This document shows positions 1-33,448 of a DNA stretch of 33,448 nt, piece by piece. The stretch's first letter is position 1. The number at the start of each line of letters is the position of its first letter. The notes beneath the pieces were generated by a model that saw only the letters and a program-made list of their open reading frames with translations, did not search any database and was not told the origin of the DNA. A program made the translations under genes and the position numbers. The DNA comes from Streptomyces coryli (GTDB taxonomy: Bacteria > Actinomycetota > Actinomycetes > Streptomycetales > Streptomycetaceae), in contig NZ_JAAKZV010000069.1 of the NCBI RefSeq assembly GCF_011044975.1, positions 1-33,448 of the forward strand, written 5' to 3'.

Positions 1-62
1 CCGGGAGTGCTCCCCTCCCCCGGGCGGCGGGGCTTTCACGCGCCACGCCCACAGCCGCCCGC
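1..62. other. Window-edge intergenic sequence
   Basis: G/C-rich non-coding sequence downstream of the MocR regulator gene. It holds a short inverted repeat (GGGAG-TG-CTCCC, 3-14) and C-runs, but no hairpin long enough to call a terminator with confidence. The rest of the intergenic region lies outside the window. Confidence 0.4.
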
Positions 63-1526
63 TCACCTGACCCCGGCGACCTCGTCGTACGCCTCCCGCA
101 GCCTCCGCACGCCCTCCGCCAACTCCCCCATCCCGGCCACCGCGATGAAGCTCAGCCGCAGATGTCCGGCGGGCGGCTCGGCCGGGAAGTACGGCCGGCC
201 CGGCCCGACCGCGACTCCGCGCCGCAGCGCGGCCGCGACCAGCTCCGCCTCGTCGACCCCGTCGGGCAGCCGCAGCCACACGTGAAATCCCCCGGCGGGT
301 ACGTGCGTGACCACCGGGCCCTCCGCGCCCATCGGCGCCAGCGCAGCCAGCGCGGCCAGCAGCGCCTCCCGCCGCACCCGCAGCTCCCCGCCGACCGTCC
401 GCAGATGGCGCCCCCACGCCGGCGCCCCGACCAGCTCCAGCGCGGCCTCCTGCAGCGGGCGCGGGACGAAGAAGCTGTCGACGACCTGCAGCGCCCGCAG
501 CCGCCGCAGCGCCGGCCCGCGAGCCGCCAAAGCGCCGACACGCAAGCTCGGGGAGGTGGCCTTGGTGAGGGAGTTGAGGTGCACGACGACGCCGTCCGCG
601 TCCAGCGACGCGAGCGTCGGCGGCAGCGGGCCCGCGTCCTCGTGCACCAGCCGGCGCGCGAAGTCGTCCTCGACCACGAACGCCCCGGCCTCCCGGGCGA
701 TCCGCAGCACCTCCCGGCCGCGCTCGGCGGAGAGCACGGCACCGGTCGGATTCTGGAACAGCGGCTGGCAGACGAACATCCGCGCCCCGCTCGCCCGGAA
801 GGCCTCCGCCAGCAGCTCGGGCCGCACGCCGTCCGCGTCCACCGGGACCGGCACCGGGCGCAGCCCGGAGGCCCGCGCGGCGGCCAGCATCCCCGCATAC
901 GTCGGCGACTCCACCAGCACCGGCGCCCCGGGCGGCGCCAGCGCCCGCAGCGCGGCGGTCAGCGCGCTCTGCCCGCCGGCCGTGATCAGCACGTCGGCCG
1001 CGGCCACCGCCCCGGCCGCCCCGCCGATCTCCCGCGCGAACCACTCGCGCAGCTCCAGCAGCCCCTCGATCGGCGGCCGCTCCCACGCCCCGGGCCGCCG
1101 CCCGGCCCGCGCCAGCGCGGCGGCCATCGCCCGCTCCGGCTGCAGACTCGCGTGCAGATAGCCGCCGCTGAGCTCGATCACGCCGGGCGGCGGGGTCGCG
1201 AGGGTGACCAGGACGCCGGTGGCGTCGACCGTACGCGGCACCAGACCGCCCGCCGCGTCGGCGCTGAGGGCGACCTCCTGCCAGGACGTATCCCCGGAGG
1301 GCACGGCCCCGGCGTGCGGCTCCGCCCGGAAGGCGCCCGCGCCCGGCCGGGTGGCGACGAGGCCCTCGGCGACGAGCGCGGCGAGCGCCCGCGAGACGGT
1401 TACGGGGCTGACGCGATGCCGCTCCACGAGCGCCCGGCTCGACGGCAGCTTCTCACCCGGCGAGTAGCGCTTTACCTCATCGCGCAGGGTGTTTGTCAAT
1501 TCCCGCGCACTGCTACGCTGTTGCAT
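63..1526 (-). CDS. MocR-family regulator: GntR winged helix fused to an aminotransferase-like PLP domain
   Basis: A 487-residue protein. An N-terminal winged helix-turn-helix (about residues 5-70, with GEKLPSSRALVERHRVSPVTV) is followed by a fold-type I aminotransferase domain. That domain contains NPTG, a DDF segment and the PLP-lysine region SLTKATSPSLRVG. MocR proteins usually sense PLP or an amino compound and control a neighbouring transporter or enzyme gene. The reading frame stays open upstream, but the HTH begins directly after the ATG at 1526, so that start fits. No Shine-Dalgarno precedes it, so translation may be leaderless. The start codon overlaps that of the divergent EamA transporter gene, which is the likely target. 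The ligand cannot be read from sequence. A true aminotransferase is unlikely because of the HTH. Confidence 0.93.
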   Translation of the reverse strand: MQQRSSARELTNTLRDEVKRYSPGEKLPSSRALVERHRVSPVTVSRALAALVAEGLVATRPGAGAFRAEPHAGAVPSGDTSWQEVALSADAAGGLVPRTVDATGVLVTLATPPPGVIELSGGYLHASLQPERAMAAALARAGRRPGAWERPPIEGLLELREWFAREIGGAAGAVAAADVLITAGGQSALTAALRALAPPGAPVLVESPTYAGMLAAARASGLRPVPVPVDADGVRPELLAEAFRASGARMFVCQPLFQNPTGAVLSAERGREVLRIAREAGAFVVEDDFARRLVHEDAGPLPPTLASLDADGVVVHLNSLTKATSPSLRVGALAARGPALRRLRALQVVDSFFVPRPLQEAALELVGAPAWGRHLRTVGGELRVRREALLAALAALAPMGAEGPVVTHVPAGGFHVWLRLPDGVDEAELVAAALRRGVAVGPGRPYFPAEPPAGHLRLSFIAVAGMGELAEGVRRLREAYDEVAGVR

Positions 1527-1566
1527 GACAGCACACGATAGCGCTATTGCCACCAGCACGATAGCG
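1493..1566. promoter_or_regulatory. Divergent promoter/operator between MocR regulator and EamA transporter
   Basis: The two start codons share two bases (CATG, 1524-1527). For the plus strand, TTGTCA (1493-1498) and TACGCT (1514-1519) sit 15 bp apart and end 6 nt before the ATG, a leaderless arrangement. For the minus strand, TATCGT (1540-1535) precedes the regulator ATG. CGATAGCG occurs twice as a direct repeat (1536-1543 and 1559-1566), and the first copy overlaps a perfect palindrome ATAGCGCTAT (1538-1547). MocR regulators such as GabR and PdxR are known to bind paired direct repeats, so these are the best operator candidates. This is inference. Confidence 0.5.
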
Positions 1567-2433
1567 GTTCCGGGCACCGGCACCACCCTCCGCGGCACGG
1601 TGCTCGCCGCGCTCGGCGTCGTCGCCTTCTCCCTCACCTTCCCGGGCACCGCCTGGGCGCTGGACGGGCTCGGGCCCTGGTCGGTCACGATGACCCGGCT
1701 GGTGCTGGCGACCGCGCTCGTCGGGGTGGCGCTCCTGGTGCTGCGTGTGCGTCCCCCGGCCCGTACGCACTGGGCGGGCCTCGCCGTCGTCGCCGCAGGC
1801 GTGGTGATCGGCTTCCCGCTGCTGACCACGCTCGCCCTGACCACCTCCACCACCTCGCACGCCGCCGTGGTGGTCGGCCTGCTCCCGCTCACCACGGCCA
1901 CGTATTCGGCGCTACGGACCGGCGCCCGGCACTCGCGCACCTTCTGGATCGCGGCCCTCGCCGGCGCGGCCGCCGTGGTCGCCTTCACCCTCTCCGAGGG
2001 CGGTGGCGGCGTGAGCGTCGCGGACCTCTACCTCTTCGGTGCGCTGCTGATCTGCGCGGCGGGTTACGGCGAGGGCGGCCGACTGGCCCGTACGATGCCC
2101 GGCTGGCAGGTCATCAGCTGGGCGCTGGTGCTGTGCCTGCCGCTGTCGGTGCCCGGCGCGATCCTGGCGCTGAGCCAGGAGCCCGCCGAGTTCACCGGCC
2201 ACACGATCGCGGGGCTGCTGTGGCTGGCCATCGGGTCGCAGGTGCTCGGCCTGGTCGTCTGGTACCGCGGCATGGCCCTGATCGGCGTCGGGCGCGCCAG
2301 CCAGCTGCAGCTGGCGCAGCCGCTGTTGACCCTGGTGTGGGCGGTGTCCCTGCTGGGCGAGGACCTGGCCCCGGCGGCACCGCTGACCGCGGTGGTGGTG
2401 CTGGCCTGCATCGCGGTGACCCAGCGCAAGTGA
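1525..2433 (+). CDS. EamA/DMT-superfamily transporter
   Basis: A 302-residue polytopic membrane protein with about ten hydrophobic segments, typical of two EamA repeats of five helices. Examples are TVLAALGVVAFSLTF near the N-terminus and LTAVVVLACIAVTQ at the C-terminus. DMT-family members export or import small metabolites such as amino acids, purines or vitamins; the substrate here is unknown. The ATG at 1525 is chosen because a TACGCT hexamer lies 6 nt upstream, fitting leaderless initiation. The only later candidate, GTG at 1600, has no ribosome-binding site and would cut into the first helix. It is divergent from a MocR regulator, a pairing that suggests transport controlled by that regulator. 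The 3' end meets the next convergent gene with 9 bp between stops. Confidence 0.9.
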   Translation: MTAHDSAIATSTIAVPGTGTTLRGTVLAALGVVAFSLTFPGTAWALDGLGPWSVTMTRLVLATALVGVALLVLRVRPPARTHWAGLAVVAAGVVIGFPLLTTLALTTSTTSHAAVVVGLLPLTTATYSALRTGARHSRTFWIAALAGAAAVVAFTLSEGGGGVSVADLYLFGALLICAAGYGEGGRLARTMPGWQVISWALVLCLPLSVPGAILALSQEPAEFTGHTIAGLLWLAIGSQVLGLVVWYRGMALIGVGRASQLQLAQPLLTLVWAVSLLGEDLAPAAPLTAVVVLACIAVTQRK

Positions 2434-2442
2434 GCGCCGGGC

Positions 2443-3033
2443 TCAGCCCAGGTCCACCGACCCCCGCAGCGGATCCCGCAGATCCGTCCCCCGCTCCAGC
2501 CAGCGCTCCTGGAGCGCCTCCGCCCCGTGCACCCGCTTCCACGCGGCCTCATTGGGCGTCATCGGCAGCAGCGGCAGAAAGCGCACCGGCTCCATCGGCT
2601 CGTCCAGCTCCAGGTCCTCGACCAGCCCGCCGGACTCAGCCACCAGCACCGACGTGAACGGCGCCCCGGGCCACAGCGGTTCGCCCAGATCCAGCGACGC
2701 CCCGGGCGCCACCACGACGCCCTCGACCTGCGGCGACGCGGCCAGCACGGCGAGCGGCTTCAGCACCTTGTCGGTATCCGCGTCCCCGGCCCGTACGGTC
2801 AGCAGCAGCTCGGCCCGCGGCCCCCGCACCGGATCCGCCAGCGCGGCCGACGGGTCGACCATCGGCGCGGCGGACATGCCCAGCGTGGCGTAACGGACCA
2901 GCGGGGCCTCCGAGAAGCGCAGCACCTCGAGCGGTTCGGTGCCGAGGAAGGTCACCCCCGCCCGCGCGTCGGGCTCGCCGAATGCCGAGGTCAGGCGCGC
3001 CTCTACGAGCGCGAGTACGTCTGCGGTCGCCAT
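2443..3033 (-). CDS. Suppressor-of-fused (SUFU) domain protein
   Basis: A 196-residue cytoplasmic protein beginning MATADVLALVEARL. The body resembles the bacterial suppressor-of-fused family: GVTFLGTEPLEVLRF, RYATLGMS, an RAELLLTVR strand, VVAPGASLDLGEPLWPG and a C-terminal LLPMTPNEAAWKRVHG. Molecular function in bacteria is not established; some relatives act as toxin-immunity or stress-associated proteins. The frame extends upstream to 3099, but the ATG at 3033 matches the start of the conserved part. A TATGCT hexamer ends 8 nt before it, implying leaderless translation. It stands alone, convergent with the EamA gene and divergent from corA. The family call rests on recalled similarity. 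Confidence 0.8.
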   Translation of the reverse strand: MATADVLALVEARLTSAFGEPDARAGVTFLGTEPLEVLRFSEAPLVRYATLGMSAAPMVDPSAALADPVRGPRAELLLTVRAGDADTDKVLKPLAVLAASPQVEGVVVAPGASLDLGEPLWPGAPFTSVLVAESGGLVEDLELDEPMEPVRFLPLLPMTPNEAAWKRVHGAEALQERWLERGTDLRDPLRGSVDLG

Positions 3034-3040
3034 GCGGCCG

Positions 3041-3068
3041 AGCATAGAGCGTGCGTACATCGGACGAA
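3041..3068 (-). promoter_or_regulatory. Putative leaderless promoter of the SUFU-domain gene
   Basis: Read on the minus strand, TATGCT (3046-3041) is a good -10 hexamer 8 nt before the ATG. A possible -35, TTCGTC (3068-3063), lies 16 bp further upstream. No Shine-Dalgarno is present, so transcription probably starts at or next to the start codon. Confidence 0.45.
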
Positions 3069-3124
3069 CAACGGCCGCCGCGGGCGTCATACCGGCCACT
3101 GAGGCGTATGGTCGGCTGGTAACC

Positions 3125-3160
3125 TTGGCAAGCGCGTCAAGGCAAGTGGATTAGCTTGCC
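3125..3160 (+). promoter_or_regulatory. GGCAAG hexamer array with possible corA promoter
   Basis: GGCAAG occurs at 3127-3132 and 3141-3146, and its complement CTTGCC at 3155-3160. Starts are exactly 14 bp apart. The array overlaps a possible promoter: TTGGCA (3125-3130), 18 bp, then GATTAG (3149-3154). The second and third hexamers form an inverted repeat around the possible -10. This looks like a repressor or activator site, but the binding protein is unknown. Confidence 0.35.
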
Positions 3161-3478
3161 CACGATTACGCATCGGCAAACGTCCCCTCGAGGGACCGGA
3201 CCGGAGGAGGTGGCGCTGAGGTGGACCCTAGTCGACCTTGCAGTACCAGCGGCTCTTCCGTCCCACTCCACGCCTGCTGAGACTCTCCTTCTCCCCACGG
3301 CACGCCCGTCCGACGGTTGAGCAGCTGTTCCCGAACACCTGTCACAGCACCATGCCGCCACCGCGCTTTTCAGCGGTGCCCGCTTTGCGGACGTACGCGT
3401 AACGGAGCACGTAGGTCCCCATTCCGGGCAGCGCTGCCTGCATTTCGCGTTGGCGCGGAATCGCGAAGGAGCCTGCCC

Positions 3479-4612
3479 ATGTCGATGATCCGCGACCTGC
3501 GAGCCGCCGTCCGTCCCGTCCGCCAGCGGGGCAAGTCGGCGTACAGCTACGACTTCACCCGTGACCCCGCCACCGGCAGCGCCATCGTCGACTGCGCGGT
3601 CTACCGGCACGGCCGCCGGGTCACCGAGCGGCTCTCCCCCGCCGAGGCGATGCGGGCGGTGCGCGCCACCGGCGGCTTCGCCTGGATCGGGCTGCACGAG
3701 CCGACCGAGGACGAATTCCAGGGCATCGCCAAGGAGTTCGGCCTGCACCCGCTCGCCGTGGAGGACGCCATCCAGGCGCACCAGCGGCCGAAGCTGGAGC
3801 CGTACGACGGCTCGCTCTTCACCGTCTTCAAGACCATCCACTACGTCGAGCACGCCGAGCTCACCGCCACCAGCGAGGTGGTGGAGACCGGCGAGGTGAT
3901 GTGCTTCACCGGGCGGGACTTCATCATCACCGTCCGGCACGGCGGCCAGGGCTCGCTGCGCTCCCTCCGGCACCGGCTGGAGGAGGACTCCGAGCTGCTG
4001 TCCAAGGGGCCGAGCGCGGTCCTGCACGCGATCGCCGACCAGGTCGTGGACTCGTATCTCTGCGTCGCCGACGCCGTCCAGACCGACATCGACGAGGTCG
4101 AGATCGACGTCTTCTCGCCCATGGGGCATCCCCGGTCGAAGACTGGGGAAGGTTCGCGTGGCCGGCGCGGCGGCGACGCGGGGCGGGTGTATCAGCTCAA
4201 GCGCGAGGTGCTGGAGTTCAAGCGCGCCGTGGCGCCGCTGCTGCGGCCGATGCAGCTGCTGTCCGAGCGGCCGATGCGGTTCGTGGACGCGGAGATCCAG
4301 AAGTACTTCCGGGACGTGGCGGATCACGTCGCCCGGGTGCACGAGCAGGTGGCGTCCTTCGACGACCTGCTGAACTCCATCCTGCAGGCCAACCTCGCGC
4401 AGGCGACCGTGGCGCAGAACGAGGACATGCGCAAGATCACCTCGTGGGCGGCGATCTTCGCGGTCCCGACGATGATCGCCGGCATCTACGGCATGAACTT
4501 CGACTACATGCCGGAGCTCCACTCGCGCTACGGCTACCCCGCCGTGATGACCGTGATCGTCGTCATCTGCTTCACGATCCATCGCGGGTTCCGGCGCAAC
4601 GGCTGGCTGTGA
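3479..4612 (+). CDS. corA: CorA-family Mg2+/Co2+ transporter
   Basis: A 377-residue CorA channel protein of the cytoplasmic membrane. It has a long N-terminal alpha/beta cytoplasmic domain, a coiled-coil stalk (YQLKREVLEFKRAV, IQKYFRDVADHVARVHEQV) and two C-terminal helices. The GMN signature lies at residues about 338-340 (IYGMNFDYMPEL), and the protein ends in the basic tail HRGFRRNGWL. CorA pentamers conduct Mg2+ and gate on cytoplasmic Mg2+. The ATG at 3479 is preceded by GAAGGAG at proper spacing; upstream codons in frame do not resemble CorA. A stretch near residues 214-233 (GHPRSKTGEGSRGRRGGDAG) looks inserted relative to usual Streptomyces CorA and is encoded by palindromic DNA. The long upstream leader suggests RNA-level control. 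Confidence 0.95.
   Translation: MSMIRDLRAAVRPVRQRGKSAYSYDFTRDPATGSAIVDCAVYRHGRRVTERLSPAEAMRAVRATGGFAWIGLHEPTEDEFQGIAKEFGLHPLAVEDAIQAHQRPKLEPYDGSLFTVFKTIHYVEHAELTATSEVVETGEVMCFTGRDFIITVRHGGQGSLRSLRHRLEEDSELLSKGPSAVLHAIADQVVDSYLCVADAVQTDIDEVEIDVFSPMGHPRSKTGEGSRGRRGGDAGRVYQLKREVLEFKRAVAPLLRPMQLLSERPMRFVDAEIQKYFRDVADHVARVHEQVASFDDLLNSILQANLAQATVAQNEDMRKITSWAAIFAVPTMIAGIYGMNFDYMPELHSRYGYPAVMTVIVVICFTIHRGFRRNGWL
4118..4165. repeat. Palindromic, repeat-like insertion inside corA
   Basis: The DNA contains CCCATGGG (4118-4125), GGGG-cat-CCCC (4123-4133) and a hairpin in which 4130-4137 (CCCCGGTC) pairs with 4141-4148 (GACTGGGG) across a GAA loop with one G-T wobble. It keeps the corA frame and encodes a basic, glycine-rich loop between the cytoplasmic domain and the stalk helix. 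It resembles small dispersed palindromes of Streptomyces genomes. That identity is from memory, and boundaries are approximate. Confidence 0.4.
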
Positions 4613-4619
4613 AGGACGC

Positions 4620-4625
4620 TAGCCT
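4620..4625 (+). promoter_or_regulatory. Putative -10 hexamer of a leaderless transcript
   Basis: TAGCCT ends 8 nt before the ATG at 4633 and no Shine-Dalgarno is present, so the small gene downstream of corA probably has its own leaderless promoter. No clear -35 is seen; the preceding bases are the end of corA. Confidence 0.35.
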
Positions 4626-4632
4626 CGACCGT

Positions 4633-5127
4633 ATGACGCTGATCGGCAATGCCCTGATCGAAGAAGCCGCCAAGAAGTCCGGCCTGCTCTGGATCGAGGG
4701 CCGCGCGCTGTGGCACGTCTGGCACGAAGGCGCCGTGCACGTCCTCGGCGACGGCCCCGCCGAGCAGCCGCTCGACGGGCTCGACGACGGCGGTACGGCG
4801 GTCATCGTCGCGCGCAGCAAGGACAAGGGCGGCCGCCTCGTCAGCTGGCCGGTCCGTATCACCGAACTCGCCCCGGACAGCGAGGCCTGGCAGGCAGCGG
4901 CCGCCGAGCTCAAGGGCAAGCGGCTCAACGCGCATGACGGCGAGAAGGCCGTCGAGCGCTGGGCGAAGGAGTGCCGGCTGCTGCGCCTGGAGGCGTCGGG
5001 CCCCGCCGATACGGAAGCCCCTGACGGCTCGCTCGCCGCCCCGCCGGTGTCCTCGCCCGCCGTCACCCGGCGGCCGATCCCGGCGGCACTGCCGCGGCTG
5101 CTCTTCCGCCGCAAGGCGCGCCGCTAG
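4633..5127 (+). CDS. Conserved hypothetical protein, possibly PNPOx-like
   Basis: A 164-residue protein beginning MTLIGNALIEEAAKKSGLLW. Alternating beta-rich segments (ALWHVWHEGAVHVLGDG, TAVIVARSKDKGGRLVSWPVRI) and a C-terminal WAKECRLLRL resemble small split-barrel proteins of the pyridoxamine-phosphate-oxidase superfamily, but no cofactor motif is clear. The last 45 residues are a proline/alanine-rich tail ending in a basic cluster (LFRRKARR). The ATG at 4633 is 20 bp after the corA stop. An upstream -10-like hexamer and absence of a ribosome-binding site point to leaderless expression, not coupling to corA. It is convergent with the lipoprotein gene, 10 bp between stops. No function is assigned. 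Confidence 0.8.
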   Translation: MTLIGNALIEEAAKKSGLLWIEGRALWHVWHEGAVHVLGDGPAEQPLDGLDDGGTAVIVARSKDKGGRLVSWPVRITELAPDSEAWQAAAAELKGKRLNAHDGEKAVERWAKECRLLRLEASGPADTEAPDGSLAAPPVSSPAVTRRPIPAALPRLLFRRKARR

Positions 5128-5137
5128 CAGCCCCCGG

Positions 5138-5869
5138 CTACGAGTCGACCTTCTCCCCGTAATCCACGACCTCGCCCTTGTTCGGCGGCTTGACCGCGAA
5201 CTCCTCGCCCCACTGGGCGAGTTCCACAACCCCCGCGCCCCCCGCGCGCTTCAGGCGCATCGGATACGGCGCGCCCTCCAGCGACACGTCGAGCGTGCCG
5301 CCCTTGCCGCCGCCCGCCGACAGCTGGATGGTCCGTACGCCGCCGACCTCCGCGCGGTCGCCGGTCTCGACCTTGCCGTGCATCGTCAGCAGCCCGTCGA
5401 GCAGCACCTGCATCTGTGTGAAGCCGGACAGCTGCTTGTACGCGGCGTCGGTGCCCGGCACCCGCACGTACTTGCCGCTGAGCTTCTCCGCCGCCACCTT
5501 GTCGGCCTTGGAGTCCGCGTCCTTCTCGCCGGTGGACTGCTTCAGCCAGAACTCGCTGCCGGCCTTCATGTACAGCGCTTTGTCTATCCGCAGCAGCGTG
5601 AACGTGCCGTCCTTCGACGACACCTCGCCGGTGCCGCCGTTGCGGGTCAGCCGCATGTCCAGCTTGTAGACGCGGCCCGAGCTGACGACGCTGCCCTCGA
5701 GCCGTACCGACGAGGCCTTGCCCGCCGCGGCCATCGTCTTGGCCTTGATCTCGGAGGCCGACAGCTTGCCGACGCCGTTGGTGCCCTCGTCGGGATCGTC
5801 GGCGCAACCTGTCACCGCAGTGAGCATCGCGGCGCAGAGCACGGCCGCCGGTGCCACTGCTTTCCTCAT
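5138..5869 (-). CDS. LprG/LppX-like lipoprotein
   Basis: A 243-residue predicted lipoprotein. The signal peptide MRKAVAPAAVLCAAMLTAVTGC ends in a lipobox with the lipidated cysteine at residue 22. The mature part has the antiparallel beta-sheet pattern of the LolA/LprG/LppX fold (SSVRLEGSVVSSGRVYKLDMRL, TFTLLRIDKALYMKAGSEFWL, GGVRTIQLSAGG, YPMRLKRAG). Mycobacterial members carry acylated glycolipids or triacylglycerol to the cell surface; that role here is only a possibility. The start at 5869 places the basic residues directly before the hydrophobic core. It is divergent from mrp with 75 bp between starts. Mycobacterium also has a lipoprotein gene near mrp, but I cannot show orthology. Confidence 0.85.
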   Translation of the reverse strand: MRKAVAPAAVLCAAMLTAVTGCADDPDEGTNGVGKLSASEIKAKTMAAAGKASSVRLEGSVVSSGRVYKLDMRLTRNGGTGEVSSKDGTFTLLRIDKALYMKAGSEFWLKQSTGEKDADSKADKVAAEKLSGKYVRVPGTDAAYKQLSGFTQMQVLLDGLLTMHGKVETGDRAEVGGVRTIQLSAGGGKGGTLDVSLEGAPYPMRLKRAGGAGVVELAQWGEEFAVKPPNKGEVVDYGEKVDS

Positions 5870-5932
5870 CACGCGGTGCAGCGTACCGGTCGAGTGATGG
5901 ACCTGACTTTCCCGCCCTCCCCGCCGCAGCCG

Positions 5933-5938
5933 TACGCT
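5933..5938 (+). promoter_or_regulatory. Putative -10 of the mrp leaderless promoter
   Basis: TACGCT ends 7 nt before the mrp ATG (5945) and there is no Shine-Dalgarno. The same hexamer occupies nearly the same position before the EamA gene at 1514-1519. No -35 at standard spacing is evident. Confidence 0.4.
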
Positions 5939-5944
5939 TGGGGC

Positions 5945-7081
5945 ATGGCTCCCACAGAAGACGGCGTGCGTGCCGCGCTCGCTACGGTGAACGACCCGGA
6001 GATCCACCGGCCGATCACCGAACTCGGCATGGTCAAGTCGGTAGAGATCGGGACGGACGGCTCGGTCGCCGTGACCGTGTATCTCACCATCTCGGGTTGT
6101 CCGATGCGGGACACCATCACGCAACGCGTGACCGAGGCGGTACAGGGCGTTGAGGGCGTGACGTCCGTCACAGTCACGCTCGATGTGATGAGCGACGAGC
6201 AGCGCAAGGAGCTCGCCACCGCGCTGCGCGGCGGCACCGCCGAGCGCGAGATCCCGTTCGCCAAGCCGGGCAGCCTGACGCGGGTGTACTGCGTGGCGTC
6301 CGGCAAGGGCGGTGTCGGCAAGTCGTCCGTCACCGTCAACCTGGCCGCGGCGATGGCCGCCGACGGCCTCAAGGTCGGCGTCGTCGACGCGGACATCTAC
6401 GGCCACAGCGTGCCCCGCATGCTCGGCGCCGACGGCAAGCCCACCCAGGTCGAGAACATGATCATGCCGCCGTCCGCGAACGGCGTGAAGGTCATCTCCA
6501 TCGGCATGTTCACCCCGGGCAACGCCCCCGTGGTCTGGCGCGGCCCGATGCTGCACCGCGCGCTGCAGCAGTTCCTCGCCGACGTCTACTGGGGCGACCT
6601 GGACGTGCTGCTGCTCGACCTGCCGCCCGGCACCGGCGACATCGCCATCTCGGTCGCGCAGCTCATCCCGAGCGCCGAGATCCTCGTCGTCACCACCCCG
6701 CAGCAGGCCGCCGCCGAGGTGGCCGAGCGGGCCGGCGCCATCGCCGTACAGACCCACCAGAAGATCGTCGGCGTCGTCGAGAACATGGCCGGGCTGCCCT
6801 GCCCGCACTGCGGCGAGATGGTCGACGTCTTCGGTACGGGCGGCGGCGAGCGCGTCGCCGAGGGCCTGACGAAGTCCACCGGCGCCAACGTCCCGGTGCT
6901 CGGCTCGATCCCGATCGACGTGCGCCTGCGCGAGGGCGGCGACGAGGGCAAGCCGGTGGTCCTCACCGACCCCGACTCCGCGGCGGGCGCGGCACTCCGC
7001 GCGGTCGCCGGCAAGCTCGGCGGGCGCCAGCGCGGCCTGTCGGGCATGACGCTGGGGCTCACGCCGAAGAACAAGTTCTGA
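5945..7081 (+). CDS. mrp: Mrp/ApbC-family Fe-S cluster carrier ATPase
   Basis: A 378-residue cytoplasmic protein with an N-terminal MIP18/DUF59 domain (residues about 5-85, including LTISGCPMRDTI) and a C-terminal P-loop ATPase domain. The deviant Walker A (SGKGGVGKSS, 119-128) follows VYCVA, and LLLDLPPGTGD is the Walker B region. The CPHC pair at Cys286 and Cys289 is the expected Fe-S bridging site of the dimer. The family assembles or delivers Fe-S clusters to apoproteins. Start choice rests on a TACGCT hexamer 7 nt upstream; the frame is open far upstream but that part does not resemble Mrp. It is followed by an 11-bp perfect hairpin terminator. Synteny with the mycobacterial mrp-sigE region supports the call. 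Confidence 0.96.
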   Translation: MAPTEDGVRAALATVNDPEIHRPITELGMVKSVEIGTDGSVAVTVYLTISGCPMRDTITQRVTEAVQGVEGVTSVTVTLDVMSDEQRKELATALRGGTAEREIPFAKPGSLTRVYCVASGKGGVGKSSVTVNLAAAMAADGLKVGVVDADIYGHSVPRMLGADGKPTQVENMIMPPSANGVKVISIGMFTPGNAPVVWRGPMLHRALQQFLADVYWGDLDVLLLDLPPGTGDIAISVAQLIPSAEILVVTTPQQAAAEVAERAGAIAVQTHQKIVGVVENMAGLPCPHCGEMVDVFGTGGGERVAEGLTKSTGANVPVLGSIPIDVRLREGGDEGKPVVLTDPDSAAGAALRAVAGKLGGRQRGLSGMTLGLTPKNKF

Positions 7082-7087
7082 GCGGGC

Positions 7088-7112
7088 GGTGGGCCCCCGG
7101 CGGGGGCCCACC
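7088..7112. terminator. Bidirectional terminator between mrp and the hypothetical gene
   Basis: A perfect 11-bp stem (GGTGGGCCCCC, 7088-7098, with 7102-7112) and a 3-nt GGC loop between convergent genes. No U-tract follows, as usual for Streptomyces terminators. Confidence 0.8.
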
Positions 7113-7117
7113 TCGGC

Positions 7118-7750
7118 TCAACCCGTATAGCCCGCGATGTCCTTGATCACGCTGAAGGCCAGCCCGTAGGCGCTCATCCCGCGCCCGTACGCGCCCAGGT
7201 GCACGTTGTTCTGCGTGGACCCGGCGAGCACCCAGCCGTACTCCGACTCGCGGTAGTGGAACGGCACCGGCTCCCCGTCGACCGGCAGCGCCAGCGTCGA
7301 CCAGCCGGGCCCCTCCAGGTCGTCGGCGAGCTCCCACGCCACCGCGGTCTGCTGCCCCAGCCAGTCCTCGCGCATGGAGCGCTCCATGTGCTGCGGCCAG
7401 GTGCAGCTCAGCAGCCCGGAGCCGGCCAGCCAGGCGGCCGACGACACCGATGTCGCGTCCAGCACGCCCGTGCCGTCCGCGGAGCGCCGCACCGGCCGGC
7501 TCGCCACCGTGGTCACCACCGTGAAGCGGTGGTCGCGCATGCCCGCCTCGGCCACGAAGGACGGCTCGTCGCCGTGCCCCACCGAGCCGTGCTCGATCTC
7601 GCCGTCCGCGGCGCTGCCGGTACGCAGCAGCCAGCGGCGGCCGGTAAAGGCCTCGTCCAGTCCGTACCAGGGGAACGACGCCCGCAGATACTCGTCGACC
7701 CCCCGCGGCCCGGACTCACCAATGGTCCCGGACCGACTCGTCGTCTCCAC
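7118..7750 (-). CDS. Conserved hypothetical protein
   Basis: A 210-residue protein I do not recognise. There is no signal peptide, membrane segment or catalytic motif that I can name. It is rich in aromatic residues and ends YGRGMSAYGLAFSVIKDIAGYTG, with a glycine-rich segment STQNNVHLGAYGRG. The GTG at 7750 is preferred because GAGGAGG (7766-7760) lies 9 nt upstream; a longer form from 7777 lacks that support and begins with an unlikely basic stretch. A perfect 14-bp palindrome lies 24 nt upstream of the start and may be an operator. It follows tatB on the same strand, about 100 bp apart, and ends against the mrp terminator. Confidence 0.8.
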   Translation of the reverse strand: METTSRSGTIGESGPRGVDEYLRASFPWYGLDEAFTGRRWLLRTGSAADGEIEHGSVGHGDEPSFVAEAGMRDHRFTVVTTVASRPVRRSADGTGVLDATSVSSAAWLAGSGLLSCTWPQHMERSMREDWLGQQTAVAWELADDLEGPGWSTLALPVDGEPVPFHYRESEYGWVLAGSTQNNVHLGAYGRGMSAYGLAFSVIKDIAGYTG

Positions 7751-7773
7751 TGCGCACAGCCTCCTCGCCCTGC

Positions 7774-7787
7774 CCATTCACGAATGG
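7774..7787. promoter_or_regulatory. Perfect 14-bp palindrome upstream of the hypothetical gene
   Basis: CCATTC-AC-GAATGG (6-2-6) lies 24-37 nt upstream of the GTG at 7750, just above the GAGGAGG ribosome-binding site. Its AT-rich centre is unusual in this sequence. The position suits an operator near a transcription start. The regulator is unknown. Confidence 0.4.
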
Positions 7788-7854
7788 TCATCGAGACAGG
7801 AGGATATCCACCCGCATACGGGCGGACAGGCATCTGGTCTGATATCTGAGCCGA

Positions 7855-8328
7855 TCAGGTGGCGTCGGCGTCGTACGGCGGCCGGTCGTCCTTGTCCTTG
7901 CCGTCCGTGTCTTTACGCAGGTCAGGACCGGGTTCGCCCTTGGTCAGGCTGGTCCGTCCGGAGGAGCTGGAGGTGGCCGAAGAAGACGTGTCGTCGTCCC
8001 GGACCTCGCCGACGGTCTTGGCCGCCTCGGTGACCTCCGCCATCTCCTTCTTGAGGTCGAAGCCGTTGCGCAGCTCCTTGATGTCCTCGTTCTCCAGGAG
8101 GTGCTTGCGGGCGAAGTTCTTGGGGTTGAGGTCCTCGAACTCGAAGTCCTTGAACTCGGGGCCGAGCTCCTTGCGGATGTCGTCCTTGGCGCTGTCGGAG
8201 AACTCCCGCACCTTGCGGATGATCCGCGCCGCGTCCTGGATCACCTTCGGCAGCTTGTCGGGGCCGAAGACGAGCACCGCGAGGATGATGAGCGTGACCA
8301 GCTCAAGGGGTCCTATATCGAAGAACAC
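7855..8328 (-). CDS. tatB: Sec-independent translocase subunit TatB
   Basis: A 157-residue protein with one N-terminal membrane helix (GPLELVTLIILAVLVFGP), the hinge GPDKLP and an amphipathic helix KVIQDAARIIRKVREF. An acidic, low-complexity cytoplasmic tail (DDDTSSSATSSSSGR) follows. This layout is typical of TatB, which with TatC forms the receptor for twin-arginine signal peptides at the cytoplasmic membrane. The start is GTG at 8328 with AAGGAG about 6 nt upstream. TatA is a close alternative, but the extended helix and the position downstream of the sigma, anti-sigma and htrA genes (as in mycobacteria) favour TatB. A large hairpin separates it from htrA. Confidence 0.93.
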   Translation of the reverse strand: MFFDIGPLELVTLIILAVLVFGPDKLPKVIQDAARIIRKVREFSDSAKDDIRKELGPEFKDFEFEDLNPKNFARKHLLENEDIKELRNGFDLKKEMAEVTEAAKTVGEVRDDDTSSSATSSSSGRTSLTKGEPGPDLRKDTDGKDKDDRPPYDADAT

Positions 8329-8404
8329 CTGTCACTCCTTGCGATGTCCATTGCGCGGGCCCGGCCGGTTCCGGGGCCACCTAACGGTACCTGGCAACGA
8401 TGCC

Positions 8405-8452
8405 ATGGCGGGAGTGCCGCGGACCGGGCATCGGGCCCGGCACCCCCGCCAT
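8405..8452. terminator. Hairpin between htrA and tatB
   Basis: Two 15-nt arms (8405-8419 and 8438-8452) pair at 14 of 15 positions, with one A-C mismatch. It starts 26 nt downstream of the htrA stop in the transcribed direction. It probably terminates or attenuates the stress-operon transcript, so tatB may have separate expression. Confidence 0.6.
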
Positions 8453-8478
8453 TGCCTGACGTTTACCTGCCGGCCGCC

Positions 8479-11034
8479 TCAGCCGCCCGCCGAGCCCAGC
8501 GTCACCTCGATGCTGCGCTCGCTGCCGTCGCGCTCGACGGTCAGCTTCAGCTTGTCGCCGGGGCGGTGGCTGCGGACCTTGACGATCAGCTCCTCGCCGT
8601 TGTGCACCCGGTCGCCGTCCACCTTGGTGATCACGTCGCCGGGCTCGATGCCCGCGTCGTCCGCCGGGCCGTTCTCGGTGACCGGCGACTTCCCGCCGCT
8701 CTCCTGGCCGACCTTGGCGCCGTCGCCGGTGTACTTCATGTCGAGGGTGACGCCGATCACGGGGTGGGTGGCCTTGCCGGTGTTGATCAGCTCCTCGGCG
8801 ACCCGCTTGCCCTGATTGACGGGTATGGCGAAGCCCAGCCCGATGGACCCGCCCTGGCCGCCGCCTTCGCCCTCGGTCCCGTTGTCGGCGCCGCGGATGG
8901 CACTGTTGATGCCGATGACCCGGCCCTTGCCGTCCATCAGCGGGCCGCCCGAATTGCCCGGGTTTATGGGGGCGTCGGTCTGCAGCGCGTTCACGTACGA
9001 GATGTCGCTGCCGTCGCCCTTCTCCCCGCCGGCGGTGATCGGGCGCTCCTTGGCGCTGATGATCCCGGACGTGACGGTGTTGGCGAGGTCGTACGGGGCG
9101 CCGATGGCGACCACCGGGTCGCCGACGGCGACGGAGTCGGAATTGCCGAGCTTCAGCGGCTTCAGGCCCGTAACGCCGCCCACCTTGATGACGGCGAGGT
9201 CATAGCCCGAGTCGCGGCCGACGATGGTGGCCTTGCGGGACTCGCCGCCGCTGAAGGTGACGGTGATGTCGCCGTCGGAGGCGGCGGGCTCGACGACGTG
9301 GTTGTTGGTGAGGATGTGCCCGTTGTTGTTGAGCACGAAGCCGGTGCCGGTGCCCTGCTCGCTGCTGCCGCGGGTGTGGATGGTGACCACCCCCGGCAGC
9401 GCCTTGGCGGCGATCCCGGCCACGGACTCGGGGTCCCGCTTGACGGCCTCGTCGTCCTGCGGCGCCTGATCGAGACTGACGTCGCCTACGCCGCCGTTGC
9501 GCTCGACGTAGGCCCCGACGCCGCCACCGATGCCACCGGCGAGGACGGCGATGATGATGCCGGAGACGATGGACCGCCCGCGACGGCGTCGCGGCGGGGC
9601 GTCGTAGAGCGGGGCCTGGGGAGCGCTCCAGGGGTCGTAGCGGTGCCAGGCCTGGGCGGGGGTTGGGCCGCCGCCCTGCGGGTGGCTGGGGCCGCCGGGG
9701 CCGTACGGGCCAGGCTGAGGGGTGGGGCCGCCGGGGCCCTGCGGACCGGCTTGAGGTCCGGGGCCTTGCGGGCCCGGGCCGTGCGGACCGGGGCCCTGCG
9801 GGCCGCCTGCTTGCGATCCGGGAGCATGCGGGCCTGCACCTTGCGGGCTGCCGTGCGGGCCCGCGCCCTGCGGGCCGGGCCGGCCGCCCTGGCCGGCCGG
9901 CGGCGCGTGCTGCGGGCCACGCGGCCCGGGGATGCCGCCGCCCTGCGCGGGGGCGGCGTAGGGATTGCCGGGTGCGGGCGACGCGCCTTCGCGGCCACCG
10001 GGGTAGCCGTAACCGCCCCTTCCGGAGCGGTCGTTGGGGCCATCGCCGCGCTCGGGGGCAGACGGGGCACCGGCGCGGTCGCCCGGGTAGCCGTAACCAC
10101 CCTGCCCGGCACGGTCGTTGGGGCCGCGCTCAGGCGCGGGGGCGGAGTGGTCAGCCCTACGGGCCGCCTCGCCCCGGTCGGATGCGGGGGCCTCGCGGTC
10201 ACCCGGGGCGCCCTGGCCGGAGGCGGGACTGCTGTCGGAAGCCGAGGCGCCGGGGGCCGCGGGGTCCGAGGCCGAGGCGCCAGGGGCAGCGACAGGGCCG
10301 CTGGGACCCGAGGCCGAGGTGGCTGGGCGTTCGCCGGAGCCGGGCCGGCTGCCGCCCGCGGGGCGCGGGCTCGCGCCTTCCTGCGGGCTGGACGCGGGAG
10401 CGCCCTGGGCCGCCGGCTGGTCGGCGCCGCCGGGTTCTGCGCCTTGCTCAGCCAGGCTCTGGGTGGTGCGGTCGCCGGTCCCCCGGTCGTCCCCCGCGCG
10501 CTGCGACGAGCCTCTCGCAGGGGCCGCCGCCCCAGGCGCGTCGTCCGCGATCCGCGGCAGCTGCGCCGTCGGCCGGTCGCCGCCCGGCGGGCGGCCCGGG
10601 GCCGCGTCGCCGCCACGCGTATCGCCGCCGGAGGCGGAAGCGCCGCGCGCGTCACCGCCGGAGGCCTGTCCACCGCCGGAGGCCTGTCCACCGCCGGAGG
10701 CCTGTCCACCGCCGGAGGCCTGTCCACCGCCGGAGGCCTGTCCGCCGCCCGAGGCCTGTCCGCCGCCCGAGGCCCGTCCACCGCCCGAGGCCTGTCCACT
10801 GCCGGGGCCCGGGGCAGCGCCCCGGTCTGCGTCGTCCGCGCCCGCCGCCCGCTGTGGTGGCACGTCGCGTGAACGATTCGCCGCGTCAGCGGCATCCGTG
10901 TCGTCGGCGTCGCCCGCGTCGCCGGTCCGCCAGGACCTCGCGGCCCGGCGCGCCTCATGGAGACTGGCCAGGTCGGCCTCGGAGTCGTGCGGGCCGCGCT
11001 CGTCGCGCTGCCACTTCGGCTTCTCCTCGCCCAT
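8479..11034 (-). CDS. htrA: Membrane-anchored HtrA/DegP-type serine protease with PDZ domain
   Basis: An 851-residue protein. Residues 1 to about 480 are a cytoplasmic low-complexity region: eight tandem GQASGG-type hexapeptides (80-127), RGGYGYPG-type repeats, then a Pro/Gly/Gln-rich stretch. One membrane helix follows (SIVSGIIIAVLAGGIGGGVGAYV, near 485-510). The trypsin-like domain has the triad His579 (TNNHVV), Asp612 (GYDLAVIKV) and Ser695 (GNSGGPL). A C-terminal PDZ domain ends the protein (PADDAGIEPGDVITKVDG). HtrA proteases degrade or refold damaged exported proteins. The ATG at 11034 has GGGGAG close upstream. It lies downstream of the ECF sigma and anti-sigma genes, as in the mycobacterial sigE-rseA-htrA locus, so it is likely a stress-regulon effector or part of anti-sigma control. 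Confidence 0.95.
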   Translation of the reverse strand: MGEEKPKWQRDERGPHDSEADLASLHEARRAARSWRTGDAGDADDTDAADAANRSRDVPPQRAAGADDADRGAAPGPGSGQASGGGRASGGGQASGGGQASGGGQASGGGQASGGGQASGGGQASGGDARGASASGGDTRGGDAAPGRPPGGDRPTAQLPRIADDAPGAAAPARGSSQRAGDDRGTGDRTTQSLAEQGAEPGGADQPAAQGAPASSPQEGASPRPAGGSRPGSGERPATSASGPSGPVAAPGASASDPAAPGASASDSSPASGQGAPGDREAPASDRGEAARRADHSAPAPERGPNDRAGQGGYGYPGDRAGAPSAPERGDGPNDRSGRGGYGYPGGREGASPAPGNPYAAPAQGGGIPGPRGPQHAPPAGQGGRPGPQGAGPHGSPQGAGPHAPGSQAGGPQGPGPHGPGPQGPGPQAGPQGPGGPTPQPGPYGPGGPSHPQGGGPTPAQAWHRYDPWSAPQAPLYDAPPRRRRGRSIVSGIIIAVLAGGIGGGVGAYVERNGGVGDVSLDQAPQDDEAVKRDPESVAGIAAKALPGVVTIHTRGSSEQGTGTGFVLNNNGHILTNNHVVEPAASDGDITVTFSGGESRKATIVGRDSGYDLAVIKVGGVTGLKPLKLGNSDSVAVGDPVVAIGAPYDLANTVTSGIISAKERPITAGGEKGDGSDISYVNALQTDAPINPGNSGGPLMDGKGRVIGINSAIRGADNGTEGEGGGQGGSIGLGFAIPVNQGKRVAEELINTGKATHPVIGVTLDMKYTGDGAKVGQESGGKSPVTENGPADDAGIEPGDVITKVDGDRVHNGEELIVKVRSHRPGDKLKLTVERDGSERSIEVTLGSAGG
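10654..10797 (-). repeat. Tandem 18-bp repeat (eight units) in htrA
   Basis: Eight consecutive 18-bp units encode GQASGG (seven) and GRASGG (one), residues 80-127 of HtrA. The units nearest the 3' side of the gene are nearly identical at DNA level, suggesting recent expansion by slippage. They lie in the cytoplasmic N-terminal part. Confidence 0.85.
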
Positions 11035-11273
11035 GTTCTCCCCAACCAGTTCGCACGCTTCCCCAGGCTCTCGCTGTGCCCGAGCAGGGGACGCCCCAAT
11101 CGCTCACGGCCCGGCAACCGTATCGGCACCGGACGGCCCAGCAGATTCAACCAGGTCTACGCGCTCGACCGCACGGCCCGGCCAGCCTCGACTTCCCTGC
11201 AAAACGCACCGTGTTCCCAGGGTGAACCCCGGGTGAAGGCGCCGGCACCCGGGCCACGGCACCCGGACCCCGG
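11035..11273 (-). other. Intergenic region between anti-sigma gene and htrA
   Basis: 239 bp of G/C-rich sequence upstream of htrA. It includes GGGAAC-type sequence near 11214-11219 on the minus strand, but no CGTT-like element follows at ECF spacing, so I do not call a sigma-dependent promoter. The GGGGAG ribosome-binding site of htrA lies at its left edge. htrA may be read through from the sigma operon or have an unrecognised promoter. Confidence 0.35.
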
Positions 11274-12080
11274 CTAGCGGCCCGCCGCGGGGCCGCTGCC
11301 CGACGCCCCGGATGACCCCGGCGACAGCGCGGAGGCGGCCGGCGCGAGCTGCGAGTTCGATACGACCGGGAGCACCGGCGTGTAGAAGACGGACTCCGGC
11401 GAGGCCGGTGCCGTATAGGGATAGACCATCGTGCGCGGGCCGCGGCGGTCCCGCTCGTCCGCCTGCGCGCCGCCGCCCGGCGTCGCGCTCGGAGCGACCT
11501 GCCCGGCGTCCGCGCCCGAGCCGGAGCCGGCCGGGGTGGTGAGGCCGCCGCGGCCGCCGTCCGGGGTGCCGCTGGAGTCGACCGCCGCCTCGATCGGCAG
11601 CGCCCCGCCCAGCGCGATCGCCGCGAAGGACACCGCACCGGCGGCGGCGAAGGCGAAGCGGCGGCCGCGCGAAGCCGAACCAGGTCGCGCTATTTCGTGG
11701 ATGCGGAACCCCTGCTCCGCGCCGCCCATCTCACCGGCCGCGACCAGCTCGGCCGCGCGCGTGCGCGGCACCGGGGTCAGGTCGGCGGCCGGGTCGGGGC
11801 GGAAGGGATTGCCGCCGCCGGGGGTGAGTTCGTCGTCGTCGAGACCGGGCAGGTTCTGCAGCCGGGCCAGCAGGCCGGCCGAGGGGGGCGGCGGGGCCGC
11901 GGCCGAGAACACGCTCTTCAGCCGCCGCTGCGCGTCCGCCTCCGCCTTGCACTTCGGGCAGGTGGCCAGGTGCGCCAGCACCCGGTCGCGGGTGTCGTGG
12001 CACAGTTCGCCGTCGACCAGCGCCGCGAGCCGGTCACCCAGGTGGTGCTCGGCAGGCGAAGACCCGCCCGAGGTGGTCAC
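11274..12080 (-). CDS. Zinc-finger anti-sigma factor (RseA-like)
   Basis: A 268-residue protein. The N-terminal anti-sigma domain carries the Hx3Cx2C zinc motif (His37, Cys41, Cys44, in AHLATCPKC) with the preceding LVDGEL helix typical of ZAS proteins. A Pro-rich linker leads to a probable membrane helix ([22 protein letters not shown], about 140-162). A low-complexity extracytoplasmic tail follows. It should bind and silence the sigma factor encoded just upstream until envelope stress releases it. The GTG at 12080 overlaps the sigma stop by 4 nt (GTGA), so the two are translationally coupled and made at matched levels. Gene order matches mycobacterial sigE-rseA-htrA. Confidence 0.93.
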
Positions 12081-12853
12081 GCGATCCCGCCCTCCCCTGC
12101 CACGGCGAACGCGACGCGCTCCGCACGCGCCTCGGGCGAGCGGTGCTGCAGCGCCTTGCGCAGGTGCGAACGGCCGCGGTGGATACGGCTGCGGACGGTG
12201 CCCAGCTTCACGCCGAGGGTGGCGGCGATCTCCTCGTACGACAGGCCCTCGATGTCGCAGAGCACGACCGCGGCGCGGAACTCCGGCGCAAGGGTGTCCA
12301 GCGCCTGCTGGACGTCGGCGTCGAAGTGGGTGTCATTGAAGTGCTGGTGCGGGGTGGGCTCCTTGGACGGCAGCCGCTCCGCGGCGTCGTCGCCGAGCGC
12401 GTCGAAGCGGATCCGCTGCTTGCGGCGCACGGTGTCCAGGAACAGGTTGGTCGTGATGCGGTGCAGCCAGCCCTCGAAGGTGCCCGGCGTGTACGTCGAC
12501 AGGGAGCGGAAGACGCGGACGAAGACCTCCTGGGTGAGGTCCTCGGCGTCGTGCTGATTGCCCGTCAGACGGTAGGCGAGGCGGTAGACGCGGCCCGAGT
12601 GGGTGCTGACGATCTCCTCCCATGAAGGCGGAGTCCACCCCTGGGCCGACTTGTCGTCCACGGTGAAACGGGCCGTCTTGACGTCGGCGGCCGCGGCGGG
12701 AGCGGAGTCGGCGGTACGGGTGCTGTCAGCGGTGTCGGTCACGGATTGTGGCTCGCCCTTTAGCCTGCGGAAACGCGGTCGCGCTCCGCCGAGGCTGGAC
12801 GTGGCCGCACCTCCCCTTGTGGCTCTGGTGATGTCCAGTAGGCCCCCTACCAT
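12077..12853 (-). CDS. ECF sigma factor, mycobacterial SigE-like
   Basis: A 258-residue RNA polymerase sigma factor. Region 2 ([26 protein letters not shown], with the -10 recognition part [22 protein letters not shown]) and region 4 ([31 protein letters not shown], with the HTH helix [18 protein letters not shown]) are intact. About 80 residues of variable sequence precede region 2. The ATG at 12853 has GAGG 5 nt upstream; GTG at 12859 and the internal GTG at 12742 are alternatives, and a multi-start arrangement is known for mycobacterial sigE. It should direct envelope-stress transcription and is held by the coupled anti-sigma factor. An ECF-type promoter upstream suggests autoregulation. 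The name sigE is avoided because Streptomyces uses it for a different sigma factor. Confidence 0.95.
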
Positions 12854-12954
12854 AACCACCTCGCCCGTTAGCTCCGGATAAGCTCATCTGCCCTGGTTTT
12901 TGCCGCGTCCGGCGGAGCGTAAGCCCGTCGTAAGCGTGACCCGACGAACTGCCT

Positions 12955-12980
12955 AACGCCCGGTCCCGACGGCAGGTTCC
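12955..12980 (-). promoter_or_regulatory. ECF-type promoter of the sigma/anti-sigma operon
   Basis: On the minus strand, GGAACC (12980-12975) is followed after 16 bp by CGTTA (12958-12954). This matches the -35/-10 pattern known for mycobacterial SigE-type ECF factors. Transcription would start near 12946, giving a leader of about 90 nt before the ATG at 12853. It implies that the sigma factor, or a related one, activates its own operon. Confidence 0.65.
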
Positions 12981-13022
12981 CGACCGCAGCGGATACAGTC
13001 ACGTTCGACGTCGGACGGGGAC

Positions 13023-13036
13023 GGGAGACTGCCATT
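13023..13036 (+). promoter_or_regulatory. Ribosome-binding site with probable AUU start codon
   Basis: GGGAG (13023-13027) lies 6 nt upstream of an in-frame ATT (13034-13036). Between here and the first canonical start (GTG 13121) the frame encodes residues resembling the N-terminus of O-methyltransferase homologues, and there is no ATG, GTG, TTG or CTG codon in that stretch. Confidence 0.55.
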
Positions 13037-13711
13037 TCTGGCAACCGGCAGGCGAACTGGTCGTTCGCGGAAGGCTACGGCGCAGCGGGCACCGGGCCGG
13101 CCGAGAGCGACCGGGGCGCGGTGAGCGAGGCGCTGCTGTGGGCACGGCAGCGGGCCCGCGACTCCGGCGTACGCACCGTGACCCCCGGCACCGGCGCCGC
13201 CCTGCGGCTGCTGGCCGCCACCGCCGACGCCAAGGCCGTCGCCGAGATCGGCACCGGCACCGGGGTCTCCGGCATCCATCTGCTGCAGGGCATGCGCGCG
13301 GACGGCGTGCTGACGACGGTCGATCCGGAGCCGGAGCGGCAGCAGTTCGCCCGCCAGGCCTTCCGCGCGGCGGGCTTCGCCGCGAACCGGGCGCGGATCA
13401 TCGTCGGCCGGGCCATGGACGTGCTGCCCCGTCTTGCCGACGGCGGATACGACATGGTCTTCGTCGACGGCGACCGCACCGAGTGCCTGGACTGCCTAGC
13501 TGAATCGTTGCGCCTGCTGCGGCCCGGCGGCCTGGTGTGCTTCGAAGGCGTCTTCGCCGAGGGCCGTACGGTCGGGGCGCCGGGCGCGCAGCCCGGCGAG
13601 GTGGCGCAGCTGCGCGAGCTGCTACGCGCGGTGAAGGAGAGCCCGGAGCTGGTGCCGGCGCTGCTGCCGGTGGGGGACGGGCTGCTGTGCGCGGTGAAGC
13701 GGGGCACGTAA
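13034..13711 (+). CDS. SAM-dependent O-methyltransferase
   Basis: A class I methyltransferase of the catechol O-methyltransferase type (methyltransf_3). Motif I is VAEIGTGTGVSG, followed by LTTVDPEPERQQFARQAF, then YDMVFVDGD and [15 protein letters not shown]. It transfers a methyl group from S-adenosylmethionine to an unknown substrate. Starting at GTG 13121 gives 196 residues. I extend to an ATT codon at 13034 (225 residues) because GGGAG precedes it at 6 nt and the extra NWSFAEGYG...SEALLWARQRA segment parallels the N-terminus of the mycobacterial homologue beside sigE. The start is therefore uncertain. It is divergent from the sigma operon, the same arrangement as in mycobacteria, and is followed by an 11-bp hairpin. 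Confidence 0.9.
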   Translation: MSGNRQANWSFAEGYGAAGTGPAESDRGAVSEALLWARQRARDSGVRTVTPGTGAALRLLAATADAKAVAEIGTGTGVSGIHLLQGMRADGVLTTVDPEPERQQFARQAFRAAGFAANRARIIVGRAMDVLPRLADGGYDMVFVDGDRTECLDCLAESLRLLRPGGLVCFEGVFAEGRTVGAPGAQPGEVAQLRELLRAVKESPELVPALLPVGDGLLCAVKRGT

Positions 13712-13728
13712 CCCCTGAAAAGAGAACC

Positions 13729-13753
13729 GCCCCGACCGGAGACCGGTCGGGGC
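13729..13753. terminator. Bidirectional terminator after the O-methyltransferase gene
   Basis: A perfect 11-bp stem (GCCCCGACCGG, 13729-13739, with 13743-13753) and an AGA loop between the convergent O-methyltransferase and DUF3117 genes. Confidence 0.85.
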
Positions 13754-13781
13754 AGCGTCACAGGGGGGACGAGGCTTGAGT

Positions 13782-13949
13782 TCAGCCCACGACCTTCTTG
13801 AGAGCGTCGCCGAGAGCGTCGGCCTCATCCGGCGTCAGCTCGACGACGAGCCGCCCGCCGCCCTCGAGCGGAACGCGCATGACGATGCCCCGCCCCTCCT
13901 TGGTCACCTCGAGCGGGCCATCGCCCGTCCGCGGCTTCATGGCCGCCAT
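13782..13949 (-). CDS. DUF3117 family small protein
   Basis: A 55-residue protein, MAAMKPRTGDGPLEVTKEGR at its start, then MRVPLEGGGRLVVELTPDEADALGDAL. This matches the actinobacterial DUF3117 family, which is small, highly conserved and of unknown function. The ATG at 13949 has AGGGGA about 7 nt upstream; a longer reading to 14180 adds unrelated sequence and is rejected. In mycobacteria a DUF3117 gene sits beside tagA and near sigE, as it does here. The GATAAT hexamer at 14016-14011 may be its -10. Confidence 0.9.
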   Translation of the reverse strand: MAAMKPRTGDGPLEVTKEGRGIVMRVPLEGGGRLVVELTPDEADALGDALKKVVG

Positions 13950-14250
13950 GCTCGTTCCCCTTCCTGAAACCAGCTCATCACACCGGTATCGAACACAGTG
14001 CTTCTCGGCCATTATCCCGCATCGTGGGCCCCGATGACCAACATCGAGGCGCATCCCTTCGGCCGCACCGGCCCTTCTTCTCCCGCAAAACGTCCCAATT
14101 CGCCGATGCGCCTGCCATACTGCGTCCTTCTCGTTACCGGGCGCCGTGCTCGAACGGCGCGGAGATATGCCGTACATCACATCCCCGCGGAGGGCTGAAC
14201 GGCGGCACGATGGCTTTTACGAGCCGCCGCCGATGCCGAGGAGATGCCTG
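13950..14250. other. Intergenic region between DUF3117 and enoyl-CoA hydratase-like genes
   Basis: 301 bp with no gene I can support. For the minus strand there is a possible promoter: TTGGTC (14041-14036), 19 bp, GATAAT (14016-14011), giving a leader of about 55 nt to DUF3117. For the plus strand, CATACT (14116-14121) is a possible -10. A 7-bp hairpin (GCGCCGT/ACGGCGC, 14141-14160) would lie in the 5' leader of the hydratase gene. Confidence 0.4.
14011..14041 (-). promoter_or_regulatory. Putative promoter of the DUF3117 gene
   Basis: TTGGTC and GATAAT are spaced 19 bp apart on the minus strand. The -10 is a near-consensus vegetative hexamer; the spacer is slightly long. Confidence 0.4.
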
Positions 14251-15051
14251 ATGAGCGATGCCGTGCTGTACGAGGTCGAGGCCGGTCTGGCGACCGTGAC
14301 CCTGAACCGTCCCGACGCGATGAACGCGCTCAGCACCGACGCCAAGGTCGCGCTGCGCGACGCCGTGCGGCGGGCGGCGGCGGATCCGGGCGTACGGGCC
14401 GTGCTGCTCACCGGGTCCGGGCGGGCGTTCTGCGTGGGGCAGGACCTCAAGGAGCATGTGGCGTCGCTGTCGGCGGACCGGGAGAGCGGCGAGGGCCGCA
14501 CGATGAGCACGGTGCGGGAGCACTACAACCCCGTCGTCGAGGCGCTGACCACGATGCCGAAGCCGGTGGTGGCGGGCGTGAACGGGGTCGCGGCGGGTGC
14601 CGGGGCCGGGCTGGCCTTCGCGGCGGACTACCGGGTGGTGGCGGACACGGCGTCGTTCAATACGTCGTTCGCCGGGGTCGCGCTGACCGCGGACTCCGGG
14701 GTGTCGTGGACGCTGCCGCGCCTGGTGGGACACGGGCGGGCGGCTGACCTGCTGCTCTTCCCCCGGTCCGTAAAGGCGGAGGAGGCGCTCGCGCTCGGGA
14801 TCGCGAATGTGGTCGTGCCGGCGGCGGACCTGGCGAAGGAGGCGGCGGCGGTGGCGCGGCGGCTGGCGGAGGGGCCGACGGTCGCTTACGCGGCGATCAA
14901 GGAGTCGCTTGCGTACGGAGCGGGACATGGTCTCGCCGAGACGCTGGAGAAGGAGGACGAGCTCCAGACCCGCGCGGGGGCCTCGGAGGACCACCGGATC
15001 GCGGTGGAGGCGTTCCTCAAGAAGGAGACCCCGCGTTACCTGGGGCGCTAG
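14251..15051 (+). CDS. Enoyl-CoA hydratase/isomerase family protein
   Basis: A 266-residue crotonase-fold protein. Family landmarks are LNRPDAMNALS, the oxyanion-hole segment SGRAFCVGQDLKEHV (about 56-70), PKPVVAGVNGVAAGAGAGLAFAAD (about 104-126), and ALTADSGVSWTLPRLVG. Asp148 sits where hydratases usually have a catalytic Glu, as in PaaG-type isomerases, so ring-epoxide or double-bond isomerisation is possible; the substrate is unknown. The ATG at 14251 has GAGGAG 7 nt upstream; a start at 14233 is less likely. It ends flush against the convergent tag gene with no base between the two stop codons. It is not part of the usual mycobacterial gene order here. Confidence 0.92.
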   Translation: MSDAVLYEVEAGLATVTLNRPDAMNALSTDAKVALRDAVRRAAADPGVRAVLLTGSGRAFCVGQDLKEHVASLSADRESGEGRTMSTVREHYNPVVEALTTMPKPVVAGVNGVAAGAGAGLAFAADYRVVADTASFNTSFAGVALTADSGVSWTLPRLVGHGRAADLLLFPRSVKAEEALALGIANVVVPAADLAKEAAAVARRLAEGPTVAYAAIKESLAYGAGHGLAETLEKEDELQTRAGASEDHRIAVEAFLKKETPRYLGR

Positions 15052-15624
15052 TCACCTCGCGTGGCAGTCCGCCAGGTGGTCGTTCACCAGGCCGCACGCC
15101 TGCATCAGTGCGTACGCCGTCGTCGGGCCGACGAAGCGCAGGCCTCTGCGCTTCAGCTCCTTCGACAGGGCCGTCGACTCCGGCGTCACGGCCGGGACGT
15201 CCGCCAGTCGCTTCGGGGCCGGCCTACCGGCCGGCTCCGGGGCGTACGACCAGATCAGCTCGTCCAGCTCGCCCGGCTTCCACTCGGCGAGCACCTTGGC
15301 GTTCGCCATCGTGGCCGCCACCTTCAGGCGGTTGCGGATGATGCCCTCGTCCGCCAGCAGGCGCTGCTCGTCCGCCTCGCCGTACGTGGCCACCTTCGCG
15401 ATCTCGAAGCCCGCGAAGGCCGCGCGGAAGCCCTCGCGCCGGCGCAGGATCGTCAGCCACGACAGGCCGGACTGGAAGGCCTCCAGGCTCAGCCGCTCGA
15501 AGAGGGCGTCGTCGCCGTGGACCGGGCGGCCCCACTCCTCGTCGTGGTACGCGACATAGTCCGGCGCGGACAGGCCCCATGGGCAGCGCAGCAGGCCGTC
15601 CGGGCCCGCGAGGGCCTCACTCAT
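15052..15624 (-). CDS. tag: DNA-3-methyladenine glycosylase I
   Basis: A 190-residue DNA repair enzyme that removes 3-methyladenine from alkylated DNA. Zinc ligands are placed as in E. coli TAG: Cys14 (LLRCPWG), His27 (YHDEEWG), His183 and Cys187 (NDHLADCH), with the same 13- and 4-residue spacings. The HhH-superfamily core includes EAFQSGLSWLTILRRREGFRAAF and LRFVGPTTAYALMQA. The ATG at 15624 overlaps the end of the DivIVA-like gene by 8 nt (ATGAGTGA), which indicates translational coupling. The same pair of genes is adjacent in mycobacteria. Confidence 0.96.
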   Translation of the reverse strand: MSEALAGPDGLLRCPWGLSAPDYVAYHDEEWGRPVHGDDALFERLSLEAFQSGLSWLTILRRREGFRAAFAGFEIAKVATYGEADEQRLLADEGIIRNRLKVAATMANAKVLAEWKPGELDELIWSYAPEPAGRPAPKRLADVPAVTPESTALSKELKRRGLRFVGPTTAYALMQACGLVNDHLADCHAR

Positions 15625-15994
15625 CGCCGAACACCTCGCCGCCGGCCGGCGGCATCGCGTCCTGCGGCAGCACCGGCCCCGGCGCGGCACCCATCGCCGC
15701 GGACCGGGCCCCGGCCAGCTGCGACTCCAGCGTCGCGATGCGTGCGTCGCGCTCCGCGAGCTCGGCGCCGAGGCGGTCGAGGGCGTCGTCCACATCGGAC
15801 ATCCGGTAGCCGCGCAGCGCCATCGGCAGTCGCAGCGCCTCCACGTCCGCCCGGCCGACCGGGCGGTCGTCGGGCAGCGGGTCGTACAACCGGTCGGGCT
15901 GCGGCTCCGTGAGCTCGCCGCCTCCGCCGCCGACCAGCAGCAGCGTGACGGCAGCGACCACCGCCACCATGGCGATCAGCAAGAACCAGAACAC
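15617..15994 (-). CDS. DivIVA-domain membrane protein
   Basis: A 125-residue protein with an N-terminal membrane helix (VFWFLLIAMVAVVAAVTLLLVGGGGG). A short linker leads to a DivIVA-like segment, LPMALRGYRMSDVDDALDRL, then a coiled coil (LGAELAERDARIATLESQL). DivIVA-type segments often locate proteins to curved membranes at poles or septa, but this protein is far shorter than true DivIVA and its role is unknown. GTG at 15994 has GGGGAG 6 nt upstream; a longer reading to 16189 crosses the regulatory palindrome and is rejected. It is first in a two-gene unit with tag. Confidence 0.85.
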   Translation of the reverse strand: MFWFLLIAMVAVVAAVTLLLVGGGGGELTEPQPDRLYDPLPDDRPVGRADVEALRLPMALRGYRMSDVDDALDRLGAELAERDARIATLESQLAGARSAAMGAAPGPVLPQDAMPPAGGEVFGDE

Positions 15995-16065
15995 GAACGA
16001 CTCCCCGTTGGTCCGTCGATTGTCTGCCCCGATCGTGCCACGTCCCACCGACAACGCGGCCACGG

Positions 16066-16092
16066 TTAAGGTCTGCCCGAGGCAGACCTTAA
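16066..16092. promoter_or_regulatory. Perfect 12-3-12 palindrome between divergent genes
   Basis: TTAAGGTCTGCC (16066-16077), a CGA spacer and the exact complement (16081-16092). It lies 42 bp before the folP-like ATG and 72 bp before the DivIVA-like GTG, so it is placed to act on both promoters. It could be an operator for a dimeric regulator or a hairpin in the folP leader. It has no gene on either side for which it could be a terminator. Confidence 0.6.
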
Positions 16093-16133
16093 GGTCGGTG
16101 GCACAGCCACGGAGCTTACGAAGGAGGAGCGCG

Positions 16134-16994
16134 ATGCTGCGCTTGGGGCGGCGGGAGTTCGGTGCGTACGAGGCCGTGATCATGGCCATCGTGAACCGGA
16201 CCCCGGACTCCTTCTACGACAAGGGCGCCACCTTCCGCGACGAGCCGGCGCTCGCCCGCGTCGAGCAGGCGGTCGCCGAGGGCGCCGCGATCATCGACAT
16301 CGGCGGGGTCAAGGCCGGGCCCGGGGACGAGGTGACGACCGCGGAGGAGATCCGGCGGACGATCCCGTTCATCGCCGAGGTGCGCCGCCGCCATCCCGAC
16401 GTCGTCATCAGCGTCGACACCTGGCGGCACGAGGTCGGCGACGCCGCCTGCGCGGCGGGCGCCGACCTGCTCAACGACGCCTGGGGCGGCGTCGATCCGC
16501 GGCTCGCCGAGGTCGCCGCGCGGCACGGCGCAGGACTGGTGTGCACCCACGCCGGCGGCGTGCAGCCGCGCACCCGGCCGCACCGGATCGCGTACGAGGA
16601 TGTGATGGCGGACATCCTCCGCGTCACCCTCGGCCTGGCCGAGCGGGCCGTGGAGCTGGGCGTACGACGCGATGGCATCCTCATCGACCCGGGGCACGAC
16701 TTCGGCAAGAACACCCGGCACAGCCTCGAGGCCACCCGCCGGCTGGAGGAGATGACCGCCACCGGCTGGCCCGTGCTGGTCTCCCTCTCCAACAAGGACT
16801 TCGTCGGCGAGACCCTCGACAAGCCGGTCAAGGAACGGGTCCTGGGCACCCTCGCGACCACCGCCGTCTCCGCCTGGCTCGGCGCGCAGGTCTACCGGGT
16901 GCACGAGGTCGCCGAGACGAAGCAGATCCTCGACATGGTGGCGTCCATCGCGGGCCACCGCCCGCCGGCGGTGGCCCGGCGCGGGCTGGCGTAA
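16134..16994 (+). CDS. Dihydropteroate synthase-like protein (FolP2 type)
   Basis: A 286-residue TIM-barrel protein of the pterin-binding family. Landmarks are AIVNRTPDSFYDKG (18-31), DIGGVKAGPG (55-64), VISVDTWR, NDAWGG and the late segment LVSLSNKDFVG. Classical DHPS makes dihydropteroate from p-aminobenzoate in folate synthesis, and has a GGESTRPG-type loop and an SRK-type segment. Here both are changed, as in mycobacterial FolP2, reported to lack DHPS activity. So the reaction is uncertain. ATG 16134 is preceded by AAGGAGGAG. It is convergent with the LOG-family gene. Order dapE, LOG gene, folP2, tag matches mycobacteria, except that the glucosyl-3-phosphoglycerate synthase gene found there is absent. 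Confidence 0.92.
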   Translation: MLRLGRREFGAYEAVIMAIVNRTPDSFYDKGATFRDEPALARVEQAVAEGAAIIDIGGVKAGPGDEVTTAEEIRRTIPFIAEVRRRHPDVVISVDTWRHEVGDAACAAGADLLNDAWGGVDPRLAEVAARHGAGLVCTHAGGVQPRTRPHRIAYEDVMADILRVTLGLAERAVELGVRRDGILIDPGHDFGKNTRHSLEATRRLEEMTATGWPVLVSLSNKDFVGETLDKPVKERVLGTLATTAVSAWLGAQVYRVHEVAETKQILDMVASIAGHRPPAVARRGLA

Positions 16995-17014
16995 GCCCGC
17001 GGGCCCCGAGGGCC

Positions 17015-17773
17015 TCAGACCTCGTACAGGTTCGCTCCCGGCCCGGTCTCCTTCGTCACCAGCCGCACCGCCTCGGTCACGTCGTCCGTGACATGGAAGA
17101 GGTCCAGGTCCTTCTCGCCCGCCTTGCCCTGCGCGATGACCGTCTTGCGCAGCCAGTCGATCAGCCCGCCCCAGTACTCGGAGCCGAACAGCACGATCGG
17201 GAAGCGGGTGACCTTCTTCGTCTGCACCAGGGTGAGCGCCTCGAAGAGCTCGTCCATCGTGCCGAGCCCGCCGGGCAGCACCACGAACCCCTGCGCGTAC
17301 TTCACGAAGCACGTCTTGCGTACGAAGAAGTAGCGGAAGTTCACGCCCAGGTCGACGTACTTGTTCAGGCCCTGCTCGAAGGGCAGCTCGATGCCGAGGC
17401 CGACCGACAGGCCGCCCGCCTCGAGCGCGCCCTTGTTCGCCGCCTCCATGGCGCCGGGCCCGCCGCCGGTGATGACCGCGAAACCGGCCTCCACCAGCGC
17501 CTTCCCGATCGCCACCCCGGCCGCGTATTCGGGCGAGTCCGCGGGCGTACGGGCCGAGCCGAAGACGCTGATCGCGGCGCCCACCTCGGCGAGCGCCCCG
17601 AAGCCCTCCACGAACTCGGCCTGCATCCGCAGCACCCGCCACGGATCGTCGTGGATGTACTCGGCCGACCGCTCCCTGCTGTCCAGCAGGTGCTGGTCCA
17701 TCGTGGACCGCTGGATCCGGCTGCGCCGCCGCACGACGGGGCCGAGCCGCTGCTCCGTGACGTCTTCTCCCAT
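17015..17773 (-). CDS. LOG-family protein (TIGR00730), nucleotide phosphoribohydrolase
   Basis: A 252-residue Rossmann-type protein. It carries GGGPGAMEAANKGA (about 103-116) and the catalytic signature PGGLGTMDE (167-175). LOG proteins cleave cytokinin riboside 5'-monophosphates or AMP to a free base and ribose phosphate; the physiological substrate in actinobacteria is not settled. An N-terminal extension of about 60 residues precedes the fold. ATG 17773 has AAGGAG 5 nt upstream and follows the dapE stop after 8 nt, so the two form an operon. The same pair lies close together in mycobacteria. Confidence 0.92.
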   Translation of the reverse strand: MGEDVTEQRLGPVVRRRSRIQRSTMDQHLLDSRERSAEYIHDDPWRVLRMQAEFVEGFGALAEVGAAISVFGSARTPADSPEYAAGVAIGKALVEAGFAVITGGGPGAMEAANKGALEAGGLSVGLGIELPFEQGLNKYVDLGVNFRYFFVRKTCFVKYAQGFVVLPGGLGTMDELFEALTLVQTKKVTRFPIVLFGSEYWGGLIDWLRKTVIAQGKAGEKDLDLFHVTDDVTEAVRLVTKETGPGANLYEV

Positions 17774-17781
17774 GGTGCTCC

Positions 17782-18867
17782 TTACGCCGGGTTACTCCCG
17801 TTCAGCGTAAGCCAGGCGCGCAGCCGCTCCTCGCAGTGCAGGATCTTGTCGACGTGCGCGTGCTCGTCGCGCTTGTGCGCGTAATTCGGGTCGCCGGGTC
17901 CGTAGTTGACCGCCGGCACCCCCAGCGCGGAGAAGCGCGCCACGTCCGTCCAGCCGTACTTCGGCTGCGGCGTGCCGCCGACCGCCTCGATGAAGGCGGC
18001 CGCCGCGGGGCGGCCGAGGCCCGGCAGCGCCCCTGGCGAGCTGTCGTCCACGACGAGGTCCTCGTACAGCCCGTCGAAGACCTCCCGCACATGCGCGAGC
18101 GCCTCGTCCTCGCCCCGGTCGGGGGCGTACCGGAAGTTCACGGTCACGGTGCAGGCGTCCGGGATCACATTGCCCGCGACCCCGCCCTCGATCCGTACCG
18201 CATTGAGGCCCTCGCGGTATTCGAGCCCGTCGATCTCCACCCGCCGCGGCTCGTACGCCGCCAGCCGCTCCAGGATCGGCGCCGCTCCGTGGATGGCGTT
18301 CCGGCCCATCCAGCTGCGCGCCGAGTGGGCCCGCTCCCCCGTCGTGTGCAGCAGCACCCGGAGCGTGCCCTGGCAGCCGCCCTCGATCTCGCCGCTGGAC
18401 GGCTCCAGGACCACGGCGAAGTCGCCGGCCAGCCACTCGGGGTGCTTCTCGGCCAGCCGCTTGAGGCCGTTGGCGTCGGCCTCGATCTCCTCCTGGTCGT
18501 AGAAGACGAAGGTCAGGTCCCGGTTCGGCTCGGGGACCGTCGCCGCGATGCGCAGTTGCACCGCGACTCCGCTCTTCATGTCGGAGGTGCCGCAGCCCCA
18601 GAGGATTCCGTCCTCCAGGCGGGAGGGCACGTTGTCCGCGATCGGCACCGTGTCCAGGTGCCCGGCGAGCACGACCCGCTCGGCGCGGCCCAGTGCGGTC
18701 CGCGCGACGACGGCGTTGCCGTCGCGGAGGACCTCCAGGTGCGGGAGCTCCCGCAGCGCGGTCTCGACGGCGTCGGCGAGGACTTTCTCCTCCCGGCTGA
18801 CCGACGGGATGTCCACGAGCTGGGCGGTGAGCTGGGCGGCGTCGAGCGAAAGATCAAGCTGGGGCAT
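17782..18867 (-). CDS. dapE: Succinyl-diaminopimelate desuccinylase
   Basis: A 361-residue M20-family metallohydrolase. It removes succinate from N-succinyl-LL-diaminopimelate in lysine and peptidoglycan precursor synthesis. Metal and catalytic segments are visible: [11 protein letters not shown] (His, Asp), [21 protein letters not shown] (Glu pair), the dimerisation-domain [15 protein letters not shown], and the C-terminal [16 protein letters not shown] with the last His ligand. ATG 18867 is preceded by TATCGT at 8 nt and no ribosome-binding site, so it is probably leaderless. It leads an operon with the LOG-family gene. dapC lies 1.6 kb away, so two consecutive steps of the succinylase branch are encoded in this window. 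Confidence 0.95.
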
Positions 18868-18874
18868 ACGGGGA

Positions 18875-18917
18875 ACGATAGCCGCCGCCCCACCGGCACA
18901 GGCCGCCGCGCTACCGT
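18875..18917. promoter_or_regulatory. Back-to-back leaderless promoters of dapE and the lysozyme-like gene
   Basis: On the minus strand TATCGT (18880-18875) lies 8 nt before the dapE ATG. On the plus strand TACCGT (18912-18917) lies 7 nt before the GTG at 18924. Only 56 bp separate the two starts and neither gene has a Shine-Dalgarno, so both are likely read from leaderless transcripts. Confidence 0.45.
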
Positions 18918-18923
18918 ACCTAC

Positions 18924-19796
18924 GTGTCAGTACGCCGCCCTCGCACCCTCGTCGTCCTCGCGCTGGTTCTCGCGCTGGGCGCGGCGTATGTGGTCATCCG
19001 CATGACCACCGATCCCGGCCCGGCGCACTGCGAGGTCGAGACCGCCACCGGCGCGTACGACCTCGATCCCGACCAGGCCGCCAACGCCGCCACCATCTCC
19101 GCCGTCGCGGCCTCCCGCCGCCTCCCGACGCGCGCCGTGACCATCGCGCTCGCCACCGCCATGCAGGAGTCCGAGCTGCGCAACATCGCGCACGGCGACC
19201 GCGACTCGCTCGGCCTCTTCCAGCAGCGCCCGTCGCAGGGCTGGGGCTCCGCGAAGCAGATCCAGGACCCGGTGTACGCGTCCGGCCGCTTCTACGACCA
19301 CCTGGTCAAGATCCCCGGCTACTCCCGGCTGCCGCTGACCGTGGCCGCCCAGGAGGTGCAGCGCAGCGGCTATCCGCAGGCGTACGCCAAGCACGAGACC
19401 TCCGCCACGCTGCTCGCCGCGGCCTTCACCGGCCGCGAGCGGGCCGCCCTCAACTGCACCACGGGGGAAGGCGAGGAGACCGCGCCCGCGACCACGAAGC
19501 AGGTACGCGCCCAGCTGACAAGGGAGTTCGGCAAGGACCTCGTACCCGACCAGGAGCCGGCCGCCGCGGCATCCGGCAGCGGGCCCGAGGCCGAGGGCAC
19601 CCTCCGCGTCCCCGCCGACGCCAACCGCGCCGAGAGCGGCTGGCAGTTGGCGCACTGGGCGGTGGCCCACGCCACCACCCTCCGGCTGGAGCAGGTCTCC
19701 TACGCCGGCCGGACCTGGACGTCCGGCGGAGACAACGGCTGGCAGAAAAAGGGCAATTCAGACGCCGGCCATGTACGACTCGTGACCACTCACTAG
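18924..19796 (+). CDS. Membrane-anchored lysozyme-like protein
   Basis: A 290-residue protein with a short basic N-terminus and one membrane helix ([18 protein letters not shown]). The exported domain contains [32 protein letters not shown]. That segment is characteristic of lysozyme-like or soluble-lytic-transglycosylase folds, with Glu of MQES as probable catalytic acid. The second half ([21 protein letters not shown]) continues the fold. Cleavage of peptidoglycan is therefore likely but not shown. Relatives have sometimes been labelled heavy-metal transporters; nothing here supports transport. GTG 18924 follows a TACCGT hexamer by 7 nt (leaderless). A hairpin starts 4 nt after the stop. 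Confidence 0.85.
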
Positions 19797-20088
19797 TGCG
19801 ATCCGTCCCCTGACCGGGGCAACCGGATCAAGCAGGGTCCACGTCTCGACCACCCCCTCGGGCACCCCGCCCCAGCAGCCCAACAACCCGCGAAACAGCA
19901 GGTGATGGCGCCCTTCGCGACCTCCCGCCGAGATCCCCTTTGCCCGTTTTTGCGCTGAAACACATTATGCGACGCATTACCAACTCTTTACCTTGGCGGA
20001 CCGCAACCTTCCGGGAAGTCACGCGGTAGTCACGGCGTCCGCTCCGGCGGGCAACGTCGAACCAGAATCCCTCCGTTAAAGGAGCAGC
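19797..20088. other. Intergenic region before the small secreted protein gene
   Basis: About 290 bp. After the terminator hairpin come C-rich sequence and then an unusually AT-rich patch (about 19930-19995, including several T-runs). Such a patch in this background often marks a promoter or regulator-binding area, but I see no clear -35/-10 pair. A short direct repeat of GTCACG appears near 20017-20035. The gene's ribosome-binding site AAAGGAG lies at the right edge. Confidence 0.4.
19800..19829 (+). terminator. Terminator hairpin after the lysozyme-like gene
   Basis: GATCCG (19800-19805) pairs with CGGATC (19824-19829), enclosing an inner CCCC/GGGG stem (19807-19810 with 19816-19819). It sits 4 nt after the stop codon. 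Confidence 0.65.
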
Positions 20089-20418
20089 ATGTCCCTCCCC
20101 ATCTCGCGTCGGATCGCCCAGGCCGCGCTCATCGTCGTCGCCGGCGCGGCCACCTCGGTTGGCGCTGCCGGCGCTGCCTCCGCCGCCGAGCTGCCCGTCG
20201 TGGGTGCCGGCGGACTCGACACCAACTCCGTGAGCGACACCGCCGGTGACACCGTCGGCACCGCCACGGAGACCGCCAGCGGCCTGGCCGGCACCGCCAC
20301 CGGCGAGGTGCTGCCCACCGCCACCGGCAAGGTGCTGCCCGCCGCCCAGGGCGCCGCGGGCCAGACCGTCGGCGGCGTGGCCCAGGGCGGCCTCCCGCTC
20401 GCCGGCGGCCTCGGCTGA
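20089..20418 (+). CDS. Small secreted protein
   Basis: A 109-residue protein with a clear Sec signal peptide: basic start (MSLPISRRIAQ), hydrophobic core (AALIVVAGAATSVGAAGA), and an ASAAE cleavage site near residue 33. The mature part of about 76 residues is Gly/Ala/Thr-rich with imperfect repeats (GTATETASGLAGTATGEVLP, then TATGKVLPAAQ). It has no cysteine and no catalytic motif. Similar small Streptomyces exported proteins are conserved but uncharacterised. ATG 20089 has AAAGGAG 6 nt upstream. Its transcript ends in a large hairpin shared with dapC. Confidence 0.85.
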   Translation: MSLPISRRIAQAALIVVAGAATSVGAAGAASAAELPVVGAGGLDTNSVSDTAGDTVGTATETASGLAGTATGEVLPTATGKVLPAAQGAAGQTVGGVAQGGLPLAGGLG

Positions 20419-20430
20419 GCAACCGGCACT

Positions 20431-20480
20431 ACGCGGTAGGGGCCCAGCGAGCAACCAGCTCGCATGGGCCCCTACCGCGT
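20431..20480. terminator. Long bidirectional terminator hairpin
   Basis: A perfect 15-bp outer stem (20431-20445 with 20466-20480) and an inner 6-bp stem (GCGAGC/GCTCGC, 20447-20452 with 20458-20463) separated by a small bulge. It lies between the convergent small secreted protein gene and dapC. Confidence 0.88.
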
Positions 20481-20493
20481 TCCGGCCGCTTCG

Positions 20494-21591
20494 CTAGCCG
20501 TTCAGCCGCGCCACCGCCGCCGCCACCCGCTCGTCCGTCGCCGTGAAGGCGATCCGTACGAACCGGGCGCCTGCTTCTCCGTAGAACTCCCCGGGCGCCA
20601 CCAGAATCCCGGACTTGGACAGCTCGCCGACCGTGTCCCAGCAGCTCTCGCCGCGCGTGGCCCACAGGTACAGCGACGCCTCGCTGTGCTCGATCGTGAA
20701 GCCCGCCGCCTCGAAGGCCGTCCGCAGGGCCGTGCGCCGGCGGGCGTAGCGCTCCCGCTGCTCCACCACATGCGCCCGGTCGCCGAGCGCGGCGATCATC
20801 GCCTCCTGGACCGGCTTCGCTACCATCATCCCGGTGTGCTTCCGGATGCCGAGCAGCTCCTTGATCACCGCGGGGTCGCCGGCCAGGAACGCCCCGCGAT
20901 AACCCGCGAAGTTGGACCGCTTGGACAGCGAGTGCACCGCGATCAGGCCTTCGTGCGAGCCGCCGCAGACGTCCGGGTGCAGCACCGAGACCGGGTCGAC
21001 GTCCCAGCCGAGCTCGATGTAGCACTCGTCGGAGACCAGCAGGATGCCGTGCTCGCGCGCCCAGCCCACGATCCGGCGCAGCTCGTCGGCCGACAGCGTC
21101 CGGCCGGTCGGGTTCGACGGCGTATTCAGCCACAGCACCTTCACGCGGGCCGGGTCCAGATCCGTGACCGGGTCCGCGTACGACACCGCCTCGGCGTGCG
21201 CCATCAGCGCGCCGATCTCGTACGTCGGGTAGGCCAGCGCGGGATACGCCACCTGGTCCCCCGGCTCCAGGCCGAGCAGCGTCGGCAGCCAGCCCACCAG
21301 CTCCTTCGAGCCGATCGTCGGCAGCGTGGCGTCCGGGTCCGCGGCCACGCCCAGCCGGCCCTTCAGCCAGCCGGCGATGGCCTCGCGCAGCGCCGGGGTG
21401 CCCCAGGCCATCGGATAGCCGGGGCTGTCGGAGGCGTCGGCCAGGGCCGTACGGATCAGCTGCGGGACCGGGTCGACGGGGGTGCCGACGGACAGGTCGA
21501 CGATGCCGTCGGGGTGCGCGGCCGCGGCGGCTTTATAGGGCTCCAGCCGGTCCCAGGGAAAGACGGGGAGGCGGGCGGAGACTGCGCGCAC
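20494..21591 (-). CDS. dapC: Succinyldiaminopimelate aminotransferase
   Basis: A 365-residue fold-type I PLP enzyme. The PLP lysine is Lys224 in SLSKRSNFAGYR; LNTPSNPTGR and LVSDECYIELGW are the other cofactor-binding segments. It transfers an amino group to N-succinyl-2-amino-6-ketopimelate in the lysine/diaminopimelate pathway. Within class I aminotransferases DapC is preferred because of the 7Fe ferredoxin gene directly upstream, a pairing conserved in actinobacteria, and dapE nearby. The start is GTG 21591 with AAGGA about 8 nt upstream. A strong hairpin separates it from the ferredoxin gene. Confidence 0.93.
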   Translation of the reverse strand: MRAVSARLPVFPWDRLEPYKAAAAAHPDGIVDLSVGTPVDPVPQLIRTALADASDSPGYPMAWGTPALREAIAGWLKGRLGVAADPDATLPTIGSKELVGWLPTLLGLEPGDQVAYPALAYPTYEIGALMAHAEAVSYADPVTDLDPARVKVLWLNTPSNPTGRTLSADELRRIVGWAREHGILLVSDECYIELGWDVDPVSVLHPDVCGGSHEGLIAVHSLSKRSNFAGYRGAFLAGDPAVIKELLGIRKHTGMMVAKPVQEAMIAALGDRAHVVEQRERYARRRTALRTAFEAAGFTIEHSEASLYLWATRGESCWDTVGELSKSGILVAPGEFYGEAGARFVRIAFTATDERVAAAVARLNG

Positions 21592-21633
21592 GGCGGACGT
21601 CCTTTCTCAAGACTTGCTCGGTGCCGACAAGCC

Positions 21634-21665
21634 GGTCCCCGTACGGCCTGTTCCGTACGGGGACC
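21634..21665 (-). terminator. Hairpin between ferredoxin gene and dapC
   Basis: A perfect 13-bp stem (GGTCCCCGTACGG, 21634-21646, with 21653-21665) and a 6-nt loop. It lies 45 nt downstream of the ferredoxin stop and 43 nt before the dapC start. It likely terminates most ferredoxin transcripts and lowers dapC read-through. Confidence 0.7.
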
Positions 21666-21709
21666 TGGAGGCTGTACTCACACGGCGGCACTTACCAACA
21701 TGGTGCAGG

Positions 21710-22036
21710 TCACTCGTCGTGTTCCTGCGGCGGCAGTGCCGCGATGACCGGGTGGTCCTTCTCGATCAGACCGAGCTTCGAGGCGCCGCCCGGGGAGCCG
21801 AGGTCGTCGAAGAACTCCACATTGGCCTTGTAGTAGTCCTTCCACTCCTCAGGAGTGTCGTCCTCGTAAAAGATCGCCTCGACCGGGCAGACCGGCTCGC
21901 AGGCCCCGCAGTCGACGCATTCGTCCGGGTGGATGTACAAGGACCGCTGGCCCTCGTAGATGCAGTCGACGGGGCACTCCTCGATGCAGGCCTTGTCCTT
22001 CAGGTCGACACAAGGCTCTGCGATGACGTAGGTCAC
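21710..22036 (-). CDS. fdxA: 7Fe ferredoxin [3Fe-4S][4Fe-4S]
   Basis: A 108-residue ferredoxin. Cys9, Cys17 and Cys50 are placed to hold the [3Fe-4S] cluster; Cys21, Cys40, Cys43 and Cys46 the [4Fe-4S] cluster (VDCGACEPVCPVEAI). An extra Cys25 is as in many 7Fe ferredoxins. It is a soluble low-potential electron carrier; partners cannot be told from sequence. The start is GTG 22036 with GAGGAGGAA upstream; the frame runs on to 22141 but that extension does not resemble ferredoxin. It lies immediately upstream of dapC, as in mycobacteria (fdxC). Confidence 0.96.
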   Translation of the reverse strand: MTYVIAEPCVDLKDKACIEECPVDCIYEGQRSLYIHPDECVDCGACEPVCPVEAIFYEDDTPEEWKDYYKANVEFFDDLGSPGGASKLGLIEKDHPVIAALPPQEHDE

Positions 22037-22108
22037 GCTGTCGTTCCTCCTCGATACGGGCTGGTGCCACTGGGCGCGCGGGAGCGCGGCGTCGTCGATG
22101 CCCGCGTC

Positions 22109-22114
22109 TAGTAT
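22109..22114 (+). promoter_or_regulatory. Putative -10 hexamer of the GNAT gene
   Basis: TAGTAT is a near-consensus -10 on the plus strand, about 45 nt before the GTG at 22159. On the minus strand the overlapping GATACT (22115-22110) could serve the divergent ferredoxin gene. No strong -35 is seen for either. Confidence 0.4.
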
Positions 22115-22158
22115 CTCCGTTCCCGGGTCCGGAACGAACAAGAGGGGCGGACAGCGCT

Positions 22159-23202
22159 GTGGAATTCACCACTCGGGGACTCCTGGAAGTCCGCATCACC
22201 CCGGCTGACGTGGGAAAACGCGTCTCGGTGCGGCTCCTGACCGGGTCCCCGGAGCCCGCCGCGCGGTTCACGGATGTCATCGGCGTGCTCACATCGTGGG
22301 ACGCGGGCATCCTGCGTCTCACCAGGCGGGACGGGGAGATCGTCCGGATCGCGGAGGACACTCTGGTGGCGGGGAAGGTGGTGCCCGCCGCGCCGGCGCG
22401 GCGGCGGGGTCCGGCGGCGTCCGCCGAGGAGCTCACCCGGGTGGCGGCCCGCGGCTGGCCCGGGGTGGAGACAGAACGTCTCGGCGGCTGGGAGCTGCGC
22501 GCCTCGGGCGGCTTTACGAGCCGGGCCAACTCGGTGCTGGCGCTCGGCGACCCGGGGCTGCCACTGGACGACGCGCTGGCGCGGGTGCACGCGTGGTACG
22601 CGGAGCGGGGGCTGCCGGCGCTGGTCCAGGTGTCGACGGGCGCGGCGGACACGGAGGACCGGCTGGCGGCGGAGCTGGATGAACGGGGCTGGGGGATGCG
22701 CCGGCAGGCGCTGCTGCAGGTCGGCGCGCTGGCGCGGGTCGCCGATGAGGCGGCGGGGCCGGGAGCAGCCGCGGGGCCCGGGGAGACCGTGGGATCCGGG
22801 GAGGCCGTGCAGCTGTCCCGTACCACCGACGGCTCCTGGCTCTCCCTCTATAACCGCGCCGCCGCCATGCCGCCGGAGGCGGAAGCGGTACTGCACGGCG
22901 GGCCGTCCGTCTGGTTCGCGACCGTGCCCGGCGACGAGGAGGGCGCCCCGGCCGCCATCGGCCGCTGCGTCGTCGACGGCCGCTGGGCCGGCTTCGCCGC
23001 CGTCGAGGTGGCGCCCGCGTACCGCCGCCGCGGTCTCGCCACCGCCGTGATGGCGGCGCTGGCCGCGCGGGCCCTGGACGAGGGCGCCTCGGCGGCGTAT
23101 CTCCAGGTGGAACCGGACAACGAAGCCGCGCTGGCGCTCTACGACCGGCTCGGCTTCAGCACCCATCACGCGTACCACTACCGGATCAGGCCCGGGGACT
23201 GA
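22159..23202 (+). CDS. GNAT-family N-acetyltransferase with SH3-like N-terminal domain
   Basis: A 347-residue protein. The first 75 residues (LLEVRITPADVGKRVSVRLL, then VIGVLTSWDAGILRLTRRDG) look like a small SH3/Sm-like beta barrel. The C-terminal GNAT domain has the acetyl-CoA-binding signature YRRRGLATAVMAALA, followed by YLQVEPDNEAALALYDRLGF. It should acetylate an amine on an unknown small molecule or protein. GTG 22159 is preceded by GAGGGG at a long spacing of about 13 nt, so initiation may be weak. The stop is 2 nt before the ATG of the SirB1-like gene, so the two are co-translated. Confidence 0.88.
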   Translation: MEFTTRGLLEVRITPADVGKRVSVRLLTGSPEPAARFTDVIGVLTSWDAGILRLTRRDGEIVRIAEDTLVAGKVVPAAPARRRGPAASAEELTRVAARGWPGVETERLGGWELRASGGFTSRANSVLALGDPGLPLDDALARVHAWYAERGLPALVQVSTGAADTEDRLAAELDERGWGMRRQALLQVGALARVADEAAGPGAAAGPGETVGSGEAVQLSRTTDGSWLSLYNRAAAMPPEAEAVLHGGPSVWFATVPGDEEGAPAAIGRCVVDGRWAGFAAVEVAPAYRRRGLATAVMAALAARALDEGASAAYLQVEPDNEAALALYDRLGFSTHHAYHYRIRPGD

Positions 23203-23204
23203 GC

Positions 23205-24035
23205 ATGGAGCCACGGCAGGAGTTCGCCGACGAGGCGCGGGCCGAGCGGCCCGACCTGGCCCGGCTGTGCCTGCTGATCGGCGCCGTCGCCGACCCGGAC
23301 CTCGGTGAACAGGGCATCGACGCCGCGCAGATGGAGCTCGACGAGCTGGCCGGGCGGCTCCCGTACCGGCCGGGCAGCCCGCACTCCTGGGCGGACGCCG
23401 CGGCCCGGCTGCTCGGGGAGGAGTGCGGCTTCCGCGGCGCGCCCGCGGACTACCGGCGGCTGGAGTCGTCGCTGCTGCACGAGGTGCTGCGGCGGCGGCG
23501 CGGGCTGCCGATCCTGCTGTCGGTGGTGTGGATCGAGGTGTGCCGGCGGGCCGGCGCGCCGGTCTACGGGGTGGCGCTGCCCGGGCACTTCGTCGTCGGC
23601 TTCGGCGATCCGGGCACGGCGGCCGGCGACTCGCTGGTGCTGGCCGACCCGTTCGACGGCGGCCGCCCGCTGGCCGACCGGGACGCGGAGCTGCTGGTGG
23701 TCGGCGCGACCGGGGCGGGCCTGACGCCGTCGATGCTGCGGCCCGCGGACCCGCTGGAAATAGTGCTGCGGATCCTGAACAACATCCGCGCCTGGGCCGC
23801 CTCCCGCCCCGAGCGCACGGACGTCCAGCTGTGGGCGCTGGACCTGTCCCTGCTGCTGCCCGCCCACCCGGCGCGGCTGCGCTACGAGCGGGCGCGGCTG
23901 CTGGTGGAGCGGGGCGAGTTCGCGGACGGGGCGCGCGAGCTGGAGGAGTACGCGTCGGTGGTCGCGGAGGTGGAGCCGGGGGCGGCGGAACGGGTGCGCC
24001 GGGAAGCCCGGTTGGCCCGGGCGCGATTGAACTGA
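23205..24035 (+). CDS. SirB1/transglutaminase-like family protein
   Basis: A 276-residue cytoplasmic protein. It has the SirB1 N-terminal domain: LLHEVLRRRRGLPILLSVVWIEVCRRAG, then GVALPGHFVVGF. Cys and His in these segments match the transglutaminase-like layout, although an enzymatic role is not proven. The C-terminal half is helical and TPR-like (RLRYERARLLVERGEFADGARELEEYASV). ATG 23205 follows the GNAT stop by 2 nt, indicating coupling. It ends before a G/C-rich hairpin shared with the response-regulator gene. Confidence 0.88.
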   Translation: MEPRQEFADEARAERPDLARLCLLIGAVADPDLGEQGIDAAQMELDELAGRLPYRPGSPHSWADAAARLLGEECGFRGAPADYRRLESSLLHEVLRRRRGLPILLSVVWIEVCRRAGAPVYGVALPGHFVVGFGDPGTAAGDSLVLADPFDGGRPLADRDAELLVVGATGAGLTPSMLRPADPLEIVLRILNNIRAWAASRPERTDVQLWALDLSLLLPAHPARLRYERARLLVERGEFADGARELEEYASVVAEVEPGAAERVRREARLARARLN

Positions 24036-24046
24036 CGGCGGATTCC

Positions 24047-24061
24047 GGGGGCTCCGCCCCC
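24047..24061. terminator. GGGGGCTCCGCCCCC hairpin
   Basis: GGGGGC-TCC-GCCCCC followed by AGACCCCC, between the convergent SirB1-like and response-regulator genes. This motif is a very common intergenic palindrome of Streptomyces chromosomes (from general knowledge) and probably acts as a terminator. Confidence 0.7.
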
Positions 24062-24078
24062 AGACCCCCGATCGCCGC

Positions 24079-24684
24079 TTACAGCCAGCCCTTGTCGCGG
24101 GCGATCCGCACCGCGTCGGCGCGGTTCCGCGCCCCAGTCTTCTGGATCGCCGTCGACAGATAGTTGCGTACGGTCCCGTGCGACAGGTGCAGCGCCTGGG
24201 CCACCTCGGCGTTCGAGGCGCCGTCCGCGGCGGCCCGCAGCACGTCCCGCTCCCGCTCGGTGAGCGGGCTCGCCCCGTCCGCGAGGGCGGCCGCCGCCAG
24301 GGCCGGGTCGATGACCCGCTCCCCGCGCAGCACGCGGCGGACCGCGTCCGCGAGCTCGGCGGCGGGGGCGTCCTTCACCAGGAACGCGTCGGCGCCCGAC
24401 TCCATCGCGCGGCGCAGATAGCCGGGCCGCCCGAAGGTGGTGAGGATGACGACCTTGAGGCCGGGCAGCGCGTCCCGTAGCTCCGCGGCGGCGTCGAGGC
24501 CGGTGCGGCCGGGCATTTCGATGTCGAGCAGTGCCACATCGGGCTCGGCGCTACGGGCCGCCTCCAGCACCTCGTCGCCGCGCGACACCTGTGCGACGAC
24601 GTCGAGGTCGTCCTCGAGCGACAACAGCGCGGCGAGCGCCTCGCGCACCATGGCCTGGTCTTCGGCGAGGAGCACGCGGATCAT
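24079..24684 (-). CDS. NarL/LuxR-family response regulator
   Basis: A 201-residue two-component regulator. The receiver domain has Asp54 as phosphoacceptor (DVALLDIEMPG), the acidic pair Glu8-Asp9, and the switch Thr/Lys segments VVILTTF and FLVKDA. The LuxR-type HTH (SPLTERERDVLRAAADGASNAEVAQALHLS, then GTVRNYLSTAIQKTG) occupies the C-terminus. Its ATG at 24684 overlaps the histidine-kinase stop by 4 nt (ATGA). It is last in the operon ABC ATPase, permease, kinase, regulator, and probably controls that operon. A TGACA-GA-TGTCA palindrome upstream of the first gene is a candidate site. Confidence 0.95.
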   Translation of the reverse strand: MIRVLLAEDQAMVREALAALLSLEDDLDVVAQVSRGDEVLEAARSAEPDVALLDIEMPGRTGLDAAAELRDALPGLKVVILTTFGRPGYLRRAMESGADAFLVKDAPAAELADAVRRVLRGERVIDPALAAAALADGASPLTERERDVLRAAADGASNAEVAQALHLSHGTVRNYLSTAIQKTGARNRADAVRIARDKGWL

Positions 24685-25868
24685 GCCGGCGAGCTTATCC
24701 GCGCCAGGGGCACGTAGGCGCGCAACGCGAACCCGCCCCGCGCCCCAGGACCGGTCTCCAGCCGCCCGTCCGCCAGCACCAGCCGCTCCGACAGCCCGGC
24801 AAGCCCGTTGCCCTCGCCGCCCGCGGGCCCCACCCCGTCGTCCACGACGGACAGGCACACCTCGCCGTCGACGGTGACGGACACCGCGATCTCGCAGCGC
24901 CCCGCGTCCGCGTGCCGGACCACGTTCGTCACCGCCTCCTTCAACGCCCAGGCCAGCGCGGCCTCCCCGTCCCGCGACAGCGCCTCCGGCAGCTCGACCG
25001 CGTCGGCCACCACCTCGACCCCGCTCGTCGCCAGCGCGACCCGCGCGCCGGCCAGCTCCACCGCGAACTGCGGCCGCCGGTAGCCCGACACCGCCTCCCG
25101 TACGTCCACCAGCGCCTGCCGCGAGACCTTCTCGATGTCCGCCACCTGCGCCGCCGCGTCCGCGGGCCGCTCCGGGAGCATCCGCCCGGCCAGCTCGCTC
25201 TTCAGCGTGATCAGCGACAGCGAGTGGCCGAGTAGGTCGTGCAGGTCGCGGGCGAGGCGCAGCCGCTCCTCGCTCGCCGCGAGTTCGGCGACCGCCGCCC
25301 GCGCCTCGCGCAGCTTGCGCACGGTGAGCACGATCTGCCGTACGCCGACCATCGCGAAGCCGCCGAGCAGGGTGGGGATGAGCAGCCCGGGCAGCAGGTC
25401 GCGGTTCTCGTCGAGATGCAGGCCGATCCCGGCCAGCACGGCGGCGCACGCCGGGATCGCCCACTGCGCGTGCCGGGTCGGCAGCACCGCGCCGCAGGCC
25501 ACCGTGGTGTAGACGAAGAGCACCAGCCACGCCTCGCCGAGCCCGTACGACAGCAGCACCGACAGCGCGGCCATCGCCGCGAGGACGCCGTACAGCCAGC
25601 GCGGGTGATCCTGGTCCTTCGTACGGAAGACGAGCGCGAGGTACGTCACGATGAACCCGGCCAGGCCGACCCAGCCGATGACCGTGGCCACCGCCGTATG
25701 CCCGCCGTCGAGCAAATCGCCGACGGGCGCGGCGAGATAGACCATCCAGATCGAGACCCACGCCAGCTTGATCAGGAACTGCTTGCGGGTCACCGGCGGC
25801 CGGCCGATCGCCGGCAGGGTGTCGTCGTCGACGTTCCGCCAGGGCGGCCAGCTCTTCTCAGCGGGCAT
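24681..25868 (-). CDS. Sensor histidine kinase, DesK/NarX-like
   Basis: A 395-residue kinase with about five to six membrane helices in the first 180 residues (for example AVATVIGWVGLAGFIVTYLALVF and WLVLFVYTTVACGAV) and almost no extracellular sensor domain. The HisKA_3 box has His210 in ARDLHDLLGHSLSLI. The C-terminal ATPase has the N box WALKEAVTNVVRHA and the G box VVDDGVGPAGGEGNGLAGLSERL. Kinases with this layout, such as DesK, often sense membrane state or a transporter partner. The ATG at 25868 is 3 nt after the ABC permease stop. It acts with the coupled response regulator. Confidence 0.94.
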   Translation of the reverse strand: MPAEKSWPPWRNVDDDTLPAIGRPPVTRKQFLIKLAWVSIWMVYLAAPVGDLLDGGHTAVATVIGWVGLAGFIVTYLALVFRTKDQDHPRWLYGVLAAMAALSVLLSYGLGEAWLVLFVYTTVACGAVLPTRHAQWAIPACAAVLAGIGLHLDENRDLLPGLLIPTLLGGFAMVGVRQIVLTVRKLREARAAVAELAASEERLRLARDLHDLLGHSLSLITLKSELAGRMLPERPADAAAQVADIEKVSRQALVDVREAVSGYRRPQFAVELAGARVALATSGVEVVADAVELPEALSRDGEAALAWALKEAVTNVVRHADAGRCEIAVSVTVDGEVCLSVVDDGVGPAGGEGNGLAGLSERLVLADGRLETGPGARGGFALRAYVPLARISSPA

Positions 25869-25871
25869 TGC

Positions 25872-26606
25872 TCACGCCTTCCGCGTGTCGCGTCGGTACA
25901 GCCAGGCTGCCAGCGCGACGAAGGCGATCAGCCACGCTGCCAGCACCGCGATATCTGCCGCATGCGGTCCGCCGCCGGCCTCGATGGCCTGGCCAAGGGC
26001 AGCGTAATGGTGCGTGGGCAGGATGTCGGCGACCGTCTGCAGCACGTCCGGGAAGGTGGTGAACGGCACCCACAGGCCGCCGAGCATCGCCAGGGTGAAG
26101 TACACGACCATGGCGACGGGCCGGACGGCGTCGCCGGTGACCAGATAGCCGATGGCGACGCCGAGCGCCGCGAAGACGAAGCTGCCCACCCAGGTCGCCA
26201 GGCCGATCGCCGGCCACTGCCAGGCGTCGAGCCGGACGCCCTTGACCGTGGCGCCGGTGATCAGCACGAGCACGATCGAGGGCAGCGTGACCGTGGCGGC
26301 CGCGGCGATCTTCGCCACGACATACCCGCGCCCGGGCAGCGGCGTCAGCCGCAGCTGCCGCACCCAGCCGGAGTCGCGCTCCTTGGCGATACGCTCGCTG
26401 TTGGTCAGCAGCACGGCGGTCAGGGCGCCGAAGGCGGCCATGGACACCATGAAGTACTCGGCCATGTCCAGGCCGGTGCCCTGGATCGCGTCATTGCCGC
26501 CCGCGGTGATCAGCAGGTACAGCCCCGCCGGATAAATCACCGAGAAGAACATGTACTTCTTGTTGCGCAGGCTGCGCAGCACCTCGAGCTTGATGAGCGT
26601 CTTCAC
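25872..26606 (-). CDS. ABC-2 type transporter permease
   Basis: A 244-residue integral membrane protein with six predicted helices (for example YMFFSVIYPAGLYLLITAG, VTLPSIVLVLITGATV and AAWLIAFVALAAWLY) and the ABC-2 permease pattern near LPTHHYAALG. With the ATPase encoded just upstream it should form an exporter of a lipid, antibiotic or other hydrophobic compound. The start is GTG 26606, which overlaps the ATPase stop by 4 nt (GTGA). A longer frame to 26792 only overlaps the ATPase gene and is rejected. Confidence 0.93.
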   Translation of the reverse strand: MKTLIKLEVLRSLRNKKYMFFSVIYPAGLYLLITAGGNDAIQGTGLDMAEYFMVSMAAFGALTAVLLTNSERIAKERDSGWVRQLRLTPLPGRGYVVAKIAAAATVTLPSIVLVLITGATVKGVRLDAWQWPAIGLATWVGSFVFAALGVAIGYLVTGDAVRPVAMVVYFTLAMLGGLWVPFTTFPDVLQTVADILPTHHYAALGQAIEAGGGPHAADIAVLAAWLIAFVALAAWLYRRDTRKA

Positions 26607-27514
26607 TTGTCCTCGTCCTCCGCGGTGGTGATGGCGATGAACGCCTGCTCCAGGCCGAGCCCGGAGACCTCCAGGCCGCGCGGGTAGAGCCCGGCGGCAT
26701 AGAGCGCGTGCACGGTGGCGTCGGCGTCGCCGGACTGCATGCGTACTGTCCGACCGGACACCTCGAAGTGCCGCAACTCCGGCAAATCGCACAGCACTTC
26801 CTCCGGAACCGGACCGTCCAGATCGAAGGCGATCCGCCGCGCCCCCGCCCGCGCCTTGATCTCGGCGGCGGTGCCGTCGGCGAGCAGCCGCCCGCGGTGC
26901 AGTACGAGCACCCGGTCGGCGACCTCGTCGGCCTCCTCCAGGTAGTGGGTGGCGAACAGCACCGTCCGCCCCTGCGCGGCCTGCGCCCGCATCGCCGCCC
27001 AGAAGGCCTGGCGCGCGGAGACGTCCATGCCGGTCGTCGGCTCGTCGAGGACGATCAGGTCGGAGTCGCCCGCGGTGGCGAGCGCGAACCGCACCCGCTG
27101 CTGCTGGCCGCCGGAGAGCTTCTCCACCAGCCGGTCGCCGATCTCCGCGATGCCGGCGGCGGCCAGCACCTGATCCACGGGATACGGGCGCGGGTGCAAG
27201 TCGCAGGCGAGGCGCACCAGTTCGCGCACCTTCACCCCCTCCATCAGCCCGCCGCTCTGCAGCATCGCGCCGACCTTCCCGGCCGCGATCGCCGCGCGCG
27301 GCGTGGTGCCGAAGAGCTCGACGCGGCCGGCGTCGGGGTTACGGAGCCCGAGCAGCAGGTCGAGGGTGGTGGACTTGCCGGCCCCGTTGGGACCGAGAAG
27401 GGCGACGGTCTCGCCGGGGTGCAGCGTGACGGAGAGGCCGGCGACGGCCCGTACCGGACCAAAGGCTTTACCCACGCCTTCGAAGGCGACCGCGGCTGTA
27501 GTGGTGATGGTCAT
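26603..27514 (-). CDS. ABC transporter ATP-binding protein (exporter type)
   Basis: A 303-residue ATPase with Walker A GPNGAGKST, signature LSGGQQQR, Walker B LIVLDEPTTGMD and the H-loop ATHYLEE. A C-terminal extension (about residues 225-303) is typical of drug or antibiotic ABC-2 ATPases. It powers the permease encoded directly downstream. The start is ATG 27514 with a weak GGGTGG ribosome-binding site. It is the first gene of a four-gene operon that also encodes a kinase and response regulator, a common arrangement for inducible detoxification or lipid export systems. Confidence 0.94.
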   Translation of the reverse strand: MTITTTAAVAFEGVGKAFGPVRAVAGLSVTLHPGETVALLGPNGAGKSTTLDLLLGLRNPDAGRVELFGTTPRAAIAAGKVGAMLQSGGLMEGVKVRELVRLACDLHPRPYPVDQVLAAAGIAEIGDRLVEKLSGGQQQRVRFALATAGDSDLIVLDEPTTGMDVSARQAFWAAMRAQAAQGRTVLFATHYLEEADEVADRVLVLHRGRLLADGTAAEIKARAGARRIAFDLDGPVPEEVLCDLPELRHFEVSGRTVRMQSGDADATVHALYAAGLYPRGLEVSGLGLEQAFIAITTAEDEDK

Positions 27515-27745
27515 GGCACCACCCTGCGGCCCCCCAGGGGGTGCGCGGCAGTGCCGTCGATCCGGTCCTTGAGATGACAGATGTCAGTGTCGCGGACGGT
27601 CCTGAAGGTTTATTTCAATCTCATCAAGGTCGATGAAAGTAACTTCCCAAACCGCTGCGCCACCAGCAAGCTCACTCCCGCGGGACATGACATTCCCATG
27701 AACATTTTGCGCGGGATCGCCCCGTGTGCCTTGAGGAGGTCGGCT
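27515..27745. other. Intergenic region between the ABC/two-component operon and the peptide importer
   Basis: 231 bp shared by two divergent operons. It holds a TGACA-GA-TGTCA palindrome (27575-27586) nearer the minus operon, and an AT-rich patch (27608-27650) with TTATTTCAATC and TAACTT but no hexamer pair at standard spacing. The importer side ends with the GAGGAGG ribosome-binding site of the binding-protein gene. Confidence 0.5.
27575..27586. promoter_or_regulatory. TGACA-GA-TGTCA palindrome, candidate response-regulator site
   Basis: A perfect 5-2-5 inverted repeat 61-72 bp upstream of the ABC ATPase ATG. LuxR-type response regulators bind as dimers to such sites, and autoregulation of ABC plus two-component operons is common. 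Which regulator binds here is not known. Confidence 0.4.
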
Positions 27746-29362
27746 ATGAGACGTTGGCGAGGCGCAGCCCCGCTGTTCGCCGTGGTTGCGGCGAGCAGCC
27801 TGGTGCTGACGGCGTGCGGCGACGACGGCGGCGGCGAGGGGGACAAGGGCAAGACGGGCGGCACCTTCGTCGAGGGGATCAACGAACCCGACAATCTGAC
27901 GCCCGGGTTCACCACCAGCTCGTACTCGTCGACGGTCATCAACGCCCTCTTCGACCCGCTGACCGAGCTGACCCCGCAGGGCAAGGTCAAGATGCTCGAC
28001 GCGCAGTCGGTCGAATCGACGGACCAGCAGAACTGGACCGTCAAGCTCCGCAAGGGCAGCAAGTTCTCCAACGGCGACCCGGTCACCGCCGAGTCGTACG
28101 TGGACGCCTGGAACAACGCCGCCTACGGCCCCAACGGCGCCGCCGCGAACTACTACTTCGCGAACATCGACGGCTACGACGCGCTGAACCCGGAGGAGGG
28201 CAAGCCGAAGGAGAAGACGCTGTCCGGCCTCAAGGTCGTCGACAAGCAGACCTTCACGGTGAAGCTGACCGGCAAGTTCAGCGACTACCCGCTCACCCTC
28301 GCCACCCCCTTCGCCTTCGCGCCGCTGCCGAAGGAGGCCCTGGACAACCCGAAGGCCTTCAAGGAGAACCCGGTCGGCAACGGGCCGTTCCAGATGGACG
28401 GCAAGTGGGAGCACAACCAGCAGATCAAGGTCAAGAAGACCAAGGGCTACACGGGCACCCGCAAGCCGAAGGTCGACGGCGTCACCTTCCGCGTCTACAC
28501 CAGCGACGACACCCAGTACAACGACGTCCTGGGCGGCGGCCTCGACATCGGCACCGTGCCCGCCAACAAGGTCAAGGCGGCCAAGCAGCAGGTCGGCGAC
28601 CGGCTGCAGACGATCCCCGCCGGCACCATGGACTACCTCGGCTTCCCGCTGTTCGAGAAGAAGTACCAGAGCGCGGACCTGCGCAAGGCGATCTCCATGG
28701 CGATCGACCGCGAGGGCATCGTCAAGGCGGTCTACGACAACGGCTTCAAGCCGATGAAGTCGCTGACCCCGCCGATCGTCCCCGGCTACCAGGCCGACGC
28801 CTGCGGCGAGTTCTGCGAGTACGACCCCGCCAAGGCGAAGGCGCTGCTGAAGAAGGCCGGCGGCTTCGAGGGCGACCTCACGCTGTGGTTCTCCAACGCC
28901 GACCCCACGTACGAGAAGTGGATGCGGATCGTTGCCCAGAACCTGAAGGACAACCTCGGCATCAACGCCAAGTTCAAGAAGGTCCCGGACTCCGACTACC
29001 TGACCACGCTGAACGAGGCGAAGCAGAACGGCCCGTACCGCAACAACTGGGTGATGGACTACCCGAGCGCCGAGAACTACCTCGCGAGCATGTGGGGCGT
29101 CGGCAACCGGATGGGCTGGAAGGGCAAGACGCACGACAAGTTCAACAAGCTCATCGACGAGGCCAAGGCCGCCGGCACCGACAGCGAGCGGGAGGCCAAG
29201 TACAACGAGGCCCAGCAGATCGCGATCGACGAGATGCCGATGGCCCCGCTGTGGAACTGGCAGAACTTCACCATCGCCTCCGAGAAGCTCGGCGAGGTGC
29301 CGATCGATTCGTACGCCTATGACGGCAACGGCGTCCGGATCGAGGACGTGACCGTCAAGTAA
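27746..29362 (+). CDS. Peptide ABC transporter substrate-binding lipoprotein
   Basis: A 538-residue SBP family 5 protein. The signal peptide ends in a lipobox LVLTAC with lipidated Cys24. The mature protein has the family segments FVEGINEPDNLTPGF, INALFDPLTEL and WTVKLRKGSKFSNGDPVTAESYVDAWN. Later come ENPVGNGPFQMDGKW, LRKAISMAIDREGIVKAVYDNG and a C-terminal MAPLWNWQNFTIAS. It binds oligo- or dipeptides (or a related ligand) outside the membrane and delivers them to the permease pair. ATG 27746 has GAGGAGG 6 nt upstream; an earlier frame start lacks a signal sequence. Lysine use is high for this GC content, as is usual for abundant extracellular binding proteins. A hairpin follows it. Confidence 0.95.
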   Translation: MRRWRGAAPLFAVVAASSLVLTACGDDGGGEGDKGKTGGTFVEGINEPDNLTPGFTTSSYSSTVINALFDPLTELTPQGKVKMLDAQSVESTDQQNWTVKLRKGSKFSNGDPVTAESYVDAWNNAAYGPNGAAANYYFANIDGYDALNPEEGKPKEKTLSGLKVVDKQTFTVKLTGKFSDYPLTLATPFAFAPLPKEALDNPKAFKENPVGNGPFQMDGKWEHNQQIKVKKTKGYTGTRKPKVDGVTFRVYTSDDTQYNDVLGGGLDIGTVPANKVKAAKQQVGDRLQTIPAGTMDYLGFPLFEKKYQSADLRKAISMAIDREGIVKAVYDNGFKPMKSLTPPIVPGYQADACGEFCEYDPAKAKALLKKAGGFEGDLTLWFSNADPTYEKWMRIVAQNLKDNLGINAKFKKVPDSDYLTTLNEAKQNGPYRNNWVMDYPSAENYLASMWGVGNRMGWKGKTHDKFNKLIDEAKAAGTDSEREAKYNEAQQIAIDEMPMAPLWNWQNFTIASEKLGEVPIDSYAYDGNGVRIEDVTVK

Positions 29363-29379
29363 CCCCCGTACGGAACGCG

Positions 29380-29416
29380 GCGAGGACGGTGCCGAGCACC
29401 ACGGCTCCGTCCTCGC
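29380..29416 (+). terminator. Attenuator-like hairpin between binding-protein and permease genes
   Basis: A 10-bp stem (GCGAGGACGG, 29380-29389, with 29407-29416), a T-T mismatch, and an inner 4-bp stem (GCCG/CGGC, 29391-29394 with 29402-29405). It lies 17 nt after the binding-protein stop and 42 nt before the permease start. Partial termination here, or 3' protection, would give more binding protein than permease. Confidence 0.65.
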
Positions 29417-29458
29417 TCGCGTCTGCACCCCCGCATTACGGAAGGAGGCGAGTGCGGC

Positions 29459-30382
29459 ATGTGGCGGTACACGGTCCGGCGGATTCTGCAGATGATCCCG
29501 GTCCTCATCGGCACCACCTTCATCATCTACGCGATGGTCTTCGCGCTCCCCGGTGACCCGATCCAGGCCCTGGCGGGCTCCAAACCGCTGCCGCAGTCGG
29601 TCATCAACGCCCTGCACGAGCGCTACAACCTCGATGACCCGCTGGTGGTCCAGTACGCGAAGTACATGGCGAACGCCTTCCAGGGCGACTTCGGCGAGAC
29701 CTTCTACGGGCAGAGCGTGACCTCCGCGCTGGAGTCCCGCTGGCCGGTGACGCTCAAACTCGCCCTCGTCGCCTGGGTCTTCGAGCTGGTCGCCGGCGTC
29801 ACGCTCGGCGTGTGGGCGGGCCTGCGCCGCGGCAAGTTCACCGACCGCGTCATCCTCGGCGGCACCACACTGATCATCGCCGTGCCGACCTTCGTGGTCG
29901 CGTACAGCGCGCAGCTGCTGCTCGGCGTGAAATGGGACATCTTCCCGGTGGCCGGGACCCAGGAGGGCTGGGTCAGCTACATCCTGCCCGGCATCGTCCT
30001 CGGCTCCTTCTCGCTCGCCTTCGTCGCCCGGCTGGTACGGACGTCGATCGCCGAGAACCTGCGCGCCGACTACATGCGCACCGCGCGCGCCAAGGGCCTG
30101 CCCAAGCACCGCGTCGTGGTCCGCCATCTGCTGCGCAACTCACTGATCCCGGTGGTCACCTACCTCGGCGTCGACCTGGGCAGCCTGATGTCCGGGGCGC
30201 TGGTGGTCGAGGCGGTGTTCAACATGCCGGGCATCGGCCAGGGCATCTTCCAGGCCGTGCAGACCAAGCAGGGCACCCTCGTCGTCGGCGTCACCACGAT
30301 CCTGGTGCTGATCTACCTCTTCGCCAACCTCATCGTCGACCTCCTGTACGGCGTACTCGACCCGAGGATCCGCTATGAGTAA
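29459..30382 (+). CDS. Peptide ABC transporter permease, DppB/OppB type
   Basis: A 307-residue permease with six membrane helices. The N-terminal MWRYTVRRILQMIPVLIG...FIIYAMVFALPGDP is diagnostic of the DppB/OppB family. The EAA loop YMRTARAKGLPKHRVVVRHLLRNS contacts the ATPases. It ends LVDLLYGVLDPRIRYE, as expected. ATG 29459 has GGAAGGAGG about 10 nt upstream. The last 8 nt overlap the start of the second permease gene. Confidence 0.95.
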   Translation: MWRYTVRRILQMIPVLIGTTFIIYAMVFALPGDPIQALAGSKPLPQSVINALHERYNLDDPLVVQYAKYMANAFQGDFGETFYGQSVTSALESRWPVTLKLALVAWVFELVAGVTLGVWAGLRRGKFTDRVILGGTTLIIAVPTFVVAYSAQLLLGVKWDIFPVAGTQEGWVSYILPGIVLGSFSLAFVARLVRTSIAENLRADYMRTARAKGLPKHRVVVRHLLRNSLIPVVTYLGVDLGSLMSGALVVEAVFNMPGIGQGIFQAVQTKQGTLVVGVTTILVLIYLFANLIVDLLYGVLDPRIRYE

Positions 30383-31307
30383 CACCCAGTCCGGCACCGC
30401 CGCGGCCACCGCGACCACCGGCGGCACCGTAGCGGGCCGCAGTGCCTCACTGGCCGGCGACGCCTGGCGGGAGCTGCGGCGCAAGCCGTCCTTCATCGCC
30501 GGCCTGCTGCTCCTGCTGCTGGTCGGCTCGATGGCCGCCTTCCCTTCGCTGTGGACCTCGCGCGAGGCGAACGAGCAGTGCAATGCCCGGATGGCCAAGA
30601 CCGGCCCCGAGTCGCTGAATCCGTTCAGCGGCTCCGAGCATCCCTTCGGCTTCGACGTCTCCGGCTGCGACTACTGGGCGCAGATGGTGCACGGCGCCCG
30701 CGCCCCCATAGTCATCGGCATCACCGTCACGCTGGTGGCGCTGCTGCTGTCGGTGCTGCTCGGCTCGCTGTCCGGCTATTACGGCGGCTGGCTGGACATG
30801 CTCATCTCGCGGATCACGGACATCGCCTTCGGCCTGCCCTTCATCCTCGGCGCGCTGGTGGTGCTGACCGCCTTCCCTGAGCACGACATCTGGGCGATCG
30901 TGCTGGTGCTCTCCGCGATGATGTGGACGACGATGACCCGGCTGATGCGCGGGCAAGTGATCGCCGCCAAGGACCAGGACTATGTGCACGCGGCGAAGAT
31001 GCTCGGCGCGAGCGACCTCCGGGTGATCTTCCGGCACATCCTGCCGAACGCCATCGCCCCGGTCTTCATCTACGCCACGCTCAACATCGCCCTGGCCATC
31101 TCGGCGGCCTCGGTGCTCGACTTCCTCGGCGTCGGCCTGGACTATCCGAGCCTGTCGTGGGGCGTGCAACTCGCGGATGCGCAAGCGGAGTTCCTGGAAC
31201 ACCCGTATCTGATGGTCTATCCCGCGATCTTCCTGTCGCTGACCCTGCTGAGCTTCCTGATGCTCGGCGACGCGGTCCGCGACGCCTTCGACCCGAAGCT
31301 GCGGTGA
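30375..31307 (+). CDS. Peptide ABC transporter permease, DppC/OppC type
   Basis: A 310-residue permease with an N-terminal cytoplasmic tail, the RRKPSFIAGLLLLLLVGSMAAF first helix, a soluble loop, then five further helices. The EAA loop is YVHAAKMLGASDLRVIFRHILPN. The characteristic end is YPAIFLSLTLLSFLMLGDAVRDAFDPKLR. The external loop includes HPFGFDVSGCDYWAQMVHGAR, as in relatives where HPLGTDxxGRD is usual. ATG 30375 overlaps the DppB-type gene by 8 nt (ATGAGTAA), so the pair is coupled. It forms the translocation channel with that partner. Confidence 0.95.
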   Translation: MSNTQSGTAAATATTGGTVAGRSASLAGDAWRELRRKPSFIAGLLLLLLVGSMAAFPSLWTSREANEQCNARMAKTGPESLNPFSGSEHPFGFDVSGCDYWAQMVHGARAPIVIGITVTLVALLLSVLLGSLSGYYGGWLDMLISRITDIAFGLPFILGALVVLTAFPEHDIWAIVLVLSAMMWTTMTRLMRGQVIAAKDQDYVHAAKMLGASDLRVIFRHILPNAIAPVFIYATLNIALAISAASVLDFLGVGLDYPSLSWGVQLADAQAEFLEHPYLMVYPAIFLSLTLLSFLMLGDAVRDAFDPKLR

Positions 31308-31313
31308 CGCACG

Positions 31314-32339
31314 ATGACTGAACTGACAGATGTGAGCAAGACCGGGGCTGCCGGGGCGCACCACCCGCTGCTCGAAGTCGAGGACCTGCACGTCGAATTC
31401 CGCATGCAGGGCTCGACGGTACGGGCCGTCAACGGCCTCTCGTACACCCTGGAGAAGGGTCAGACCGTCGCCATCCTCGGCGAGTCGGGGTCCGGCAAGT
31501 CGGTGTCCGCGCAGGCCGTGATGGGCATCCTCGACACCCCGCCGGCGCATGTCACCGGCGGCTCGGTGCGCTTCCAGGGGCAGGAGCTGCTGACGCTGCC
31601 CGAGCGCGAGCGCCGGGCGATGTGCGGCAACCGGATCGCGATGATCTTCCAGGACGCGCTGTCCGCGCTGAACCCGGTGCACTCGGTCGGCATCCAGATC
31701 GCCGAGATGTTCCGGGTGCACCGCAAGGCGTCCCGCGCGGAGGCCAAGGCCAAGGCGATCGAGCTGATGGACCGGGTCCGTATCCCGTCCGCCGCCGCCC
31801 GCTTCGGGGACTATCCGCACCAGTTCTCCGGCGGCATGCGCCAGCGCATCATGATCGCGATGGCGCTGGCGCTGGAGCCGGACATCATCATCGCGGACGA
31901 GCCGACGACGGCGCTCGACGTGACGGTCCAGAACCAGATCATGAAGCTCCTGGCCAAGCTCCAGGAGGAGATGGAGATGGGCCTGATCCTGATCACCCAC
32001 GACCTGGGCGTGGTAGCGGACGTCGCCGACAAGATCGTGGTCATGTACGCGGGCTCGGTCGTCGAACAGGCCGACGTCGAAGAGCTGTACGCCCGCCCAG
32101 GCCACCCGTATACGGAAGGCCTGCTGGCCTCGGTCCCCACCCTGGCCTCCAAGGGCCAGCGGCTGGTCCCGATCACCGGCCAGCCCCCGAACCTGGCCGC
32201 GATCCCGTCCGGCTGCGCCTTCCACCCGCGCTGCAAGCGGGCCACGGACCGCTGCCCGGTCGAGGTCCCGGCGCTGCGCGAGCCGGCGCCCGGCCATCTG
32301 TCCGCCTGCCACTATGCCGAGGAGGTGCTCGGTGACTGA
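31314..32339 (+). CDS. Peptide ABC transporter ATPase, DppD/OppD type, with C-terminal Cys motif
   Basis: A 341-residue ATPase with Walker A GESGSGKS, signature FSGGMRQR, Walker [13 protein letters not shown] and H-loop LITHDLG. The C-terminal oligo_HPY segment carries four cysteines near residues 301, 307, 314 and 332 (GCAFHPRC, then DRC and SAC). A comparable Cys4 segment in mycobacterial OppD binds a [4Fe-4S] cluster, so this may be an iron-sulfur protein; that is inference. ATG 31314 is 6 nt after the permease stop with a weak ribosome-binding site. It overlaps the second ATPase gene by 8 nt. It partners with that subunit to drive uptake. Confidence 0.95.
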
Positions 32340-33378
32340 CGTCTCCAAGTCGGACGCCGTACCGGCTCCCCGTTCCGCGGCCGCAGCCCCGATCCTCGAG
32401 GTCCGCGACCTGGTGAAGCACTTCCCTGTGACGCAGGGGATCGTCTTCAAGACCAAGACCGGCGACGTACGGGCCGTGGACGGGGTGAACTTCTCCCTCG
32501 CCCGCGGCGAAACGATGGGCCTGGTCGGCGAATCCGGCTGCGGCAAGTCCACGCTCGCGAAGGTCCTGATGGCGATGGAGCGCCCGACCTCGGGCCAGGT
32601 CCTCTTCGACGGCCAGGACATCTTCCGCCTCCCGAAGGCGGAACTGCGCCGGATGCGCCGCCGCATCCAGATGGTGCTGCAGGACCCGTACACGTCGCTG
32701 AACCCGCGAATGACGGTCGGCGACATCATCGGCGAGCCGTACTCCATCCACAAGGACGCGGCCCCGAAGGGCTCGGCCCGGCGCCAGGTCCAGGAACTCC
32801 TCGAGGTCGTCGGCCTCGACCCGGACCACGTGAACCGCTACCCCCACCAATTCTCCGGCGGCCAGCGCCAGCGCATCGGCATCGCACGAGCACTGGCCCT
32901 GCGCCCGGAAGTGATCATCTGCGACGAGCCGGTATCGGCCCTGGACGTCTCGGTCCAGGCCCAGGTGATGAACCTCCTGGAGGAACTCCAGGACGACTTC
33001 GGCCTGTCGTACATCTTCATCGCGCATGACTTGAGCGTGGTCCGGCACATTTCGGACCGGGTCGCGGTGATGTACCTGGGCAAGATCGTCGAGACCGGGA
33101 ACGACACCCAGATCTACGACCACCCGACCCACCCGTACACCCAGGCGCTGCTCTCTTCGATCCCAGTCCCGAACCCGGTGCTGCAGAAGCAGCGGGAGCA
33201 GATCGTGCTGGAGGGGGACGTGCCGTCCCCGACGAATCCCCCGTCGGGCTGCCGCTTCCGCACGAGGTGCTGGAAGGCGGAGGACCGCTGCGCGGTCGAG
33301 GTGCCGGAGCTGGTGGTGCGGGATGGGTCGGGGCATCCGAGCGCGTGCCACTTTGCGGAGGAGCGGACGATGCTTTAG
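32332..33378 (+). CDS. Peptide ABC transporter ATPase, DppF/OppF type, with C-terminal Cys motif
   Basis: A 348-residue ATPase with Walker [11 protein letters not shown]-loop [12 protein letters not shown], signature FSGGQRQR, Walker [13 protein letters not shown] and H-loop FIAHDLS. Its oligo_HPY tail also has four cysteines (near 307, 313, 320 and 339; GCRFRTRC, then DRC and SAC). GTG 32332 is chosen because GAGGAGG lies 6 nt upstream; the earlier ATG at 32314 is within the first ATPase gene and lacks this support. It is the last gene of the importer operon, followed by a 21-bp hairpin. Confidence 0.95.
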
Positions 33379-33394
33379 CCCTGAGGCAGCCCGG

Positions 33395-33443
33395 AGCCAC
33401 CCCCGCCCCGCCCCAGCAAGGTTGGGGCGGGGCGGGGGTGGCT
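33395..33443 (+). terminator. 21-bp perfect terminator hairpin of the peptide importer operon
   Basis: Arms 33395-33415 and 33423-33443 are exact complements (21 bp) around a 7-nt loop. It begins 17 nt after the final stop codon. It is among the strongest hairpins in the window. Confidence 0.92.
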
Positions 33444-33448
33444 GGGGG

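Follow-up and report, generated by a model that had tools for sequence, protein, structure and literature searches.

Comparative evidence for a conserved AUU start codon in an O-methyltransferase gene of Streptomyces and related genomes

The question raised by the O-methyltransferase gene in the window (the whole stretch of Streptomyces coryli DNA that was analysed, 33,448 nt long) is where its translation begins. To our knowledge, the literature documents only a small number of bacterial genes that begin with anything but AUG, GUG or UUG, and such starts lie outside what standard gene finders consider. The gene is transcribed divergently from an ECF sigma factor gene (Table 1), and the corresponding gene pair of S. 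coelicolor is taken here to be SCO5146/SCO5147. A scan of the window sequence found no ATG, GTG or TTG in the methyltransferase frame from TAA 12920, which lies 38 codons ahead of ATT 13034, to GTG 13121. The initial annotation had named GTG 13121 as the first usual in-frame start codon, had found it to be devoid of a ribosome-binding site and had proposed a start at the ATT preceded by GGGAG instead. The first point was borne out by an open reading frame check, reading of the window sequence found no Shine-Dalgarno-like sequence ahead of GTG 13121, and GGGAG-N6-ATT was present as described.

Table 1. Features of the methyltransferase locus, in window coordinates
Feature	Position	Strand	Evidence
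Proposed AUU start codon	13034..13036	+	ATT/ATC/ATA at the homologous place in 169/169 readable Streptomyces-type sequences
Shine-Dalgarno GGGAG, 6 nt 5' of ATT	13023..13027	+	GGAG exactly 6 nt 5' of the start codon in 164/167 Streptomyces-type sequences
O-methyltransferase gene from ATT, 225 codons plus stop	13034..13711	+	PF01596, Rv1220c match, model
29 N-terminal codons, omitted under usual-start annotation	13034..13120	+	Conservation, predicted helices
GTG, first usual in-frame start codon; judged internal	13121..13123	+	Without Shine-Dalgarno; homologues conserved 5' of GTG
In-frame stop TAA 5' of ATT	12920..12922	+	No usual start from TAA to ATT
Divergent ECF sigma factor gene, longest ORF	12077..12859	-	Sigma70_r2, Sigma70_r4_2 (12077-12730 scanned)
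Anti-sigma-like protein with zinc finger, after sigma factor gene	11274..12080	-	zf-HC2
TACAGT, -10-like element	12994..12999	+	First base 40 nt before ATT
GGAAC-N17-CGTT, ECF-type promoter-like, facing divergent sigma factor gene	12955..12980	-	Spacing identical in 167/167

Conservation of the start was surveyed in Streptomyces-type sequences (at least 70% identity), after rows that did not differ across 450 nt of the core had been merged (183 reduced to 170). Across all loci surveyed, one whose start lay beyond the contig end (L129) and one truncated locus (L262) were excluded from start counts; two more (L181 and L213), whose start was read separately from the automatic parse, were counted. 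The start place of the 169 readable unique sequences, window included, was occupied by ATT 161 times, by ATC seven times and by ATA once, and never by ATG, GTG or TTG (0/169). Before merging, the 183 rows comprised 174 ATT, 7 ATC, 1 ATA and 1 cut off, i.e. AUH (AUU, AUC or AUA) in 182/182 readable rows. The N-terminal part, together with an ATT, ATC or ATA that has GGAG about 6 nt 5' of it, was thus kept throughout, in support of the AUU interpretation.

Out of 439 confirmed relatives the best 80 were retained, and every one of these matched residue 1 of the extended query, with ATT in 77 and ATC in 3. The first survey query had begun with Ile and had taken best hits only, and relatives were therefore surveyed anew with the start codon left free. 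A DNA pattern of this kind matched 252 of 295 genomes in the genus of one locus (L060); the matches listed carried ATT by eye, except for one ATC. For the 43 genomes in which the pattern was absent, the query was the core protein encoded from GTG 13121 onward, without the disputed part; it gave 41 matches, with 40 readable starts (35 ATT, 4 ATC, 1 ATA). The ribosome-binding site was nearly invariant in Streptomyces-type genes. GGAG-N6-ATH was present at the methyltransferase start in 80/80 of the best 80 of 439 loci; elsewhere in these 80, on both strands, it occurred 55 times (8 with ATT), and no position-fixed GGAG-N6-ATT was found, no offset bin being common to more than two loci.

The dominance of ATT at the start place is not mere Ile coding, since internal Ile codons of Streptomyces-type genes are rarely ATT (ATC 531, ATA 31, ATT 30): ATT made up 95% at the start place (159/167) versus 5% internally (30/592; Fisher p = 1e-120, nominal only, as rows are related by descent). 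Usage beyond that of Ile is not showable likewise in outgroups, where ATC was dominant among AUH starts (43/55). In 131 ungapped Streptomyces-type sequences, A and T of the start codon and the preceding GAGAGG were invariant; the codon immediately 5' of ATT varied (GTC, GCC, CCC, CTC) and is therefore not the start, and no codon position stood out 5' of ATT. Over the 34 codons 3' of ATT the third position was the most variable (0.11, 0.22 and 0.51 bits for the three positions). This was not so in the first 12 codons (0.09, 0.23 and 0.14 bits), because the stretch is conserved as DNA; Streptomyces-type DNA alone is consequently no proof of coding right after ATT, and the protein nature of the first codons rests on more distant relatives. 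The second residue was Thr or Ser in 166/167 Streptomyces-type sequences, and Ser, Ala, Thr or Pro in 43 of the 47 outgroup AUH loci scored (out of 55; L186-L193, near kin of L185, were excluded). A small second residue is expected where the initiator Met gets removed. Two loci (L127 and L128) had an in-frame TGA 7 codons 5' of ATT with no usual start between.

Relatives across the class had in common a motif around [S/T]-W-x-[FY]-A-[ED] at an overall identity of 45-58%. The structure model, which served for helices only, predicted one helix for residues 5-15 and another for residues 24-43 (mean pLDDT 92.6; residues 1-30 were its less confident part, with block means of 72-77). With this class-wide motif, tblastn matches reaching residue 1 and the predicted helices, the claim that codons 13034-13120 are protein held up, and alignment of homologues revealed conservation 5' of SEALLWAR, the lack of which the initial annotation had named as a refuting result. 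The suggested parallel with the mycobacterial N-terminus was real but loose: only the AHAEGSISEDAIVAAARERA part aligned well in L244, a locus judged mycobacterium-like from its protein.

Upstream of the start, TANNNT occurred in the same stretch of 167/167 Streptomyces-type sequences, with the -10-like TACAGTC lying 38 to 61 nt upstream of the start and length differences that were not multiples of three. We infer that TACAGT 12994 may be a promoter -10, which would leave a leader of roughly 27 nt. Sites of the GGAAC-N17-CGTT type, present in all 167 real sequences versus 18 of 3340 shuffled ones, probably represent an autoregulatory ECF promoter in the window. Directly after the methyltransferase gene, a small convergent DUF3117 gene was observed on the minus strand (13782-13952). 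SCO5146 is called a divergently encoded O-methyltransferase in PMC10433416, where TMT proteomics quantified its protein at 0.409 (cutRS mutant versus wild type); the S. coelicolor protein is therefore made. It also appears in PMC3765725 among convergent overlapping pairs affected by loss of RNase III.

Two other placements of the start have to be weighed. Were translation to begin at GTG 13121, or at a downstream codon in relatives, the conservation further upstream would reflect an element at the DNA or RNA level. Codons 1-18 are indeed unusually conserved, fourfold sites being six times less varied there than in the rest of the gene (0.15 vs 0.96 bits; 8 and 82 sites), third positions in the first 12 codons are not the most variable, and in S. 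coelicolor CutR is reported to bind the DNA that separates SCO5146 from SCO5147 (PMC10433416). However, an element of this kind sits poorly with class-wide relatives that retain the protein motif at 45-58% identity, and with two outgroup loci (L246 and L248) that carry ATG at the place of ATT. In 117/167 Streptomyces-type genes no usual codon is met downstream until codon 36, beyond the conserved ARxRA helix, and GTG 13121, which has no Shine-Dalgarno sequence, corresponds to residue 30, inside the second predicted helix; a downstream start therefore appears highly improbable. We attach just as little credence to a start further upstream, such as a TTG read without a leader in one group of Streptomyces, with ATT as an internal Ile codon. 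Going upstream in frame, a usual codon was met before a stop in 71/167 Streptomyces-type sequences (TTG 55, GTG 14, ATG 2; 41 exactly 10 codons upstream) and in 20 of 47 outgroup loci scored, and an upstream TTG, where it lies close behind the -10-like element, could be imagined as a leaderless start. Yet a stop came first in the other 96/167, none of the 71 upstream usual codons had a Shine-Dalgarno sequence, the DNA upstream of ATT shows length differences of 1 nt, and ATT is as rare among internal Ile codons as it is frequent at the start place. For the window itself, an upstream usual start is ruled out by TAA 12920, which no usual codon follows before ATT.

The near invariance of the first 18 codons after ATT at synonymous sites (13037-13090 and homologues) was not accompanied by a conserved RNA fold. 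Z-scores for RNA structure near the start were between -0.19 and 0.75 in single folds of four sequences, and a conserved hairpin around the start was dropped as a candidate, given these scores and the different folds of diverse sequences in single-sequence folding. The start codon alone is no explanation for such extreme conservation at fourfold sites, for which a binding site of CutR or another protein, or the divergent promoter region, are perhaps candidates. On the comparisons above, initiation of the window methyltransferase at AUU 13034 is strongly supported, and we consider it very likely.

The occurrence of the start beyond Streptomyces was assessed in 98 outgroup loci, of which 10 were order-level and 88 class-level (eight given with the class search and 80 fetched; ranking rows G465 down to G618 plus G407, weaker rows being left out). 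AUH after a Shine-Dalgarno sequence was seen in 55 (43 ATC, 12 ATT), a usual codon 6-9 nt after a -10-like hexamer, apparently leaderless, in 32, ATG with Shine-Dalgarno in 8 and CTG with Shine-Dalgarno in 2, and one locus was cut off; the rule-based class of five loci (L299, L232, L268, L278 and L231) had been corrected by hand, which lowered the AUH count from 56 to 55. AUC or AUU after a Shine-Dalgarno sequence of at least 5 nt was found in frame in 55 of 97 scored outgroup loci and in 0/97 in each of the other frames. At least 26 outgroup loci contained GGAGGCCGTCAT exactly, with C or T as the next base, and one (L246) had it with G. Both L246 and L248, sisters of an AUU clade, have their ATG at the same place, with an identical spacer in the former and one base less in the latter. 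Two side observations concern the remaining start types: TANNNT 6-9 nt before ATG or GTG gave the 32 loci mentioned above (L217, L218, L237, L240 and others) their leaderless look, and the two apparent CTG starts (L231 and L256) followed a strong Shine-Dalgarno sequence.

A quick, unrooted tree of 118 proteins (21 from Streptomyces-type rows, the others from 97 outgroup loci out of 98), with support below 80% at 49 of 113 inner branches, had AUH rows on both sides of its midpoint and in most large groups, and implied that AUH and other starts had given way to one another at least 13 times. Leaderless ATG was the only start in one clade of 13 rows (L240 and kin), as was Shine-Dalgarno ATG in another of 6 rows (L242 and kin). 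An AUH ancestor of the class is thus possible on this tree. The AUH start is not indispensable, given repeated switches and whole clades on AUG, and in this gene leaderless usual starts seem to take the place of non-canonical ones and vice versa. In a phylum-level sample, a relative was found in 18 of 119 genomes, three of them Streptomyces genomes already surveyed. Readable starts were ATC (L335), ATG (L336, L340) and GTG after Shine-Dalgarno (L345, L347, L348); AUH in this sample was limited to genomes also drawn in the class search, and more distant phylum relatives had GTG or ATG where readable.

The ATT-started frame matched PF01596 with 82.7 bits (E = 2.8e-23; curated cut-off 22), and its best solved relative was Rv1220c (PDB 5x7f, E = 4.5e-53), an O-methyltransferase of the same family; a tRNA 5-hydroxyuridine methyltransferase (8k1f) and YrrM (5zw3) were distant structure matches. 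Rv1220c presumably lies beside mycobacterial sigE, divergent from a sigE-type gene as in the window. The mycobacterium-like locus L244 has an apparently leaderless ATG, whereas the window has AUU with a Shine-Dalgarno sequence. An Asp-Asn pair belongs to the metal site of family-3 (COMT-like) O-methyltransferases. This pair is absent in the window, where residues 171-172 of the ATT-started protein are Glu-Gly (13544-13549), and in the alignment it was present in 30 of 40 other rows versus 0 of 13 Streptomyces-type rows (Glu-Gly, Ala-Gly or Ser-Gly). The metal site seems to have been lost in Streptomyces-type enzymes, whose use of a metal is doubtful on this evidence; the sequence family is unchanged.

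The best-known precedent is infC, which was found to start with ATC after a Shine-Dalgarno sequence in 54/54 genomes (24/24 Streptomyces-type, 30/30 order- or class-level), whatever the methyltransferase start. A genome-level loss of IF3 discrimination behind the usual starts was dropped as an explanation, as infC keeps AUC in all 54. Both genes have AUH after a strong Shine-Dalgarno sequence, conserved over great distances, but infC uses AUC and the methyltransferase AUU in Streptomyces-type genomes, and infC is autoregulated, whereas the window product is an O-methyltransferase and would have no direct feedback on IF3. In Streptomyces, according to Feeney et al. (PMC5472188), infC starts with ATC, sigR starts at GTC and is repressed by IF3, and both starts were misannotated. 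The sigR case, a close precedent that makes an IF3 link plausible for the window methyltransferase, resembles it in having a non-canonical start conserved in Streptomyces, a strong ribosome-binding site, a miss by gene finders and a sigma factor neighbourhood (PMC5472188). The differences lie in the codon class (GUC versus AUH), in the gene concerned, which is the sigma factor for sigR and the enzyme in the window, and in reach: PMC5472188 reports no sign that GTC is used in the other genera it looks at, while the methyltransferase AUH extends beyond Streptomyces. Conserved AUH starts with strong Shine-Dalgarno sequences are also described for cvfC1 (AUU) and ccpN (AUA) of Staphylococcus/Bacillus, where they lower output; in poor medium, non-canonical starts of Staphylococcus including these two yielded approximately 10% of what AUG gave, and in rich medium the ccpN start reached up to 30% (PMC13009471). 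These belong to another phylum and other gene families, and their output was measured, whereas the methyltransferase is known from sequence. The reference list of PMC13009471 points to pcnB as a further gene of this kind.

We favour the reading, with a probability of roughly 0.8, that AUU 13034 is an old, selected weak start codon which exposes the methyltransferase to IF3 discrimination, as in infC and sigR. Comparison of sequences establishes where the AUH start lies, its reading frame, its spacing and how well it is conserved; low efficiency, IF3 sensitivity and regulatory use would follow by analogy with the publications on infC, sigR and cvfC1/ccpN. AUU 13034 would be read by the formyl-methionine initiator tRNA, and an optimally spaced Shine-Dalgarno sequence in a short leader would guide the ribosome to it. 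Selection would have excluded usual starts in Streptomyces and likewise, through AUC or AUU, in many further lineages of the class, and such avoidance would keep initiation inefficient and under the IF3 start-codon check. Methyltransferase output would then fall when IF3 is plentiful and rise when IF3 is limiting or relaxed. Discrimination by IF3 at this codon appears likely; its regulated use we judge at slightly below even odds.

The true AUU start might instead act only as a static damper on a little-needed enzyme, with IF3 varying too little to regulate. This explanation overlaps the favoured one, disputing regulatory use only, and we give it about one chance in three. It is compatible with the approximately 10% of AUG output reported for Staphylococcus in poor medium (PMC13009471) and with sigR, for which PMC5472188 describes a stress-linked rise in translation from GTC as not demonstrable; repeated switches to AUG or GUG in other lineages also suggest that level, not signal, matters. 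Static damping alone, however, does not account for AUH, shared with infC, being kept over GUG or UUG or over a weaker Shine-Dalgarno sequence, and the ribosome-binding site hardly varies in Streptomyces-type genes.

This kind of start is already known from infC, sigR, cvfC1, ccpN and pcnB, and what appears new is this gene and its class-wide reach; a literature search covering few subscription papers found no published report of an AUU start for the methyltransferase. Since AUH is conserved in Streptomyces and much of the class, the annotated N-terminus is probably wrong in many genomes. On favouring AUU 13034 as a weak start read under IF3 control, one may speculate, with small odds, that the methyltransferase is an old actinobacterial member of an IF3 regulon besides infC, in which AUH was retained from an early point in the history of the class so that the amount of enzyme follows IF3 or the state of the ribosome; the enzyme would perhaps act on RNA or the translation machinery, as its distant matches to 8k1f and YrrM might hint, and so couple the fidelity of initiation to RNA modification in a loop. 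Within one gene, nature offers a series of AUU, AUC, AUA, AUG and apparently leaderless AUG or GUG starts, which is useful for asking what purpose IF3 discrimination serves outside infC.
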